DNA of 64,000 bases, from assembly GCF_030814115.1 (NCBI RefSeq), contig NZ_JAUSUP010000003.1:1-64000 (forward strand), read 5' to 3'. Source of the stretch: Alkalibacillus filiformis (GTDB lineage Bacteria; Bacillota; Bacilli; Bacillales; Alkalibacillaceae). A program made the translations under genes and the position numbers. Below are positions 1 through 64,000 of the stretch, piece after piece; the stretch's first letter is position 1; every line of letters starts with the position of its first letter. The notes under the pieces are model-generated. The model was given only the letters and a program-made list of their open reading frames with translations, did no database searches and was not told where the DNA came from.

Positions 1-73
1 GGTAGATAGGTTCGAGGTGGAAGCGTGGTGACACGTGGAGCTGACGAATACTAATCGATCGAGGACTTAACTT
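1..73 (+). rRNA. 23S rRNA, 3' end (partial)
   Basis: The window opens inside the last bases of a large-subunit rRNA. The stretch ending CTAATCGATCGAGGACTTAA is the usual 3' terminus of Bacillaceae 23S rRNA. The exact mature end is uncertain by a few bases. It is followed by a 160-base spacer and 5S, the standard rrn order. Confidence 0.9.
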
Positions 74-234
74 AAAACAAAAGTGAAAAGCGCGTTTTCG
101 ACTTTGGTTGAATCTTATCTAGTTTTGAAGGTATAATCCTTTATAATTAAGAGTTGAATTTTTCAAGTAAAGCTCTTGCAATTTTGCTCGAAGGTGAATA
201 TAATATAATTTGTTGCACTAATTACTAAAGATAT

Positions 235-352
235 TGTCCGGTGGTATTGGCAGAGAGGTCACACCTGTTCCCATGCCGAACACAGAAGTTAAGCTCTCTA
301 GCGCCGATGGTAGTTGGGGTTCTTCCCCTGTGAGAGTAGGACGCCGCCGGGC
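235..352 (+). rRNA. 5S rRNA
   Basis: This is complete 5S rRNA of about 118 nt. It has the conserved core GAACACAGAAGTTAAGC and the 3' block GAGAGTAGGACGCCGCC. The 5' bases GTCCGGTGG pair with CCGCCGGGC at the 3' end to form the closing helix. It is co-transcribed with the upstream 23S and the tRNA cluster downstream. Confidence 0.95.
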
Positions 353-386
353 GATCAATTCTCCTTCGTGGACAGTTAAAAAATAT

Positions 387-461
387 TCCAGCGTAGCTCA
401 GAGGTAGAGCAGTTGGCTGTTAACCAATTGGTCGCAGGTTCGAATCCTGCCGCTGGAGCCA
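387..461 (+). tRNA. tRNA-Asn(GTT)
   Basis: Acceptor TCCAGCG pairs with CGCTGGA; anticodon GTT; CCA is encoded. First tRNA of a trnD-like cluster. Confidence 0.97.
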
Positions 462-467
462 TTTTTT

Positions 468-559
468 GGAGAGCTGTCCGAGTGGCCGAAGGAGCACGAT
501 TGGAAATCGTGTAGGCCGCCAACGCGGTCTCGAGGGTTCGAATCCCTCGCTCTCCGCCA
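468..559 (+). tRNA. tRNA-Ser(GGA)
   Basis: Class II tRNA of 92 nt with a long variable arm. Acceptor GGAGAGC/GCTCTCC, anticodon GGA, CCA encoded. Confidence 0.97.
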
Positions 560-574
560 TAGAATTTTTAATAT

Positions 575-646
575 GGCCCATTGGTCAAGTGGTTAAGACA
601 CCGCCCTTTCACGGCGGTAACAGGGGTTCGAGTCCCCTATGGGTCA
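575..646 (+). tRNA. tRNA-Glu(TTC)
   Basis: Acceptor GGCCCAT/ATGGGTC, anticodon TTC. The 3' CCA is not encoded (bases TTG follow the discriminator A). Confidence 0.95.
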
Positions 647-652
647 TTGACC

Positions 653-728
653 GGAGGATTAGCTCAGCTGGGAGAGCACTTGCCTTACAAGCAAGGGGTC
701 GGTGGTTCGAGCCCGCCATCCTCCACCA
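653..728 (+). tRNA. tRNA-Val(TAC)
   Basis: Acceptor GGAGGAT/ATCCTCC, anticodon TAC, CCA encoded. It is followed by an unusually long spacer (729-883) before tRNA-fMet. Confidence 0.97.
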
Positions 729-738
729 TTCAAATGTG

Positions 739-960
<222 letters not shown>

Positions 961-963
961 AAA

Positions 964-1040
964 GGTCCGGTAGTTCAGTTGGTTAGAATGCCTGCCTGTC
1001 ACGCAGGAGGTCGCGGGTTCGAGTCCCGTCCGGACCGCCA
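964..1040 (+). tRNA. tRNA-Asp(GTC)
   Basis: Acceptor GGTCCGG/CCGGACC, anticodon GTC, CCA encoded. Confidence 0.97.
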
Positions 1041-1071
1041 CTTTAATATTAATACATATTTTCTATCTAAT

Positions 1072-1147
<76 letters not shown>

Positions 1148-1158
1148 TTTTTCAAAAT

Positions 1159-1244
1159 GGAGGGGTAGCGAAGTTGGCCAAACGCGGCGGACTGTAAATC
1201 CGCTCCCTTTGGGTTCGGCGGTTCGAATCCGTCCCCCTCCACCA
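1159..1244 (+). tRNA. tRNA-Tyr(GTA)
   Basis: Class II tRNA of 86 nt with long variable arm. Anticodon GTA, CCA encoded. Confidence 0.97.
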
Positions 1245-1263
1245 TTTTTACAATTTAAAACGT

Positions 1264-1337
1264 AGGGGTATAGTTTAATGGTAAAACGAAGGTCTCCAAA
1301 ACCTTTGATGTGGGTTCGATTCCTACTACCCCTGCCA
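1264..1337 (+). tRNA. tRNA-Trp(CCA)
   Basis: Acceptor AGGGGTA/TACCCCT, anticodon CCA, 3' CCA encoded. Confidence 0.97.
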
Positions 1338-1346
1338 TTTTTATAT

Positions 1347-1420
1347 GGCGGTCGTGGCGAAGGGGTTAACGCACCGGATTGTGGCTCCGGCACTCGTGGG
1401 TTCGATTCCCACCGATCGCC
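1347..1420 (+). tRNA. tRNA-His(GTG)
   Basis: Anticodon GTG, with the extra 5' G (G-1) opposite C73 that is diagnostic of tRNA-His. CCA is not encoded. Confidence 0.95.
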
Positions 1421-1427
1421 CTTTTTT

Positions 1428-1502
1428 TGGGCCATAGCCAAGCGGTAAGGCAACGGGTTTTGGTCTCGTGATTCTCAGGTTCGAATCCTGATGGCCCAGC
1501 CA
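1428..1502 (+). tRNA. tRNA-Gln(TTG)
   Basis: Acceptor TGGGCCA/TGGCCCA, anticodon TTG, CCA encoded. Confidence 0.96.
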
Positions 1503-1505
1503 TAT

Positions 1506-1580
1506 GCGGAAGTAGTTCAGCGGTAGAACACCACCTTGCCAAGGTGGGGGTCGCGGGTTCGAATCCCGTCTTCCGCTCCA
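1506..1580 (+). tRNA. tRNA-Gly(GCC)
   Basis: Acceptor GCGGAAG/CTTCCGC, anticodon GCC, CCA encoded. Confidence 0.97.
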
Positions 1581-1618
1581 TTCACATGCACCGCATATCA
1601 ATCATACAGTATATTGAT

Positions 1619-1692
<74 letters not shown>

Positions 1693-1716
1693 TAAATATT
1701 TAATACATAATCCCAA

Positions 1717-1747
1717 GTTGGTAAACAAATGTTTATCAACTTTTTTT
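1717..1747 (+). terminator. Terminator of the rRNA-tRNA operon
   Basis: Stem GTTGGTAAAC (1717-1726) / GTTTATCAAC (1731-1740), loop AAAT, then seven T. It closes the rrn-tRNA transcription unit. Confidence 0.9.
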
Positions 1748-1792
1748 ATGCCTATTTTGAAATAAAATTTTATAAATTAAAGATATGATTGA

Positions 1793-1936
1793 CATAAAAA
1801 TGAGGCACAGTATACTAATGCTTGGGGCGTATTATTTGCCAGCTTAGTATTCGCCATTGTTCCAGTGATCATCTTATATTCGATTTTCCAACGTCGAATT
1901 ACAAAAGGTATGACTGAAGGTGCTATAAAAGGATAA
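1793..1936 (+). pseudogene. C-terminal remnant of a sugar ABC transporter permease
   Basis: A frame open from 1793 to the TAA at 1936 reads as the last ~43 residues of a MalG/LacG-type permease (binding-protein-dependent transport inner membrane component). It has QYTNAWGVLFA, then a hydrophobic helix SLVFAIVPVIILYSIF, then QRRITKGMTEGAIKG, the family's usual tail. The preceding in-frame codon is a stop (1790-1792), and no start, RBS or conserved EAA loop precedes it. The rest of the gene and its operon are gone. I infer a deletion scar downstream of the tRNA cluster. Confidence 0.8.
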
Positions 1937-1950
1937 TGTTTTATGTAAGG

Positions 1951-1982
1951 AATCCTCTGTTTATAGACAGAGGATTTTTTGT
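1951..1982 (+). terminator. Terminator retained behind the permease remnant
   Basis: Stem AATCCTCTGT (1951-1960) / ACAGAGGATT (1967-1976) followed by a T run. It sits 14 bases after the remnant's stop codon, so it is probably the old operon's terminator. Confidence 0.88.
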
Positions 1983-2102
1983 TACATTTAAAATAGTTTA
2001 AAAGAAAGCTCTTGTTTTTTTATATTCAATCTTCTATACTTAAAGGTAACATCAATATATTGGTGTTAGTTAATTGATATAAAACTATATATTGTGTTTT
2101 TG

Positions 2103-2288
2103 TTTATGTGGATGCCTATCGAAAGGCTTAAAAGGGAATTTGGTGAAAGTCCAAAACTGCCCCCGCAACTGTAAACGTGGACGAAATGGAAGACCACTTT
2201 ATAAGCTAAGTGTTTGCTACTTATAAGGGAAGGTCCAGAGTAGGGTGAAGCGTCAGTCAGGAGACCTGTCTACATGAGCTAAGTTACA
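2103..2288 (+). promoter_or_regulatory. Cobalamin (adenosylcobalamin) riboswitch
   Basis: The 5' part has GGATGCCTATCGAAAGGC and AAAAGGGAA. The core follows as GGTGAAAGTCC...ACTGCCCCCGCAACTGTA. The B12 box GTCAGTCAGGAGACCTGTCT lies at about 2252-2271. These are the conserved joining and binding elements of the class. It precedes an intrinsic terminator and the nrdA start, so bound B12 should switch off the class I ribonucleotide reductase. Exact 5' and 3' edges are uncertain by 5-10 bases. Confidence 0.93.
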
Positions 2289-2367
2289 TTTTCTTCGGGG
2301 TGATAAGAGAATGAAACGACTCGTGATACATACTGGTATTGACCAAAGTATGCTTATAAGTCGTTTT

Positions 2368-2398
2368 ATTCGCTTCCCCCGTTGGAAGCGAATTTTTT
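2368..2398 (+). terminator. Riboswitch expression-platform terminator
   Basis: Stem ATTCGCTTCC (2368-2377) / GGAAGCGAAT (2384-2393) with loop CCCGTT and a T run, ending 18 bases before the nrdA start and just ahead of its AGGAGG. A separate hairpin AAACGACT/AGTCGTTT (2314-2321, 2359-2366) lies between aptamer and terminator. Control by transcription attenuation is inferred. Confidence 0.85.
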
Positions 2399-2415
2399 AT
2401 TTTTAGGAGGATTTT

Positions 2416-4692
2416 ATGACGACGATCACTAAACAAGACACTCTCGTTGTAACGAACGGAGAGAGAGAAACTTTTTCAGAAGAACGACTTAGTTTTTTTG
2501 TTAAGGAAGTAATAAAAGGGTACGAGCATTTAAGTGTTACTAGTTATGAAGAGAAGGTTATGAAAGCTGTACAAAGCAAAGATGAATTAACACCTGACCA
2601 AATTACGAACGAACTATTATTAAGAGGGTTAGAAAATATTAGTCCACAAGAACCTGATTGGACTTACGTTTGTGCCAATATATATTTAAAAAAGTTGTAC
2701 AAAGAAGCTGCGACTAACCGTGGCTATGATGGGACAACTAAGTATGGTTCTTACTATGAATTATTAAATATATTATCAAACGAAAACATATACAGCGATC
2801 AAATTTTAAATCAATATACTAAAGATGAAATTGATGAAGCTGCATCTTTCATCGTGCCTGAACGCGATCACTTCTTTACTTATATCGGTTTAAGAACGTT
2901 AGCTGACCGTTATTTAGCAAAAGATCATGAAGGCCATTACTATGAACTGCCACAAGAACGATTTCTAACGATTGCGATGACGTTAATGGTTAATGAACCA
3001 AAAGAAAAACGTCTTCAATTAATAGAAGAAGCTTACTGGGCATTAAGTAATCTTTATATGACGGTAGCGACTCCGACTTTATCAAATGCAGGGAAGTCTT
3101 ACGGCCAATTATCAAGTTGTTTTATCGATACGGTGGATGATAGTTTACAAGGTATTTATGATTCGAATACAGATATTGCTAATTTGTCGAAAAATGGTGG
3201 CGGAATTGGTGTTTATTTAGGGAAAATTCGTTCACACGGGAGCTCGATTAAAGGGTTTAAAGGTGTTTCAAGTGGTGTGATGCCATGGATGAAGCAGTTA
3301 AATAATACAGCAGTAAGTGTTGATCAACTCGGTCAAAGACAAGGGGCCATTGCGGTTTACTTGGATGTATGGCACCAGGATATTTTTAAGTTTTTAGATG
3401 CGAAGTTAAACAATGGTGACGAGCGCCAACGTACACATGATTTATTTACGGGTGTGTCACTGCCAGATCTATTTATGGAAAAGGTAGAAGCGCGTGAAGA
3501 TTGGTATTTATTTGACCCTCATGAAGTAAGAGACATAATGGGATTTAGCTTAGAAGATTATTATGATGAAAAACAAGGTGAAGGTTCATTTAGAGAAAAG
3601 TATGAAGCGTGTGTGCATAACCCGGAGCTATCAAAAGAGAAAGTGCCAGCGATTGATATTATGAAACGAATTATGGTTGGCCAGCTTGAGACTGGCACAC
3701 CTTATATGTTTTATCGTGACGAAGCGAATCGACAAAATCCAAACTCCCATCAAGGCATGATTTACTGTTCAAATCTATGTACTGAAATTATGCAAAATCA
3801 AAGTGCGACAACAGTTGAAGAGCAGTATACAGAGGATGGCAAGATCGTCATTACGAAAAGCCCTGGTGACTTCGTCGTTTGTAACCTATCAAGTATTAAT
3901 TTAGGTAAGGCTGTGCCAGATGATGTGCTAGAGCGATTAATTCCGATTCAAGTGAGAATGCTTGATAATGTGATTGATTTAAATACGATTCCAGTGCTAC
4001 AAGCGCAGTTAACGAATCAGAAGTACCGTGCAGTTGGATTAGGGACTTTTGGTTACCACCATTTACTCGCGCTAAAAGAGATTGCGTGGGAATCAGAAGA
4101 AGCAGTTGAATTTGCTGACGAGCTGTATGAAAAAGTGGCGTTCTTAACGATTCAGTCAAGTATGGAACTAGCCAAAGAGAAATGCCCTTACCCACTGTTT
4201 AAAGGGTCTAAATGGCATGATGGAAGTTATTTCGAAGGTAAAGGGTATAAAGGTGAAAAGTGGGATGAACTGAAGCAGGACGTGCATGAGCATGGCCTAA
4301 GAAATGGGTACTTAATGGCTGTAGCACCTAACTCAAGCACCAGTATTATTGCCGGAAGCACGGCTAGTATCGATCCGATTTTCAAAAAGTTTTATTCAGA
4401 AGAAAAGAAAGATTACAAGATTCCAGTAACAGCACCTGATTTAAGTCCTAAGACGTTCTGGTATTATAAGTCAGCTTATGACATCGATCATACGTGGACG
4501 ATTAAGCAAAACGCGAAACGTCAGAAACATATTGACCAGGCAATTTCGTTTAACTTTTACGTTAGAAACACGATTAAAGCAAAAGAATTACTAGACTTGC
4601 ATTTAACAGCTTGGCATTCAGGTTTTAAGACAACTTACTATACGAGATCAACATCATCAGACATAGAAGATTGTGAAAGCTGCGAATCATAA
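2416..4692 (+). CDS. nrdA: Ribonucleoside-diphosphate reductase, alpha (catalytic) subunit, class I
   Basis: It reduces ribonucleoside diphosphates to deoxyribonucleotides for DNA synthesis, working with the NrdB-type radical subunit encoded next. Residues 1-~95 form an ATP-cone, the allosteric activity switch that B. subtilis NrdE lacks in full form; 758 aa fits NrdA. Visible active-site parts are Cys235 (SSCFIDTV), Asn453-x-Cys455-x-Glu457 (NLCTE), Cys489 (VVCNLSS), and a C-terminal redox pair DCESCES. The start has AGGAGG 9 bases upstream, and nrdB follows after 11 bases in an operon. A cobalamin riboswitch and terminator in the leader imply repression when B12 is plentiful. Class Ia rather than Ib is judged from the ATP-cone. 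Confidence 0.95.
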   Translation: MTTITKQDTLVVTNGERETFSEERLSFFVKEVIKGYEHLSVTSYEEKVMKAVQSKDELTPDQITNELLLRGLENISPQEPDWTYVCANIYLKKLYKEAATNRGYDGTTKYGSYYELLNILSNENIYSDQILNQYTKDEIDEAASFIVPERDHFFTYIGLRTLADRYLAKDHEGHYYELPQERFLTIAMTLMVNEPKEKRLQLIEEAYWALSNLYMTVATPTLSNAGKSYGQLSSCFIDTVDDSLQGIYDSNTDIANLSKNGGGIGVYLGKIRSHGSSIKGFKGVSSGVMPWMKQLNNTAVSVDQLGQRQGAIAVYLDVWHQDIFKFLDAKLNNGDERQRTHDLFTGVSLPDLFMEKVEAREDWYLFDPHEVRDIMGFSLEDYYDEKQGEGSFREKYEACVHNPELSKEKVPAIDIMKRIMVGQLETGTPYMFYRDEANRQNPNSHQGMIYCSNLCTEIMQNQSATTVEEQYTEDGKIVITKSPGDFVVCNLSSINLGKAVPDDVLERLIPIQVRMLDNVIDLNTIPVLQAQLTNQKYRAVGLGTFGYHHLLALKEIAWESEEAVEFADELYEKVAFLTIQSSMELAKEKCPYPLFKGSKWHDGSYFEGKGYKGEKWDELKQDVHEHGLRNGYLMAVAPNSSTSIIAGSTASIDPIFKKFYSEEKKDYKIPVTAPDLSPKTFWYYKSAYDIDHTWTIKQNAKRQKHIDQAISFNFYVRNTIKAKELLDLHLTAWHSGFKTTYYTRSTSSDIEDCESCES

Positions 4693-4703
4693 GGAGGATT
4701 AAT

Positions 4704-5744
4704 ATGAACGAAACAATGCGTGAAAGAAAGTTATATGACATTCATGCACCGAACGCATCAACTGGCATTATTAACGGCGAAAGTTCCAACGTTTTAAACT
4801 GGGACGATGTTAGATTTAAATGGGCTTATCCGATGTATAAAAATATGTTAGCTAACTTTTGGACACCATTTGAAATCAACATGTCGAGTGACCAAAAACA
4901 GTGGGCAGAGTTAACAGATGCAGAACGTGAGTCGTTTAAGAAAATTATTGGACTGCTAGCTTTTTTAGACTCAGTTCAAACGGACTACTCCGCAAAAGTC
5001 GCCGATTACTTAACTGACTCGAGCTTGGCTGCATTAATGCAAGTGCTGTCGTTCCAAGAAGTTGTGCATAACCAGTCTTATTCATATGTTTTATCATCAC
5101 TCGTTGAAAAAGGCGAGCAAGATGAGATCTTTGAGTATTGGAAGAGTGATGACATTTTAATTGAACGTAATCAATTTATTGCTGATGGTTATGAACGATT
5201 CGTTAAAGAAAAATCACCACAAGCTTTTATTGAATCTGTGGTGTATGATGTCGTGTTAGAAGGGTTGTTTTTTTACGCAGGCTTTGCGTTTTTCTACAAC
5301 TTAGCACGCAATCAAAAGATGGTATCAACGAGCACAATGATCAATTATATTAATCGTGATGAGCTGTTACACGTTAATTTATTCGCACACATTTTCAAAG
5401 AAACGTTGAATGAAAACCCTGAACTTAATACAGAGGAAAACCTTCAGTTTGTGACAGAAACATTTAGAGAAGCAACAGAACTTGAAGTGAAGTGGGGCGA
5501 ACATATTATTGGTAACAAAATTGATGGGATCAACATGGACGAGCTAGAGCAATACATCCAACACACAGCAAACAAACGCTGTAAATTAATGGGCGCACCA
5601 GTTCCATTCCCAGAAGTAACAGAAAACCCACTTAAATGGATTAAAGCATACAAAGAAGTCGATGAAGGAAAGTCTGATTTCTTCGAGCAAAAATCAAGGC
5701 AGTATACGAAAGTATCGGATGATAATGGGTTTGATGAATTATAA
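4704..5744 (+). CDS. nrdB: Ribonucleoside-diphosphate reductase, beta (radical-generating) subunit
   Basis: This is the dimetal ferritin-fold subunit that makes the tyrosyl radical passed to the alpha subunit. All expected ligands can be read: Asp89, Glu119, His122, Glu186, Glu220 and His223 for the two metals. The radical-bearing Tyr126 sits four residues after His122, as in E. coli NrdB (His118/Tyr122). Length of 346 aa is normal. It lies 11 bases after nrdA with AAGGAGG before the ATG, so the two are co-transcribed and under the same riboswitch. No nrdI or thioredoxin-like nrdH neighbour is seen. A degraded insertion element follows its stop. Confidence 0.95.
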   Translation: MNETMRERKLYDIHAPNASTGIINGESSNVLNWDDVRFKWAYPMYKNMLANFWTPFEINMSSDQKQWAELTDAERESFKKIIGLLAFLDSVQTDYSAKVADYLTDSSLAALMQVLSFQEVVHNQSYSYVLSSLVEKGEQDEIFEYWKSDDILIERNQFIADGYERFVKEKSPQAFIESVVYDVVLEGLFFYAGFAFFYNLARNQKMVSTSTMINYINRDELLHVNLFAHIFKETLNENPELNTEENLQFVTETFREATELEVKWGEHIIGNKIDGINMDELEQYIQHTANKRCKLMGAPVPFPEVTENPLKWIKAYKEVDEGKSDFFEQKSRQYTKVSDDNGFDEL

Positions 5745-5765
5745 GATAAAGCACCCTTAGGGTAG

Positions 5766-6908
5766 TTAATCCCAAAAGTTGGGGTTTTGACCATGCAGCT
5801 ATTTGGCTGATTTGAGTCCGGTATTGAACTGGACTTAAACCAGCCAATTTTTTCTTTTATTCTTTCGTGATTGTAATAATCCATGAATCATGTACTCCTC
5901 TATTTTCTGTTTTAATTCAGTATAAGAAATCAAGGGTTTCTCCATTATACATTTCTTGTTTCATAATTCAGAAAAAAGTTCTCCATGACGGCATTATCCG
6001 CACAGGTTGCTTTCCTAGACATACTTTGAAAAACCTTGTTCTTCTCTAAGGTTTTCACCCATTTATTATGTTGGTAATGCCATCCTTAGCCTGGATGGAT
6101 GGTGGTTCAATATTCGGACCATGTTTGATGTTGTTCACCACTTGTTCAAGGCTGTCAATGACAACATCTAATGTTGGTTTATTCGAAATGCCATAAGAAA
6201 TGACCTCACCATTATACAAGTCTAATATCGGATTTAAGTAAAGATTTTCATTTCCTACACACTTGAACTCCACGAGATTTGTGACCAGCTTTTGCAAATA
6301 TCCGTACTTTTCCTCGTGTTTCTTAAAACAACTCATGAGTTGTTTCTATCAATTTACGATCTGGTTTTTCATCATTTCTTAACCGATGATTGTGGTAGTG
6401 ATAAGTGGCTTCAGGTATGACTACAATCAAGAGAACCTCTTTTAATTTGAATCCTTCTTCTTTGAGTTCGAACGCCAACGCTGCTAATGCTTTTCGAGGA
6501 AGGCATTCGAATTCTCCTGAAAAGCTCTTAACTTTTTAAATACGCATTTTCTAAACGATCGCAATCAGAGATGGATTAGTCAACTTAAATTCTATAGCGG
6601 TGTATTGGTAAGAAGAGTTCATTTGTTTCATATAGTTTAATACATCTAACTTGAATTGAACAGGATAAACTGTTTTTGAACGCTTTCTTTTTAAACCTTC
6701 CTCACCAAAAGCCTTATAGGCATTTCCTCACCTTCTGATTTGTCTGTGATTGGGAACTCCAAATTGTTTAGCCAACAATTTAGAGCCCAATTGGACCTTC
6801 AAAGTATTCGTTTAAAATCTTTAAATTAAACTCTTTACTATATTTGGCTATATAAAAACACCCCCCAAAAAAAAAAGCTAGATTTTTCTCTAACTTTTTT
6901 GGGGGAGC
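5766..6908 (-). mobile_element. Decayed IS3-family (IS150-like) insertion sequence
   Basis: The minus strand carries fragments of an IS3-type transposase in several frames. In order they are a start AKYSKEFNLKILNEYF, a helix-turn-helix KLLAKQFGVPNHRQIRRW, LIVVIPEATYHYHNHRLRND, an rve catalytic segment (LVEFKCVGNENLYLNPILD, 6055-6336), the shifted tail HNKWVKTLEKN, CADNAVMENFFSELK, and DYYNHERIKEKIGW with a shift to LSPVQYRTQISQIAA. Frameshifts and stops at many points make it inactive. Imperfect terminal inverted repeats are visible: CCCAAAAGTTGGGG (left, 5771) and CCCCCAAAAAAGTTAGAG (right, read inward from 6905). Family is clear; exact ends and target duplication are not. Confidence 0.85.
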
Positions 6909-6930
6909 ATATTGGGTAAAAATACTAGTA

Positions 6931-7071
6931 CTATGGACGTGCCAAGCAGTCTTCTGACATGTCAGGCGGACAAGTCGAAGCTGTAAAGTCGACTGATGCA
7001 GAGATGCTACCAATAGTTAAAAAAGAGAAAGCTGTCACGCTAACAATCCCTGTTAATAATTTTTTCTTCAT
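6931..7071 (-). CDS. Small secreted Cys-containing peptide (46 aa), unknown
   Basis: The ORF runs from ATG at 7071 to TAG at 6931, with AAGGTGG upstream and a strong minus-strand promoter. The first ~26 residues (MKKKLLTGIVSVTAFSFLTI...) form a signal peptide ending near SISAS. The predicted mature part is only ~20 residues, VDFTASTCPPDMSEDCLARP, with two Cys that could form a disulfide or thiolactone. The size and layout resemble exported signalling pro-peptides (Phr-like) or small toxins, but no rap gene or transporter is adjacent and I do not recognise it. The IS element ends about 20 bases past its stop and may have removed a partner gene. Confidence 0.6.
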   Translation of the reverse strand: MKKKLLTGIVSVTAFSFLTIGSISASVDFTASTCPPDMSEDCLARP

Positions 7072-7103
7072 TGTTTTCACCACCTTTTTACTTTTATACA
7101 AAT

Positions 7104-7132
7104 ATTATACATTATACAAACTAGAAAGTAAA
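7104..7132 (-). promoter_or_regulatory. SigA-type promoter for the small secreted peptide
   Basis: On the minus strand TTTACT (7132-7127), a 17-bp spacer, and TATAAT (7109-7104). A second TATAAT overlaps the spacer. The start codon lies 32 bases further on, behind AAGGTGG. Confidence 0.7.
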
Positions 7133-7218
7133 CACTGATAATTTTAAATATTTTGACATATTTCTACAAGAAAGGACAACAGTTGGGAGGGTGGAATTCA
7201 GTGAATTGTAGGCGTTTT

Positions 7219-7644
7219 TTACATAATAAATGCAATTAAAGTGATGACAGGAAAAGAAGCGGCAAGCATCATCGCTGTCTTTTGTGTGGATTGGTAAAAG
7301 ACCTTAGTTCGTTGGTCAATGTTTGAGTGCTTAAGTAAATCTCTTTTAGAAAATAATCTGATTAACCCAATGGCAAACACGACTAAGGTTAAAACGAGTG
7401 GGATAACAGAACTTTCTGTACCTGTTAATTGTATAAAGCCAAAAACAATTAATAGAATCGGTACAATCTCAATAATCGTCACTCTAATAAGAAGTTGGGT
7501 TGTTAAGCTTTGTGTAAAATCGGATGAAACTTCACCTTGGTTCAATTGGTCTTCTAACTTGTTCGATAACTGACCAAACACAACAACGATTCCAATGACT
7601 GCAATAATAGATGCAATAGCAAAATACCAAATTGGATCCATCAT
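7219..7644 (-). CDS. Membrane protein of unknown function (141 aa)
   Basis: Not recognised with confidence. The protein has a hydrophobic helix at about residues 5-23, a polar acidic stretch (QLSNKLEDQLNQGEVSSD), two helices at ~52-74 and ~80-96, a basic loop (RLFSKRDLLKHSN), and a last helix at ~122-141. Four membrane spans are therefore likely. The start is one of two adjacent ATGs behind GGGAG. It is monocistronic, convergent with no gene, and divergent from the 75-aa gene that follows. A distant likeness to ATPase subunit c-like two-helix proteins is possible but weak. Confidence 0.7.
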   Translation of the reverse strand: MMDPIWYFAIASIIAVIGIVVVFGQLSNKLEDQLNQGEVSSDFTQSLTTQLLIRVTIIEIVPILLIVFGFIQLTGTESSVIPLVLTLVVFAIGLIRLFSKRDLLKHSNIDQRTKVFYQSTQKTAMMLAASFPVITLIAFIM

Positions 7645-7779
7645 AACATCTCCCTTTTATGTAATTTCTCTTCAATATATATTAACGAACTACAGTGAAA
7701 ATACGTTTCAATTTTATGTAATATTTCTCAATAAATCATTTATAATGGTTATATACAAATCAAATGGAGGATGATTTGA

Positions 7780-8007
7780 ATGCCATCGTTTGACCCACCA
7801 AACGATCGAATATCACCTTATATAAAGTTTGGTAAAAATGGTATGTACGTCGATGAAAACGCACCAGAATCGATTCGGAAAGAAGCTGAGGAGTATATAA
7901 ATGAAATGGAAAGTGTACAAAACATGGCTTATGGCGAAGGTGAAATGGATGAAATACCAATAATTGATCCAAAAGGTTTTGAGGATTGGAAGCGGAAAGG
8001 GGAATGA
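7780..8007 (+). CDS. Small acidic hypothetical protein (75 aa)
   Basis: Not recognised. It is soluble, rich in Glu and Asp, with no signal peptide or membrane span. Sequence features are an N-terminal PPNDRISPYIKFGKNGMYVD, a predicted helix at ~29-46 (PESIRKEAEEYINEMES), and a Pro-rich end. The start has GGAGG 9 bases upstream, so translation is likely. It lies between a membrane protein gene on the other strand and a tRNA-Leu. Confidence 0.65.
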   Translation: MPSFDPPNDRISPYIKFGKNGMYVDENAPESIRKEAEEYINEMESVQNMAYGEGEMDEIPIIDPKGFEDWKRKGE

Positions 8008-8095
8008 TTGAGAGTGTAAATATAAAAGGTTGACCTGAGTATGGTAGCTGATTTATAATTGTTCTCACGAGCGAAAACGAACATATTATTTACAT

Positions 8096-8177
8096 GCCGG
8101 TGTGGCGGAATTGGCAGACGCGCACGACTCAAAATCGTGTTCCTTCTGGAGTGTCGGTTCGAACCCGACCACCGGTA
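8096..8177 (+). tRNA. tRNA-Leu(CAA)
   Basis: Solitary class II tRNA of 82 nt. Acceptor GCCGGTG/CACCGGT, anticodon CAA, long variable arm. CCA not encoded. A 20-bp perfect hairpin terminator follows. Confidence 0.95.
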
Positions 8178-8210
8178 TTTTAGTTTAACTTTGATGTATT
8201 CTTGAAATAT

Positions 8211-8267
8211 ACGAAACCCTCGTAATCACTGGCAAATTGCAGTGATTACGAGGGTTTCGTTATTTTT
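8211..8267 (+). terminator. Terminator of the tRNA-Leu gene (20-bp perfect stem)
   Basis: ACGAAACCCTCGTAATCACT (8211-8230) pairs perfectly with 8241-8260 around a 10-base loop, followed by TATTTTT. It is 33 bases past the tRNA and unusually long for a terminator. Confidence 0.85.
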
Positions 8268-8314
8268 GAGAAATCGATTGATATTGCCTATTTGAACCCC
8301 ATTTGTTATCAGAT

Positions 8315-8482
8315 TCATTCCTGCCTCCTGATCATTTTAATCCTAAATTTCAACCTTGAATTTTCGGGGGAGTAAAAAAAGTGTTCATCTAAACCAACCC
8401 CATTGAAGGTTAAAGTATTTTCTATATTATAATTTCCTTCCTGTTCCTTTCTAATTAATTCACTAATTATTTCTATTTTCAC
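8315..8482 (-). CDS. Short ORF or gene fragment (55 aa), unknown
   Basis: In the otherwise empty stretch 8268-8571 the minus strand has a protein-like frame. It runs from a GTG at 8482 (KIEIISELIRKEQEGNYNIE...) through FNGVGLDEHFFYSPENSRLKF to TGA at 8315-8317. Composition is coherent, but the only candidate ribosome site (CGGAG) abuts the GTG and two stops lie just upstream. It may therefore be the 3' remnant of a larger gene. No family recognised. Confidence 0.35.
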   Translation of the reverse strand: MKIEIISELIRKEQEGNYNIENTLTFNGVGLDEHFFYSPENSRLKFRIKMIRRQE

Positions 8483-8571
8483 TCCGACAAATCAAAATCA
8501 TTCTACATATAATAGGTACAAAATGGTTAAACTGAAGATTAGACTCAGTGATTATTAAGGAGTGAAGAGAA

Positions 8572-9585
8572 ATGGATTCTTCTCAAAACAATAACATTAA
8601 ATTAACATCAGGAGAAATTACAAATTTATGGACTGTGTATATGGATGATAGCGCTTCTATTTGCCATTTAAAATATTACCTAAATACAGTAGAAGACACG
8701 GAAGTTAAATCTGTTATTCAATATGCATTAGACATTTCACAATTACATGTAGACACAATAAGCGAGATATTTACTCAAGAAGGTTATCCTGTTCCTCATG
8801 GCTTTAAATTACATGAAGATGTTGATGTGAATGCGCGAAAATTGTTTTCTGACACTTACTGTTTAAATTTGCTTAATAATATGGGAAAGATTGGTTTGAA
8901 TGCATATAGCGCAGCTCTAGCTGTAGCGGTAAGAGAAGATGTTTATAGCTTTTTTAGTCAGTGTTTAAGGGAATCAGATAATCTTGTCAAACAAACTAAT
9001 GATCTGTTATTGGCAAAAGGGCTGTATATCAGATCACCATATCTTCCAAAGCCTGAATCGTACGATTTTGTAAAACGGAAAAGTTTTTTGGCAGGCTTTT
9101 TGGGGGAAAAAAGACCTTTAACAGGTACTGAAATCACCAATTTATATGCCAACTATCAAAGAAATGCAATAGGAAGTACAACAATGATAGGGTATAGTCA
9201 AGTTGCACAGAATGATGATGTGGTAAATTTTCTATTAAGAGGAAAGGAAATGGCTCAAAAGCATTGTGAAATATTTGGTTCATATTTAAAAGATAACGAT
9301 TTACCTAGTCCTATGTCTTTGGATACTGAGGTAAATGATTCTACTGAGTACACTTTTTCTGATAGAAAAATGATGTTTTATGTAACCAGTTTGACTGCAC
9401 TTAGCGTAGGGTACTACGGGGCAAGTATGTCGATGAGTCCAAGAAGGGATATTGGCGTTATGTATAGCAGATTAGTTTCAGAAATATTAAAATACGCTGA
9501 TGATGGGGCTAAAATCATGATTAAACATGGGTGGATGGAAGAACCACCACGGGCATTAGACCGTGATGAACTAGCAAAAAAGTGA
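8572..9585 (+). CDS. DUF3231 family protein (two-repeat), paralogue 1
   Basis: A 337-aa protein made of two tandem DUF3231 units, each a four-helix bundle of ferritin/coat-protein type: residues ~8-165 and ~180-325. Repeats begin LTSGEITNLWTVYMDD and LTGTEITNLYANYQRN. The family is widespread in spore-forming Bacillaceae; its function is unknown and spore-coat or stress roles are only suggested. RBS AAGGAG lies 9 bases before the ATG. A second copy at 44823-45827 is colinear and shares blocks such as SPYLPKPESYDFVKRKSFL versus PPYLPIPKKPDFVKKQSFL. The gene is monocistronic. Confidence 0.85.
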   Translation: MDSSQNNNIKLTSGEITNLWTVYMDDSASICHLKYYLNTVEDTEVKSVIQYALDISQLHVDTISEIFTQEGYPVPHGFKLHEDVDVNARKLFSDTYCLNLLNNMGKIGLNAYSAALAVAVREDVYSFFSQCLRESDNLVKQTNDLLLAKGLYIRSPYLPKPESYDFVKRKSFLAGFLGEKRPLTGTEITNLYANYQRNAIGSTTMIGYSQVAQNDDVVNFLLRGKEMAQKHCEIFGSYLKDNDLPSPMSLDTEVNDSTEYTFSDRKMMFYVTSLTALSVGYYGASMSMSPRRDIGVMYSRLVSEILKYADDGAKIMIKHGWMEEPPRALDRDELAKK

Positions 9586-9629
9586 TTTAGCCCTGGATAA
9601 AAGAAAAGTTTTGAAGTAATTCTCATAAG

Positions 9630-9683
9630 CTAAGCTTTTAACATATCGGCTTGAAACTGACTAGATGAAAGCTCGGTCGCTGT
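9630..9683 (-). pseudogene. C-terminal scrap of an AraC/AdaA-type regulator
   Basis: On the minus strand the frame TATELSSSQFQADMLKA-stop aligns with the tail RRTGLSPSQFQAQYFKD of the adaA gene that starts just downstream on the same strand. At the DNA level CTTGAAACTGACTAG and GAAAGC are shared with 9769-9793. Nothing of the rest of a gene remains. A partial tandem duplication of the adaA 3' end, or a decayed paralogue, are the two explanations. Confidence 0.65.
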
Positions 9684-9732
9684 TTAATTGACTGGGAAGG
9701 ATTATATTTTTTTACACAGAAGCGAAATCGGT

Positions 9733-10326
9733 TTAATCCTCATTAGCCGAGTCTTTAAAATACTGAGCTTGAAACTGACTAGGTGAAAGCCCAGTCCTCC
9801 GTTTAAAGGCATGATAAAAACTGGACATACTTTGAAAACCAACTTTAAAACTAATTTCTGTACTATTTAAATTAGTCGTTAAAAGTAGTTCCTTTGCTTT
9901 GCTAACCCTGATCTGTTCCAAATACATACGAGGAGTATTTCCTGTTCTATTTTTGAAGAGCCGGTTTAAATGATAAGGGCTGACTCCTACCATGGATGCT
10001 AATTCATCTAATAGAATTTTTTGACCATACTTTTCTTCGATGATCTGCTTTATATCTTCTATAACTTTTTCAAGAGGGTCAAAAGTTTTTATCGATTTCA
10101 AGTCAGGTCGACATCTCTTACATGGACGATATCCCGCTTTATGAGCATTAGTGGCATTTGAAAAGAAAGATACATTCTCACGATTGGGGACCCTAGATTT
10201 ACAAGAAGGTCGACAAAAAATGCCCGTTGTCTTGACTGCATAAAAAAATAATCCATCATATGCAGAATTACATGAAATTGTCGCTTCCCACATAATATTT
10301 TGAGACAGATTATTGTGATTCCTCAT
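9733..10326 (-). CDS. adaA: Ada-type methylphosphotriester-DNA methyltransferase / AraC regulator
   Basis: This is a sensor of methylated DNA backbone: a zinc-bound Cys accepts a methyl group from phosphotriesters, turning the protein into an activator of alkylation-repair genes. The zinc site is complete, Cys38, Cys42, Cys69, Cys72 (IFCRPSC...RPCKRC), the same numbering as E. coli Ada. Residues ~90-190 are an AraC-type double helix-turn-helix (LDELASMVGVSPYHLNRLF, TEISFKVGFQSMSSFYHAFKRR). No methyltransferase PCHR domain is attached, so it is the AdaA arrangement; an Ogt gene lies far away at 52027. It starts 6 bases after the APC permease stop and is probably co-transcribed with it. Confidence 0.93.
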   Translation of the reverse strand: MRNHNNLSQNIMWEATISCNSAYDGLFFYAVKTTGIFCRPSCKSRVPNRENVSFFSNATNAHKAGYRPCKRCRPDLKSIKTFDPLEKVIEDIKQIIEEKYGQKILLDELASMVGVSPYHLNRLFKNRTGNTPRMYLEQIRVSKAKELLLTTNLNSTEISFKVGFQSMSSFYHAFKRRTGLSPSQFQAQYFKDSANED

Positions 10327-10332
10327 GACTTT

Positions 10333-11595
10333 TTAAACCTCCTTTGTAAGAAAAAGCTTCCTCTCAAAAACCATATAAATTGCATATAACGATGCCACAA
10401 TCAATGGAACAACAATATATAACTTAAAAAAAGGAAGCACGAGTGAACACAAAATGAAGGACGTAAGTGATGTCCACCAAGCCATTGTGTTCTTCTTAAA
10501 CAATTTTATGCCTGCTGCCATTGAAAGAAGGTAAACTATAATCCCTAATGAAGTCGGTATAAATAAAATGTCATCGAATGCTAGTGACAAAGCCTTCGTT
10601 ACCAAAACACCTGCTATTGAGAAACAAATAACAAACAATACCATCAGTCTCGGAATTTGAGTAGTTGTATGTAGTCTTGAAAACAATTTCGGAAAAGCAC
10701 CATCCCTACTTAGTGAATATCCTAATTGAGTGAGACTGGCGATAAATGCGTTTGCTGTTCCTGTACAAATAATTAATGCTAAAACAGCTGTGACGACTTT
10801 AGCCCCCATGCCTAGTGTATCTCCCATTATAACACCAATAGGAGATAGATTGCTTTCTTGACTGCCATATGTAGCCGTTCCAATAGTAACAAAGCTTAAC
10901 GCCAAAAATAAAAATCCTATAACAACTACACTAACAACCGCCCCTTTGATAATATCCTTTTCTGGCTTTTTAAATTGCAAAGCTAAATTACAGATCGCCT
11001 CCCAACCGAAAAAAGACCAAAAGATAATCGTGACTGCTGTTCCGAGAGAAAACCATCCATTTGGAACAAAGGGTGTGAAATTATCCCACTGTATTCTCGG
11101 AAGTGACACAATTATAGTTAATACTAGGAGAATCAGTAGTAAAGTACTTAAAATTAATGCAACTTTACCACTTACTTTAACCCCGTGATAATTGAAAAGA
11201 CCTGCACTTACCAATATAAAGACAGCAATGATCACTGTCTCAAAATGTGAGAATGCAAATGCCTGGCTGACGTAAAAAGCGCCGGTTAAGGATACAATTG
11301 TTTGACCGACTGCGGCTGTAACGAAATAAAACCACCCAACGATATTGCCAAGGTGATATCCGAAAGAACGTCTAACAAAGGTTGCTGTTCCACCAGCATC
11401 AGGGTATTCTCGTGCCAAACTAGCAAAGGAATAAGCAAGCGGAAAACTAATTAATATAACGATCAGCCAAGATACAATTGATGCAGGTCCTGCAATTGAG
11501 GCGGTTGCCCCCGATAGAAAAAGGACACCTGAGCCTAGAATAGCTGCAATGTATAAAGCAATTCCTTGAAATAATCCTATAGATTTATTGTTCAT
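10333..11595 (-). CDS. APC-superfamily amino acid permease (YjeH-like)
   Basis: An integral membrane transporter of 420 aa with about 12 helices. The N-terminal signature IGLFQGIALYIAAILGSGVLFLSG contains the unwound helix-1 motif G-S-G of the APC fold, and AREYPDAGGTATFVRRSFG follows helix 2. Substrate is probably an amino acid; the short length and sequence style resemble the YjeH group of amino acid exporters, which is a guess. It is the first gene of a two-gene unit with adaA. The leader can fold so that the Shine-Dalgarno AAAGGTG is paired (TCTCACAC at 11642-11635 with GTGTGAGA at 11605-11598), suggesting translational control. Confidence 0.85.
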   Translation of the reverse strand: MNNKSIGLFQGIALYIAAILGSGVLFLSGATASIAGPASIVSWLIVILISFPLAYSFASLAREYPDAGGTATFVRRSFGYHLGNIVGWFYFVTAAVGQTIVSLTGAFYVSQAFAFSHFETVIIAVFILVSAGLFNYHGVKVSGKVALILSTLLLILLVLTIIVSLPRIQWDNFTPFVPNGWFSLGTAVTIIFWSFFGWEAICNLALQFKKPEKDIIKGAVVSVVVIGFLFLALSFVTIGTATYGSQESNLSPIGVIMGDTLGMGAKVVTAVLALIICTGTANAFIASLTQLGYSLSRDGAFPKLFSRLHTTTQIPRLMVLFVICFSIAGVLVTKALSLAFDDILFIPTSLGIIVYLLSMAAGIKLFKKNTMAWWTSLTSFILCSLVLPFFKLYIVVPLIVASLYAIYMVFERKLFLTKEV

Positions 11596-11924
11596 AGTCT
11601 CACACCTTTCGTAGCATTCAGTGTACTAGTAAAAGTGTGAGAAATTCTTCTCGTTTTTTGCGGTTTAATTCTAATTAATAGATTAAGTGAACTATAATAA
11701 TGGGCTTTATTACAAATCTTACCCAACAGTTGAAGAAACAGCATCATTATTCAGTGAATCATAAAAATAGATAGTCTGTCGTTTGTCTCTGCTTCGTTTA
11801 TATAAGACATTGCACTTGGTCTAAAAATCTTGATGATTAAAAATTTTGAAAAAATGTATAGTGATTTATCTGTTTATCTTCTATAATCGTAAAATGAAAC
11901 AACATAAAACTTGGAGGGAATAAT
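11596..11924. promoter_or_regulatory. Divergent intergenic region between permease and PLD-fold genes
   Basis: 329 bases without a gene. Near the permease an inverted repeat, TCTCACAC (11598-11605) and GTGTGAGA (11635-11642), brackets 29 bases and includes the permease Shine-Dalgarno. The far end has AT-rich promoter-like sequence (TATAAT at 11882) and GGAGG at 11913 for the PLD-fold gene. I see no ORF, riboswitch or other repeat. Confidence 0.5.
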
Positions 11925-14201
11925 TTGGTGCAAAAAAAATCTATATTAATGTCGATGTTATTAGTTCTAGCAGTTACCTTATCATTTCTAACTCACTTTG
12001 ATGGTGGTAACAATGCAAAGGCAGATGCAAATTCTGTAATCATATCTGAAGTGTATTATGATACACAAGTATCTTATGAACCAGATGAATATGTTGCAAT
12101 CCATAACCCATTAAGTGAAGCGGTTGACCTATCTGGCTGGCAAATTGGAGAGATAGGCACAAAAGCTGTTTTCCCTGATGGAACGTTGATTGAAAGTGGT
12201 GAAACGCTGTATATCGTACGTGAAGCTAATGTTGCATTGGAACAAAACATATTAAATGGTATAGCGCCTGACTTTGAGTACTCGGATAATACAGTTGATG
12301 AGGTTCCAAACATGGAAGGGGATGCACCTCGTTTTGCAAACAATGGTGATGAAGTATTGCTTCGAGATCCTGACCACAACTTAGTCGACATAGTTATTTA
12401 TGGTGAGTCTGATTATGATGGTGATGGTTGGACAGGCGATTCGATTCCAACTGGAAGCTCTGGTGATGTCTTAGTCCGAAATACAAATGAAAAAACCGGT
12501 GTACTGGTTGATACAGACACATATAATGATTGGGTTAGCTTAAAGGGTAATCCATTAGCTGAATCTGATGAGTTACGTACGTATAAACAAGCTCAATCTC
12601 GATTTGATTTAGAACGTTTTGAATTTACAGGAAGTGTTACGGCTTATACATCTCCTGATAGTAGTTATGAAGTGTTATCGACTCTTATTGATAGTGCAAT
12701 GGTATCAATCGATTTGAGTGTATATCAAATGCATAGTCCTTATTTAACTGAACATTTAGTAGATGCGTTAGAACGTGGGGTAGAAGTTCGTGCTCATTTT
12801 GATGGTGGTCCTGTAGGTGGCTTAACAGATGAAACACGTTGGGTTTCACAACAACTGTACGAAGCGGGTGGACAAGTTCGTTATATAACATTGGACCGAG
12901 ATGAAGATCGACATAAAAGATATCGCTGGGATCATTCTAAATACGCAATCATTGATGAAGAAAAGTTGCTTGTTCAAAGTGAAAATTGGAAAAGAACAGG
13001 TGTACCAGTTGATAATTCAGCAGGGAACAGAGGGTATGGTGTTGTTATTGAAAATGAGGATGTGGCTCAATATTATTTAGATGTATTTGAAACGGATTGG
13101 GATGACCGTTTCCCTGATGTTGTTGCTCATTCACCTAATCATGATGTATACGGAAACCCGCCAGAAGATTTTGATCCTGATTATAGTATTCCAACAGGAA
13201 ACTATGAAGCTCAATTTGAAAGTAAAACGATTGATGGTGATTTTGTCGTAACGCCAGTGATTGCACCTGACACAAGTTTTCTAATTGAAGATTCAATCTT
13301 AGGTATGATTAATAGTGCAAGTGACTATGTATATGTTGACCAAATGTATTCACATGCTCATTGGGGAGCTCAGGATGATGGACCGGAAACGCATCCTAAT
13401 ATTTATATGGAAGAAGTGATTGATGCAGGACGTAACGGTGCAACCGTTCGTTTTCTACTCGGTGATTCTTGGTTAGATCCTGATAATTCACGTGATAATA
13501 CGAATACGATTTCATACTTAAATGATATATCTGACGATGAAAATCTAGATTTAGAAGCTAAACTAGTTGATTCTTCATCAATTGGAATTGACAAGACACA
13601 TAATAAAGCAGTCGTAGCAGATGATCAAGTGTTGATTTCTAGTATTAATTGGTCTAAAAATAGTGGAAAAAACAACCGCGAAGCAGCCGTTATTATCGAG
13701 AATGAAGAGGTAGCTAATTTTTATAAAGAAGTCTTTGAGCATGACTGGGTTGGTGGTAATCCAAGCTTCGTTTATGAGGATTTTGAAGATGGATGGAAAA
13801 GTTCATACTCTGCTGGAGATGTTGAACTGCAATCAGGCTCTTGGCATTTTGATAATGCGTTAACAGGCTCGCATAGTAGTGATAAAAAGATAGGAGATCG
13901 TTCAGCACGTATTCGCTCTAATGGCTCCATATCTATGAATTATGATGCGCCAGAAGCACAATATATTTCGTTTTATCATGCTAATTTTGGTTCAGATACT
14001 GAAGGTGAAATTACAGTCTATAAATCTACTGATGAAGGAAATAGTTGGATTGAATTAAGTGAGACATTTAAGAGTCAATATGATTTAGAGAGAGTGATTT
14101 TGACAGTTGATGAGCCGAATGATGTTCGGTTTAAAATAGAAGTAACAGGCCCATCAGGTGAACGAATTAACATTGATGACTTTGAAATTATGGGTTATTA
14201 A
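11925..14201 (+). CDS. Secreted lamin-tail / phospholipase D-fold protein
   Basis: A 758-aa exported protein. Residues 1-~35 are a signal peptide (SMLLVLAVTLSFLTHF...AKADA). Residues ~36-160 form a lamin-tail domain (VIISEVYYD...YVAIHNP...LSGWQIGE). Two PLD half-sites follow with complete HKD motifs: His337-SK-x4-Asp (HSKYAIID) and His559-NK-x4-Asp (HNKAVVAD), each followed by the S.NW motif. A C-terminal ~120-residue beta-rich domain ends in the family-style INIDDFEI. It is probably a phosphodiesterase, nuclease or phospholipase at the cell surface; the substrate cannot be told. The start is TTG (11925) or the adjacent GTG, with GGAGGG upstream. It is monocistronic with its own terminator. 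Confidence 0.87.
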   Translation: MVQKKSILMSMLLVLAVTLSFLTHFDGGNNAKADANSVIISEVYYDTQVSYEPDEYVAIHNPLSEAVDLSGWQIGEIGTKAVFPDGTLIESGETLYIVREANVALEQNILNGIAPDFEYSDNTVDEVPNMEGDAPRFANNGDEVLLRDPDHNLVDIVIYGESDYDGDGWTGDSIPTGSSGDVLVRNTNEKTGVLVDTDTYNDWVSLKGNPLAESDELRTYKQAQSRFDLERFEFTGSVTAYTSPDSSYEVLSTLIDSAMVSIDLSVYQMHSPYLTEHLVDALERGVEVRAHFDGGPVGGLTDETRWVSQQLYEAGGQVRYITLDRDEDRHKRYRWDHSKYAIIDEEKLLVQSENWKRTGVPVDNSAGNRGYGVVIENEDVAQYYLDVFETDWDDRFPDVVAHSPNHDVYGNPPEDFDPDYSIPTGNYEAQFESKTIDGDFVVTPVIAPDTSFLIEDSILGMINSASDYVYVDQMYSHAHWGAQDDGPETHPNIYMEEVIDAGRNGATVRFLLGDSWLDPDNSRDNTNTISYLNDISDDENLDLEAKLVDSSSIGIDKTHNKAVVADDQVLISSINWSKNSGKNNREAAVIIENEEVANFYKEVFEHDWVGGNPSFVYEDFEDGWKSSYSAGDVELQSGSWHFDNALTGSHSSDKKIGDRSARIRSNGSISMNYDAPEAQYISFYHANFGSDTEGEITVYKSTDEGNSWIELSETFKSQYDLERVILTVDEPNDVRFKIEVTGPSGERINIDDFEIMGY

Positions 14202-14223
14202 TTAAATGACAACATAAATATTA

Positions 14224-14257
14224 AACAGAGCTTCCTTATACGGAAGTTCTGTTTTTT
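14224..14257 (+). terminator. Terminator of the PLD-fold gene
   Basis: Stem AACAGAGCTTCC (14224-14235) / GGAAGTTCTGTT (14242-14253), then TTTT. Confidence 0.88.
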
Positions 14258-14299
14258 GTATTCTGTTAACCGTAAGCTATTTTTCATACTAATTAGCCA

Positions 14300-15172
14300 T
14301 CACTCAAATAGCCCGATAAACCTTCTAGCACTCTTAGTTAAGTAGCGGTCTTTTAACCAAATTAATGCTGACTCTGAGTATATATTTTCATCAGCAATGA
14401 TCAGTATCTTCACGCCATCTAAGTTTTTATGTTGGAAAGTCGACTCAGGGATGATGGTTCCCCCTATACCTGACCTCACTAAATCTATGATCATATCGAC
14501 ATCTGGGCAATCTAGTATGATTTTAGGCGTGAGGTCGTGTTTTTTAAATTTCTCCAAAATCACTTCATATTGTCCAACCCCACTAATACGATGTAATAAC
14601 ATAAGAGGTAAGTTTGATAGTTCTTCCATAGTAATCGACTCTGAATTGGGCACTTCCCACTCTTCTGGTAAAACGGCGACGTAATTCTCTTCTCGTAATG
14701 GTCGTGATTCGAAAGGTTGTAAGTCTAATGGGAGGCGAATAATGGCAAAATCCAACTCGTGGTTCAGAAGGTGTTCAGCAAGAGCGTATGAATCGCCTTC
14801 TTTTAAACGAAATGTAACGTTTGGGTATTGTGTTCTGAACTGTTTCAGTCGTTCAGGCATGTATGAAAAGCACGTTTTCACACAGCCAACAGCTAGTTGT
14901 CCGCGATCACCTTCTTCAATATCTTTTACTTCCGTCACCGTCTCATCAATTTGTGAAAAGAGTAATTCAACCTTTTTATATAAAACTTCTCCAGCTTCTG
15001 TTAGTACGAGTTTTCTAGATTGACGGTCAAATAGGGTAACACCAAGTTCGGTTTCTAAGTCTTTGAGGCTTTTACTGAGGGGAGGTTGTTGCATGTGTAG
15101 TTTTTTCGCTGCTTTCGTAATTTGACCTTCCGTTGCGATCGTATGGAAATACTTCAATCGTTTAAAGTCCAT
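14300..15172 (-). CDS. LysR-type transcriptional regulator (probable hpa cluster regulator)
   Basis: A 290-aa LysR protein. The N-terminal winged helix-turn-helix is intact (FHTIATEGQITKAAKKLHMQQPPLSKSLKDLETELG), followed by an effector-binding domain from ~90 to 290 of the periplasmic-binding-protein fold. It is divergently transcribed from hpaB with 150 bases between starts, the standard place for a LysR activator of an adjacent catabolic operon. An aromatic inducer such as 4-hydroxyphenylacetate is therefore inferred. In E. coli the role is filled by HpaA (AraC) and HpaR (MarR), so this is a different regulator type. Confidence 0.9.
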   Translation of the reverse strand: MDFKRLKYFHTIATEGQITKAAKKLHMQQPPLSKSLKDLETELGVTLFDRQSRKLVLTEAGEVLYKKVELLFSQIDETVTEVKDIEEGDRGQLAVGCVKTCFSYMPERLKQFRTQYPNVTFRLKEGDSYALAEHLLNHELDFAIIRLPLDLQPFESRPLREENYVAVLPEEWEVPNSESITMEELSNLPLMLLHRISGVGQYEVILEKFKKHDLTPKIILDCPDVDMIIDLVRSGIGGTIIPESTFQHKNLDGVKILIIADENIYSESALIWLKDRYLTKSARRFIGLFE

Positions 15173-15204
15173 TTGTTAATTCAACTCCCATACATTTTTT
15201 ATAT

Positions 15205-15256
15205 GGTCTTATAACAAAACTTATATTTTTAATATACCAAAATTAGTGCTAATATT
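15205..15256. promoter_or_regulatory. Candidate LysR operator region between lysR-type gene and hpaB
   Basis: The 150-base divergent region contains a palindrome ATTAGTGCTAAT (15242-15253) and a dyad TATATTTTTAATATA (15222-15236). Either could serve as the T-N11-A operator of LysR proteins. No promoter hexamers are convincing. Position supports the call more than sequence does. Confidence 0.35.
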
Positions 15257-15322
15257 CAAAATATAAAGAAAAAAGCGTGATGCGTATGGAAATACATACA
15301 AAAATGAGGAGGTTTTATTAAA

Positions 15323-16810
15323 ATGCCAGCAAAAACAGGTGCAGAGTATATTGAACGTCTCAAAAAAGCTAACAACAACGTTTACATTGGGGGTGAACGT
15401 GTTGATGATGTGACAGAACACCCTGCGTTTAAAAACGTTATCCAATCGATGGCTAAGCTTTATGACATGCAGTATGAGAAGCCGGAAAAAATGTTGTATG
15501 ACTCACCGACAACGGGTGATAAAGTCGGTAAAACATTTATGATGCCGAAGACGATTGATCAGTTAATAGAACGCCGTGAAGCGATTATGGAATGGCAAAG
15601 CTTTACGAAAGGTGTTATGGGACGCTCGCCAGATTACTTAAACGCAGAAGTTATGACGATGGAAGCGGCTTACGATTTCTACGGTCAAGACAATCCACTG
15701 TTTGCCGAAAACGCTCGTAAGTATGCAGAGTATGCTAGAGAAAATGATATTAGTTTAACCCACACTTTAATCCACCCACAAGTTAACCGCGCCAAGATCC
15801 AAGCAGAACAAAAAGATGCAAACGTAGCCTTACATGTCGTTGAGAAAAATGATGATGGTGTCGTCGTAGATGGTGTTCGTTTATTAGCGACACAAGGCGG
15901 AATTACGGATGAAATTATGGTATTTCCGTCCACTGTTAAGAAAGCAGGGGAGAAGGATGACCCATATTCATTAGCATTTGCCATCCCGAATAACACCCCA
16001 GGACTTCGCTACCTTAGCCGTGAATCATTTGATTATGGTATGAACAGTTATGATCATCCTTTAGGTTCTAAATTTGAAGAAGGTGATACGATTGTAGCCT
16101 TTGATCACGTATTAGTGCCGTGGGATCGAATCTTTATTTTAGAGAATTCGACCATTTGTAATCAAGCTTTTGCGGAGACGAATGCGGTTGTTCATATGAC
16201 GCACCAAGTTGTCGCAAAAGACATTGCCAAGACTGAGTTTTTATTAGGTGTCGTTTTAACGTTAATGGATTCGATCGGAATTGACGGTTTCCAGCATGTT
16301 AAGGACAAAGGAACTGAAGTCATGTTGACGTTAGAAAATATGAAGTCTCACTTATTCCGTGCAGAACATAATGCGAAGTTAGATAAATGGGGCATGATGA
16401 CGCCAGACTTTGAAGCGCTTAATGCAGCTAGAAACTGGTATCCAAGAGTGTATCCACGTTTAGCCGAGATTTTAAGAATTTTAGGTGCATCAGGCATGAT
16501 GGGCATTCCATCTTATGACGATTTTGCTTCTGATGAGATTGGTCCTATTTTGCATCGTGCTATGCAAGGGAAAAATGTTGAAGGTTTTGAACGTGTGCAA
16601 ATTTTCCGTTTAGCTTGGGATTTAACGATGAGTGCATTCGGTAGTCGCCAAACGCACTATGAGTATTACTTCTTCGGTGACCCGATCAAAATGGGAATGG
16701 CTTACTTTGATCAGTACGATAAAGAAAAATATAAAGACGTTGTAAAAGATTTCTTAAAACAAGAGAATATTTCAAAGCCAAGTGCTATTAATAGTGGGAT
16801 GAACGTATAA
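15323..16810 (+). CDS. hpaB: 4-Hydroxyphenylacetate 3-monooxygenase, oxygenase component
   Basis: It uses FADH2 supplied by HpaC and O2 to hydroxylate 4-hydroxyphenylacetate to 3,4-dihydroxyphenylacetate (homoprotocatechuate) in the cytosol, the entry step of the pathway. The 495-aa protein belongs to the HpaB/acyl-CoA-dehydrogenase-fold family. It opens with the family style TGAEYIERLKKANNNVYIGGERVDDVTEHPAF and has conserved blocks THTLIHPQVNR and GRSPDYLNA. AGGAGG lies 9 bases before the ATG. It is first in the cluster, 24 bases ahead of hpaC, and divergent from the LysR gene. Confidence 0.93.
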   Translation: MPAKTGAEYIERLKKANNNVYIGGERVDDVTEHPAFKNVIQSMAKLYDMQYEKPEKMLYDSPTTGDKVGKTFMMPKTIDQLIERREAIMEWQSFTKGVMGRSPDYLNAEVMTMEAAYDFYGQDNPLFAENARKYAEYARENDISLTHTLIHPQVNRAKIQAEQKDANVALHVVEKNDDGVVVDGVRLLATQGGITDEIMVFPSTVKKAGEKDDPYSLAFAIPNNTPGLRYLSRESFDYGMNSYDHPLGSKFEEGDTIVAFDHVLVPWDRIFILENSTICNQAFAETNAVVHMTHQVVAKDIAKTEFLLGVVLTLMDSIGIDGFQHVKDKGTEVMLTLENMKSHLFRAEHNAKLDKWGMMTPDFEALNAARNWYPRVYPRLAEILRILGASGMMGIPSYDDFASDEIGPILHRAMQGKNVEGFERVQIFRLAWDLTMSAFGSRQTHYEYYFFGDPIKMGMAYFDQYDKEKYKDVVKDFLKQENISKPSAINSGMNV

Positions 16811-16834
16811 CTTTAATGAGTCAGGAGGGGAAAT

Positions 16835-17299
16835 ATGGACAGTCGAACTTTCCGAGATGCGATGGGGCGATTTGCTACAGGGGTTACGGTAGTAACAACA
16901 CAAGTTGATGACGAAACACATGGTATGACGGCCAATGCTTTTATGTCAGTATCTTTAGACCCTAAGTTAGTGACGATCTCCATTGATCATAACGCTAAAA
17001 TGTATAGCCGTATTAAACAATCACAACAGTTTGCAGTAAGCATTTTATCTGATGAGCAAATGGATGTGTCGATGCATTTTGCTGGGCAAAAAGACAATCC
17101 AGCAGCCGTTCAATTTGATTTTGTTAGTGGAATACCGGTTATTCGTGATGCGCTAACTGCTGTCGTGTGTAACGTGATCGAATCTTATGAAGTTGGCGAT
17201 CATACGTTGTTTATTGGGGAAGTGCTTGAGATTAAACTAACTGACGGCAATCCACTTGCCTTTTTCGGCGGTAAGTATGGGAGTTATCAACCGGTATAA
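16835..17299 (+). CDS. hpaC: 4-Hydroxyphenylacetate 3-monooxygenase, flavin reductase component
   Basis: A 154-aa NAD(P)H:flavin oxidoreductase that provides reduced flavin to HpaB. The split-barrel flavin-reductase fold is indicated by FRDAMGRFATGVTVVTT near the start, GMTANAFMSVSLDPKLVTISID (flavin-binding loop), and a final FFGGKYGSY. Length is normal. It follows hpaB by 24 bases with AGGAGGG before the ATG. A terminator hairpin directly follows, so hpaBC forms a first transcription unit of the cluster. Confidence 0.92.
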   Translation: MDSRTFRDAMGRFATGVTVVTTQVDDETHGMTANAFMSVSLDPKLVTISIDHNAKMYSRIKQSQQFAVSILSDEQMDVSMHFAGQKDNPAAVQFDFVSGIPVIRDALTAVVCNVIESYEVGDHTLFIGEVLEIKLTDGNPLAFFGGKYGSYQPV

Positions 17300-17304
17300 G
17301 TCGT

Positions 17305-17332
17305 GAGGTGTTGTCATTAAACACCTCTTTTT
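17305..17332 (+). terminator. Internal terminator after hpaBC
   Basis: Stem GAGGTGTT (17305-17312) / AACACCTC (17320-17327) and TTTTT. It separates hpaBC from the downstream hpa genes. Confidence 0.85.
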
Positions 17333-17337
17333 GAAGT

Positions 17338-17366
17338 TTGTATAGTCGATCAAGCATGAATAAAAT
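17338..17366 (+). promoter_or_regulatory. SigA-type promoter for the second hpa transcription unit
   Basis: TTGTAT (17338-17343), 17-bp spacer, TAAAAT (17361-17366), 21 bases before the hpaE start and directly after the hpaBC terminator. The ring-cleavage and lower-pathway genes can thus be transcribed separately. Confidence 0.65.
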
Positions 17367-17387
17367 ATAGCAAAAGGAGAGGATCTT

Positions 17388-18884
17388 GTGACGCAGTTTC
17401 AAGCGCCATCTCAGAAAAAGTTAAAAGATATATCATTGTATATTAACGGTGAATTTGTTGAGTCCAATAGTCAAGAAACGTTTGAAAATATTAACCCATT
17501 TACGAATGAGACAATAAACCACATTGCAGCTGGTGATGCGTCAGATATTGATGAGGCAGTCGCTGCTGCTAAAAGAGCTTTTCACGGTGAATGGGGAAAA
17601 ATGAAGTTAGACGAAAGGTTAGATTACGTTTATAAAATTGGTGACTTAATTGAGGAACATAGTGAAGAAATTGCAGTATTAGAGTCCTATGATACAGGTT
17701 TACCAATTAGTCAGACGCGTAAAATGATTGCCCGTTCGGCGAAAAACTTTAGGTTTTACGCTGAAATGGTCAAAAGTCATTTATATGGTGAAGCGTATCA
17801 AGTCGATGATGAATTCATCAATTACTCGGTTCGTAAGCCAGTCGGTGTAGCGGGGTTAATTACACCTTGGAATGCCCCTTTCATGTTAGAAACGTGGAAG
17901 ATTGCTCCGGCTTTAGCAACAGGGAACACGGTCGTGTTAAAACCGGCTGAATGGTCACCGCTATCGGCTAATCGTATTGCGGAAGTGATTAATGAAGCGG
18001 GACTTCCTGATGGCGTTTTTAACGTTGTGCATGGGTATGGTGAGACAGCGGGTGCTGCATTAGTTCGTCACCCAGATGTTCCACTCATCTCATTTACAGG
18101 TGAGACGACGACAGGTTCAGAAATTATGAAAAACGGTGCAGATGCATTAAAGCAATTCTCGATGGAGTTAGGTGGAAAGTCACCGATCATCATTTTTGAC
18201 GATGCTGATTTCGACCGTGCGCTTGATGCGTGTACTTGGGGTGTATTTTCGTTTAACGGTGAACGTTGTACCGCTAACTCGAGAGTTTATCTGCATGAAG
18301 ATATTGCTGATGAATTTATTAAGAAGTTAAAAGAACGAGTTGACCGCATTCGAGTTGGTGACCCAATGGACCCTAATACACAAGTAGGCCCGTTAGTTCA
18401 CCGTAATCATTATGACAATGTAAAAGGTTATCTCGAATTGGCCGAACAAGAAAGTTGTGAAGTTTATAGCGGTCATGTACCAGCTGAGCATAGCCAAGGT
18501 AATTTTGTCGCGCCAACATTACTATTAAACGCTGATCAGCATATGCGAGTCGTCCAAGAAGAGATTTTCGGTCCAGTCATCGCAGTGATGACATTTAAAG
18601 ATGAAGATGAAGTAATTGAAAAGGCAAATGACGTGCGTTACGGTCTTGCAGGTTATGTTTGGACGAAAGACATGCAACGTGGTCATCGTGTTGCGCAAGC
18701 GATCGATGCTGGTATGTTGTGGGTGAATTCGCAAAACGTACGCGATTTACGTACACCATTTGGTGGATCCAAACATAGTGGAATTGGCCGCGAAGGTGGG
18801 TTTTATGCATTTGAGTTTTACACAGAAACGCAAATCATTCACGTTGCAATGAAAGATCACTATATTCCACAGTTTGGTAAGTAA
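17388..18884 (+). CDS. hpaE: 5-Carboxymethyl-2-hydroxymuconate semialdehyde dehydrogenase
   Basis: It oxidises the ring-cleavage product 5-carboxymethyl-2-hydroxymuconate semialdehyde to the dicarboxylate, using NAD+. It is an aldehyde dehydrogenase of 498 aa with all catalytic parts: TPWN (159-162), Glu260 in MELGGKSP, Cys294 in FNGERCTANSR. The assignment to HpaE over other ALDHs rests on its place between hpaC and hpaD and on length. Start is GTG with AGGAGAGG upstream. It overlaps nothing; hpaD starts 19 bases later. Confidence 0.9.
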   Translation: MTQFQAPSQKKLKDISLYINGEFVESNSQETFENINPFTNETINHIAAGDASDIDEAVAAAKRAFHGEWGKMKLDERLDYVYKIGDLIEEHSEEIAVLESYDTGLPISQTRKMIARSAKNFRFYAEMVKSHLYGEAYQVDDEFINYSVRKPVGVAGLITPWNAPFMLETWKIAPALATGNTVVLKPAEWSPLSANRIAEVINEAGLPDGVFNVVHGYGETAGAALVRHPDVPLISFTGETTTGSEIMKNGADALKQFSMELGGKSPIIIFDDADFDRALDACTWGVFSFNGERCTANSRVYLHEDIADEFIKKLKERVDRIRVGDPMDPNTQVGPLVHRNHYDNVKGYLELAEQESCEVYSGHVPAEHSQGNFVAPTLLLNADQHMRVVQEEIFGPVIAVMTFKDEDEVIEKANDVRYGLAGYVWTKDMQRGHRVAQAIDAGMLWVNSQNVRDLRTPFGGSKHSGIGREGGFYAFEFYTETQIIHVAMKDHYIPQFGK

Positions 18885-18903
18885 ATGGAGAGGAGTTGAA
18901 GTT

Positions 18904-19884
18904 ATGGATTTTAACATTATTCGTTGTGGTCGTGCTGTGTTACATGTCACTGACTTAGAGCGTTCTAAGGCCTTTTACGAAGCGTTAGGGTTTGTAATCA
19001 CTGAATCTGATTCAGACTGTGTTTATTTAAGAGGGCTTGAAGAGCATAACCATCATAGTTTGTTACTAAAAGAAAAAGACGAACCAGTTGTCGAGGCGAT
19101 TAGTTATAAAGTTTACTCTGATGAAGACTTGGATCAGCTTGCTGGTCATTTTGAAAGTGAAGGCACGACAGTTAAATGGTTAGAAAAAGGTTCTCAACAT
19201 GCTTTAGGTAGAGCGTTTCGTATTCAAGACCCTCAAGGTTTACCAGTGGAATTTTATGCTGAAATGGATTCCGTTGAAAGACTATTGCAACGTTATAATT
19301 TGTATAAAGGGGCAAAAGTCCAACGAATCGACCACTTTAACTGTGCTGTAAAGGATGTACAACAAAGCTATGATTACTATATTAATGAATTAGGGTTTGC
19401 TTGTTCTGAATATACGATTGATGATAAGGAGAACATTTGGGCAGCTTGGCTCCATCGAAAGCCGAGTGTTCATGATGTGGCGTTTATGAATAGTGTTGGG
19501 CCGCGTTTGCACCATATCGGTTTTTGGTTAAAAGACCCGATGAGTTTAATCGATGGATGTGATGTATTAGCTTCGATGGGCTATGCAAAGAACATCGAAA
19601 GAGGCCCAGGTCGACACGGATTATCGAATGCTTTCTTCTTATACTTAAGAGATCCAGATGGTCATCGTATTGAACTTTACAATGGTGACTATTTAACGAG
19701 TGACCCAGATTTTAAACCAATTAAGTGGGATTTAAATGATCCATTACGTCAAACGTTCTGGGGTCATGAAGCGCCAGATAGTTGGTTTGATGAAGCATCA
19801 ATTGTATTAGATGTTCATACTGGAGAACCAGTTGAAACGGGTGAACCGAAGCTTAAAAAGACGAAGCCTCAGTTCATGATTTAA
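18904..19884 (+). CDS. hpaD: 3,4-Dihydroxyphenylacetate 2,3-dioxygenase (extradiol)
   Basis: It opens the homoprotocatechuate ring next to the hydroxyls. Two glyoxalase/vicinal-oxygen-chelate modules are present: an N-terminal non-catalytic one (VLHVTDLERSKAFYEALGF) and a catalytic one (IDHFNCAVKDVQQSYDYY). The metal triad can be read as His in RIDHFNC, His in PRLHHIGFWL, and Glu in GHRIELYNGDY, followed by the C-terminal lid of the Brevibacterium-type HPCD. I start at ATG 18904 (326 aa), 10 bases after GGAGAGGAG, rather than at the upstream ATG 18874, which lies inside hpaE. Confidence 0.93.
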   Translation: MDFNIIRCGRAVLHVTDLERSKAFYEALGFVITESDSDCVYLRGLEEHNHHSLLLKEKDEPVVEAISYKVYSDEDLDQLAGHFESEGTTVKWLEKGSQHALGRAFRIQDPQGLPVEFYAEMDSVERLLQRYNLYKGAKVQRIDHFNCAVKDVQQSYDYYINELGFACSEYTIDDKENIWAAWLHRKPSVHDVAFMNSVGPRLHHIGFWLKDPMSLIDGCDVLASMGYAKNIERGPGRHGLSNAFFLYLRDPDGHRIELYNGDYLTSDPDFKPIKWDLNDPLRQTFWGHEAPDSWFDEASIVLDVHTGEPVETGEPKLKKTKPQFMI

Positions 19885-19906
19885 TAGATTGATAGGAGGA
19901 ATGACA

Positions 19907-20836
19907 ATGTCTAAACAGTTTGAAGAGATTAAACAAAAGTTAAGAGGTTCGATTACACCTGTAATTACCCCCTTTAACTCAGACCACGAAATAGATTTCG
20001 TTAAGCAATCAGAGTTAATTGAATACCAGTTAGCCAATGGAACACATGGCATTTCTGTAACAGGGACTTCAGGTGAACCGAGTTCGATGACGGTTGAAGA
20101 GCGTGTTCAAGTCATGGAAAATGCGGCAAGAACGATTGATGGCCGCGTACCATTTGCACCAGGCACAGGTTCAACTAATCACGATGAGACGATCTATTTA
20201 ACGCAAAAAGCACAAGAAATGGGTGCTGATGCGGCAATGGTCATCGTCCCTTATTATAATAAACCGAACCAAAAGGCGCTTTATAAACATTTTAAAACTG
20301 TTGCGGATTCAGTCGATATCCCGATCATAGTTTATAATATCCCAGGCCGTACAGCGAAAAACTTAGAAGTTGAAACACTAGCTCAATTAGCTCAAGATTG
20401 CCCAAACATTATCGGAGTTAAAGAGTCGAACAAAGACTTTGAACACGTTAATCGTGTGTTATTAAATTGCGGTAAAGACTTCTTACTATTCTCAGGAATA
20501 GAGCTTTTATGTTATCCGATGTTAGCGATCGGTGGTGCAGGATCAATTAGTGCAACAGCCAATGTTGAACCAAAGAAAGTAGCAGAAATGCATGATGCAT
20601 GGTTTGCAGGGGATGTTGAAAGAGCGCAAAACTTACACTTTGAACTGATGCGACTAAATGATGTGTTGTTTATGGACACAAACCCTGCTCCTGTTAAAGC
20701 AGCTTTAGGTATGATGGATAAAATTGAACCAGTTTTAAGGCTGCCAATGGATTTACCGACAGACGATGTTCAACAAGTAATCCGTGAAACTCTAATTGAT
20801 TATAATCTATTAAATAATACTAAGCCGGTTAGCTAA
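19907..20836 (+). CDS. DapA-family class I aldolase in the hpa cluster
   Basis: A 309-aa TIM-barrel enzyme of the dihydrodipicolinate synthase/N-acetylneuraminate lyase family. The Schiff-base lysine is in IIGVKESNKD and the tyrosine in YNIPGRTA. The substrate loop reads TGTSGEPSSMT where true DapA has GTTGE, so lysine biosynthesis is unlikely. Its position suggests it splits 2,4-dihydroxyhept-2-ene-1,7-dioate into pyruvate and succinate semialdehyde, the job of HpaI in enterobacteria, which is an unrelated fold. AGGAGG lies 7 bases before ATG 19907; the ATG at 19901 is too close to it. Confidence 0.8.
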   Translation: MSKQFEEIKQKLRGSITPVITPFNSDHEIDFVKQSELIEYQLANGTHGISVTGTSGEPSSMTVEERVQVMENAARTIDGRVPFAPGTGSTNHDETIYLTQKAQEMGADAAMVIVPYYNKPNQKALYKHFKTVADSVDIPIIVYNIPGRTAKNLEVETLAQLAQDCPNIIGVKESNKDFEHVNRVLLNCGKDFLLFSGIELLCYPMLAIGGAGSISATANVEPKKVAEMHDAWFAGDVERAQNLHFELMRLNDVLFMDTNPAPVKAALGMMDKIEPVLRLPMDLPTDDVQQVIRETLIDYNLLNNTKPVS

Positions 20837-20869
20837 TAGCCGGCTAGTCTTTATAAGAGGTGAAAGTAG

Positions 20870-21676
20870 ATGACACGCGCTAAATTTAAGCTTCAAGGCT
20901 TTTCACAGCTTAAAGAAGGAACGTTAGATCGCGATTTTCAAAAAGTAACCATAGATGAAAAACAATATAACGTCAATCAACTGAAGTTTGATAACCCGAT
21001 TACGGGGACGTTGTATGGCACACTTCTAAACTATAAAGGTGAGTATGAACAACTTAAGCCAGAAATGAATGACAAACCTTATCAAAATCCACCTAAAGCT
21101 CCTATTTTGTACATTAAACCAGTTAATACTTTTTCTGCTCATAGTAACCCAATCCCACTTCCAAATGGAGAAGAGCAAGTCCAAATTGGGGCGGCTTTAG
21201 GGCTAGTTATGGGTCAAACAGTAACTAAAGTAAAAGCCGAAGAAGTCTATAACTATATTAAAGGCTATACGGTTGTGAATGATGTCAGTTTACCGATTAC
21301 GAGTTATTACAGACCAGCGATCAAACAAAAAGCGAGAGACGGTTTCTGCCCAATTGGTCCGTGGATTGTTAACCAAGATGAAATCCATGATCCTCACAAT
21401 CTATCCATTAAAGTTTCAGTTAATGGAGAAGTAAAACAAGAAAATTACACAGGCAATTTAATACGTTCGATTCCTGAACTTGTGTCAGAAGTGACGGGAT
21501 TTATGACGTTATATGAAGGAGATGTTCTACTTGTTGGTGTGCCAGAAAATCAACCTTTAGCGAAAGAAGGCGACCAAGTCAGTATTGAAATTGAACAAGT
21601 TGGGCGCTTAAATAACAGAGTCATTCATGAAGATGACGTTTTCGTAAGTGAGGTGGCTGTTGATGAAGCAAGGTAG
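20870..21676 (+). CDS. hpaG: HpaG first-half protein (FAH family), 5-carboxymethyl-2-oxo-hex-3-ene-1,7-dioate decarboxylase/isomerase subunit
   Basis: A 268-aa fumarylacetoacetate-hydrolase-fold protein equal to the N-terminal half of the fused E. coli HpaG/HpcE. Matching blocks are KAPILYIKPVNTFSAHSNPIPLP, GYTVVNDVSLP and RDGFCPIGPW. The Glu-x-Glu metal site of the family is not present: the place is occupied by QIGAALGLVMG. This subunit is therefore probably structural or depends on its partner. It is followed by the second half with overlapping ends, so the two act together. RBS GAGGTG upstream. Confidence 0.85.
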   Translation: MTRAKFKLQGFSQLKEGTLDRDFQKVTIDEKQYNVNQLKFDNPITGTLYGTLLNYKGEYEQLKPEMNDKPYQNPPKAPILYIKPVNTFSAHSNPIPLPNGEEQVQIGAALGLVMGQTVTKVKAEEVYNYIKGYTVVNDVSLPITSYYRPAIKQKARDGFCPIGPWIVNQDEIHDPHNLSIKVSVNGEVKQENYTGNLIRSIPELVSEVTGFMTLYEGDVLLVGVPENQPLAKEGDQVSIEIEQVGRLNNRVIHEDDVFVSEVAVDEAR

Positions 21677-22406
21677 AGTTTTATATGAATCAACGTTACA
21701 TCATGTAACTGAAACAGACGGAAAAGTAAAACTGAAAGATGGTAGGTTAGTAGAAGAACATGAAGTTGAATGGTTACCGCCAGTTGAAGCGGAGACGATT
21801 TTTACACTCGGCTTAAACTACGCAGACCATGCGAAAGAGTTATCTTTTACGAGTCCATTACCAGAACCACTCGTGTTTTTAAAAGGTAAAAATACGATCA
21901 TCGGTCACCGTGGAACGACGGTTAGGCCTGAAGATGTTGAGTTCATGCATTATGAATGTGAGCTGGCAGTAGTTATTGGCAAGTCAGGCAAAAATGTTAA
22001 CAGGGAAGATGCACTCGACTATGTGAAAGGCTATACCATTGCTAACGATTATGCGTTTAGAGATTATCTCGAAAACTATTTCCGCCCTAATTTAAGGGTG
22101 AAAAATAGAGATGGCTGTACGCCAATTGGTCCGTGGTTTGTAGCAAAAGAAGATATTGAAGACCCGATGAACTTACAACTTAGAACGTTTGTAAATGGTG
22201 AGAAAACACAAGAAGGTTCGACGAAAGATATGATTTTAGGGATTCCTGAATTAATCGAGTACTTAAGTAGTTTTATGACTTTAAATGAAGGAGACATGAT
22301 TTTAACAGGAACGCCTAAAGGTTCTGTTGATACTAAAGTTGGCGATGAAGTCATGACTGAAGTTGAAGGAGTTGGCCGATTAACGAACACGATAGTTAGT
22401 GAGTGA
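21663..22406 (+). CDS. hpaG: HpaG second-half protein (FAH family), catalytic subunit
   Basis: A 247-aa FAH-fold protein matching the C-terminal half of E. coli HpaG. It keeps the divalent-metal motif MHYECELAVVIGK (Glu-x-Glu) and the later blocks GYTIANDYAFRD, RDGCTPIGPW and LTGTPKG. It carries out decarboxylation and/or isomerisation of the tricarboxylic intermediate. Start chosen at ATG 21663, 6 bases after AGGTGG; a GTG at 21648 would also be in frame. Either start overlaps the end of the first-half gene, implying translational coupling. Confidence 0.87.
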   Translation: MKQGRVLYESTLHHVTETDGKVKLKDGRLVEEHEVEWLPPVEAETIFTLGLNYADHAKELSFTSPLPEPLVFLKGKNTIIGHRGTTVRPEDVEFMHYECELAVVIGKSGKNVNREDALDYVKGYTIANDYAFRDYLENYFRPNLRVKNRDGCTPIGPWFVAKEDIEDPMNLQLRTFVNGEKTQEGSTKDMILGIPELIEYLSSFMTLNEGDMILTGTPKGSVDTKVGDEVMTEVEGVGRLTNTIVSE

Positions 22407-22425
22407 GCTAAAAGGGGTGAAGTAA

Positions 22426-22821
22426 GTGCCACACTTAATATTAGAGTACACCGATAATTTAAAAAATGATTTAGATGTTGCAAATCTATTAAAAAATATC
22501 AATCAAGCGTTATTGAAGCACAGTGATTTAATTCCAATCGGGGGCTTAAGGTCACGAGCGATTGAGTTGAACGATTATGTCGTGGCAGATGGTCAAGAAG
22601 ATGATGCTTTCGTTCATGCGACTTTAAAGTTGGGTAAAGGGCGAACAGATGAAGAGAAAAAGCGAATCTGTGATGAATTATACGAAGCGATCATCAATGA
22701 TTTGGAACCATTATTTAATCAACGCTACATTGCCTTTTCATTAGAGTTGTTCGAATTTGCCCACCCAACGTATAAGAAAAATAACATTCATGAACGTTAT
22801 AAAAATTTGAAGAAAGGGTGA
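22426..22821 (+). CDS. hpaF: 5-Carboxymethyl-2-hydroxymuconate delta-isomerase
   Basis: A 131-aa member of the tautomerase superfamily (HpaF/HpcD). It begins with Pro after the initiator (start PHLILEYTDNL); this Pro is the catalytic base of the family once Met is removed. Conserved blocks are GGLRSRAIELNDYVVADGQ and ATLKLGKGRTDEEKKRI. It converts the enol acid to the 2-oxo-3-ene isomer used by HpaG. GTG start with AAAGGGGTGAAG upstream; 19 bases after the preceding gene. Confidence 0.92.
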   Translation: MPHLILEYTDNLKNDLDVANLLKNINQALLKHSDLIPIGGLRSRAIELNDYVVADGQEDDAFVHATLKLGKGRTDEEKKRICDELYEAIINDLEPLFNQRYIAFSLELFEFAHPTYKKNNIHERYKNLKKG

Positions 22822-22827
22822 AGTGAT

Positions 22828-24267
22828 GTGGAGAAATTATCACAGCTACATGAGCTCTACATAAATGGAGAGTGGTTTGGTGAACGTTTTGAAAAGATTG
22901 ACGTTGTAAATCCAGCTAACCAAGAAGTCGTTGCTCAAGTACCGAAAGTTGGTCGTGAGGAAGCGTTGAAAGTAGTCGATGCGGCTCATGAAGCTTTACC
23001 GAGTTGGTCATCTTTAACAGCTGATAAAAGAGCTCACTATTTAGAGAAATGGTACACGCTTATTGATCAAGAGAAAGAGTCGATCGGCAAGTTGATGACA
23101 GAAGAATAAGGTAAACCGTTAAAAGAAGCGGTTGGAGAAGTGGGTTACGCTAATAGTTTTATTAAATGGTACGCTGAAGAAGGGAAACGTGTTTATGGCG
23201 ATATCATCCCAGCGTCACACCCTAAAAAAAGAATTTTCGTTCAAAAACAACCAGTAGGAGTCGTATCAGCGATTACTCCGTGGAACTTCCCAGCTGCGAT
23301 GATCACACGAAAAATAGCGCCAGCACTAGCAGCAGGCTGCACAGTCGTATTAAAGCCAGCTACTCAAACACCACTGACTGCAATTAAACTAGTGGAACTC
23401 GCTGAAGAAGCAGGTATACCAAAAGGTGTCATCAATATTGTTGTTGGTAGTTCCAGTGAGATTGGTAAAGCATGGTCTGAGGATAGCCGTGTTCGCAAGC
23501 TTACCTTTACTGGATCAACCGAAGTGGGTAAAGTGTTAATGCGTGATGCAGCGGATACAATGAAAAAGATCTCACTAGAATTAGGAGGTCATGCCCCGGT
23601 GATCGTTATGGAAGATGCTGATCTAAAGAAAGCTGTTAGAGGCGTTATTCAGTCGAAATTCCGTAATGCTGGGCAGACTTGTATATGTGCTAATCGAATT
23701 TATGTTCACGAATCGATTAAAGAAGAATTTTTGCAACGACTAAACGAAGAAGTGAAGCAACTAAAAGTAGGAAATGGCTTAGATGAAGGTGTAGATATTG
23801 GTCCATTAATAGATGAAAATGCTATGGAGAAAGTCGATCAACATGTAAAAGAAGCGGTTCAACAAGGAGCTGTCATTGAAGTTGGTGGGGAAAAGGTAGC
23901 TGATGGAGAAGGGTACTATTATCAACCAACTGTCTTATCTAACGTTAACGACGACATGCTTTGTATGAACGAAGAAACTTTTGGTCCGTTAGTTCCTGTT
24001 TCAACATTTTCAACAGAGGATGAAGTCATTAAACGAGCGAACCATTCACCTTATGGGCTAGCTTCATATGTGTTTACCGAAAATATGAGTCGCGCGTTTC
24101 GAATAAGTGAATCTCTTGAATTCGGCATTGTTGGCGTTAACGATGGCGCACCTTCAACGACACAAGCACCATTTGGCGGCTTTAAAGAAAGTGGATTAGG
24201 TCGAGAAGGTGGCTATCAAGGGATAGATGAATATTTAGAGACGAAGTATGTTTCGTTAAGGTTATAA
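22828..24267 (+). pseudogene. gabD: Succinate-semialdehyde dehydrogenase, interrupted by a nonsense codon
   Basis: The last gene of the cluster would oxidise succinate semialdehyde, the end product of the pathway, to succinate. Read through one stop it gives 479 aa, the family's length. It has TPWNFPAAM, Glu in [12 protein letters not shown], Cys in [11 protein letters not shown] and the C-terminal [14 protein letters not shown]. The frame is broken at 23107-23109: MTEE-TAA-GKPLKEA, where the family has Gln (MTEEQGKPL). A single C to T change (CAA to TAA) explains it. A downstream internal start at 23140 would lack part of the NAD domain. Start is GTG 22828. Either recent inactivation or a sequencing error. 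Confidence 0.88.
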
Positions 24268-24361
24268 AAATTTTTGAGCAAACGAAACTTTATGAGTTGT
24301 TAAACGTTATAGTTAGTAGACAGCTTTTTCAAGTGATCTACACAATTAAATATTAAACCGA

Positions 24362-24446
24362 TCTACTAGGGGAGCATCGCATTGCTGAGAGGTCTTTGAC
24401 CGACCCTTTGAACCTGATCTAGGTAACACTAGCGTAGGGAAGTGGA
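24362..24446 (+). promoter_or_regulatory. TPP riboswitch
   Basis: THI element: AGGGGAGC (24368-24375), CTGAGAGG (24385-24392), the pyrophosphate-sensing block ACCCTTTGAACCTGATCT, and GGTAACACTAGCGTAGGGAAGT. P1 is CTACT (24363-24367) / AGTGG (24441-24445). It controls tenA downstream through a terminator. Confidence 0.95.
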
Positions 24447-24477
24447 GTGGTTAGTTATTGTTATATTGACGATTACT

Positions 24478-24510
24478 GCCCATCCCTACTTGCTAGTGGA
24501 TGGGCTTTTT
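24478..24510 (+). terminator. TPP-riboswitch attenuator terminator
   Basis: Stem GCCCATCC (24478-24485) / GGATGGGC (24498-24505), then TTTTT. The loop bases CCCTACTTGCTAGT (24484-24497) can instead pair with ACTAGCGTAGGG (24428-24439) of the aptamer, a clear antiterminator. TPP binding should therefore terminate transcription before tenA. Confidence 0.9.
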
Positions 24511-24595
24511 AATGCTCCTTAGCGCTTGAAAGGGGTGAGGATCTTCTTCTAAAAGTAGATCATATTTAGAAAAATTAATTGAAAGGGGAATGAAC

Positions 24596-25291
24596 ATGAG
24601 TGAACAATTTACCGATCGATTATGGAAAAGAGTAAAAACAATTTGGAATTCGTATTTGGAACATTCTTTTGTAAAGGGGCTTGGTGAAGGATGGTTAGAA
24701 CAAGAGAAATTTAAACATTGGCTAAAACAAGACTATGTTTATTTAGTCGAGTATTCAAGGTTAATGGCTTTAGGGAGTGCTAAGTCCAATGATTTAAAAA
24801 CGATGACGACTTTTGCTAATCTCCTTCACGGCACATTAAATATGGAAATGGACCTTCATCGCCAATATGCAAGTAAATTTGGGATTACGCCTGAAGAATT
24901 AGAGGAAACAGATGCAGCATCAACGACTACAGCTTATACGAGTTATATGCTGAATGTGTCCCAACGTGGCGGGGTTGAGAATGTTGTGGCTTCTGTCTTG
25001 GCATGTGCCTGGAGTTATAATTTTATCGGCAAAGCGTTAGCGACTTGGCCAGGTTCTAAAGACCATGAGTTCTACGGTCACTGGGTCGAAATGTATTCGT
25101 CTGATGAATTCACAGAGCTAGCTGAGGATTGTAAGAAGCTGATGAATGAATTAGCAGACGGTAAGCCAGAGCGTGAGTTAGTGGAATTAGAAGAAATCGT
25201 TGTCAAAACGAGCTTACTTGAGTATATGTTCTGGGATATGGCTGAAAATTTAGAAGAGTGGCCGATTAAAGTGGAAGAAGTGACTAGATAA
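24596..25291 (+). CDS. tenA: Thiaminase II / aminopyrimidine aminohydrolase
   Basis: It hydrolyses formylamino- or amino-HMP precursors to salvage the thiamine pyrimidine. It is an all-helical TenA protein of 231 aa, with catalytic Cys137 in LACAWSYNFIG, Asp46 in KQDYVYL, and the C-terminal Glu region LLEYMFWDMAE. I start at ATG 24596 because GAAAGGGG lies 8 bases before it; ATG 24590 is only 2 bases from that site. It is alone behind the TPP riboswitch, with no other thi genes near, so it is a free-standing salvage gene. Confidence 0.93.
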   Translation: MSEQFTDRLWKRVKTIWNSYLEHSFVKGLGEGWLEQEKFKHWLKQDYVYLVEYSRLMALGSAKSNDLKTMTTFANLLHGTLNMEMDLHRQYASKFGITPEELEETDAASTTTAYTSYMLNVSQRGGVENVVASVLACAWSYNFIGKALATWPGSKDHEFYGHWVEMYSSDEFTELAEDCKKLMNELADGKPERELVELEEIVVKTSLLEYMFWDMAENLEEWPIKVEEVTR

Positions 25292-25304
25292 CGTGGCTAA
25301 ATAA

Positions 25305-25337
25305 AAGGCAGGGGCTTAATAGTCCCTGCCTTGTTTT
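25305..25337 (+). terminator. Terminator of tenA
   Basis: Stem AAGGCAGGG (25305-25313) / CCCTGCCTT (25324-25332), then GTTTT. Confidence 0.85.
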
Positions 25338-25415
25338 AGCTCGTCAATACTTTGCGCATAATCCATAAAGACACGGTTATGATATAAAGTGACTTTTGAT
25401 AATGGAGGAATTCAA

Positions 25416-25526
25416 ATGACTAAAGATTCAAAAGCACCTAAAGCGAAGCGAAATAACGAGCATAAAGTTCCGGACGAACAAAGAAGAAGGAAAGGTAAGT
25501 CTAATACTCGCAATACAAGAAGTTAG
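25416..25526 (+). CDS. Very basic 36-aa protein, unknown
   Basis: ATG at 25416 is preceded by TGGAGG, and the frame ends at TAG 25524-25526, followed at once by a terminator. The peptide has 14 Lys or Arg residues (TKDSKAPKAKRNNEHK, then EQRRRKGKSNTRNTRS), no hydrophobic segment and no Cys. Size and charge recall minor small acid-soluble spore proteins, but I cannot match it to a named Ssp. A real gene is likely given RBS, promoter-sized gap and terminator. Confidence 0.6.
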   Translation: MTKDSKAPKAKRNNEHKVPDEQRRRKGKSNTRNTRS

Positions 25527-25533
25527 TTTTGTC

Positions 25534-25565
25534 AAAGCACCCTTTTAAATAGGGTGCTTTTTCTT
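25534..25565 (+). terminator. Terminator of the 36-aa gene
   Basis: Stem AAAGCACCC (25534-25542) / GGGTGCTTT (25552-25560), then TTCTTT. Confidence 0.85.
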
Positions 25566-25642
25566 TGCTAAAGTTTCGTTCATAGTCCCATTTCTATGAT
25601 AAAATGAAACAATGAATTTTCAGGCATAGGAGTGGAACGAGA

Positions 25643-26836
25643 GTGAACAAAAAAGACATCGCTAACATTAAAAAACAGTTTAAAGTGAATAATGATCTAT
25701 TATATATCCATGAGATTTTTAACGTTTATATTATGAAAGAATCAAGCGAGATTTATCATCATCAAAGCATGCCGTTTGACCTTTTAGAAGAAGAGCAACA
25801 AGAGTTGTTCATGAATAACTTCAAAAAAGTGTTAACCGGTCAATTGGATGAAAAGTTATTTGAACTAACATTCCAAAAGGACGTTGAAAATAGCAGTCAG
25901 CTCATTTTACACCAAGGTTTGCTCAGTCAAGGAACTGAAGAATGGAAAGAGCAAATGCTTAAGATCGTCGAGAAAATGTTGAAGGATAAACAATATGAAA
26001 TGGATATCGTCGTCACGTTTATTCGTGCTGAGTTTCGCAACCCAACGAAAAAGCGTAGCGAAGAATCGGATGAAAGTAGTCATGATACGGTTTATTCGCA
26101 TCCGTTCATTTTGTGTAGCATGAATCAAACACAAGATCCGAAAAAAGAATTGCTGTTTGATTATGTGCAAAAAGAATTTAAATATAATATTGTCGTTGAT
26201 CCAGTTATTAACTTACAAAAGCCGATCTCAGGCTTTTTATTCCCGGCGATTACGGACAATGCATCTGATGTGAACCATATCTTGTATTCTTCAGGAAAAG
26301 CATATGAACTCGATTATCATTTTATCGAAGAGGTGTTAAATGCTGAAGAAGCGGTAACAGCACAAGAAGATAAAGTTGTTTTTGAAGAAGTTATTCGAAA
26401 AGTAGCCGGCGATCAAATTAATACATCAACACTCTCAAGCGTTTATGAAGAGGTGAACCGTGTAGTTGAAGAAAGTGAAGAGGAAGAACCGCCTAAGTTA
26501 GACTATAAAGATGTTGAGCAAGTATTAAAAAGTAGCGGTGTAAAAGATACTGAGCCAGAGAAAGTTCAAGAAGCTTTTAAAACGGTAATAGACGATGAAT
26601 CATACGAGCTTAAAGCAAGCAACGTCGTACCGAAGTATAATTCGAAGTCGATCAAAATTAAAACGAAAGTAGCTGACATCTCAGTCAGCCCACAAGACTT
26701 AAAGTATGTCCGTCAGACGCAATTAGGTGGAAAGCTTTGTCTCATGATTGAGGTTGAGGAAAATACAGTGATCGAAGGATTTGAAATGATTCCTGAAACG
26801 TTGTTGAAGAAAGTAGAAGATGATGAAGAAGATTAA
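25643..26836 (+). CDS. DUF4317 family protein
   Basis: A 397-aa soluble acidic protein of the DUF4317 family, found in Bacillota and of unknown role. Family features seen are the start MNKKDIANIKKQFK, the middle YSHPFILCSMNQT, and a long acidic C-terminal part ending VEDDEED. There is no signal peptide or membrane segment. GTG start with AGGAGTGG upstream. It is monocistronic and convergent with the transporter gene; three 21-bp repeats and a strong bidirectional terminator follow it. Confidence 0.8.
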   Translation: MNKKDIANIKKQFKVNNDLLYIHEIFNVYIMKESSEIYHHQSMPFDLLEEEQQELFMNNFKKVLTGQLDEKLFELTFQKDVENSSQLILHQGLLSQGTEEWKEQMLKIVEKMLKDKQYEMDIVVTFIRAEFRNPTKKRSEESDESSHDTVYSHPFILCSMNQTQDPKKELLFDYVQKEFKYNIVVDPVINLQKPISGFLFPAITDNASDVNHILYSSGKAYELDYHFIEEVLNAEEAVTAQEDKVVFEEVIRKVAGDQINTSTLSSVYEEVNRVVEESEEEEPPKLDYKDVEQVLKSSGVKDTEPEKVQEAFKTVIDDESYELKASNVVPKYNSKSIKIKTKVADISVSPQDLKYVRQTQLGGKLCLMIEVEENTVIEGFEMIPETLLKKVEDDEED

Positions 26837-26898
26837 ATAGCTCATAGAATCCAAATAATAGCTCATAGCCCCCAAACAATAGCTCATAAGCGACAAAA
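26836..26898 (+). repeat. Three tandem 21-bp units (AATAGCTCATA core)
   Basis: Units at 26836-26856, 26857-26877 and 26878-26898 each start AATAGCTCATA and continue with 10 variable bases. They begin at the DUF4317 stop codon and end just before a terminator. The same design, with another core, recurs at 34768-34847. Confidence 0.8.
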
Positions 26899-26903
26899 AT
26901 AAG

Positions 26904-26932
26904 AAGGCCGGCGCCACTGCCGGCCTTTTTCA
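26904..26932. terminator. Bidirectional terminator
   Basis: Stem AAGGCCGGC (26904-26912) / GCCGGCCTT (26919-26927) with T run on the plus side, between two convergent genes. Confidence 0.88.
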
Positions 26933-26936
26933 AATC

Positions 26937-28364
26937 CTAAAATAGTAATACCGCAAACACTGTTGTAACAATTAAACCAATGACAACTGGGATAAAGCTT
27001 TTTCTTACTAAGTCAATAACTGAAATCTTCGCAAATCCGGCAATTGCAATAATTGGTGACCAAGCAACTAGTGTTCCGCCACCTACCCAAATGGCGCCGA
27101 CTTGCCCGATTGAGGCTAGTGTTGTTGCGTCCATTCCAGTCGTCGCGCCTAATGCTTCAGATAATGAACCGATTAATGGAAGGGCTGAGAACCCTGAGCC
27201 ATCAAGACCGGAAACCATCCCTAGCATTAGTACACCTAATGCGGTGAAGAAGTTGTTATCTGGAATATACGCCTGGCTTGCTTGAACTAAATCAAACAAG
27301 AATGAAGGTGTTGTATTCGGGTCTGTGCCTAAAATGCTTGCAGCTAATTGTCCGCTTCCGATAAAGAAGAAGGCAGCAACTGGAATCACGAGTCCCATCA
27401 CTTTAAAAGCAAAAACGAACCCGCTTACGATATGCTTACTAACATCTTGTAACGTGTTTTTGTAGTTTTTAAACAGTGACATGATGATAATTAAAATTAA
27501 TGCTGTACCACCAACTAGTGAAGAGCCTGCGCCGTCTTCAATTGCTGGAATGAAATCTGAGAATGTCGCAATTACTACATAAGCTACGATGATTAAGAAG
27601 ATAACAGGTACTAAAACCGCAAATACTGGACTGAATTTACCTTTCTTAACATCTGTATCTTTTACACGGATGTTTAAGTCATCATCCCCGCTTTCTTCCC
27701 ATTCTGTTAGGTTTTGTTGTGATGGCTTTTTAATATGTTTTCGAATCATAAAGTATGCAATCGTAATTGAAACAATACCAGCGACTAACGATAAAATTAA
27801 CGTTAGTTCCCCAACGTCCCCAGAGGAAATGGATGGACTACTTGAAGCTGTTAATTCTGGTGCTACTTTTAATATAAAGTCTGATGACAGCGCCATTCCG
27901 TGTCCAGCTAATGAAATTGCAATAGCTGCTCCAATCGGTGGAAGTCCTGCTTTAATGGCAACTGGAATCATAAGTGCACCAATTAATGGAACGGCAGGTG
28001 CTGGCCAGAAGAATAATGATAAAAAGTATGTGACGATTACGAGTACCCAGAAAGCTAATGGTCCGTTTCGCATAACCTTTTGAAAAGGTTTAATCATTTG
28101 TTCATCTGCCCCGATGGACTGGATCGATTTAAGTAATGTCGTCATGACCGCAATGATTAAAAATATATTAAACAGTTGAGTGGCCGCTGTTAAGTTTGCA
28201 TTGAAGATTGCTTGAACGCCATCTAAAAAGGAACCTGTAAAAGCCCAAGCCACAAATAAGACCATGACTAAGGCTGGAACGACAACATTTTGTCTAAATA
28301 ACATCGTTAAAATAATGATGAGTGTCCCAGTTAAATATAACCAATGCGCTAAGGTCAGCTCCAT
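26937..28364 (-). CDS. Ion-transporter-superfamily membrane protein, about 12 TM
   Basis: A 475-aa integral membrane protein with two halves of about six helices, split by a charged cytosolic loop (KPSQQNLTEWEESGDDDLNIRVKD, residues ~215-240). Conserved-looking elements are WPAPAVPLIGALMIPVAIKAGLPP in half one and GMVSGLDGSGFSALPLIGSL in half two, which recall the GntP/CitM/DcuC-type ion-transporter superfamily with re-entrant loops. The substrate is probably an organic acid or a cation-coupled anion, but this is not resolvable. ATG 28364 has AAAGGAG upstream. It is monocistronic. Confidence 0.75.
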   Translation of the reverse strand: MELTLAHWLYLTGTLIIILTMLFRQNVVVPALVMVLFVAWAFTGSFLDGVQAIFNANLTAATQLFNIFLIIAVMTTLLKSIQSIGADEQMIKPFQKVMRNGPLAFWVLVIVTYFLSLFFWPAPAVPLIGALMIPVAIKAGLPPIGAAIAISLAGHGMALSSDFILKVAPELTASSSPSISSGDVGELTLILSLVAGIVSITIAYFMIRKHIKKPSQQNLTEWEESGDDDLNIRVKDTDVKKGKFSPVFAVLVPVIFLIIVAYVVIATFSDFIPAIEDGAGSSLVGGTALILIIIMSLFKNYKNTLQDVSKHIVSGFVFAFKVMGLVIPVAAFFFIGSGQLAASILGTDPNTTPSFLFDLVQASQAYIPDNNFFTALGVLMLGMVSGLDGSGFSALPLIGSLSEALGATTGMDATTLASIGQVGAIWVGGGTLVAWSPIIAIAGFAKISVIDLVRKSFIPVVIGLIVTTVFAVLLF

Positions 28365-28510
28365 GCTTTTAACTCCTTTACATGAATATAGTAATTCTTG
28401 CCTATTCGTATGCGCTGACCTAGGCAGGTGTTACAGTTTCTGCCTATATTATTTTGGTGTACATAAACGGCTTTGCTTGAGGGAATTTTAGTAGTAATAA
28501 AGGAGTTGGA

Positions 28511-28771
28511 ATGATGTACTTATGTCCTTTGTGTAATGGTTTAGAACAGCATTCATTTACATGCTCAACGTGTGATTCACACATAGATGATCAAGGCAAA
28601 ATTACAGACTACTTTGATGATTATAGTGCCTATATGGATATTGGATCGATGAAGCTATTAGATGGTGATCGTGAATCGAAAGCGAACCACCAGTGTTTAC
28701 ATTATTTTTATTGTAAAGAATGTCATGCAGAAGAGGTTAAAGCTATAAATGAAGAGGACTCCTTTCAATGA
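28511..28771 (+). CDS. Small zinc-ribbon-like protein (86 aa)
   Basis: Not assigned to a named family. The N-terminus carries CPLC and CSTC (residues ~5-20), spaced as a zinc ribbon, and a second CKEC near residue 70 comes after a DDYSAYMD segment. The protein is acidic, soluble and cytosolic. There are two adjacent ATGs (28511, 28514) with AAGGAG upstream. It precedes the HesB-like gene by 68 bases in the same direction and may share its transcript. Confidence 0.7.
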   Translation: MMYLCPLCNGLEQHSFTCSTCDSHIDDQGKITDYFDDYSAYMDIGSMKLLDGDRESKANHQCLHYFYCKECHAEEVKAINEEDSFQ

Positions 28772-28838
28772 AGTGTGAGCATTAATTTAGCTTGTTTCAT
28801 TTTTGTATTATAAAATTTAGAGAAAGGGAGGGTCTTGA

Positions 28839-29126
28839 ATGGTTAAAGTTACAGAAGCGGCTGTAAACCAAGTGAAGAAGGAAGTTGAATCAAGAGTTAA
28901 TGAAGATGAGATACCAATCATTCGTCTTTCAATGGGTGTTGGTTGAGGTGGCCCACGATTACAACTGGCTCTGGAGGAGTCAGCAAATGATGATGACGAA
29001 GTGACTGAGGTTGAAGGAGTAAAGTTTTTGGTGAGTGACAAGGATCAAACTTACTTCACTAATGCCAAAATTGATTATACGAAAACATTATTAGGTGGCG
29101 GCCAATTTAAAGTGCTGCGCGTCTAA
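28839..29126 (+). CDS. HesB/IscA-like protein with in-frame TGA (probable selenoprotein)
   Basis: ATG 28839 (GGGAGGG upstream) to TAA 29126 gives 95 residues if codon 36 (TGA, 28944-28946) is read as selenocysteine. The context is RLSMGVG-U-GGPRLQLALEE, the place where HesB-like proteins have GVGCGGP. The frame stays protein-like to the end (VEGVKFLVSDKD...GGGQFKVLRV), so TGA is not the true end. The C-terminal C-x-C of IscA is absent. HesB-like selenoproteins are known in other bacteria. A hairpin meeting bacterial SECIS rules follows the TGA. Biochemical role is uncertain: redox or metal handling. Confidence 0.85.
28944..28983 (+). promoter_or_regulatory. Candidate bSECIS element of the HesB-like gene
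   Basis: TGA at 28944-28946, then 18 bases, then stem CTGGCTC (28965-28971) / GAGTCAG (28977-28983) with loop TGGAG. The loop starts 25 bases after the TGA and has G among its first two bases, as the bacterial SECIS consensus requires. Confidence 0.7.
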
Positions 29127-29135
29127 ATAAAAAAA

Positions 29136-29164
29136 GCGAGTCCACTCTAATTGAGTAGACTCGT
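29136..29164. terminator. Bidirectional terminator between HesB-like gene and carD
   Basis: Stem CGAGTCCACTC / GAGTAGACTCG (29138-29148, 29153-29163). A run of A on the plus side gives T on the minus strand. Confidence 0.8.
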
Positions 29165-29173
29165 TATTTATGT

Positions 29174-29680
29174 TTAGACAGCTTTAAGAAGTCTTTGGTT
29201 TATTTTGTCATGTAGTTCTTTAACAGAGAGGCCTAATGCTAAGGACAGCTCTTTGAATAGAATACCTTGGATCGTCGTTAGATGTTTGTTGTCTTGTTCA
29301 TATAGCTTTTTGCCATTGTTTTCGAGTTCATGTTTTTTCTTAATAAGCGTGTTAATTACTTTAGCGATGTCAAAGCGGTCTCCGTTATTTACGATTTTCT
29401 TATAAGTCTGTGATCGTAAGTTCGGATTATCAATCCATTCAACGCCATCTAAATGAAATGACTCCAAGATTTTTTCTGCCTCTGGCTTCTTAATTAATTC
29501 TTTCATCTTGATCTTGTCGTTATCTACTGGTGCATTGATCGTCAGCTGTTGTTGATCATTTTCTAGTGGATGAAGTACGTAGTAATCTTTCGTAACACCG
29601 TTAATTTTCATACTATTAATACCATCAATCCGACAGATACCGTGACTAGAGTAGATAATTAAATCGCCAATGTTTAACAT
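29174..29680 (-). CDS. CarD/CdnL-family transcriptional regulator
   Basis: A 168-aa protein with an N-terminal CarD Tudor-like RNA-polymerase-interaction domain (MLNIGDLIIYSSHGICRIDGI, residues 1-~65) and a helical C-terminal DNA-binding domain. The family binds the RNA polymerase beta subunit and stabilises the open promoter complex. Length is typical. AGGAGGT precedes the ATG. It is monocistronic on the minus strand, with the probable 6S RNA gene divergent upstream. Confidence 0.88.
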   Translation of the reverse strand: MLNIGDLIIYSSHGICRIDGINSMKINGVTKDYYVLHPLENDQQQLTINAPVDNDKIKMKELIKKPEAEKILESFHLDGVEWIDNPNLRSQTYKKIVNNGDRFDIAKVINTLIKKKHELENNGKKLYEQDNKHLTTIQGILFKELSLALGLSVKELHDKINQRLLKAV

Positions 29681-29808
29681 GACTAAAACCTCCTGAATGT
29701 ACAGCCAAATTTATTTGACCATTGTTTCTATTTTAACACTTTAGTTAATAAAAATCAATTAAGTTGACGTATGCTTAGGAAGAAGCGTAAACTTGGGTTT
29801 AATTACCA

Positions 29809-29837
29809 TTGCACTGACTAGCTAAAGTTGATATAGT
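29809..29837 (+). promoter_or_regulatory. SigA-type promoter of the probable 6S RNA
   Basis: TTGCAC (29809-29814), 17-bp spacer, TATAGT (29832-29837). Predicted start about 29844. Confidence 0.65.
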
Positions 29838-29843
29838 ACTAAT

Positions 29844-30050
29844 TATAGAGACATAGTTCTCTAACAACCAATTCTGCGTTGTTCGTAATATCATTTTGTC
29901 TTAAACCTATAAGATCTAAAAGGGAAACTTAAATTTTAAACTGGACAACACGCCTGTTAACCAGGACTTTGGAAGGTTTAATGCGGTTACCCACCTGCCA
30001 ATGCGGGTTAAAAAGGCAATCGGATTACGACATCGTGCGGAATGGTTTAT
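29844..30050 (+). ncRNA. ssrS: Probable 6S RNA
   Basis: A ~205-base non-coding segment with a promoter in front and a terminator behind. The ends pair in two blocks: AACCAATTCTGC (29866-29877) with GTGCGGAATGGTT (30035-30047), and CGTAAT (29884-29889) with ATTACG (30024-30029). This gives the 6S-type closing stem GTTCGT...ACGACATC. An A/T-rich central part and an internal hairpin (CTGGACAACACGCC...CCAG) fit the 6S layout. 6S RNA traps sigma-A RNA polymerase in stationary phase. The call rests on layout and motif memory, not on alignment. Confidence 0.65.
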
Positions 30051-30072
30051 AATTTATCAAATAATATAACCG

Positions 30073-30105
30073 AACCCTCTTCATTAAGTTGAAGAGGGTT
30101 TTTAA
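30073..30105. terminator. Bidirectional terminator (6S RNA / maf)
   Basis: Stem AACCCTCTTCA (30073-30083) / TGAAGAGGGTT (30090-30100), then TTT. Confidence 0.88.
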
Positions 30106-30112
30106 TATGCGT

Positions 30113-30673
30113 TCATCTAAACTCTTTATACACTTTCATAACCCGGGAAATCGGCAGACCTACGACATTATAATAATCACCAATAATCTGTTTAACGAAT
30201 AGTGCACCTAGGCTTTGAATGCCGTATGATCCAGCCTTATCGTAAGGGTCATTTGTATCGATATATTGCTCGATTTCTTCTTCTGTTAACGGCCAAAATT
30301 GTACTTCTGTTTTTTCTACATGGACAACTTCTTCATCTTTACTACGAAGCATAAATCCAGTATACACTTCATGAGTATCATCACTTAACGCTTTGATCAT
30401 GTTATAAGCTTCGTGTCGATCTTTTGGTTTCTCAAATATAGAATTTTGATAAGAAACGACAGTGTCTGCAGATAAAATAATTTCATCATCACGATAAATA
30501 GGCACATTTCTACCTTTTAATACCGCTAATTGCTTCACTTTCTCAACAGGGTCATTGGTTTCAATTTGTGATTCATCTACGTCAGGCTTACGAATAGTAA
30601 AAGGTTGGTTTACAAGGGTTAACAGCTCTTGTCTCCTTGGAGAAGATGAGGCTAGAATTAATGTTTTAGACAT
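30113..30673 (-). CDS. maf: Maf-family nucleotide pyrophosphatase
   Basis: It hydrolyses dTTP/UTP-type or modified nucleoside triphosphates and was first described as a septum-formation inhibitor. The 186-aa protein has the signature LILASSSPRRQELL at the N-terminus, SADTVVSY in the middle, and GSYGIQSLG...VVGLPISR near the end. I start at ATG 30673, since AAGGAG lies 10 bases upstream; the longer frame adds only MTTRSFLY. Usually next to mreBCD or radC in bacilli, but here it stands alone, divergent from a hydrolase gene. Confidence 0.92.
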   Translation of the reverse strand: MSKTLILASSSPRRQELLTLVNQPFTIRKPDVDESQIETNDPVEKVKQLAVLKGRNVPIYRDDEIILSADTVVSYQNSIFEKPKDRHEAYNMIKALSDDTHEVYTGFMLRSKDEEVVHVEKTEVQFWPLTEEEIEQYIDTNDPYDKAGSYGIQSLGALFVKQIIGDYYNVVGLPISRVMKVYKEFR

Positions 30674-30774
30674 GTACAAAAAACTCCTTGTCGTCACGGT
30701 TTTAAATTTATAGTATGGTTAAAATATAACATATAAACTTACGTATGGTTAACATAAAAGAGGAAGCGATCGAT

Positions 30775-31593
30775 GTGGAAAAAACAATCAAAAAAGAAAC
30801 AATTAATATTTTGGACGTTGAAGTTTATTGTGAACATTCGATAAATGAAAAGCCACTAATCATTTTAATTCACGGCTTTTTAGCTTCAACTTTTACATAT
30901 AATCAAATCGTTCCAAACTTATCTAAACACTACTCGGTTTTATTAGTAGATTTGCCTGGATTTGGACGAAGTGAGAAATCGACAACGTTTAACTATTCCT
31001 TTGAAAATTATACAAAGCTAATCTTAGCGATCATGGATCATTTTAAAGTGAAGGATGCCTTTTTTGCCGGGCATTCGATGGGTGGTCAAGTGTCATTAAA
31101 CGTGGCAAAATATGCCCCTGAACGTGTGAAGAAAATCGTACTGTTATGTAGTTCAGGGTATTTAAAAAAGGCCAACCGTTTTTTACGTTACGGTTCTTAT
31201 TTACCATTATTTCATTGGTACGCCTATCGATATTTTCAAAAGAAAGATGTGCGCAGCGTTATGGAGCACGTCTTATATGATCATTCGTTAATTACTGATG
31301 AAATGATGGAAGAGTACAAGCGACCGCTAATGGAGCAAGATTTTTATAAGTCATTATTAAGGTTATTAAGACATCGAGAAGGTGACTTATCAACTGAAGA
31401 ATTAAAACAAATTAATACACCGACGTTACTAATTTGGGGTAAAGAAGACGAAATCGTACCGTTAAAGATAGGGGAAAAGTTAAATGAAGACTTGCCGAAC
31501 TCTGAATTAGTGGTTTATGAGAAAGCAGGACATTTGATAACGGACGAAAAGCCAAAAGAAGTGTATAAGCAAATTGTGAATTTTGCAAAGTAA
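30775..31593 (+). CDS. Alpha/beta hydrolase
   Basis: A 272-aa cytosolic serine hydrolase. It has LIHGFLAS for the oxyanion hole, Ser in FAGHSMGGQ, Asp in LLIWGKEDEIVP, and His in EKAGHLITDEKP, so the triad is complete. The cap between strands 6 and 7 is long (LPLFHWYAYRYFQKKD), and the substrate is unknown. The start is probably GTG 30775 with AAGAGG upstream; an ATG at 30745 is in frame but has no ribosome site. It has its own terminator. Confidence 0.85.
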   Translation: MEKTIKKETINILDVEVYCEHSINEKPLIILIHGFLASTFTYNQIVPNLSKHYSVLLVDLPGFGRSEKSTTFNYSFENYTKLILAIMDHFKVKDAFFAGHSMGGQVSLNVAKYAPERVKKIVLLCSSGYLKKANRFLRYGSYLPLFHWYAYRYFQKKDVRSVMEHVLYDHSLITDEMMEEYKRPLMEQDFYKSLLRLLRHREGDLSTEELKQINTPTLLIWGKEDEIVPLKIGEKLNEDLPNSELVVYEKAGHLITDEKPKEVYKQIVNFAK

Positions 31594-31625
31594 AAACGCT
31601 TGGGGCGTGGGACCAAGCGTTTTTG
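31592..31625 (+). terminator. Terminator of the alpha/beta hydrolase gene
   Basis: Stem AAAAACGCTTGG (31592-31603) / CCAAGCGTTTTT (31613-31624), overlapping the stop codon. Confidence 0.85.
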
Positions 31626-31856
31626 ACTTTCTATCGTAAAACTTAAGCGTTCGCTCGTTTGAAGCTAATTGTAGCTAAAAGAATTCATATTGATGGTGAA
31701 ACTAACGATAAATAGATTCTCTTCAAAAATGGTCACTTGTCTACCAAACACGGTTAAGTTTAACCCCATCGTCTCCAATGGATTTTATCAAAACTGCATT
31801 TAACGAGCAGGGAATTCATTTCGTGTATCGAATTATATAAGGAGAGGAGGGGTTGT

Positions 31857-33875
31857 ATGACAGTTGTTAAAAGAAGTAACGTCGTTGAAGATTTTCATGG
31901 GACGAAAGTAGAAGACCCGTATCGTTGGTTAGAAGACCCAAAAAGTGAAGATACGTTAAGTTGGGTTGAAGAAGTTGGAAAACAGTGTGATGACTATTTT
32001 CAAAACGTTAAATCGAAAGAAGAAGATCGCGAAAGGTTAACGGAACTTTGGAATTTCCCGAAATATTTTGTTCCAAAACGCGTAAAGGACAAGTTATTCT
32101 ATCAGAAAAATGATGGCTTACAAAACCAAGCGGTACTATATGTATATGATGGTAATAGAGAGGAAGTCGTCATTGATCCGAATCAATTAAGCGCTGATGG
32201 AACGGTTGCCATGACGAATTGTACAGCGAGTTCAGATGGACGTTATGTCGCTTATGCGACTTCGACACACGGGAGTGACTGGCAAGAAGTTTATGTGAAG
32301 GATGTTGAGACGGATGAAACGTTAAGTGACCACTTACAATGGTTAAAGTTCACACCAATTAAGTGGGCTCCTGATGATTCAGGATTTTTCTATAGTCGCT
32401 ATCCGCACCCTGATACTGTGAGTGAAGAGGAGCAAGGCCAACATCATAAAGTTTATTTTCATCGTATTGGCACTGATCAAAATGAAGATGAGTTAATTTA
32501 TGAGCGACCAGATGCGAAAGATTACTTGTTTTTCCCTAGCCTTACGCATGAAGGGGATTATATCTATTTAGACGTTAACGTTGGAACGTCAGCACAAAAC
32601 CGTTTCTACGTTAAGAAATATGATTCAGATGAAGCGTTTCATCGTTTGTTAGATGATGCAGATGCTCAATATACGTATGTTCACAACGAAGGGACACGTT
32701 TTTACTTTTTAACGAATTTAGATGCGCCGAAAAATCGTATTATTGCGATTGATCTTAAACAACCAGAACGGAGAAACTGGGAAGAAGTGATCTCTGAGCA
32801 AGAAGACTATATGCATGCTGTCCGTTTTTTTAATGGTCAGTTTGTCATTGCTTTCTTACACGATGCGCATCACCAGCTTTACGTTTATCACTTAAATGGT
32901 TCAAAAAGTCATGCAGTTGATGTGCCAATGTTAGGTTCGATCACAGATTTAACTGGAAAGCATGATGAAGCTGAAATGTATTTCGGTATGACATCATATT
33001 TAAGTCCGACAGCTGTGTATCGATACGACCTAGAAAAAGATGAGTTATCGACTTATGCTGAATCAGAACTAGCGATTGAAACGTCTCAGTTTGAAACAGT
33101 CCAAGAGTTTTACACATCTAAAGATGGTACTCGAGTGCCGATGTTTATTACGAAACGAAAGGATTTACCTTTAGATGGTGAAAATCCTGTTATTTTATTC
33201 GGTTATGGAGGATTCAATATTAGTTTAACGCCCGCATTTAACCCAGCTGTTTTACGTTGGATCGAAAAAGGTGGCGTGTACGCTGTTGCTAATTTACGTG
33301 GTGGTTCAGAATACGGCGAAAAGTGGCATGAAGCAGGCATGCTTGAAAATAAACAGAATGTGTTTGATGATTTTATTTCAGCTGGAGAATATTTAATCGA
33401 GCAGAATTATACGAAGAAAGAAAAGTTATCAATCATGGGAGGCTCAAACGGTGGATTATTAGTAGCCGCTTGTATGGTACAACGACCTGATTTATTTGGA
33501 GCTGTCGTTTGTCGAGTGCCTGTTATTGATATGCTGCGTTATCATAAGTTTACGATTGGGAAGTTTTGGATTCCGGAATTCGGAAGTGCAGAAAATCCGG
33601 AACAGTTTAACTATTTATATGAGTATTCGCCACTTCATAACGTTCAACAAGGCGTGAAGTATCCGCCAGTTCTAATTGCAACAGCTGCAAGTGATGATCG
33701 TGTTGTTCCAGCACACGCGAAGAAATTCCATGCTACGTTGCAAGAAAAAACGCCTGAAACAACATCAGTGCTTCGACTGGAATCTAAAGCAGGCCATGGA
33801 TTAGGAAAACCGACTTCGAAATTAATTGATGAGTGGGTTGATTTTTACGCATTTTTAGACCGAGAGTTAGGTTAG
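31857..33875 (+). CDS. Prolyl oligopeptidase (S9A family)
   Basis: A 672-aa cytosolic peptidase cutting after proline in short peptides. The N-terminal beta-propeller begins with the family opening VVEDFHGTKVEDPYRWLEDP. The C-terminal alpha/beta hydrolase domain has Ser530 in GGSNGG, Asp613/614 in ASDDRVVP and His647 in AGHGLGKP. The motif NLRGGSEYGEKWHEAG is characteristic. No signal peptide. AGGAGAGGAGG precedes the ATG. Monocistronic with its own terminator. Confidence 0.93.
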   Translation: MTVVKRSNVVEDFHGTKVEDPYRWLEDPKSEDTLSWVEEVGKQCDDYFQNVKSKEEDRERLTELWNFPKYFVPKRVKDKLFYQKNDGLQNQAVLYVYDGNREEVVIDPNQLSADGTVAMTNCTASSDGRYVAYATSTHGSDWQEVYVKDVETDETLSDHLQWLKFTPIKWAPDDSGFFYSRYPHPDTVSEEEQGQHHKVYFHRIGTDQNEDELIYERPDAKDYLFFPSLTHEGDYIYLDVNVGTSAQNRFYVKKYDSDEAFHRLLDDADAQYTYVHNEGTRFYFLTNLDAPKNRIIAIDLKQPERRNWEEVISEQEDYMHAVRFFNGQFVIAFLHDAHHQLYVYHLNGSKSHAVDVPMLGSITDLTGKHDEAEMYFGMTSYLSPTAVYRYDLEKDELSTYAESELAIETSQFETVQEFYTSKDGTRVPMFITKRKDLPLDGENPVILFGYGGFNISLTPAFNPAVLRWIEKGGVYAVANLRGGSEYGEKWHEAGMLENKQNVFDDFISAGEYLIEQNYTKKEKLSIMGGSNGGLLVAACMVQRPDLFGAVVCRVPVIDMLRYHKFTIGKFWIPEFGSAENPEQFNYLYEYSPLHNVQQGVKYPPVLIATAASDDRVVPAHAKKFHATLQEKTPETTSVLRLESKAGHGLGKPTSKLIDEWVDFYAFLDRELG

Positions 33876-33880
33876 AAGTT

Positions 33881-33913
33881 AGCAGTAGAGGGGGATCCTC
33901 TGCTGCTTTTTTT
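33881..33913 (+). terminator. Terminator of the prolyl oligopeptidase gene
   Basis: Stem AGCAGTAGAGG (33881-33891) / CCTCTGCTGCT (33897-33907), then seven T. Confidence 0.88.
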
Positions 33914-33978
33914 ATGCATGCTTTAGCCAATTCTAGCCAAGTTAAGAATAGCCTAGTATAGCTCTGGAGGTCGTTAAT

Positions 33979-34758
33979 TTGCCTTATGTAAAAGTAAATG
34001 GCGTTAAGTTATATTACAACGTAAAAGGAAGTGGCGAACCGATTTTACTCATTCATTGTCCGCTATTTCCTAGTCAAGTTATGAAAGCTCAAAGTCGAAA
34101 CTTATCAGAGTCTTATCAAGTCATTAATGTCGACTTAAGAGGGCATGGAAGAAGTACTTCAACGAAAGAAAAATGGGACTTTGTGACGATCGTTGAAGAC
34201 CTTAGAGGCTTGTTAGACCATTTGAAAGTTGGGCCTGTATGGGCTTGTGGCTATTCAGCGGGGTGTTCAATTGCGTTTGACCTAGGGTTAAGAGCCCCTA
34301 GTTATGTAAAAGGTTTAATCCAGGTTGGAGCAGTGGATGAAGTAGCTAGTCCCATCTTAACCACACTCTCCAAAGGTGGGGCTATGGTTTCGAGTCAAGG
34401 CATTACCAATATAATCGCCGTTTTTGGAGCACTTAGCAATACGAAGAAGCCTTATGTCTTATTCCCATTAATAAAAGAGTCGTTTAAAACGAATCCAACA
34501 GATGCTGCAGCCTTTTATGATGCTTATTTAAAATCTGGCTACACAGGAAGCCTGTCTGAAATTGATCAACCAACTTTGCTCGTTTATGGTGAGCGCGATC
34601 CACTTTTAGGGCGTTATGGTTTCAATATTGCAACGCAAATGCCTGATTGTCAGATTGAAGTTATAAAAGGTGGGCGCCACCAAATTCCTGCGAACAAAAG
34701 TGAAGAATTAAATATATTAATTCATAGGTTCATCTCAGATAAGATTGGGAAAGTGTAG
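33979..34758 (+). CDS. Alpha/beta hydrolase (259 aa)
   Basis: A second small serine hydrolase. It begins MPYVKVNGVKLYYNVKGSGEP, has Ser in CGYSAGCS, Asp in YGERDPL and His in KGGRHQIP. The start of the oxyanion region reads LIHCPLFPS instead of the common HG motif, so substrate handling may differ. TTG start with GGAGG 10 bases upstream. It stands alone; four 20-bp repeats and a terminator follow. Confidence 0.83.
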   Translation: MPYVKVNGVKLYYNVKGSGEPILLIHCPLFPSQVMKAQSRNLSESYQVINVDLRGHGRSTSTKEKWDFVTIVEDLRGLLDHLKVGPVWACGYSAGCSIAFDLGLRAPSYVKGLIQVGAVDEVASPILTTLSKGGAMVSSQGITNIIAVFGALSNTKKPYVLFPLIKESFKTNPTDAAAFYDAYLKSGYTGSLSEIDQPTLLVYGERDPLLGRYGFNIATQMPDCQIEVIKGGRHQIPANKSEELNILIHRFISDKIGKV

Positions 34759-34767
34759 TGGGCAATT

Positions 34768-34847
34768 TATCGGCGATTCTTTAATTTTATCGGCGAAAAA
34801 TTTGATATATCAGCGAAAATCAAAATATATCGGCGAACGCTTGAAAT
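34768..34847 (+). repeat. Four tandem 20-bp units (TATCGGCGA core)
   Basis: Units at 34768, 34788, 34808 and 34828 each start TATCGGCGA (third copy TATCAGCGA) and continue with 11 variable bases. The period is exactly 20. The last unit's CGGCGAACG forms the 5' arm of the terminator. Confidence 0.85.
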
Positions 34848-34868
34848 ACTGTCGTTCGCCGTTTTTTT
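34831..34868. terminator. Terminator built on the last tandem repeat unit
   Basis: Stem CGGCGAACG (34831-34839) / CGTTCGCCG (34853-34861), then seven T. It lies between convergent genes. Confidence 0.88.
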
Positions 34869-34879
34869 ATTTCACCTAT

Positions 34880-36187
34880 TTAAATAACAGGACGTGTTTG
34901 AATGTCGAGTTTTAAATCTTCAATCGAATCTTTCGTTCTCTTAACATTTTTCATTATAAAATGGCTATTTGGTAATGTCGGCATACGGTTCAAATTAAAA
35001 GACAGATCTTGATCAGGTACGTCATAACTTAAGTTACTAACGAAGTATTTGAAAAAAGACCTCATCACCATAACGGTTAACCACTCACCTGCACAGCGGT
35101 GACCGATGTGGTGATCCCCTCCGCCTTGTGGGACAAAGCTGAATGGACTTCCTTTCCAATTGGTGAAACGCTCTGGTTTAAATTCATTTGGTGACTCCCA
35201 GTCATCTTCGTGCATGTTCGTCCCATACAAGTCTAATACGACGAGAAGGTCCTTTTTAAAATGATGGTCTTGCCAGTAAAAGCTCTTTTTCACTTTGGCA
35301 GCCATAGCTGGGGCAAATGGGTAAAAGCGCCTAACTTCTTGGGCAAACATATGGCTATAGTCGTTTTCATCTTTCTTCATTTTGACATAAGTATCTGGGT
35401 ATTGGTGTAAAGCAAGTGCTCCGAAAATAATCCAATAAGTTGTTGCAAGAAGTGGGCGGTAAGTATTGTTTAATTCAACAGCAGCTGTTTGTAAGTCAAG
35501 TAATTTTCCGTTTGGTTCATGATGGTTAGAAACGATATAAGCAGGTGTATACGCTGGCGGTCGGTATTTTCCTGCGCGGATCTTCTTGATAATATCTTTA
35601 AGCCACTTTTCATGATTGTCACGAGCTCTTTTACCATTACGATAGCGTGACACCGATCCGCCAAAAGAATCAACCATATGCGTTAGCTCTTCTGTTCTCT
35701 CTTTCACATCTTTCTCCTCTAACGGAATGCCAGCCCATTTTAACCCTGCTCGAGTTAAGATCTCGTTTAACTCGTCAAAAAGTATAACTTGTTTTTTGTT
35801 CTCCCACGTTTTCGCTTTAGCATCTAACTCTTGTAAGGCAATATTTTTCATCGCTTCAAGTCGTTCGGGTGTAATTAAAGATAAGTGCATTCGTTTTCTT
35901 TGTTTGTGTTGCTCACCGTCTAATCCGTGTACACCGCCCTGTCCAAGTAATGTTTGCTTTAAAGGTAGAGGTGCTGCTCCTTTCCTCTTGAAAATCGTGT
36001 TGTCATAAAACATTTCTGCTGCTTCTTTTCCAGCCATACAGATTGCCTTTTTCCCCATAAGACGTGTTTCGAATATATCAGAACTTAATTTCTTTCTAGT
36101 CTGAGGTAAAAAATGAAACCCTTGTTTAATTAGCGTTAACGTATGGTCAATTCCATCTGTTTTTGGGATTGGCTTATTAACTTGCAT
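34880..36187 (-). CDS. Cytochrome P450, CYP152-type fatty-acid peroxygenase
   Basis: A P450 of the CypC/P450-BSbeta class, which uses H2O2 to hydroxylate long fatty acids and needs no reductase. Family features are GQGGVHGLDGEQHKQRKR, FYPFAPAMAAKVKKSF, and TYRPLLATTYW, where the Arg-Pro pair binds the fatty acid carboxylate. The heme loop is FVPQGGGDHHIGHRCAGEW with Cys365 as ligand; the usual loop has NHRCPGEW, so two positions differ. I start at ATG 36187 (435 aa), 9 bases after AAAGGA; TTG 36205 and ATG 36196 are alternatives. Monocistronic. Confidence 0.9.
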   Translation of the reverse strand: MQVNKPIPKTDGIDHTLTLIKQGFHFLPQTRKKLSSDIFETRLMGKKAICMAGKEAAEMFYDNTIFKRKGAAPLPLKQTLLGQGGVHGLDGEQHKQRKRMHLSLITPERLEAMKNIALQELDAKAKTWENKKQVILFDELNEILTRAGLKWAGIPLEEKDVKERTEELTHMVDSFGGSVSRYRNGKRARDNHEKWLKDIIKKIRAGKYRPPAYTPAYIVSNHHEPNGKLLDLQTAAVELNNTYRPLLATTYWIIFGALALHQYPDTYVKMKKDENDYSHMFAQEVRRFYPFAPAMAAKVKKSFYWQDHHFKKDLLVVLDLYGTNMHEDDWESPNEFKPERFTNWKGSPFSFVPQGGGDHHIGHRCAGEWLTVMVMRSFFKYFVSNLSYDVPDQDLSFNLNRMPTLPNSHFIMKNVKRTKDSIEDLKLDIQTRPVI

Positions 36188-36274
36188 TTGATTCATTCCT
36201 TTCAAGGATATGGTAATCTTCCATACGTTATTGTTTCATTAAGACAACTGATTTATGAAAATCTAAACGAAATA

Positions 36275-36302
36275 TTAACAATTCATTAATATGGACTTAA
36301 TA
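36275..36302 (+). promoter_or_regulatory. Pho box (PhoP-binding direct repeats) of the pst operon
   Basis: TTAACA (36275-36280), TTAATA (36286-36291) and TTAATA (36297-36302) recur at exactly 11-base spacing, matching the Bacillus PhoP consensus TT(A/C/T)ACA with 5-base spacers. TAAACG at 36264 may be a fourth. It is 52 bases upstream of pstS. Confidence 0.85.
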
Positions 36303-36353
36303 GTGAGGGTGTACTCTTCTAATTGTAAGGCAAATACAAAGAGGGGGATTTAA

Positions 36354-37343
36354 ATGAACAATGTATTAAAGAAAGCGACACTACTTATTGGATTCGTATT
36401 ATTACTAGGTCTAATCGTTGGCTGTACACAAGAAGATGATGCCGAACCTTCGGAAGAAAATCAAGATGTCGTATCGGCAAGCGAAAACGAAAATGATGAA
36501 TCAAATCAGGAAGAAGGCCCAGAAGGTTATATAAGAGCTCAAGGATCTGACACGATGGTGAACCTTGGTCAAGCTTTCGCCGAGGCTTATATGTCCGAAT
36601 TCCCTGGCAGTGTAGCCGTGACTGGAGGAGGAAGTGGCACAGGTATTGCAGCTTTAATTAATGACGATGTTGAAATCGCACAAGCATCAAGAGCGTTCAA
36701 AGACGAAGAGTTAGAAGAAGCTGAAAACAATAATGTTGATGTTCATCAGTTTGTTGTCGGGCAAGATGGTCTTGCGGTTTACACGAATGAAAATAACCCT
36801 ATTGATGAACTAACGGTCCAACAAGTTAAAGATATATTTACAGGTGAAATCTCGGATTGGTCTGAGCTTGGATGGGACGAAGGAGGAGAAATCTCAGTAT
36901 TCTCACGTCAAAGCAACTCTGGTACTTACGTTTACTTTAATGAAAATATTATGGACGGTGAGGACTGGGCAGCAGGAGCACAGTTTATGTCAGGCTCTGC
37001 AGCTTTAGTAGAAGCGATATCTCAAGATTTAAACGGAATTGGATATAGTGGAATTGGTTATAACGTAGACACAGTGAATGTAGCAAACGTAGCTATTGAT
37101 GAAGATCACGATTACGTATCACCTTTAGAAGCAGAAAATATTAACGATGGATCATACCCAATTGCTAGACCACTGTACTTTTACACAAATGGTGTACCAG
37201 ATGGATTAATGTTGCACTATCTCAATTGGGTCATTAAGTCAGATGAAGCACAAGAGCAACTAAATGCCACAGGTTTTTATGGTGTTGGAAATTATGAGGA
37301 ACAAAATGAAGCTTTATATGAAGAATTAGGTTTGGAATGGTAA
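36354..37343 (+). CDS. pstS: Phosphate ABC transporter, phosphate-binding lipoprotein
   Basis: It captures inorganic phosphate outside the membrane and delivers it to PstCA. The signal peptide ends in lipobox LIVGC with lipidated Cys24, followed by a very acidic linker (EEDDAEPSEENQD...). The binding fold has GSDTMVNLG, TGGGSGTGIAAL and FSRQSNSGTYVYF, the phosphate-contact motifs. Length of 329 aa is normal. GAGGGGGA precedes the ATG. It is first gene of pstSCAB, with a Pho box in front and a strong hairpin between it and pstC. Confidence 0.94.
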   Translation: MNNVLKKATLLIGFVLLLGLIVGCTQEDDAEPSEENQDVVSASENENDESNQEEGPEGYIRAQGSDTMVNLGQAFAEAYMSEFPGSVAVTGGGSGTGIAALINDDVEIAQASRAFKDEELEEAENNNVDVHQFVVGQDGLAVYTNENNPIDELTVQQVKDIFTGEISDWSELGWDEGGEISVFSRQSNSGTYVYFNENIMDGEDWAAGAQFMSGSAALVEAISQDLNGIGYSGIGYNVDTVNVANVAIDEDHDYVSPLEAENINDGSYPIARPLYFYTNGVPDGLMLHYLNWVIKSDEAQEQLNATGFYGVGNYEEQNEALYEELGLEW

Positions 37344-37355
37344 ATGTAATAAGCT

Positions 37356-37385
37356 CACCAAGAGGTTAATCAACCTCTTGGTGAA
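37356..37385 (+). promoter_or_regulatory. 13-bp hairpin between pstS and pstC
   Basis: TCACCAAGAGGTT (37356-37368) / AACCTCTTGGTGA (37373-37385), loop AATC, no T run. It probably stabilises the pstS message or partly attenuates, giving more PstS than permease. Confidence 0.75.
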
Positions 37386-37409
37386 CACTTAGGTGAGAGG
37401 GGAATCATC

Positions 37410-38402
37410 GTGCGGTTACCAAGTTTAAAGACGAATGTTGATTCAAATCAATCAGTAGTCGTAACGAAACAGAAGTTAACGCAAAAATCTTTTGTAACAA
37501 ATTTAGGCGATTATTTAATGGAAAAACTGTTTCTCGTATTAGGAACTTTAGCGATATTCATTTTACTTTTAATTGTCGGTTTTTTATTTCGTGAAGGAAG
37601 TGACGCTATAAGGGAAGTAGGTATTTCTGAATTTATCTTTGGCCAAAGTTGGTACCCATCTTCGAGTGATCCACGTTATGGTGCTTTGCCCTTTATTATA
37701 AGTTCAGTCATGGTTACAGTCGGTGCTTTACTGTTAGCAGTCCCTTGGGGGATTTTTACAGCTATATTCATCTCTGAAATTGCTCCGAAACGATTAAAAG
37801 AAATGCTTAAACCAGTAGTCGAGGTTTTTGCTATTTTCCCTTCAGTCGTTTTAGGGTTTATTGCTTTAATCGTAATATCTCCTATTGTAGCTAATGTTTT
37901 TAACTTATCGAATGGACTAACGGCTATTACAGCATCAGTTATTTTGTCTGTCATGGCGTTACCGACAATCATTAGTATTGCAGAAGATTCACTTAATAGT
38001 GTACCAAGTGATTTTAAAGAAGGTGCCTACGCGCTAGGGGCTACTAAATGGGAAGTTATTAAGGACATTTCATTACCTGCAGCTAAATCTGGGATTATCG
38101 CAGCAGTCATGCTTGGGTTTGGTCGTGCGGTAGGTGAGACGATGACCGTATTAATGGCAGCGGGGAATGCGATAGATATGCCAGTTCAACAGCTTCTTGG
38201 TCTTACAATTCCTGACTTCTTGACGTCTGTTCGTACTTTAACTGCAAACATTGCCATTGAAGGATCTGATGTAGCTTGGGGAAGTTTGCATTATAGTGCT
38301 TTATTTGTTGTCGGTATGATTTTATTTGTCATTACATTCATCGTAAATCTAATTGCTGATCTATTAATTAACAGACAGAGAGGGGCTCTACGTAATGACT
38401 AA
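37410..38402 (+). CDS. pstC: Phosphate ABC transporter permease
   Basis: Inner-membrane subunit of the Pst system, 330 aa, about six helices. The first helix is at ~40-60 and the large outside loop (EFIFGQSWYPSSSDPRYGALPF) is typical of PstC. The EAA loop that docks on PstB reads EGAYALGATKWEVIKDISLPAAKSGI. GTG start with GAGAGGGG upstream. Its end overlaps pstA by 8 bases. Confidence 0.94.
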   Translation: MRLPSLKTNVDSNQSVVVTKQKLTQKSFVTNLGDYLMEKLFLVLGTLAIFILLLIVGFLFREGSDAIREVGISEFIFGQSWYPSSSDPRYGALPFIISSVMVTVGALLLAVPWGIFTAIFISEIAPKRLKEMLKPVVEVFAIFPSVVLGFIALIVISPIVANVFNLSNGLTAITASVILSVMALPTIISIAEDSLNSVPSDFKEGAYALGATKWEVIKDISLPAAKSGIIAAVMLGFGRAVGETMTVLMAAGNAIDMPVQQLLGLTIPDFLTSVRTLTANIAIEGSDVAWGSLHYSALFVVGMILFVITFIVNLIADLLINRQRGALRND

Positions 38403-39270
38403 TGCGGCTTTGATTAAGAAAAAAAGAAATGTTCAGCTCATGTGGGTAACTATATGTGCAACATTTGCCGTCATTACTGTCGGTACATTAGCGTTTTTAT
38501 TTTATTGGATTATTGTTGGCGGAGCTGAGGTCATCAGCTGGTCGTTTATAACCCAAATGCCTGAACAAAACATGACAGCAGGTGGGATTTGGCCAGCTCT
38601 TGTTGGAACGATTTATGTTTCTTTATTAACTATTGCGATTTCAGTGCCACTTGGAATCGGCGCAGCAATTTACTTAAATGAGTATGCGAAACAAGGCCGG
38701 CTTGTAAGACTTATTCGCTTATCTATTCGAAACTTATCTGGTGTTCCTTCTATTGTTTATGGATTGTTTGGGCTTGGATTATTTGCTGCGACTTTCGGGT
38801 TTGGACGTAGTTTAATTGCAGCGGCCTTAACGTTAGCGATTATGGTTTTACCATGGGTAATTACAGGTGCAGAAGAAGCATTAAAAGCTGTTCCAAGATC
38901 GTTTCGAGAAGGTGGCTTAGCATTAGGAGCGACAAAATGGCAGACGATTAGGCAACTGGTCTTGCCATCAGCTATACCAGGAATGGCAACTGGGGCAATA
39001 TTAGGGTTGGCTCGCGCAGCAGGTGAGACAGCACCAATTATATTAACGGGAGCTGCCTATTTTCTACCTATTATTCCTCATGATATAAAAGAACAGTTTA
39101 TGGCACTACCATACCATCTATATATATTAGCAACACAACACTCTGAAACAGCTACCGTTCGACCGATTGCTTACGGTACAGCATTAGTATTAATTATATT
39201 AGTTATTTTACTTAATAGTGTTGCAATCTTTATTCGGAACTATTACCGAAGAAAAAATGAGCTGTTGTAA
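38395..39270 (+). CDS. pstA: Phosphate ABC transporter permease
   Basis: Second membrane subunit, 291 aa, six helices. The EAA loop is [26 protein letters not shown]; the family segment [16 protein letters not shown] lies near the end. Start overlaps pstC by 8 bases, with AGAGAGGGG upstream, so translation is coupled. pstB follows 35 bases later. Confidence 0.94.
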
Positions 39271-39305
39271 ACAGAGGTTTTAAGACCATTTTAGGAGGGT
39301 TAATC

Positions 39306-40133
39306 ATGGCGATTAAAGAAGCTGAACCAATTCAAATTGATGTAAGAGAACAGTTTCAACCGTATTTTGAGGGGGATGTTAAAAAGGTCTTTCAAGTTGA
39401 GGAATTAAGTCTTTGGTACGGTTCAAATCAAGCATTAAAAGATATTAGTTTTGATATTAAAGAAAAGCAAGTCACAGCAATAATCGGGCCATCAGGTTGT
39501 GGGAAATCGACCTTTTTAAAAACATTGAATCGAATGGTTGAATTAAATACAAATGTGAAGACAAGTGGAAGTATTGTTTATCATGATATAGATATTTTTG
39601 ACCCGTCAGTAAACCTTGTGGAACTTCGTAGTGCAATTGGGATGGTATTTCAAAAGCCAAACCCTTTTGCTAAATCCATTTTTGATAATGTCGCTTTTGG
39701 ACCAAAAATTCATGGTGTAAGAAACAAGAAGAAGTTAAAAGAGGTTGTGGAATCCAGTTTAAAACGAGTTGGATTATGGGATGAGGTAAAAGACCGTTTG
39801 AATGAAAGTGCATTAAGCTTATCAGGAGGACAGCAACAACGACTGTGTATTGCTAGATGTTTGGCAGTTGAACCTGAAGTTATTCTTATGGATGAACCAA
39901 CAAGTGCTCTTGATCCTATTTCTTCAGCCAAAATTGAGCATTTAATAGAAGAGCTAAAAGAATTGTATAGCATTGTTGTTGTCACACATAACATGCAACA
40001 GGCTGCTCGAATATCTGATCATACTGCCTTTTTCTTGCATGGCGAGTTAATCGAATATAATCGAACGGATCGTATGTTTTCTAATCCACAAGATCAACGG
40101 ACGAAGGATTATGTCAGTGGGCGTTTTGGATAA
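39306..40133 (+). CDS. pstB: Phosphate ABC transporter ATP-binding protein
   Basis: ATPase driving phosphate uptake, 275 aa. Walker [11 protein letters not shown]-loop VFQKPNPF, signature LSGGQQQR, Walker [13 protein letters not shown], and H-loop VTHNM are all present. A ~25-residue acidic N-terminal extension precedes the domain, as in Bacillus PstB proteins. Last gene of the pst set; no phoU follows. Confidence 0.95.
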
Positions 40134-40142
40134 ACATCGAAA

Positions 40143-40159
40143 TTTACAAACTCTTAACA
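40143..40159 (+). promoter_or_regulatory. Second Pho box, upstream of the response regulator
   Basis: TTTACA (40143-40148) and TTAACA (40154-40159) at 11-base spacing; TAAACA at 40131 is a weaker third. They lie 67 bases before the regulator's start, suggesting control by PhoP. Confidence 0.65.
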
Positions 40160-40225
40160 CTATTTATTTAGTTCGTCATGTAGAATAGAAATATAAGATG
40201 TTCTGTTCTTGAGGGAGAGGTTAAT

Positions 40226-40906
40226 GTGACTGGTAAAGTGTTAGTTGTGGACGATGAAACATCAATCATTGCATTAGTACAGCACCATTTAGAGCAGTTA
40301 GGTTATAGTGTTGAATCAGTACAAGATGGTAAAGAAGCTTTGAATTTAATTAGATTTAACCACTTTGACCTTGTCGTTTTAGACGTTATGTTACCGAACC
40401 TTGACGGTATGGAAATCTGTAAAGAACTTAGGATAGAACACCATAACGTTCCTATATTAATGCTGACAGCAAAAGACGATGAAGTTAATAAAATATTAGG
40501 GTTAGAGTTTGGTGCTGATGATTATATGACTAAACCATTTAGCCCTCAGGAGTTAGTGGCAAGAGTAAGGGCTTTGATGAGAAGAACGCACGAGTTTAAC
40601 GAACATTCAATTCAAAAAGAAGTTATAACTATTGGTGAACTTGAAATTTACGTCAAAGAATATGAAGTTTACTTTAAAGGCAATCCATTAGTTCTTACTC
40701 CGAAAGAATTTGAATTGTTGTTGTATTTAGCTCAACACCAAGGTCAAGCATTATCGCGCGATCAACTCATGACTGCATTATGGGGGTATGAGTATATCGT
40801 TGAGACTCGAATAGTAGATGTGCATATTGCACACCTACGAGAAAAATTAAACAAACATTACATTAAAACGATCAGAGGCGTTGGTTATAAAATGTTAGCA
40901 GATTAG
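40226..40906 (+). CDS. OmpR/PhoB-type response regulator (probable phosphate regulator)
   Basis: A 226-aa regulator with receiver domain (Asp10-Asp11, phospho-acceptor Asp53 in LVVLDVMLPN, Lys in DDYMTKPFS) and a C-terminal winged helix with LTPKEFELLLYLAQHQG and VDVHIAHLREKL. The place directly behind pstSCAB and a Pho box in its own promoter suggest it is PhoP or a PhoP paralogue. No histidine kinase gene is adjacent, which is unusual for a phoPR pair. GTG start with GGGAGAGG upstream. A terminator overlaps the stop codon. Confidence 0.9.
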   Translation: MTGKVLVVDDETSIIALVQHHLEQLGYSVESVQDGKEALNLIRFNHFDLVVLDVMLPNLDGMEICKELRIEHHNVPILMLTAKDDEVNKILGLEFGADDYMTKPFSPQELVARVRALMRRTHEFNEHSIQKEVITIGELEIYVKEYEVYFKGNPLVLTPKEFELLLYLAQHQGQALSRDQLMTALWGYEYIVETRIVDVHIAHLREKLNKHYIKTIRGVGYKMLAD

Positions 40907-40931
40907 GCAGGTTAGTTAACCTGTCTTTTTT
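40906..40931 (+). terminator. Terminator of the response regulator
   Basis: Stem GGCAGGTT (40906-40913) / AACCTGTC (40918-40925), then T run; starts at the last base of the stop codon. Confidence 0.8.
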
Positions 40932-41002
40932 TGATGACTTAACATGACAATCACACACTCTATAAATCAATCATAAATTATGTTGAGGAGGTGCTTTCTT
41001 GG

Positions 41003-41332
41003 ATGGAACGGCGTCCGAAGCGAAAACGAACGAGTAAAAATTATGCTAAACAATATCCTAACATAGCGGATTACTCTGTAGCTGACTTGTATAGAGGGAA
41101 GCACCTAGATTTAATTACCGCAGCGTTATTGTTAACAGGAAAATTAAAAGTTGATTCCGTCGAGTTATTCCGAAATAACCCGTCAGTTGAAGTTACATTA
41201 CTTGGGCGTTATATGGTACCTAAAAAAGAACATATCAATGCATTAGAGGAGTTCCTTGAGGAGAATGGGGACTTGACCTTAGATGAAATATTTGAAGCTT
41301 TAAATAAAAGGTTGGAAAAGGAAGGATTATAA
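41003..41332 (+). CDS. Hypothetical protein (109 aa)
   Basis: Not recognised. A basic N-terminus (MERRPKRKRTSKNYAKQ) is followed by a segment with a hydrophobic helix (DLITAALLLTGKL, ~40-52) and an acidic amphipathic C-terminal half (INALEEFLEENGDLTLDEIFEALNK). It is not clearly a membrane protein. ATG 41003 is chosen because GAGGAGGTG lies 9 bases upstream; GTG 40991 is the longer option. Its stop overlaps the start of the 42-aa membrane peptide (TAATG), so both are translated together. Confidence 0.7.
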   Translation: MERRPKRKRTSKNYAKQYPNIADYSVADLYRGKHLDLITAALLLTGKLKVDSVELFRNNPSVEVTLLGRYMVPKKEHINALEEFLEENGDLTLDEIFEALNKRLEKEGL

Positions 41333-41460
41333 TGAGTGGATTTGATGGAATTGGTTTATCGAATGCCATAATGCTTGTCATTCTTGTATTGCTACTAATT
41401 TACGGGTCTACAAATATTGCTAATTTATCTGATGGTCCTGATTATGAAGATGATTTATAA
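41332..41460 (+). CDS. Small single-span membrane protein (42 aa)
   Basis: The frame begins in the TAATG overlap with the preceding gene and AAAGGA lies 9 bases upstream. A short polar start (SGFDGIGLS), one helix (AIMLVILVLLLIYG) and an acidic tail (DGPDYEDDL). Small YjcZ-like helices of this kind are common in bacilli, but the family cannot be named. Probably acts with the 109-aa protein. Confidence 0.7.
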   Translation: MSGFDGIGLSNAIMLVILVLLLIYGSTNIANLSDGPDYEDDL

Positions 41461-41466
41461 GTTGTA

Positions 41467-41499
41467 AGCGTCTAAACGAAGTGTTAGGCGCTTTTTTTT
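41467..41499 (+). terminator. Terminator of the 109-aa/42-aa pair
   Basis: Stem AGCGTCTAA (41467-41475) / TTAGGCGCT (41484-41492), then T run. Confidence 0.82.
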
Positions 41500-41585
41500 A
41501 ATTAGTTACCAATAAATGATAAAACATTCTGACAGTTCCCCTGTTATACTAGATACATAGTCGCTTTTATAGGGGGAGAGCATCT

Positions 41586-42545
41586 ATGAAAAAGAAAAAA
41601 TGGATCATCATTATAGGGGGAAGTTTCTTAACACTGTTATTAATCGTTAATATATTGGCAAGTAATTTCTTTTATAATTTAGCAATTAAGAGTGATGAGA
41701 AGGATTTTCTAGTCGAAGATGATGACTTAGTCGTTTCGGCAAGTGCGATGAATGTTTTCTTAGAAGGTGGATGGCGTGAATGGGTTAATACACAACCTTT
41801 TGAGCATTGGGAGTTAGCGTCGTTTGATGGCTTAACGTTAAAAGGCTATTACTTAGAGGCTGAAGAAGTAACAGATCAAACAGTTGTCTTCGCTCATGGT
41901 TACCTTGGTAGAGGAAGAGATATGGCGCTCTATGGTCAATATTATTATGAAGAGTTAGGTTATAATGTGTTGTTGTCTGATTTAAGAGGACACGGCGATA
42001 GTGAAGGTGATTATATTGGTTTTGGGTGGCATGACAGATTAGACTTAATTGATTGGGTTAACCGAGTCGTTGAACACCAAGGACCTGAGACGGAAGTTGT
42101 GTTGCACGGATTGTCTATGGGTGCTGCAGCTGTATTAATGGCAAGTGGTGAAGAGCTACCTAATCAAGTTAAAGCTATTGTTGCGGATAGTGGATATACA
42201 GGAGTATATGACTTGTTTGAACACCAAATGGATCGGATGTACAACCTACCTTCATTTCCTGTTTTACCGACAACTAGCTTAGTGACGAAAGTAAGAGCAG
42301 ATTATACCTTAAGAGAAGCATCAGCATTAGACCAAGTGAAACAAGCTGAAGTTCCAATATTATATTTTCACGGTAAAGATGATCAGTTTGTTCCTACATC
42401 AATGACAGAGGATTTAAATGAAGCAACTAATAGTGAAGCGGAAATTAAATTGTTCGAAGATGCAGGTCACGGTGAGGCCTTTGCGATCTATGAAGAAACG
42501 TACACAGCATGGTTAGAAGAGTTTTTAAATCAGCATATGCAGTAA
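41586..42545 (+). CDS. Membrane-anchored alpha/beta hydrolase
   Basis: A 319-aa protein with an N-terminal anchor (KKKKWIIIIGGSFLTLLLIVNILA) that places the hydrolase domain outside. Catalytic parts: FAHGYLGRG for the oxyanion hole, Ser in LHGLSMGAA, Asp in FHGKDDQFVP, His in EDAGHGEAF. The sequence style matches YqkD-type surface hydrolases of bacilli; substrate unknown. GGGGGAGAG precedes the ATG. It has its own terminator. Confidence 0.85.
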   Translation: MKKKKWIIIIGGSFLTLLLIVNILASNFFYNLAIKSDEKDFLVEDDDLVVSASAMNVFLEGGWREWVNTQPFEHWELASFDGLTLKGYYLEAEEVTDQTVVFAHGYLGRGRDMALYGQYYYEELGYNVLLSDLRGHGDSEGDYIGFGWHDRLDLIDWVNRVVEHQGPETEVVLHGLSMGAAAVLMASGEELPNQVKAIVADSGYTGVYDLFEHQMDRMYNLPSFPVLPTTSLVTKVRADYTLREASALDQVKQAEVPILYFHGKDDQFVPTSMTEDLNEATNSEAEIKLFEDAGHGEAFAIYEETYTAWLEEFLNQHMQ

Positions 42546-42554
42546 ATGTGAACC

Positions 42555-42588
42555 CAGTCATGGTAGTTACTCCATGGCTGTTTTTTTA
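42555..42588 (+). terminator. Terminator of the membrane-anchored hydrolase gene
   Basis: Stem CAGTCATGG (42555-42563) / CCATGGCTG (42572-42580), then seven T. Confidence 0.87.
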
Positions 42589-42670
42589 TTCCTAGTAGGA
42601 TGAGCAAGTTTTTTTACACAATGTCTTAAACTTGGTTAAATTAAAGACAGTATGAATTGGAGGGACTGAC

Positions 42671-42772
42671 ATGATCAAAAAGCTGTGGCAATCGTTATGA
42701 CCATCTCAAAAGCTCATATTCCTGGTAGGAATAATATTTGTTTTAGGAACGCTTGTTAATCGAGTCTTTTAA
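42671..42772 (+). CDS. 33-residue membrane ORF with in-frame TGA (candidate small selenoprotein)
   Basis: ATG 42671 has a good ribosome site (TTGGAGGGA, 8 bases upstream). The frame reads MIKKLWQSL, then TGA (42698-42700), then PSQKLIFLVGIIFVLGTLVN and RVF to TAA 42772. The part after TGA is a clean membrane helix with flanking charges, unlikely for random sequence. A SECIS-like hairpin follows the TGA. A shared terminator with the convergent peroxiredoxin closes the gene. If TGA is Sec, this is a single-span peptide with Sec at the membrane face. Alternatives: a TGG-to-TGA nonsense mutation of Trp10, or chance. No homologue is known to me. Confidence 0.45.
42698..42733 (+). promoter_or_regulatory. 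Candidate bSECIS element of the 33-residue ORF
   Basis: TGA at 42698-42700; stem TATTCC (42717-42722) / GGAATA (42728-42733); loop TGGTA starting 22 bases after the TGA with G in second place. This meets the bacterial SECIS spacing and loop rules. Confidence 0.5.
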
Positions 42773-42782
42773 AGTATGTAAA

Positions 42783-42810
42783 AAGCCGGATTGTCTTATA
42801 ATCCGGCTTA
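42783..42810. terminator. Bidirectional terminator (micro-ORF / peroxiredoxin)
   Basis: Stem AAGCCGGAT (42783-42791) / ATCCGGCTT (42801-42809), flanked by A on the left and weak T on the right. Confidence 0.8.
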
Positions 42811-42815
42811 ACTCA

Positions 42816-43427
42816 TTATATCCGTCCAATATCTTCAGGCCTTCTAGGAATGCCTGGCATACCTGGAACCCAGTCACCAGGTACACCGAGACCTGTCTCG
42901 CGGCCAAATTGAATCCCTTGTATGAGGCGTAACAATTCTTGACTGTTACGACCTACCTCACGTGGGTAAGTAATCTTTGAAACAATCGTACCTTCTGGGT
43001 CAACAATGACAGTTGTGCGGAATGCAGCACCGTTTTGTTCATCGATAGTACGATAAGCTCGACTAATTAATTGGTTACGATCACTGACTAAAGGGTATTG
43101 AACTTGGCGTGCTGATGGTGAAATTTCTTTAAAAATTTTATGGGCGTAAACACTATCTGTACTAATGGCTAAAACTTCAGTGTTAAGATCCTGCAACTCA
43201 GAATATATAGCAGCAACTGCTGCCAATTCAGTTGGTCAAACAAATGTAAAATCGCTGGCATAAAAAAACAGTACTACCCAAGAACCTCTGTAGTCTTCGA
43301 GATTTACTTGTTGGATATCTCCATTCACTATAGCTTCAGCTGTAAATAATGGAGCTGGATCGTCGCGAGTTGCGGTAAATGGGAGAGGTTCGTTTGCAAA
43401 ATCTTCGACAGTTAAATCATTAGACAA
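42816..43427 (-). CDS. Peroxiredoxin (AhpC/TSA type) with in-frame TGA, probable selenoprotein
   Basis: It reduces peroxides with a peroxidatic residue at the start of helix 2. Read through TGA (43238-43236) the 203-aa protein has [11 protein letters not shown]64-PTELAAVA, where all relatives have DFTFVCPTE. Residues after it continue the Prx fold ([28 protein letters not shown] with the active-site Arg). No other Cys remains, so it is a 1-Cys (1-Sec) type. TTG start at 43427 with AAGGAGG 8 bases upstream. A SECIS-like hairpin follows. Sec peroxiredoxins are known in clostridia. Divergent from an MFS gene. Confidence 0.9.
43209..43238 (-). promoter_or_regulatory. Candidate bSECIS element of the peroxiredoxin
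   Basis: On the minus strand TGA (43238-43236), 11 bases, then stem GGCAGC (43224-43219) / GCTGCT (43214-43209) with loop AGTT. The loop starts 17 bases after the TGA and contains G in its first two bases. Confidence 0.7.
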
Positions 43428-43496
43428 AAAGATAACCTCCTTTAGTTTAAATGTATGAATGTATTTCAAAATAAATGAAAATAGGGTGAACAATAG

Positions 43497-44729
43497 ATGG
43501 GAAAAGTAACAATCGGAATTAAAGAGAACTTGTTTCTATTTATGATGTTAGTTTTTACGAACTTTTTCGTTGGGGCAATGGTTGGTATTGAAAGAACGGT
43601 TCTACCCATTATAGGCGAAGAACATTTTGGACTAGCTTCAACAAGTGCTGCTTTATCATTCATTGTTAGCTTTGGTTTTTCAAAAGCAATTGTTAATTAT
43701 TTTGCAGGTGAAGTCGCAGACCGTTATGGAAGAAAGAGAGTATTAATTGTTGGTTGGGCGATTGGTTTTTTCGTTCCGATATTAATTATTTTTGCTCATG
43801 CTTGGTGGGTTATTGTAGTTGCTAATATTCTATTAGGAATTAATCAGGGTCTTGCGTGGTCAATGACCGTGAATATGAAAGTCGATATAGCTAAAGCTAA
43901 TCAACGTGGAACAGCTGTAGGGTTAAATGAGTTTGCAGGGTATTCTGGTGTTGCGATCTTTGCGGCCTTATCAGGTTATGTTGCTTCAAACTTTGCCTTA
44001 AGACCTGAACCCTTCTTATTAGGAATCGCTGTTTTTGTAATTGGAATTATTTTATCGTTACTCGTAAAAGACACTGAGCCTTTCTTAAAAGAGCAAGTTA
44101 AAGCTAAAACAACACAAAAAGATGAGGTTGGATTGTCAGCTAAAAAAGTATTCGCGTTAACGACATGGAAAGATCGCAATTTATCAGTTGCAAGTATCTC
44201 AGGTCTTACTACAAATTTGAAGGATGGTATGGCTTGGGGGTTATTTCCTTTATACTTTGCCACTGTTGGCTTAACTGTAAGTGAAATTGGCATTATTGTA
44301 GCGGCATACCCAGCTGCATGGGGTATTTTTCAATTGTTTACAGGTGTATTAAGTGATCGAATTGGTAGAAAGCTATTAATAACTTATGGGATGTACTTAC
44401 AGGCTATTTCTTTATGGTTAATTTTAATAGTAGATGGGTTTGTACTTTGGTTAATCGCAGCTGTTTTATTAGGGGTGGGGACAGCAATGGTTTATCCAAC
44501 CTTACAAGCTGCGATTAGTGATGTAGTAGCGCCAAGCTGGCGAGCTTCTTCAATGGGGGTTTATCGTTTTTGGCGAGATAGTGGTTATGCATTTGGCGCA
44601 ATTTTAGCAGGATTTTTTGCCGACTGGTTTAATCTTTTTTGGGCGATTGGCATTGTCGCCGTTCTACCTTTGATCGCAGGGTTGATGGCGCAAATTCGCA
44701 TGAATGAAACGTTAAAATCAAACAATTAG
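43497..44729 (+). CDS. MFS transporter
   Basis: A 410-aa, 12-helix major facilitator. The loop 2-3 signature appears as [13 protein letters not shown] and its half-two repeat as [13 protein letters not shown]. No substrate can be assigned; such proteins in bacilli are often drug or small-molecule exporters, and the central loop is short. RBS GGGTGA is modest. It is divergent from the peroxiredoxin with 69 bases between starts, so a shared promoter region is likely. Confidence 0.87.
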
Positions 44730-44822
44730 TATTTAAATGGTAAATTGTAACCATTTCGTGAATGTTCCTCGCGTTATAGGAGAGTATAACAGTATGAGAT
44801 TTTAAATAATGGAGGAACGTTT

Positions 44823-45827
44823 ATGACGGTGGAAAACATTCGCTTAACCGCAGCAGAAGTATCAGAACTTTGGGGAGCATATATGAATGACTCCCTAACA
44901 GTTTGTGTGATGAAAAATTTCTTAAATAAAGTCGAGGACGATGAAATTAAACCTTTAGTGGAAAGTAGCTTAACTTCTGCGCTTAATCATTTACAGGAGA
45001 TTGAGACTATATTCAATAACGAAGGTTACCCAATTCCTGTCGCTTTTAGTGAAAATGAGGATGTAGATATTAATTCACCTCGTATTTTTTCAGATGGATA
45101 TATGTTGGAGTACTTAAGGGAAATGGGTCAGATTGGTAAGAAGGCTTATAGTTCGGCTGTCGCTTTTTCAACAAGATCAGATGTTTACCAGTATTTCTCT
45201 AATTGTTTACAAGAAACGCAACAGTTTCATGGGCAAGCCGTTCAAGTATCGTTAAAACAAGGTACCTACATGCGCCCACCATACTTACCAATACCTAAAA
45301 AACCTGACTTTGTAAAAAAACAAAGCTTTTTACAAGGCTGGTTTGGTGATAGGCGACCTGTAACAGGTCCAGAGGTCACTCATCTGTTTTCGAATATTCA
45401 ACGTAATGCATTAGGAGCTGCTACGATGGCAGGATTTACCCAAACAACACAGTCCAAAGAGCTAAGGCGGTATTTTCAACGAGGTAAAGAAATAGCGAAT
45501 AAGCATATTGAAATTTTTAGTTCGCTCTTACGAGAAAATGATTTGCCAGTACCAATGACATGGGATACAGAAGTAACTGATAGTACTTCTTTCGTATTCT
45601 CGGATAAATTGATGTTATATCAAACGACCTCCTTAAATGCATTAGGGTTATCTTATTACGGTCTAAGCATTGCAAATAGTCCTAGGCATGATTTAGGAGT
45701 TCATTATACGAGACTAATGGCTGAGGTAGCACAATATACTCAAGACGGTACAAACATGATGATTGATCACGGGTGGTTAGAGCAGCCACCACAAGCTGCA
45801 GAGCGAGACAAACTAAAAAACGAGTAG
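44823..45827 (+). CDS. DUF3231 family protein (two-repeat), paralogue 2
   Basis: A 334-aa protein colinear with the DUF3231 protein at 8572-9585. Repeats begin LTAAEVSELWGAYMND and VTGPEVTHLFSNIQRN. Both end in the same style (MIDHGWLEQPPQAAERDKL against MIKHGWMEEPPRALDRDEL). The function is unknown. GGAGG lies upstream of the ATG. A small membrane protein gene follows after 10 bases and may be co-transcribed. Confidence 0.85.
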   Translation: MTVENIRLTAAEVSELWGAYMNDSLTVCVMKNFLNKVEDDEIKPLVESSLTSALNHLQEIETIFNNEGYPIPVAFSENEDVDINSPRIFSDGYMLEYLREMGQIGKKAYSSAVAFSTRSDVYQYFSNCLQETQQFHGQAVQVSLKQGTYMRPPYLPIPKKPDFVKKQSFLQGWFGDRRPVTGPEVTHLFSNIQRNALGAATMAGFTQTTQSKELRRYFQRGKEIANKHIEIFSSLLRENDLPVPMTWDTEVTDSTSFVFSDKLMLYQTTSLNALGLSYYGLSIANSPRHDLGVHYTRLMAEVAQYTQDGTNMMIDHGWLEQPPQAAERDKLKNE

Positions 45828-45837
45828 AGGTTTTTTT

Positions 45838-46326
45838 ATGAAAAAGGATAAACGTGTGGAAGCTATTATATGGAGTATTGCTCTTCCAGGGTTTGCTCAA
45901 TTGCTCAATAAAAGCTATATTAAGGGACTTTTCTTTATATTGTTAGAGATTATTGTAAATGTACAAGCGAGGTTTAATTATATCATTATACCAAGCTTTC
46001 AAGGGAATACGGATATAGCAATTGAAGCAACTAATTATCAATGGATTATGTTTTACCCTTGTCTTTATATGTTTGCCATGTGGGATGCTTATCGTGATGC
46101 CGGTGGTGGTCAAAAACCTCTATCCTATATACCGTTTGCTTCTGCGGCTTTTTTAGGAACAATTGGTGTGATTGCTTCACCAACATTTCAAATAATGGGT
46201 GTTCTTTTAGGGCCGATTTGGACGGGGATTTTAGCACATATTGTCGGTTTTATAATAGGTATTTTTATCGCGAAACTATTACGACGTTTTATCGATTTTT
46301 CTGAAGATGAGCCGAGTGAGAGTTAG
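45838..46326 (+). CDS. Membrane protein (162 aa), unknown
   Basis: Short basic start (KKDKRVEAIIWS) then LPGFAQLLNKSYIKGLFFILLEIIVN, a pattern shared by small TM2/DUF-type membrane proteins of bacilli whose first helix-pair carries P-G-x-x-Q. Further helices lie at ~62-80, ~95-113 and ~118-145, and the C-terminus is acidic. About four spans. AGAGG upstream. It ends inside a terminator stem shared with the convergent DUF4349 gene. Confidence 0.75.
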   Translation: MKKDKRVEAIIWSIALPGFAQLLNKSYIKGLFFILLEIIVNVQARFNYIIIPSFQGNTDIAIEATNYQWIMFYPCLYMFAMWDAYRDAGGGQKPLSYIPFASAAFLGTIGVIASPTFQIMGVLLGPIWTGILAHIVGFIIGIFIAKLLRRFIDFSEDEPSES

Positions 46327-46346
46327 TGATTCACTCGGCGTTGTTT
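46311..46346. terminator. Bidirectional terminator overlapping two stop codons
   Basis: Stem GCCGAGTGA (46311-46319) / TCACTCGGC (46331-46339). The left arm encodes the last residues of the plus gene and the right arm the last residues of the minus gene. Confidence 0.82.
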
Positions 46347-47239
46347 TGTTTTTTGCGTTTAACTAATATAAATACCGCAATAAGAGCTAACGGGATTAAG
46401 ATGGGTGAAAGTCCGATTGTAAATACAAATAACTGTGACAACATATTAATGATTACGTTTATTGTATTCATGAGTAATTGTTGTGCTCGTTCGATCGTGT
46501 TTAAAGAGCTTTGGTCTTGTATGTCAGGAATATCAATTCTTTTTTCTTCTATGTTTATGTGGACAGTTGAATAGTTACTATGGTTTTCTAAATAATCCAT
46601 ACGACCTTTGAATTGTTCAATTTCTTCTTGAACTCGTGATAAGTCGTTAGAAATTGCGAGTAAATCTTCTGTACTTTCAGCCTCATCTAAAAATGTTAGC
46701 AACCTCTCTTCAACAGCTTCTCTCGAGCGTAACCGAGACTCTAAGTCGACGTATTCTTCAGTGACATCTTGCCCTTGGATTGATTTTTCAGTAATAGTCG
46801 TGTGTTCGCCTTCAATGTTGTTCATAAAGTCGTGAAAATGTTCTTCTGGAATACGTGCTACGATCGCCCCTGATTTAAAATCACCTTCGTGTTCATAGTG
46901 CGATGCCTCAACAATGTAGCCGTTTCTTGTTTCAATATGTTCTGTTAATTTTCGTTCGGCTTCATCAAAGTTGCGTACCTCAAGGGATAGTCTACCTGTA
47001 TATATAACCATTCGATTTTGATCATAATCGACTTCTTCTACATGACTTGCATTCGCTTGTTCTTCATCCCCACCACTTTGTTCAACCATCTCTCTTTCTT
47101 CAACCACACCTAAGTCACCATCGTCTGCAGTATCGTAACTTTCCTCATTCATTGCAGCATCGTCGCTTGAGCAACCATACAAGATCACTGAAATAATTAA
47201 TAACATAACCGCAAGATAACTCACTTTTCGTTTAACCAT
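46331..47239 (-). CDS. DUF4349 family lipoprotein
   Basis: A 302-aa surface lipoprotein. The lipobox is VILYGC (Cys at ~23), followed by an acidic Ser-rich linker to residue ~70. The DUF4349 domain (MVIYTGRLSLEVRNFDEAE...) comes next, then a coiled coil (~165-225, EERLLTFLDEAESTEDLLAISNDLSRVQEEIEQ), and a C-terminal membrane helix with basic tail (VFILVKRKKQ). It is probably an envelope protein of unknown role. Coordinates end in the shared terminator stem. Confidence 0.85.
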   Translation of the reverse strand: MVKRKVSYLAVMLLIISVILYGCSSDDAAMNEESYDTADDGDLGVVEEREMVEQSGGDEEQANASHVEEVDYDQNRMVIYTGRLSLEVRNFDEAERKLTEHIETRNGYIVEASHYEHEGDFKSGAIVARIPEEHFHDFMNNIEGEHTTITEKSIQGQDVTEEYVDLESRLRSREAVEERLLTFLDEAESTEDLLAISNDLSRVQEEIEQFKGRMDYLENHSNYSTVHINIEEKRIDIPDIQDQSSLNTIERAQQLLMNTINVIINMLSQLFVFTIGLSPILIPLALIAVFILVKRKKQNNAE

Positions 47240-47393
47240 TTATTCAATGCCCCCTAAATTTCGCATAGTAATGTAGTAGACGTTTATAAATGAACGATGT
47301 TACAAATTATGTTAGTGAATTTTTAAAAAGAAGGATTGATACAAGTTTTAAACGGGAATTATGACTATAAAAACATGGGTGAGGGTGAACGTT

Positions 47394-48050
47394 TTGGAAC
47401 GTGGAACGATTGTAAAGTGGGCTCTTTTGTTTGTGATGGTTTTAATTTTACTTTTTATTAATCAAAGAGCATTAAATCTATCACCTGAAGACATTCGTAA
47501 CTTTATATACGCTGCTGGATGGTTAGCTCCTGTAGTTTATATTATTTTATATGCAATGCGACCTTTAGTACTTTTTCCAGCTTCAATTTTTTCAATTGTT
47601 TCGGGGTTAGCTTTTGGTGTTTATTTAGGTTTTGTTTTTGCTTTAATTGGTGCAACGTTAAGTGCTATAGTTGCATTTGGAGTCGCTAAAAGATTCGGGG
47701 AAAAAGCAGTACGCTTTCATAAAAAGGGTAAAACAGAGTATTACCGTAAGAAGTTTGAGGAAAAAGGGTTCTTGTATATTTTAATGTTACGATTAATTCC
47801 AGTTATTAATTTTGACTTAATAAGTTATACAGCAGGGTTAGCTAAAGTAAAGCTTGCGGACTTTGTTAAAGCTACGGTTATTGGTATTATTCCAGGTACA
47901 ATTGTTTATAGCTTGGTCGGTGCCAGCTTGGTAGACGGTAATGTTATGACGGTTATCGGAACAGTTGCGCTACTTGTGATTGTTATTGTCATTCCGTTTA
48001 TTTGTAATAACAAGTTTATGCGAGCGATTGAAGACCTTAAACCAGATTAG
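47394..48050 (+). CDS. TVP38/TMEM64 (DedA-like) membrane protein
   Basis: A 218-aa VTT-domain protein with ~5 helices. The family core is PLVLFPASIFSIVSGLAFGVYLGFVFALIGATLSA (re-entrant loop) and RLIPVINFDLISYTAGLAKV, then a last IGIIPGTIVYSLVGASL. Such proteins are proposed lipid scramblases or transporters. I prefer TTG 47394 with GAGGGTGA upstream; ATG 47361 is in frame but has a weaker site. It is 20 bases ahead of the next gene. Confidence 0.85.
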   Translation: MERGTIVKWALLFVMVLILLFINQRALNLSPEDIRNFIYAAGWLAPVVYIILYAMRPLVLFPASIFSIVSGLAFGVYLGFVFALIGATLSAIVAFGVAKRFGEKAVRFHKKGKTEYYRKKFEEKGFLYILMLRLIPVINFDLISYTAGLAKVKLADFVKATVIGIIPGTIVYSLVGASLVDGNVMTVIGTVALLVIVIVIPFICNNKFMRAIEDLKPD

Positions 48051-48070
48051 ATTATGGAGGCGATAAATGT

Positions 48071-49765
48071 ATGAAACATCTACAACAGCACTTACAAAAA
48101 ATTGATCGCAAAAGTTATAAATCCTATAAAGACATACAAGGTCAATATCAATTCAACACATATACACTACACATAGATTATGTTCAAGGTGATCCTTTTG
48201 CATCACCGTCAAAAATTAGGATTTTCATTCCAGAACAAGTTCAATCCGTTCCAACGGATTGGCTTCAAACGAAAAAAAGAAAAGTATATGCTGAAGACTT
48301 TATTGCAAGGCAAGTGAGTCACACGATTAACAATTTGTCAATGACGATTAAAGGAAGCGGTAAAAGCGGCATGATCGCCATCGATTCTCCTGATCAACAA
48401 ATTTTAGAACGAACAGCTGTTGAACTTAGTGAAAAAGGGTTAACCATTTGTTTGTCAGTCGGTTTACCTGCAAACGGTAGAAGGATTAACGGACAGGAAG
48501 CGGAGAAATTATTTCTTAAAGCGATACCCCATATCGTGCAAAATTCCGCTTTATCGTTAAATGAACAACGATTAAATGAAACGCTAGAACTCGCTGATCA
48601 ACATGATGCCATAAGAGGTAAAATGAAAAAAGAAGGTTGGGTCGCCTTTATAGCTAACGGTTCTATTTTACCGCGAGCAAGTGGTATTAGTTCAAAACCA
48701 TTAAAACAAGCAGTTCCATTCCAAAGCCCTAAAGAAAATGAAGTATCTCTAACTATTCCGCACCGAGAAGAACCAATTACAGGTATGGCTATTAAAAAAG
48801 GAATTACGTTAATTGTCGGTGGTGGATATCATGGTAAAAGTACTTTATTAGAAGCATTAGAGTTAGGTGTTTACGAACATATTCATGGTGATGGAAGAGA
48901 GTATGTTTTAACGGATCTTGATGCAGTGAAAATTAGAGCAGAAGACGGCCGTAGTATAGCTAATGTGACGATTTCACCTTTTATTAACAACTTACCAAAT
49001 GGTACAGATACGGAATCATTTTCAACAGAGAATGCTAGTGGTAGTACATCACAAGCTGCTAATGTAATGGAGGCGGTGGAAGCCGGTTGTTCAACTTTAT
49101 TAATTGATGAGGATACAAGTGCAACTAACTTCATGATTCGTGATGAACGAATGCAACAACTCGTGGCTAAAACTCAAGAACCGATTACGCCGTTTGTCCA
49201 AAAGGTGAAACAATTAAGAGACGAACTTGATCGATCCACAATATTAGTTATGGGTGGATCAGGTGATTATTTTGACATAGCAGATGAGGTCATCATGATG
49301 GACCAGTACGTTCCTGTTAATGTTACTTCACAAGCTCGTTTTATTGCTCAAAATGATCCTAGAAAGCAAGTAATAGAAGAAGGGGCTTTTGGTAGTTGGA
49401 CAAACCGTAAAATTAATGCGAACTCCATTCATAAGAAGTTAGGTCATAAAGCGAAAGCCCAAGCTAAAGGGCAAAAGACCGTTATGTTAGGTAAGCAAGC
49501 GGTCGATTTAGCTTTAGTCGAACAAATTGTCGATGATTCCCAAACAAGAATGATTGCAAATATGTTAAAATATATGGCGTTCAGTCGTGAGGAACCTAAA
49601 ACTATTGCGCAATGGCTTAGTTTATTTGAACGAAGCATGGATGAACAAGGTCTAAGCTTTACACAAGGACGAAAAGATCAACATCCTGGAGACTTGGCTA
49701 GACCAAGAAAATTTGAAATAGCAGCGGCGATTAATCGAATTCGTCAGTTGAAAATAGATTCTTAA
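48071..49765 (+). CDS. Predicted ABC-class ATPase (COG3044-like)
   Basis: A 564-aa cytosolic P-loop protein. The first ~200 residues lack known motifs except GDPFASPSKIRIFIP. The Walker A loop is GGGYHGKSTLLEALE (~255), followed by an ABC-type layout with AANVMEAVEAGCSTLLIDEDTSATNFMIRD as Walker B and EPITPFVQKVKQL. The family is conserved in bacteria and of unknown substrate. ATG 48071 with GGAGG upstream. It lies in one direction with the TVP38-type gene and queG. Confidence 0.8.
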   Translation: MKHLQQHLQKIDRKSYKSYKDIQGQYQFNTYTLHIDYVQGDPFASPSKIRIFIPEQVQSVPTDWLQTKKRKVYAEDFIARQVSHTINNLSMTIKGSGKSGMIAIDSPDQQILERTAVELSEKGLTICLSVGLPANGRRINGQEAEKLFLKAIPHIVQNSALSLNEQRLNETLELADQHDAIRGKMKKEGWVAFIANGSILPRASGISSKPLKQAVPFQSPKENEVSLTIPHREEPITGMAIKKGITLIVGGGYHGKSTLLEALELGVYEHIHGDGREYVLTDLDAVKIRAEDGRSIANVTISPFINNLPNGTDTESFSTENASGSTSQAANVMEAVEAGCSTLLIDEDTSATNFMIRDERMQQLVAKTQEPITPFVQKVKQLRDELDRSTILVMGGSGDYFDIADEVIMMDQYVPVNVTSQARFIAQNDPRKQVIEEGAFGSWTNRKINANSIHKKLGHKAKAQAKGQKTVMLGKQAVDLALVEQIVDDSQTRMIANMLKYMAFSREEPKTIAQWLSLFERSMDEQGLSFTQGRKDQHPGDLARPRKFEIAAAINRIRQLKIDS

Positions 49766-49792
49766 TTATTTATGAGAAAGGAGGGGGTTGTG

Positions 49793-50938
49793 ATGGATTT
49801 TAAGCAATTAAAGCGTGAGTTGTTCGACTACTGTGAGGAAATTAACGTTCAAAAAGTAGGGATTGCTTCAACTGATACGTTTGATACGTTAAAGCAACGG
49901 TTAATCACACAACAAGCCTTTAACTATCAATCGGGTTTTGAGAAAGGGACTGTAGAAGAACGCACAACCCCTACTAAATTGTTACCGAAAGCCCAATCAA
50001 TCATTTCAATCGCTCTAGCTTATCCTTCTAAAATGAAAGATGCACCGAAAAGTAAAAAAGGTGATCGACGTGGCATTTTTGCTCGTGCCTCTTGGGGAAA
50101 AGACTATCATGATGTGTTACGTGAAAAGTTGAATTTAATTGGTCAATTTCTTGAAGAGAAAGTAGAAGGAGCTCATTTTAAAGCAATGGTTGATACCGGT
50201 GAGTTACATGACCGTGCTGTTGCGGAAAGGGCTGGTATTGGTTTTGTCGGTAAAAATTGCAACTTAATAACTGAAGAGTATGGCTCGTGGGTTTATTTAG
50301 GTGAAATAATTACGAACATTCCTTTTGAACCTGATGAACCAATAGAAGAAGGGTGTGGTGATTGCAACATTTGTGTTGATAAATGTCCGACAGGCGCTTT
50401 AGTACAAGGTGGACAGCTTAATGCGAATCGTTGCATTGCTTACCAAACGTTAACAAAAGGGTTCTTACCTGATGAGTATCGTACGAAAATCGGTAATCGA
50501 CTTTACGGTTGTGATACATGCCAAGTCGTTTGTCCGAAAAATAAAGGCGTAGACTATCACTTACACTCTGATATGGAGCCAGATCCAGAATTAGCAAAAC
50601 CTAGACTTGAGCCACTATTAACAATATCAAATCGAGAGTTTAAAGAAAAATTTGGCTACATGTCAGGTTCTTGGCGAGGGAAAAAACCGATCCAACGTAA
50701 TGCGATCATTGCGTTAGCCCATTACAAAGAGAAAGAATCAGTCGATACGTTAATTAACTTAATGAAAAAAGACCCCCGTCCAGTCATACGTGGGACGTCA
50801 GCTTGGGCAATTGGTAAAATCGGTAGAGAAGATGCTCAGCAAGTTTTAGAAACAGCTAAACTTTATGAACAAGATGAAGACGTAATAGAAGAGATTGATA
50901 AAGGATTAGACTTTTTAAAAGTTCAAACAACGACTTAA
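49793..50938 (+). CDS. queG: Epoxyqueuosine reductase
   Basis: It performs the last step of queuosine synthesis in tRNA, using cobalamin and two [4Fe-4S] clusters. The 381-aa protein has FVGKNCNLITEEYGSWVYLGEI, cluster motifs CGDCNICVDKCPTGAL and CDTCQVVCPKN, and C-terminal HEAT-like repeats (IQRNAIIALAHYKEKESV). ATG 49793 has AAAGGAGGGG upstream; ATG 49772 is too early. It is a B12 enzyme in a genome that also has a B12 riboswitch. Confidence 0.93.
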   Translation: MDFKQLKRELFDYCEEINVQKVGIASTDTFDTLKQRLITQQAFNYQSGFEKGTVEERTTPTKLLPKAQSIISIALAYPSKMKDAPKSKKGDRRGIFARASWGKDYHDVLREKLNLIGQFLEEKVEGAHFKAMVDTGELHDRAVAERAGIGFVGKNCNLITEEYGSWVYLGEIITNIPFEPDEPIEEGCGDCNICVDKCPTGALVQGGQLNANRCIAYQTLTKGFLPDEYRTKIGNRLYGCDTCQVVCPKNKGVDYHLHSDMEPDPELAKPRLEPLLTISNREFKEKFGYMSGSWRGKKPIQRNAIIALAHYKEKESVDTLINLMKKDPRPVIRGTSAWAIGKIGREDAQQVLETAKLYEQDEDVIEEIDKGLDFLKVQTTT

Positions 50939-50967
50939 AGCTTGGTTATCGTAACCGAGCTTTTTTT
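50936..50967 (+). terminator. Terminator of queG
   Basis: Stem AAAGCTTGGTTA (50937-50948) / TAACCGAGCTTT (50952-50963), then T run. Confidence 0.85.
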
Positions 50968-51047
50968 ATTTGTAAATGACGTATTAAACTTAGGCAACTT
51001 TAGAATAATAAATATGTATCAATTCATTTCAACTGCAGGAGGACGTT

Positions 51048-51521
51048 ATGTCAATCGTCGTATACTTTACACTGGCCTGGTTATTAATAGGATGTTATAT
51101 CGTTATAAATAATAAAATGAACTTAATGGAAAGTACAGTGGTCTTTTTAGTAACAATTGTCGTTTCGATTAATGTGTCATGGATCTTAATTGAAGAGATG
51201 GAATTGATCCAAGTAACAGAAGAACCACAAGAATACATTGCTTATTTACTAAACCGAAGTATCATTGCTCCATTTATTGTAATGCTTGGTTTAGCCTTAA
51301 TGTTAAAAAGTGAAGGAACGTTAACAAAAGTCTTTCTCTTTATTACGACTGTTCTATTTTTAACGGTTGTAAACTATTCACTTACGTACTTTAGAGTGTT
51401 TGAGTTTACAAATTGGAATTTTGTTTATGATTTAATTTATTTTTCAGGCTTAATGTTTATTTCTATATTGAGTTATAAATTTTATCACAACCTTTACGAC
51501 GAAGTGGTGAAGCAAACATGA
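51048..51521 (+). CDS. Membrane protein (157 aa), unknown
   Basis: Four to five predicted helices (~3-20, ~28-48, ~70-88, ~97-118, ~128-146), little else. Its stop overlaps the next start by 4 bases (ATGA), so the two proteins are coupled and probably work together. AGGAGG precedes the ATG. No family recognised with confidence; CBO0543-like proteins have this length. Confidence 0.7.
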   Translation: MSIVVYFTLAWLLIGCYIVINNKMNLMESTVVFLVTIVVSINVSWILIEEMELIQVTEEPQEYIAYLLNRSIIAPFIVMLGLALMLKSEGTLTKVFLFITTVLFLTVVNYSLTYFRVFEFTNWNFVYDLIYFSGLMFISILSYKFYHNLYDEVVKQT

Positions 51522-52009
51522 TGTTATGGGAAGAGTTTGATCGAAATGAGATATTCCTCATTGCTATGTTAATAGTGGTTTATGCTGTTTTCTTTTTATT
51601 ACCTAAAGTATTGCCTAAACACATTACGGTGCTATACTTACTCATAGGTTTTACCATTCCGATTATTTTTGACTTCACAATTGGTGGCGGTATGTTAAAC
51701 TTTTATCAAGTCAATGATTCAAATGCTTATGAGCTTACAGATGTCATAACATACATTAACTTTGCACCTTTTGCTTATTTTTATATTTATTTTTATGAGA
51801 AGCTGAATATAAGAAAGGTAACGTTTATCCCTTATACCATTATTTGGGTGATTATTGGTCTATTGTTAGAAGTGCTATCGAAATTTATGAACGTTATTCA
51901 TTATCAAAATAACTACGAAGTGTATTATTCTGTTATTATATTTATAGTTATATTGACATTTAATGGGTTGTTTTATGAGTTAATTAAAAAGAAAGATCCG
52001 ACTATGTAA
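51518..52009 (+). CDS. CBO0543-like membrane protein (163 aa)
   Basis: Five predicted helices. The segment IPIIFDFTIGGGMLNFYQVNDSN between helices and the final FNGLFYELIKKK resemble the CBO0543 group of spore-former membrane proteins, of unknown function. It overlaps the preceding gene by 4 bases and lies 17 bases ahead of ogt. A two-component membrane unit is inferred. Confidence 0.65.
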   Translation: MMLWEEFDRNEIFLIAMLIVVYAVFFLLPKVLPKHITVLYLLIGFTIPIIFDFTIGGGMLNFYQVNDSNAYELTDVITYINFAPFAYFYIYFYEKLNIRKVTFIPYTIIWVIIGLLLEVLSKFMNVIHYQNNYEVYYSVIIFIVILTFNGLFYELIKKKDPTM

Positions 52010-52026
52010 AAGGGGAGTATGATGAT

Positions 52027-52551
52027 ATGGGGAATATGAAAGTTACCACTTATCAATCACCAATAGGACCTCTCATCATCGGTAGTTATGATCACCATTT
52101 ATATTTAATTGAGCATTTAAAAGACGAAAACCTTATCAAGTTGAATAGGAAAGTAAAAGCTTTTGATCAATATGAAAGGGTTGAAGATTGTCCGTTTAAT
52201 CAAAAAGTTATTCAAAAGTTAGAACGCTACTTTAATCAAGAACCTTTAGGTGAGAATTTACCATTGAAGCTAATTGGTACTGATTTTCAAAAGTCGGTTT
52301 GGAATGCTCTTTTACAAGTTCCTTACGGTAAGACTGCTACGTATCAGCAAATTGCCAAGGCGATTAATAACCCAAAGGCAGTAAGGGCTGTTGGTGGAGC
52401 GATTAATAAAAACCCGATCTCGATCTTAATTCCTTGCCATCGTATTATTGGGAGCAATGGACAGCTTGTTGGATATGAAGGTGGTCTTGAGCGAAAGAAA
52501 GCATTATTAGCTCTTGAGGCAGAAGATGAAAAATGGTTAAAAATAAACTAA
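52027..52551 (+). CDS. ogt: Methylated-DNA--protein-cysteine methyltransferase
   Basis: It removes methyl groups from O6-methylguanine by suicide transfer to Cys137 in IPCHRIIG. The DNA-binding block YGKTATYQQIAKAINNPKAVRAVGGAINKNP precedes it, including the Arg finger. Length of 174 aa is normal. ATG 52027, 10 bases after AAAGGGGAG; ATG 52036 is possible. The distance from adaA (9733) means the alkylation response is split over the window. Confidence 0.93.
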   Translation: MGNMKVTTYQSPIGPLIIGSYDHHLYLIEHLKDENLIKLNRKVKAFDQYERVEDCPFNQKVIQKLERYFNQEPLGENLPLKLIGTDFQKSVWNALLQVPYGKTATYQQIAKAINNPKAVRAVGGAINKNPISILIPCHRIIGSNGQLVGYEGGLERKKALLALEAEDEKWLKIN

Positions 52552-52603
52552 TATTTTGTGGTATAATACATTTCGTCAGTTAACAAATAAAGAGGTGGAA
52601 ACA

Positions 52604-53077
52604 TTGGGTTTACACATTGTATTATACCGACCGGAAATTCCAGCAAATACAGGTAATATAGCTCGTACTGCTTTAGCGACAAACGCGACATTGCATTTAA
52701 TTAGGCCTTTAGGATTCTCTACAGAAGATAAGATGTTAAGGCGTGCAGGATTAGATTATTGGCATGATGTTAATATTCAATATCACGATTCGTTGGATGA
52801 TATGTATGATGCTTATCCTGAAGGGTCTTTTTATTATATTGAGAATTTCGGGACAAAACATTACACAGATTATGATTATAGTAATCAAGAGGAAGATATC
52901 TTTTTCATTTTCGGAAGAGAAACAGATGGAATTCCAGAAGAGTTGCTTGTTGGTAAAGAAGAACAATGCTTAAGAGTACATATGACTGAACACGTTCGAT
53001 CTTTAAATTTATCGAATACAGCAGCAATAATTATTTATGAAGCATTAAGGCAACAAGGGTTTCCAAATGTGAAATAA
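52604..53077 (+). CDS. trmL: tRNA (cytidine/uridine-34-2'-O)-methyltransferase
   Basis: A SPOUT-class enzyme of 157 aa that methylates the wobble ribose of tRNA-Leu. It has the knot motifs VLYRPEIPANTGNIARTALAT, FIFGRETDGIPEELL and RSLNLSNTAAIIIYEALRQ. TTG 52604 with AGAGGTGG upstream is chosen; the longer frame begins inside the promoter (TATAAT at 52563). It has its own terminator. Confidence 0.93.
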   Translation: MGLHIVLYRPEIPANTGNIARTALATNATLHLIRPLGFSTEDKMLRRAGLDYWHDVNIQYHDSLDDMYDAYPEGSFYYIENFGTKHYTDYDYSNQEEDIFFIFGRETDGIPEELLVGKEEQCLRVHMTEHVRSLNLSNTAAIIIYEALRQQGFPNVK

Positions 53078-53108
53078 AAAAGCAGAGGGATTGTCCCTCT
53101 GCTTTTTT
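53076..53108 (+). terminator. Terminator of trmL
   Basis: Stem AAAAAGCAGAGGGA (53076-53090) / TCCCTCTGCTTTTTT (53094-53108). Confidence 0.88.
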
Positions 53109-53192
53109 GTTGTAAATATTCAATGATCAGTACAACTACGCCTTTGTCTTCACCTTAAAGGTCCCGTTACTCGGCGAGTGTCTTTGAGTGTT

Positions 53193-53288
53193 TTATTTAC
53201 GCGGCTCTCCTGGCTGACCTTCGTAACCAGCAGTGAAAATCGCAACTAAAAATACTAAACAAACACCCATTATGATTGCTGTTACCAT
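53193..53288 (-). CDS. Small membrane peptide (31 aa)
   Basis: ATG 53288 with AAGGAGG 9 bases upstream. It reads MVTAIIMGVCLVFLVAIF, then TAGYEGQPGEPRK to TAA 53193. It is a single membrane helix with a Gly/Pro-rich basic tail. Similar tiny peptides recur in bacilli, but I cannot name a family. The rest of the 53109-53491 stretch shows no other gene. Confidence 0.65.
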   Translation of the reverse strand: MVTAIIMGVCLVFLVAIFTAGYEGQPGEPRK

Positions 53289-53491
53289 GGGGAATCCTCC
53301 TTATTATCAAGACTATGCGTAACCTTATTATAACCAAAAGTTCTGGAATTGTGAATATAAGTGTTAACAAGTTCAAATAATCTTCTAAATTGCAGTGCCT
53401 ATATAAGTATAACAACATCCATCCTCTGAATAAAATGATATGAAGGTCTAGATTAAATCTTTACCTTAACTAGTTTTATTGGGGGAATTGT

Positions 53492-55147
53492 ATGAAGTGG
53501 GAAGGAACATTGGAAGAGTATGTACAGTCTATAATAGATCGGGACATTCCATATAAAACGAGTCACGAACGGTTATACCTAGCTTTCAAGCGGGCGAGGA
53601 GAAAAGGCTTATTTACTAAAATATATGGAATGGACTATATACTAGATGAAATTGAAAAGAACTATTTAATACCTGCCTCTAAAGGTTATGATGCCCGTAA
53701 ACGTTTACTTGTATTAGTTGGACCGCCAGGAAGTGGTAAAACGTCCATTGTCCGTTTAATAAAAGAAGCGTTAATGTCGTTTTCCAAAACAGACGAAGGT
53801 GCGGTCTATAGAATTAAAGATTGCCCGTTAAACGAAAACCCGCTGTTAGCTTTGCCTGATGACATTAAAGAGAAGCTGAAAACAAAAGTAAATTTAGATG
53901 TTAAAGGATTTTTATCCCCTCTCAATCAACATCGATTAATCGAGGATTATGACGGTAATTGGCGTCAAATTGAAGTCGAACGTTTTTATATTAGTGAAAC
54001 GGACCGTAATGGTATTGGAACATTTGTACCGAGTGACCCTTATTCACAAGAGGTCACTGATTTAATCGGTGATGTAAATTATTCAACTATTACGAAATAT
54101 GGTTCGGTATCAGATCCAAGAGCCTATCGTTATGACGGGGAATTTCAAATAGCTAACCAAGGGTTGTTAGAGTTACATGAAGTGTTTAAGACACGCAGGG
54201 AGCTCATGTATCCGTTTTTGACGTTAGCTGAAGAGGATGTTTATAAAGTCGCACGTCAATCAATGGTTTATACTGACCAAGTCATAATCGGGCATTCAAA
54301 TGAGGAAGATTTAAAAGACTTTATACAACAAAATACAAACAATGCACTACTAAGCCGAATGATTTTCATACGCGTCCCGCATAACTTGCAACTAGATGAA
54401 GAAGTGACCCTTTATAAATCTGCATTAAATGAAAAGGATCTAACTCGTTTAGGGTACCTAGCGTTAGAAACTCTTGCAAAAGCAATTATAATGTCAAGGT
54501 TGGATCACCATAAAAAGGGTGACACTTTGATTAAACGTATTCATAATTTAAACCAAGCAAACGCTTTTACGCTTAATAAAAGAGATGGTATGTTTGGGAT
54601 AGAGGCGAGAATAGCTTTTCAAGTGCTAGGTCGTTGTATGAGTAGAGTTGGTGTTGTTAGTGCTAATGACTTATTAGAGGAGTTAAGCAAATTGCTTGAA
54701 CTAGACTATCGCTTAGACACTGCAAGTTTTCATTGGTACAAGGACTTAATCAAAAGAGCAGAAAAAGATTATTATATACAAATACAAACACTTTTAGAAA
54801 ATTTCATATGTAAGCATGAGTCAAAGCGTTTAGATCGATTTGTTTATGAATCTCTTTATGATCGTGAAAAAGTAGAAAGTTGGCTTAATGTTAGTGACGA
54901 CATGTATAGTTCGTTAAAAGAGCTTATAGATGAACAGACTGATGATCAAATGAGTATAAATTTATTGCCTAAAGAATATCAAAAGGTTTTTAAGCAAAAG
55001 CTATTGGAAGAATATGTGGAAGAGTTAGATGTAAAAGGTGATTTGCGTAAATGGCTACAACATCAATTTAAATCGTACTTAGAAAGTAAGAATATAAAGC
55101 ATTCAAACAAACTAGTTGAAGATCTATATGATACGTTAACTCGATAA
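53492..55147 (+). CDS. PrkA-like AAA/serine-kinase-type protein (short form)
   Basis: A 551-aa relative of PrkA, the sporulation-linked kinase/ATPase whose usual form has ~631 aa. Shared blocks are the start MKWEGTLEEYVQ, Walker A GPPGSGKTS (77-85), CPLNENPL, SETDRNGIGTFVPSDPYSQEVTDLIGD, SDPRAYRYDGEF, and ALLSRMIFIRVPHNL. The ~20 residues before WEGT in PrkA are missing, and the C-terminal kinase-like part is shorter and divergent. It is probably an AAA protease or kinase homologue of the PrkA paralogue type. It starts at ATG 53492 with TGGGGGA upstream and stands alone. Confidence 0.85.
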   Translation: MKWEGTLEEYVQSIIDRDIPYKTSHERLYLAFKRARRKGLFTKIYGMDYILDEIEKNYLIPASKGYDARKRLLVLVGPPGSGKTSIVRLIKEALMSFSKTDEGAVYRIKDCPLNENPLLALPDDIKEKLKTKVNLDVKGFLSPLNQHRLIEDYDGNWRQIEVERFYISETDRNGIGTFVPSDPYSQEVTDLIGDVNYSTITKYGSVSDPRAYRYDGEFQIANQGLLELHEVFKTRRELMYPFLTLAEEDVYKVARQSMVYTDQVIIGHSNEEDLKDFIQQNTNNALLSRMIFIRVPHNLQLDEEVTLYKSALNEKDLTRLGYLALETLAKAIIMSRLDHHKKGDTLIKRIHNLNQANAFTLNKRDGMFGIEARIAFQVLGRCMSRVGVVSANDLLEELSKLLELDYRLDTASFHWYKDLIKRAEKDYYIQIQTLLENFICKHESKRLDRFVYESLYDREKVESWLNVSDDMYSSLKELIDEQTDDQMSINLLPKEYQKVFKQKLLEEYVEELDVKGDLRKWLQHQFKSYLESKNIKHSNKLVEDLYDTLTR

Positions 55148-55394
55148 AATTTATATATATAGGTAGAATTCGACATTAAGACGATGAATCTGCAATTTTT
55201 CGCGCATGAACCTTTTCTATAAGCTTGTTTTCATATATACTAATTGAAGGTATATTATGTTTTTCCAAATGTTCTCTATTTACTGTTTGTAGACCTTGTT
55301 TTATGGGTAAACATTATAGTAGAGAATTATAGGAGAACTGTTATAAACTAATAAGTATAAAACAATTTGTACAAATCGATGGGGGTAGTAAAAA

Positions 55395-58217
55395 GTGGCA
55401 ATCAAAGGGTCTAACGACAATGTATGGCATGCTTTTCATGGCCCGAACATGGGCTATATTGAAGAGCAGTATGAATTATTTTTAGATGACCCTGATGCAG
55501 TTGATGAATCGCTGCGTCAAATGTTTGAAGAACATGGAGCTCCTGATTGGATGCAGTCAGGTGGTGTTGAACCTTCAAGTGGTGGGCAGGCGAGCGTTGC
55601 AGACATGAAGAAGTTAACTTCTGCAATGAAGCTTGTTGATGCGATTCGACGTCATGGACATCTTGAAGCGGATATCTTCCCAGTAGGCAAACAAGACGAT
55701 CGTTCGACACCGTTAGTTGATCCAAAAACATATGATTTAGCAGAGTCGGATCTAAAACAAATGGATGCTAGTGTTTTAGTATCTGATGCACCAAGCCATG
55801 TAAAAAACGCTTGGGATCTTATTCAACATTTAAAATCACGTTATTCTGGAAAAGCCTCTTATGAGTTTAACCATATTCCTGATGATGATGAGCGCGAGTG
55901 GCTCTACAACAAAGTAGAGACTGGTGCTATTGACGTGTCTCTAAGTGGTGAAGAAAAGAAAGAAGTACTTAAACGATTAGCCGAAGTTGAAGGCTTTGAA
56001 CAATTTTTAGGTAAGACGTTCGTTGGACAGAAACGTTTCTCTATTGAAGGTTTGGACATGATGGTGCCAATGCTTGAACACATGGTGAAGAACGGTAATG
56101 AAGACTCCGTTGAGCACGTCATGATGGGCATGGCTCACAGAGGACGTCTGAACGTATTAGCACATATCCTCGGAAAGCCTTATGAGTTAATCTTCTCAGA
56201 ATTCGCTCATTCACCTGATAAAGAATTAGTACCTTCTGAAGGTTCTAGCGGTATTAACTACGGTTGGACTGGAGATGTAAAATATCACTTCGGTGGAAAC
56301 CGTGAAATTGGTGATGAAGAGACGACGAAGATTACACTAGCACATAATCCTTCTCACTTAGAATTTGTTAACCCTGTAGTTGAAGGTTATACACGTGCCG
56401 TTCAAGATAACCGTGGAGTTTCTGGTTATGCTGATCCCGATTTCAATAAAGCTTTTACCATTCAAATTCACGGTGATGCTGCATTTATCGGTGAAGGCGT
56501 TGTAGCCGAAACGTTAAACATGTCTCAATTAGATGGCTATGAGACAGGTGGTTCCATCCATATTATTGCAAACAACTTAATCGGTTTTACAACAAACCAT
56601 AAAGATGGTCGTTCAACGAAGTATGCGAGTGATTTAGCTAAAGGTTTTGAAATGCCGATTATCCACGTTAATGCAGATGATCCTGTAGCATGTTTATCGA
56701 CTGTAGAACTAGCATATCAATACCGCAAGAAGTTCCAAAAAGATGTCATTATTGATTTAGTTGGTTACAGACGTTATGGCCATAATGAAATGGATGAGCC
56801 GCGTGGAACTCAACCGTTACTGTATCAGTCAATTGATAATCATAAAACAGCTTACGAGCTATTTGCTGATTTCTTAGTTGATTCAAATGTGATCTCAGAA
56901 GATGACGCTAAAACATTCAAAGATGATGTTATGTCTAAACTTCGTGAAACATACAACAGCATGAAGGAAAATGAGGACGTTGAACATACGATTCCTGATT
57001 TACCTGAAGAGGTTGTTAATGGCTTAGATCAAATTGAAACAGCTGTCGATACAGATGTATTGAAGAAATTAAATGAAGACATGTTAAAGCGTCCAGATGA
57101 TTTTAACGGCTTCAAGAAGCTAGAGAAAATTTTACAGCGTCGTGAAAAAGCGTTTAACGAAGGTGAGAAAATTGACTGGGCTTTAGGTGAAGCTTTAGCA
57201 TATGCTTCAATCTTAAAAGATGGCACACCGATCCGTATGACTGGTCAAGATTCAGAACGTGGAACGTTTGCTCACCGTCATGCTGTATTACACGATACTG
57301 AAAAACAACGTAAATATAGCCCGTTCCATGGACTAGAAGGTGTGGATACATCATTTAGCATTTATAACAGTCCATTATCTGAAAATGGGGTCTTAGGATT
57401 TGAGTATGGATATAGCGTTGAATGTGATGATACACTTGTTCTTTGGGAAGCACAGTTTGGTGACTTCGCAAACGCAGCACAAGTGATTTTTGATCAATTT
57501 ATCGCGTCCGGCCGTGCTAAATGGGGGCAAATTGCAAGCCTTGTAATGTTGCTTCCTCATGGTTATGAAGGTCAAGGGCCAGAGCACTCAAGTGCAAGAC
57601 TAGAGCGTTTCTTACAATTATCTGCTGAAAATAACTGGACAGTTGCAAACGTAACTTCTGCAGCTCAGTTCTTCCATTTATTAAGACGTCAAGCAGCAAT
57701 TGTAGGTACAGAAGCAGCACGACCGTTAGTTGTTATGACACCGAAGAGCCTGTTACGTAATCAGCGTGTCGCTGTTGACCATACAGAGCTATCTGAAGGT
57801 AAATTTAAGCATATTCTTGAACAAAAAGGTTCTGGGGAAGATGCTGATGCAGTTAAACGTTTAGTAATCGGTAGCGGTAAAGTGATGGTTGATTTAGAAG
57901 AAGCGATGGAAAAACGTGATAACACTGATGAAATTCACTTTGCACGCTTAGAACAGATCTACCCATTCCCTGAAAAAGAATTAAAAGAATTACTGAAGAA
58001 TTACAAAAACATTGAAGAAATCGTTTGGATTCAAGAGGAACCGAAAAATATGGGAAGCTGGGACTTCGTTAAAGAACGAATTCAAGATATTAAGAAAGTT
58101 AAACAGAAGCTTCATTATGTTGGGCGCCCTTATCGTTCATCACCTGCTGTTGGTGATCCGAATGTATCAAAAGCAGAGCAAAGTCGCATTATCAATGAAG
58201 CATTGAAGCTAGATTAA
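55395..58217 (+). CDS. odhA: 2-Oxoglutarate dehydrogenase E1 component
   Basis: The thiamine-diphosphate enzyme that decarboxylates 2-oxoglutarate in the citric acid cycle, 940 aa. It has the N-terminal E2-interaction helix (NMGYIEEQYELFLDDP), MGMAHRGRLNVLAHILGKP, the ThDP motif GDAAFIGEGVVAETLNMS, GYRRYGHNEMDEPRGTQP, and a C-terminal transketolase domain (GQDSERGTFAHRHAVLHD). GTG start with GGGGGTAG upstream. odhB follows after 14 bases in an operon. Confidence 0.96.
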   Translation: MAIKGSNDNVWHAFHGPNMGYIEEQYELFLDDPDAVDESLRQMFEEHGAPDWMQSGGVEPSSGGQASVADMKKLTSAMKLVDAIRRHGHLEADIFPVGKQDDRSTPLVDPKTYDLAESDLKQMDASVLVSDAPSHVKNAWDLIQHLKSRYSGKASYEFNHIPDDDEREWLYNKVETGAIDVSLSGEEKKEVLKRLAEVEGFEQFLGKTFVGQKRFSIEGLDMMVPMLEHMVKNGNEDSVEHVMMGMAHRGRLNVLAHILGKPYELIFSEFAHSPDKELVPSEGSSGINYGWTGDVKYHFGGNREIGDEETTKITLAHNPSHLEFVNPVVEGYTRAVQDNRGVSGYADPDFNKAFTIQIHGDAAFIGEGVVAETLNMSQLDGYETGGSIHIIANNLIGFTTNHKDGRSTKYASDLAKGFEMPIIHVNADDPVACLSTVELAYQYRKKFQKDVIIDLVGYRRYGHNEMDEPRGTQPLLYQSIDNHKTAYELFADFLVDSNVISEDDAKTFKDDVMSKLRETYNSMKENEDVEHTIPDLPEEVVNGLDQIETAVDTDVLKKLNEDMLKRPDDFNGFKKLEKILQRREKAFNEGEKIDWALGEALAYASILKDGTPIRMTGQDSERGTFAHRHAVLHDTEKQRKYSPFHGLEGVDTSFSIYNSPLSENGVLGFEYGYSVECDDTLVLWEAQFGDFANAAQVIFDQFIASGRAKWGQIASLVMLLPHGYEGQGPEHSSARLERFLQLSAENNWTVANVTSAAQFFHLLRRQAAIVGTEAARPLVVMTPKSLLRNQRVAVDHTELSEGKFKHILEQKGSGEDADAVKRLVIGSGKVMVDLEEAMEKRDNTDEIHFARLEQIYPFPEKELKELLKNYKNIEEIVWIQEEPKNMGSWDFVKERIQDIKKVKQKLHYVGRPYRSSPAVGDPNVSKAEQSRIINEALKLD

Positions 58218-58231
58218 AGGAGGAGAATGAC

Positions 58232-59527
58232 GTGAAGGAAATTATTGTACCAGAGTTAGCCGAATCCATTACTGAAGGAACGGTTGCTGAATGGTTAGTA
58301 TCAGAAGGAGATCAAGTAGGGAAAGGTGACCCAATCGTAGAATTAGAGACGGACAAAGTTAACGTTGAAGTTAACTCTGACTACGCTGGTGTCATTACAG
58401 AATTATTAGTTGGTGAAGGTGAAGACGTAGAAGTTGGAGACGCAATCGCTAAAGTTGATGAGAGTGGCGAGGGAGCAGCAAGCTCTGATAGTGGATCTGA
58501 CAAAGAAGAGAAGTCCGAAGAGCCAGCTAAAGATGAGAAGAAAGAAGATAAGAAAGAAGAAAAAGAATCAGACGAAAAACAACCGACAACGAAAGAAGAA
58601 ACAGCTGATCACGACCCTGATCAACCAGTAGCTTCTCCTGCTACACGTAAGCGCGCTCGTGAATTAGGTATTGATTTAAGTGAAATCAAGCCAAAAGATC
58701 CAGTTGGTCGCATCTCAAAAGAAGATGTTGAAGCAGCAGCTAAATCTAAAGTAGATGAAGGTAAGAAGAAAGATTCTAAGAAAGAATCTAAAAAAGACCA
58801 GTCTGCTGAGAAAACAGAATTTGATAAGCCAGTAGAACGTGAGAAAATGTCTCGCCGTCGTCAAACAATCGCTAAGCGTCTTGTAGAAGCACAAGAACAA
58901 TCAGCCATGTTAACGACATTTAACGAAGTAGATATGACGAACATTATGAATGTACGTAGCGACCGTAAAGATGATTTCGAGAAGAAACATGGCATTAAGC
59001 TTGGTTTCATGTCATTCTTTACGAAAGCTGTAATCGGAGCTCTTAAAGAATTCCCACTTCTAAACGCTGAAATCCAAGGTGATGAAATCGTTAAGAAGCA
59101 ATTCTATGATATTGGCATGGCTGTATCAACTGAAGAAGGTCTAGTTGTACCAGTAGTACGTGACGCTGATCGTCTAAGCTTCGCTGGTATTGAAGGTGAA
59201 ATTATGGACGTAGCGAAAAAAGCACGTGACGGTCAATTATCTATGAAAGACTTACAAGGTGGTTCATTTACAATTACGAATGGTGGTATTTTCGGTTCAT
59301 TACTATCAACACCGATCTTGAACACGCCACAAGTTGGTATTTTAGGTATGCACAAGATTGAAAAGCGTCCTAAAGTAATGCCAGATGACAGCATTGAAGT
59401 TCGTCCAATGATGTATCTTGCACTTTCATACGATCACCGTATCGTTGACGGTCGTGAAGCAGTACAATTCTTAAACCGTGTTAAAGAAATGGTTGAAGAT
59501 CCGTACGACTTACTATTAGAAGGATAA
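58232..59527 (+). CDS. odhB: 2-Oxoglutarate dehydrogenase E2 (dihydrolipoamide succinyltransferase)
   Basis: It transfers the succinyl group from E1 to CoA. The lipoyl domain has Lys42 in ETDKVNVEV. A long Glu/Lys-rich linker follows (~75-130). The E3-binding domain is ASPATRKRARELGIDL, a second charged linker follows, then the catalytic domain with SYDHRIVDG (His402). Length of 431 aa is normal. GTG start with AAAGGAGGAG upstream. A terminator follows. Confidence 0.96.
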   Translation: MKEIIVPELAESITEGTVAEWLVSEGDQVGKGDPIVELETDKVNVEVNSDYAGVITELLVGEGEDVEVGDAIAKVDESGEGAASSDSGSDKEEKSEEPAKDEKKEDKKEEKESDEKQPTTKEETADHDPDQPVASPATRKRARELGIDLSEIKPKDPVGRISKEDVEAAAKSKVDEGKKKDSKKESKKDQSAEKTEFDKPVEREKMSRRRQTIAKRLVEAQEQSAMLTTFNEVDMTNIMNVRSDRKDDFEKKHGIKLGFMSFFTKAVIGALKEFPLLNAEIQGDEIVKKQFYDIGMAVSTEEGLVVPVVRDADRLSFAGIEGEIMDVAKKARDGQLSMKDLQGGSFTITNGGIFGSLLSTPILNTPQVGILGMHKIEKRPKVMPDDSIEVRPMMYLALSYDHRIVDGREAVQFLNRVKEMVEDPYDLLLEG

Positions 59528-59543
59528 TAAACCTCATGACACA

Positions 59544-59577
59544 AAACCTCTTGCATATAATGGTGCAAGAGGTTTTT
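59544..59577 (+). terminator. Terminator of odhAB
   Basis: Stem AAACCTCTTGCA (59544-59555) / TGCAAGAGGTTT (59564-59575) and T run. Confidence 0.88.
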
Positions 59578-59594
59578 CATATGAGGTGGTCTTT

Positions 59595-60311
59595 TTGAAG
59601 TATGACAGCCGTTATTACTTACACGGACATAAGAGTATAGATCATGTAAAACAGAATTCACAACGTTACAACACAAGTACCAACTCGTTAGATACATACA
59701 AACTTTTAAAAGTACAAGACGTCGTGAAGTTATTAAATAACTACAAGAAGGCTCATCAAGATAATGGTTCATTCCAATCAAAACATATTCATATGCGGAA
59801 TACTTTGCTGAACCATTTTCGTACACGTCAATCGTTTGAAGAAAGCCTTGAGTATAAACAGGTTCATCATATTAATAAAATGGAACAACAAATACAGGTC
59901 TTATTAATAGACCTTTCTAAATCAATGAGAAGTCTAAAGAGCCTTACATTAATTAATCTTATGAAGGATCAAGAGAATCACCCCGTACTTTATCACCGTG
60001 AACAATTAGTTAATTATGATCCTAATCAATTATTACTTGAGGATTTTCAAGGAGGAACGTCTGTAGCTGCCCCTTTAAAAATGTTATTAAAAGTTGAACA
60101 TTTAATAGGTAGTAAGTTGAATATTACGCATATTTCAGATGGAGATGTATCTACGAAAGAATGGGAAAAAGCCTGTAATATCATAAACCAATTACGTGGA
60201 ACTTATGAACTTTTATTAACAAAACCACTTAGTTATTCAAGTTTAATAAAAATACTTTTAGAAGAAAATGACATAAAATACACACTCTTAGCTCACAATA
60301 TAGGTGAGTGA
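59595..60311 (+). CDS. Small von Willebrand A-like protein (238 aa)
   Basis: Not a named family. A helical, basic first half (~1-100) is followed by a vWA-like half with a complete MIDAS: Asp106, Ser108 and Ser110 in LLIDLSKSM, Thr155 in FQGGTSVAAPL and Asp182 in ITHISDGDVST. There is no signal peptide. A metal-dependent interaction protein is inferred. Start at TTG 59595 with GAGGTGG upstream; the GTG at 59586 falls inside that site. The CAP-domain gene follows after 15 bases. Confidence 0.7.
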   Translation: MKYDSRYYLHGHKSIDHVKQNSQRYNTSTNSLDTYKLLKVQDVVKLLNNYKKAHQDNGSFQSKHIHMRNTLLNHFRTRQSFEESLEYKQVHHINKMEQQIQVLLIDLSKSMRSLKSLTLINLMKDQENHPVLYHREQLVNYDPNQLLLEDFQGGTSVAAPLKMLLKVEHLIGSKLNITHISDGDVSTKEWEKACNIINQLRGTYELLLTKPLSYSSLIKILLEENDIKYTLLAHNIGE

Positions 60312-60326
60312 AAGGGTGTGTATTTT

Positions 60327-60956
60327 ATGAGAATCTTTTTTTATATTTTGATGGCATTAATCATTATGACAATTGTTCAAATTCATCCTTCTGAACAAAG
60401 CCACGCTGATTCGGTAGATATATATACAGTACAACCAGGTGATACGTTATGGAAAATATCCCGAACTTATCAAATTGGTTTGAGTGAAATAATTAATGCT
60501 AATCCACAGTTTGATAACCCCGATTTGATTTACCCAGGTGATGATGTCACGATCCCTTTAAAAACTGAAGTGAAATCAATAGAAGATGAAGTGATTCGCA
60601 TTACTAATGAAATGAGACAACAACACGGCCTCCAACCGTTAAAAAGTGATTGGCAGCTATCTCGTGTTGCGAGGTATAAATCAAGAGATATGCGTGATCA
60701 AAACTATTTTTCCCATCAGTCACCGACATATGGTTCACCTTTTGACATGATCGAGCAGTTCAACGTATCATACCGAAGAGCAGCTGAAAACATAGCAGCA
60801 GGCCAACAAAGCCCCCGTTCAGTTGTAGATTCTTGGATGAATAGTCAAGGTCACCGTGAAAACATGCTAGACCCTAATATGACACATATAGGGGTTGGGT
60901 ATGCAGAAGGTGGTCAATACCGTCATTATTGGACGCAAATGTTCATTGCCAGATAG
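60327..60956 (+). CDS. Secreted LysM-CAP domain protein
   Basis: A 209-aa exported protein. It has a signal peptide (IFFYILMALIIMTIVQIHPSEQSHA), one LysM domain for peptidoglycan binding (YTVQPGDTLWKISRTYQI...IYPGDDVTIP), and a CAP/SCP domain (ITNEMRQQHGLQPLKSDWQLSRVA...HRENMLDPNMTHIGVGYAEGG). The layout equals the YkwD/SafA-like coat proteins of bacilli, so a cell wall or spore role is likely. ATG 60327 with AAAGGGTG upstream; GTG 60318 lies inside it. Confidence 0.88.
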   Translation: MRIFFYILMALIIMTIVQIHPSEQSHADSVDIYTVQPGDTLWKISRTYQIGLSEIINANPQFDNPDLIYPGDDVTIPLKTEVKSIEDEVIRITNEMRQQHGLQPLKSDWQLSRVARYKSRDMRDQNYFSHQSPTYGSPFDMIEQFNVSYRRAAENIAAGQQSPRSVVDSWMNSQGHRENMLDPNMTHIGVGYAEGGQYRHYWTQMFIAR

Positions 60957-61130
60957 ACCTTTAAAGCCCATTTATTACGCATGAAACGAGCGAAATACAA
61001 CGATTACCGAAATGCCATATTTTTTCACGAAATTTTTTTGTAAGATGATTGCGTTTTCATAATGAACTTGGTAAAATGCAATAGCGTCATTGAAATAATA
61101 ATAACTTTTATGGGGTAGGGGGACTACGAA

Positions 61131-62327
61131 ATGGATATCATTTTAGGCTTGTTAGCCATTGCGTCTGTTATTGGACTAGCAATGCTAATGTCTAGCAACC
61201 GTGGCAATATTCCTTTCAAAGGTATAGGAATTATGTTAGTGCTACAAGGTTTAATTACATGGTTTATGTTCAACACTGAAATCGGTCGCATTATTATTGA
61301 AGCGATTGCAACAGTGTTTGAAAAGCTAATTGAGTTTGGACGTGAAGGTGTAGATTTCGTTGTTGGCGGTATTGCAATGACGGATCCTGATAACCCACAT
61401 GTCTTCTTCTTTGATGTACTATTAATCATTATTTTCTTTGCAACTATTCTTTCTGTATTAACTTACTTGAAAGTGCTTCCATTGATCATCAAATATGTTG
61501 GTGGTGCACTATCTAAAGTAACTGGATTACCGAAAATTGAATCATTTAACGCTGTAAACAGTATGTTTTTCGGACAATCTGAAGCGTTAATCGCAATTAA
61601 ATCACAGTTCCACAGAATTACAGAAAACCGTCTGTATATCGTATCAGCATCAGCGATGGGTTCTGTTTCAGCATCAATCATTGGTGCTTATATGACAATG
61701 ATTCCGCCTGAGTATGTATTAGTGGCTATTCCACTTAACATGTTCAGTGCACTAATTGTTGCGTCAATTATTGCACCACCTGATGTAGAAGATGAAGATG
61801 ACGAAGTAGATGTTAAAAATGTTACTGAATCTAAGAGTATTTTCGAAGCGATGGCAAATGGTGCGATGGACGGTGGTAAGATCGCTCTAATCGTAGCAAC
61901 AATGTTAATCGCATTCTTAGCAGCCTTAGAACTAGTTAACTTCATTGTAGGTGCTGTAATCCCTGGTGCTTCTCTAGAACTTGCACTTGGTTACCTATTA
62001 CTACCGATAACTTTCTTAATGGGTATTAGCCCAGGTGAAATGCTTGATGCCGGTAGTTTAATGGGACTTAAGATTGTGACGAACGAATTCGTAGCAATGC
62101 TACAATTCATTGAAATGCAAGAACAATTCTCTGAAAAGACAATCGGTATTGTATCAGTATTCTTAACAAGCTTTGCGAACTTCGGTTCAATTGGTATTGT
62201 AGCTGGTACAGTAGCTGGTATTGATGCAGAGAAAGGTAAGACTGTTTCGCGCTTCGGTATGAAGCTTCTAGTTGGTGCGACATTAGCATCAATCCTATCT
62301 GCAACAATCGCAGGTTTATTCCTATAA
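61131..62327 (+). CDS. nupC: Concentrative nucleoside transporter (NupC family)
   Basis: A 398-aa, ~9-helix CNT transporter importing nucleosides with Na+ or H+. Family motifs: GALSKVTGLPKIESFNAVNSMFFGQSEALIAIK, ASAMGSVSASIIGAYMTM, LVASIIAPP and, near the end, FANFGSIGIVAGTVAGI. The acidic loop DVEDEDDEVDVKN links the halves. RBS GGGGTAGGGGG upstream. Monocistronic, with a terminator shared with the MATE gene. Confidence 0.92.
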   Translation: MDIILGLLAIASVIGLAMLMSSNRGNIPFKGIGIMLVLQGLITWFMFNTEIGRIIIEAIATVFEKLIEFGREGVDFVVGGIAMTDPDNPHVFFFDVLLIIIFFATILSVLTYLKVLPLIIKYVGGALSKVTGLPKIESFNAVNSMFFGQSEALIAIKSQFHRITENRLYIVSASAMGSVSASIIGAYMTMIPPEYVLVAIPLNMFSALIVASIIAPPDVEDEDDEVDVKNVTESKSIFEAMANGAMDGGKIALIVATMLIAFLAALELVNFIVGAVIPGASLELALGYLLLPITFLMGISPGEMLDAGSLMGLKIVTNEFVAMLQFIEMQEQFSEKTIGIVSVFLTSFANFGSIGIVAGTVAGIDAEKGKTVSRFGMKLLVGATLASILSATIAGLFL

Positions 62328-62334
62328 GTTAAAT

Positions 62335-62374
62335 AAAATCCACAATCAGATATAAGTCTGATTGTGGATTTTTT
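62335..62374. terminator. Bidirectional terminator (nupC / MATE)
   Basis: Stem AAAATCCACAATCAGA (62335-62350) / TCTGATTGTGGATTTT (62357-62372) with T run; it meets the MATE stop codon. Confidence 0.9.
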
Positions 62375-63722
62375 ATGAGCTTGCTTCAAAGCGTAACTTT
62401 TGAATTAATCGTCCAATTAAAATTATAGCTCCAGTTGCTAAACCGATAATTAACCCCATCCAATAACCAAATGGACCTAAACTCGTATATTGAGCGATCA
62501 GTATTCCAGAAGGTAAACCAATAATCCAAAATGAAATAAATGCAATGATTAAAGTGACATTAACATCTTTATAGCCTCTTAAAGCTCCTTGGATTGGAGT
62601 ACCAAACCCATCAGATAATTGAAAGAAAATCGCATAAATTAAAAAGTGTTGCATGAGTTGAATAACATCAGGATCATTACTATATAGTTGTGACACTTCT
62701 TCACGAAATACAAAAATTAATACGCCACTTAAAATAGCAAAAAATAAACCTGAGCTAATCCCAATTAAACTATAAGTCTTTGCGTCCTGAAGACGTTTAC
62801 CCCCAACTTCAAATCCGACTGAGATCGTTAATGCCATCGCAATAGCGAGTGGAAGCATATAAAAGATCGATGCAAAATTCATCGCTGCTTGGTGAGCGGC
62901 AATTGTGACGGTATCATAGACGCTTATAAGTAGCGTAACAGCTGCAAAAATACTCGTCTCAAAAAAAATCGTAAAACCAATCGGAATACCAATTTTAAGT
63001 TGTTCTTTCCATGCATTAAGCGAAGGGCGGACAAACTGCTTAAACACTTGATACCGTCTAAATGGTTGTACTTTGTGCACAATGATAATTGATAAGAAAA
63101 AAGAAACCATATACGTAATGGCTGAAGCAACGCCAGCACCAACCCCACCAAGTTCTGGTGCACCAAAGTTTCCGAAAATAAACATATAATTAAAAAATGC
63201 ATTTAAAGGCAGAGCAAATAGTATAATGAGCATGGAGGTTTTCGTTTGACCTAAGGCGTCGATAAATGAACGCATTAAATTAAATGAAAACAAAAAGACC
63301 ATGCCAATTCCGAGAGCTGCTAAGTAGTACTTTGCGACATGATATACATTAGGGTCAATTGATAACAATGACAAAATAGAATCAAGGAAAAGGTAGCCTA
63401 AAAGCAGCATCATGAGTGAAATGGTTATGGCTAAATATAATCCTTGTTTAACTGCAAATGGTATACGATCTCGCTCATTCGCTCCAGATAACTGAGCGAC
63501 AATCGGTGAAATGGCTAATAAAATACCATTAATCCCAGTTAAAACAGGTATCCATATAGATGACCCAATTGCGACTCCAGCTAAATCTTCTGCTGAAACT
63601 TGCCCAGCCATAACTGTATCGAATACATTCATTAAATAAATACCGACTTGAGTAATTAATATTGGGATTAAAACTTTAATAAAAAGTGTTATTTTCTCAA
63701 CAATAGAGTGAGTTTGATACAT
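62373..63722 (-). CDS. MATE-family efflux transporter
   Basis: A 449-aa exporter with 12 helices in two similar halves. Half one starts VLIPILITQVGIYLMNVFDTVMAGQVSAEDLAGVAIG and half two repeats it as IGIPIGFTIFFETSIFAAVTLLISV. GYKDVNVTLIIAFISFWIIGLPSG is a common late motif. It is probably a Na+- or H+-driven exporter of cationic compounds. GGAAGGCG precedes the ATG at 63722. Divergent from murG. Confidence 0.9.
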   Translation of the reverse strand: MYQTHSIVEKITLFIKVLIPILITQVGIYLMNVFDTVMAGQVSAEDLAGVAIGSSIWIPVLTGINGILLAISPIVAQLSGANERDRIPFAVKQGLYLAITISLMMLLLGYLFLDSILSLLSIDPNVYHVAKYYLAALGIGMVFLFSFNLMRSFIDALGQTKTSMLIILFALPLNAFFNYMFIFGNFGAPELGGVGAGVASAITYMVSFFLSIIIVHKVQPFRRYQVFKQFVRPSLNAWKEQLKIGIPIGFTIFFETSIFAAVTLLISVYDTVTIAAHQAAMNFASIFYMLPLAIAMALTISVGFEVGGKRLQDAKTYSLIGISSGLFFAILSGVLIFVFREEVSQLYSNDPDVIQLMQHFLIYAIFFQLSDGFGTPIQGALRGYKDVNVTLIIAFISFWIIGLPSGILIAQYTSLGPFGYWMGLIIGLATGAIILIGRLIQKLRFEASS

Positions 63723-63819
63723 TTTTAACGCCTTCCCTATACTCTAACGTTTAATTGTTTGCTAATATGTCATTATAGCGTAAATTGTATGAACTAGACA
63801 GAAAGGAAGTTTAATAAAT

Positions 63820-64000
63820 ATGAATCAAAAAAAATTAGTATTTACAGGCGGTGGGACAGCAGGTCATGTTGTCGTTAACCTGGCATTAATGCCACAGTTC
63901 GTTAAAGAAGGTTATGAAATTCATTATATAGGGTCCTATGAAGGGATCGAACGAGAATTAGTAGAAGGAATGGAAGGAGTTACTTACCACGGCATAGCGA
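63820..64000 (+). CDS. murG: Peptidoglycan lipid II-forming GlcNAc transferase, 5' part (partial)
   Basis: The window ends inside this gene. The first 60 residues, [20 protein letters not shown] to YHGIA, contain the Gly-rich loop GGGTAGHV of MurG, which adds GlcNAc to lipid I on the inner membrane face. The paralogue type is seen in bacilli where a second murG lies outside the dcw cluster. AAAGGAAG precedes the ATG. Confidence 0.88.

Follow-up and report, generated by a model that had tools for sequence, protein, structure and literature searches.

A short reading frame in Alkalibacillus filiformis very probably encodes a 33-residue, single-pass membrane microprotein containing selenocysteine (Sec), produced by readthrough of a UGA at codon 10. 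The frame lies in a window of 64,000 nucleotides, by which we mean the whole stretch of DNA that was analysed. An earlier note, made from the letters alone, had read the frame as a selenoprotein, and comparison across genomes lends support to that reading through a conserved TGA, a constrained hairpin and the presence of Sec genes. At this comparative level, the conservation of the readthrough protein, the constraint on the hairpin and the occurrence of the Sec machinery in the genome are established, and we consider the insertion of Sec itself to be highly likely. In the proposed mechanism, Sec-tRNA, SelB and an in-frame bSECIS located 16 nt past the UGA would together insert Sec at codon 10. 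The product would consist of a short charged N-terminal helix, the motif WxxLUPSQ at a helix break, and then a membrane helix. The selenol would cap the N-terminal end of that membrane helix and face the cytoplasm. The features of the locus are collected in Table 1.

Table 1. Features in and around the micro-ORF, in window positions
Feature	Positions	Strand	Remarks
Micro-selenoprotein ORF (candidate)	42671..42772	+	33 aa via TGA readthrough, TAA stop; Sec would be residue 10
Ribosome-binding site GGAGGG	42659..42664	+	Read from sequence
TGA, proposed Sec codon	42698..42700	+	TGA in 11/12 homologues with E ≤ 1e-8
bSECIS-like hairpin TATTCC-TGGTA-GGAATA	42717..42733	+	Overlaps codons 16-21; frozen synonymous positions in codons 17-20
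Predicted membrane helix segment	42701..42766	+	Model helix residues 11-32; top hydrophobic 18-mer is residues 15-32
Terminator-like site in the gap between upstream hydrolase gene and micro-ORF	42555..42590	+	Consensus match only
Inverted repeat AAGCCGGATT...AATCCGGCTT, 3' of micro-ORF	42783..42809	+	Possible terminator ahead of convergent peroxiredoxin; read from sequence
Sec-type peroxiredoxin, TGA 43236-43238 (motif TFVU), own hairpin	42816..43493	-	Neighbour of micro-ORF

The predicted readthrough product reads MIKKLWQSL-U-PSQKLIFLVGIIFVLGTLVNRVF and ends at a TAA stop at 42770-42772, and the 16-nt spacer between the TGA and the hairpin is CCATCTCAAAAGCTCA. The coordinates and distances that the earlier note gave for the frame, the TGA, the spacer, the stem TATTCC/GGAATA and the loop TGGTA are correct. 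The good ribosome site that it described is the GGAGGG ahead of the ATG at 42671, and the adjoining peroxiredoxin with an in-frame TGA was likewise found, on the minus strand. The micro-ORF is set apart from its neighbours by a terminator-like site before it and an inverted repeat after it, followed by the convergent peroxiredoxin gene; since the two genes converge, they would belong to separate transcripts. The inverted repeat was not called by the terminator scan, and an Rfam scan of positions 41400-44000 gave no match. We scanned the 64-kb window mechanically on both strands, with criteria that were picked after the case had been seen: a 6-bp stem (G-T allowed), a loop of 3-6 having G among its first two bases, a spacing of 16-37 nt, a hydrophobic 18-mer, and 18-60 codons after the TGA. 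Of 196 TGA-interrupted frames, one passed them all, and it is the micro-ORF.

Homologues and the predicted protein

Twenty distinct intact members, including that of the window, carry TGA at the same codon and belong to at least six families of one class (f1, f13, f19, f25, f41 and f49, as grouped by the tool). This set was chosen as intact with TGA, so that its 20/20 is by selection, and the codon at the Sec position is read from the searches themselves. Searched with a profile, 397 order genomes yielded 44 with a match at E ≤ 0.05, and in the 12 homologues with E ≤ 1e-8 codon 10 was TGA in 11 and TAA in one; TGA is likewise present in the copy of G298 (E 1.7e-6). Among 100 relatives, a protein search matched 28 at E ≤ 1, with TGA in the strong matches of G000, G002, G007, G018, G012 and G004 and TAA in that of G021. 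Within family f13 (159 genomes), nine matches were found at E ≤ 0.001, seven of which are intact with TGA. A search of the phylum (398 genomes) gave six matches, namely the window's own copy, a Chryseomicrobium copy and four judged unrelated; the phylum match in G916 was rejected as a member, as it looks like chance. In addition, a DNA pattern scan of contigs from 84,980 species returned nine loci, including ones from Terrihalobacillus, Salirhabdus, Planococcus, Planomicrobium and Chryseomicrobium. Weak matches were read at the Sec column at those loci for which sequence had been extracted.

Seventeen of the 20 members are matches of protein searches made without any DNA condition, and the other three (L029, L031 and L032) were picked up only by the pattern scan; because the pattern required the hairpin letters TTCCTGG..GGAAT, hairpin conservation in these three is partly by selection. 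Two further members, L024 and L030, were found first by the pattern scan, sat as rows in the profile, and were then re-found by it. Left out of the 20 were G003 (degraded), G004 (start lost), G005 (frameshift), G021 (TAA), G117 (diverged) and G142 (cut short). Duplicates were counted once (L025 = L036, L069 = L024, L077 = L030), as were repeats of G000, G002, G004, G007, G012, G021 and G346.

The homologue search, which the earlier note had proposed as a check, returned homologues with neither TGG nor a Cys codon at the Sec position among the 12 with E ≤ 1e-8 from the 397 order genomes. Cys homologues are common to most selenoprotein families, though they are not universal. One weak f13 match with a short frame, in G409 (L075, E 9.1e-5), has a Cys codon at the Sec place. 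We rejected it as a Cys form and took it as chance: the Trp is absent, none of the sulfur genes has a relative in its 3-kb locus, and the genes beside it are capsule-like by reading; it may instead be a diverged Cys form. The other weak matches read as having Cys have E ≥ 0.01, and a query that itself carried C there would be expected to attract such matches. Three of the phylum matches, without a stop and with Ser at the Sec place (G743, G574 and G656), were also rejected, since what matches is the membrane portion at the N-terminus of a longer protein. By reading, we take the longer protein in L078, L079 and L080 to be FliF, and the resemblance of its FliF-like N-terminal part to the micro-ORF motif (LWEKLSPGRRIAFLAGV) is probably chance. 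Plasmids (PLSDB) and phages (INPHARED) gave no tblastn match. In viral contigs, 27 stretches fitted the back-translated pattern and none was confirmed. That pattern had C in place of Sec and could overlook copies with TGA; a DNA pattern written with TGA had 0 matches.

Members of the family are 31-33 residues long and share the motif W-x-x-L-U-P-S-Q. A hydrophobic 18-mer is present in all 16 members scored (mean Kyte-Doolittle 1.47 to 2.50), and none of these 16 has another Cys. AlphaFold2, run on alignment A2 with C in place of Sec, modelled helices at residues 2-8 and 11-32 with a break at Sec (mean pLDDT 87.6, pTM 0.43). Both the membrane location and the orientation are predictions from sequence. 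The net charge ahead of the top 18-mer is +1 to +4 in the 16 members, and the charge after it is 0 in 14 of them, -1 in L028 and +2 in L051. By the positive-inside rule, the charged flank lies on the cytoplasmic side, and it is a fair guess that the Sec faces the cytoplasm; this orientation is not firm, because the last residues of the 18-mer include Arg or Lys in some members. The arrangement of a selenol that caps a helix and has Pro next in sequence recalls thiol-redox sites. Given that the protein has neither Cys nor a second Sec, it would have to act with a partner protein or as a dimer.

Codon evolution and the hairpin

The 20 intact members align without gaps. After the TGA, conserved residues include P in 18 of the 20 members, S in all 20, Q in 19 and G in all 20, while third positions are free in codons 11-16. 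Pairwise differences at third positions are 0.48 for codons 11-16, 0.65 for codons 21-28 and just 0.025 for codons 17-20. For codons 11-16 and 21-28 taken together, pN/pS (Nei-Gojobori style) is 0.47 in frame versus 0.90 and 1.38 in the other two frames, and synonymous difference is 0.027 in hairpin codons 17-20 versus 0.65 and 0.74 in the flanking codons; the members are related by descent, so these substitution figures are not independent trials. The near-frozen hairpin codons are TTC-CTG-GYA-GGA, with Leu18 written as CTG in 20/20, although nearby ORFs (120 codons or longer) use CTG for ~13% of their Leu residues. Together, pN/pS and the third positions argue that the part after the UGA is protein, with an RNA element superimposed on codons 16-21.

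The published bSECIS model describes a 3-9 nt loop whose first two bases include G, on a stem of 4-16 bp and at a distance of 16-37 nt from the UGA (PMC13188914). The same source gives the loop as mostly N1-G-[G/U]-N-N2, with N1 and N2 paired, and sets an MFE of ≤ -7.5 kcal/mol (PMC13188914). The loop, stem length and spacing of the window hairpin fit this pattern, and the earlier note was right in matching its loop distance from the UGA and the G in the first two loop bases to the bSECIS rules. Hairpin conservation, which that note had also proposed to check, holds across the 20 members, with an invariant GG in the loop. The loop is U-GG-Y-A in 20/20, and the six inner pairs are unbroken in all 20 sequences, the most variable being GU10/GC7/AU3 and UA13/UG6/CG1; a seventh pair, the outermost that was counted, is open in 8/20. 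Paired cells amount to 94.3%, a value reached by 1/500 shuffles, and the covariation score was reached by 6/500. Double-sided change is confined to one pair and one cell, a value reached by 248/500 shuffles, and a control slid by +3 columns had two pairs and six cells double-changed, yet only 62.9% of its cells were paired.

By folding energy the hairpin of the window is weak. The 48-nt segment of the window has an MFE of -6.3 kcal/mol (z -0.27 against shuffles), above the -7.5 cut-off, and the window hairpin by itself -5.5 kcal/mol (z -1.87). The 48-nt segments of five relatives fold at -8.5 to -14.8 kcal/mol, L049 doing so by a different fold; in the other four the hairpin forms, with energies of -8.5 to -10.1 and z values of -0.21 to -1.30, which is not unusual. 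The case for the hairpin rests on its frozen synonymous sites and its loop, and not on energy or double-sided covariation.

Sec genes, gene neighbourhood and alternative readings

The earlier note had tied its reading to the presence of sel genes, and selA, selB and tRNA-Sec are all three in the window genome, where SelA (G000:C1:473119), SelB (C1:469075) and tRNA-Sec (C1:467608; 62.3 bits, cut-off 47) lie close together. Among the 20 intact carriers, 17 have selA and 17 have SelB over cut-off, and tRNA-Sec passed its cut-off in nine of the 10 carriers tested (10 of the 20). The carriers without SelA and SelB over cut-off are G287 (L044), G298 (L084) and Chryseomicrobium aureum (L030, L077); the last is also without tRNA-Sec over cut-off, and all three keep an intact micro-ORF and its hairpin. 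These carriers may be recent leftovers, yet they are real exceptions. In f13, selA occurs in 6/7 intact carriers versus 26/152 other genomes (Fisher p = 0.0003, kinship ignored), and in the order sample SelA occurs in 9/11 carriers versus 171/386 others, a weak link (p = 0.015, kinship again ignored). G117, from the same genus (g63) as G287, has no selA, and its copy has diverged at conserved sites, as would be expected if Sec use has been lost. Two selA matches each were seen in G510 and G216, the latter of which is listed at 8% contamination.

Copies of the gene have decayed in several genomes. In Salinibacillus kushneri (G021; L027, L050), UAA replaces UGA and the hairpin is kept, despite a genome with SelA, SelB and tRNA-Sec. 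In the window genus g1, of which six genomes were covered, the copy is intact in two and decayed in three, and protein and profile searches found no copy in the sixth (G001). The copy in G003 (L011) is degraded, with stops and with the part ahead of the hairpin apparently inverted by reading; G004 has no usual start ahead of the conserved part, and G005 has a frameshift. The micro-ORF gene is dispensable.

With respect to gene surroundings, 13 of the 20 loci have a same-strand DUF302 gene (PF03625) whose start is 86-184 nt past the TGA. In L033 the DUF302 gene is immediately upstream, and at the L051 locus (L084) it is 2.4 kb downstream; around the two Alkalibacillus copies, some 6-8 kb contained no DUF302 relative that could be found. 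Other neighbours vary and include rhodanese, TusA, TusA-rhodanese, DsrE, MBL-rhodanese, methyltransferase, DsbD/CcdA-like and TlpA-like genes and, by reading, TauE-like genes; Pfam domains of the neighbour cluster were assigned on the L086 set. In 17 of the 18 non-Alkalibacillus loci, a relative of rhodanese, TusA, DsrE, DUF302, or a DsbD- or TlpA-like protein lies within about 3.3 kb. At the remaining locus (L046/L082), the gene directly upstream encodes a pyridine-nucleotide oxidoreductase; its best NCBIfam match is sulfide quinone reductase, below cut-off (149 vs 525 bits). In L086, a 219-residue protein (4559-5218, minus strand) lies between DUF302 and the DsbD-like gene and has no Pfam or NCBIfam family, and proteins with similar starts were noticed by reading in L024 and L028.

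Both Alkalibacillus loci adjoin the Sec-peroxiredoxin instead of sulfur genes. The earlier note had suggested that the Sec could reduce or sense peroxides. Because only the two Alkalibacillus loci adjoin a peroxiredoxin, and 17 of the 18 others have sulfur-transfer, DUF302 or thiol-redox genes, we rejected a peroxide role through the neighbouring peroxiredoxin as a general function. The rhodanese, TusA, DsrE, MBL-fold and TauE neighbours are presumably Cst-like sulfur-transfer clusters, whose gene company is similar at many non-Alkalibacillus micro-ORF loci, and we know of no Cst-like cluster with a selenium microprotein. In our proposal, the membrane-tethered selenol would take and hand on sulfane sulfur or thiol electrons, with partners among the sulfur-trafficking and thiol-redox genes nearby (rhodanese, TusA, DsrE, DUF302, TauE-like and DsbD/TlpA-like). 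Such a role in sulfane-sulfur or thiol redox handling is possible, and we put it forward tentatively.

The main rival to a Sec microprotein is a selenium-responsive leader, in which the UGA and hairpin would act as a switch coupling selenium or SelB status to the downstream DUF302, with the peptide itself of minor importance. The ORF is tiny, the hairpin is strongly constrained, and the 13 loci with DUF302 starting within 200 nt downstream have the layout that a leader calls for. We nevertheless regard it as improbable, given that what follows the UGA shows protein-level conservation, with the in-frame pN/pS of 0.47, that all 16 scored members keep the hydrophobic 18-mer, and that DUF302 is upstream in L033, distant in L084 and was not found near the two Alkalibacillus copies.

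Readthrough could also proceed without Sec, if a near-cognate tRNA (Trp or other), together with the hairpin, yielded peptides of 9 and 33 residues. We hold this to be very unlikely: neither TGG nor any other sense codon occurs in the 12 homologues with E ≤ 1e-8, the hairpin is of bSECIS type with its invariant GG loop, carriers are enriched for SelA, and the copy in SelA-less G117 has diverged as would be expected once Sec use is lost, although the intact copies in the three SelA/SelB-less genomes would be easier to account for by such readthrough. A decaying or untranslated element, with the frame a pseudogene and the hairpin serving some other RNA role, would fit the decayed copies in G003, G004 and G005 and the TAA in G021, but is scarcely credible when twenty members are intact, span at least six families and show codon evolution that is specific to the frame. 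Decoding of the UGA as Sec in a membrane microprotein is the reading that we retain.

Relation to known selenoproteins

For 10 members, NCBIfam gave 0 families at E ≤ 1, and in Pfam nothing passed the cut-off, with one weak match (PF16080, E 0.012) in 1/10. A UPSQ motif is absent from the 119-family/subfamily table of a 2026 catalogue, in which some entries are motif-less and the comparison is by motif only (PMC13188914). The earlier note, too, had known of no described family of this kind. In the literature, no such protein was found among the matches listed, in a search whose scope excluded preprints and many journals. The mechanism is of a known type, its size and form are unusual, and the family appears to be undescribed.

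Like the bSECIS selenoproteins of the catalogue, the micro-ORF has an in-frame UGA, a hairpin 16-37 nt downstream and the Sec machinery; unlike them, it has 31-33 residues, one membrane helix and the motif WxxLUPSQ (PMC13188914). The nearest motif in the catalogue table is the UPGQ of PrdC form 2, as compared by motif and not by sequence (PMC13188914). Selenoprotein catalogues have largely been built from homology-detectable lengths, usually for families with Cys versions, and so a family of 31-33 residues with no convincing Cys version would escape both approaches. An ordinary gene caller would end the ORF at codon 9.

Small single-pass membrane selenoproteins are known in eukaryotes, where SELENOK and SELENOS carry Sec near the C-terminus and the SECIS in the 3'UTR; we know of no sequence relation between them and the micro-ORF. 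To our knowledge, the micro-ORF product would be among the smallest genetically encoded selenoproteins. It is plausible, though somewhat short of probable, that we are dealing with a Sec-only membrane family of 31-33 residues, among the smallest selenoproteins, whose single selenol, at the cytoplasmic face, works for bacterial sulfur-trafficking clusters as a persulfide or thiol-redox relay or sensor, and whose SECIS lies within the codons of the helix. If this is true, bacterial selenoproteomes hold unannotated membrane microproteins, one set of codons can serve both a bSECIS and a membrane helix, and selenium may join persulfide handling in Bacilli.

The window's peroxiredoxin has the genome, an in-frame UGA and a hairpin in common with the micro-ORF. 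It is a Sec-peroxiredoxin of known type, near the PrxU/AhpC models and below their cut-offs (153 bits against a cut-off of 270 for the PrxU/AhpC type NF040737). Proteins of the PrxU/AhpC type are soluble enzymes of about 200 residues with many Cys homologues. The hairpin of the window's peroxiredoxin is strong, with an AGUU loop and an MFE of -14.9.
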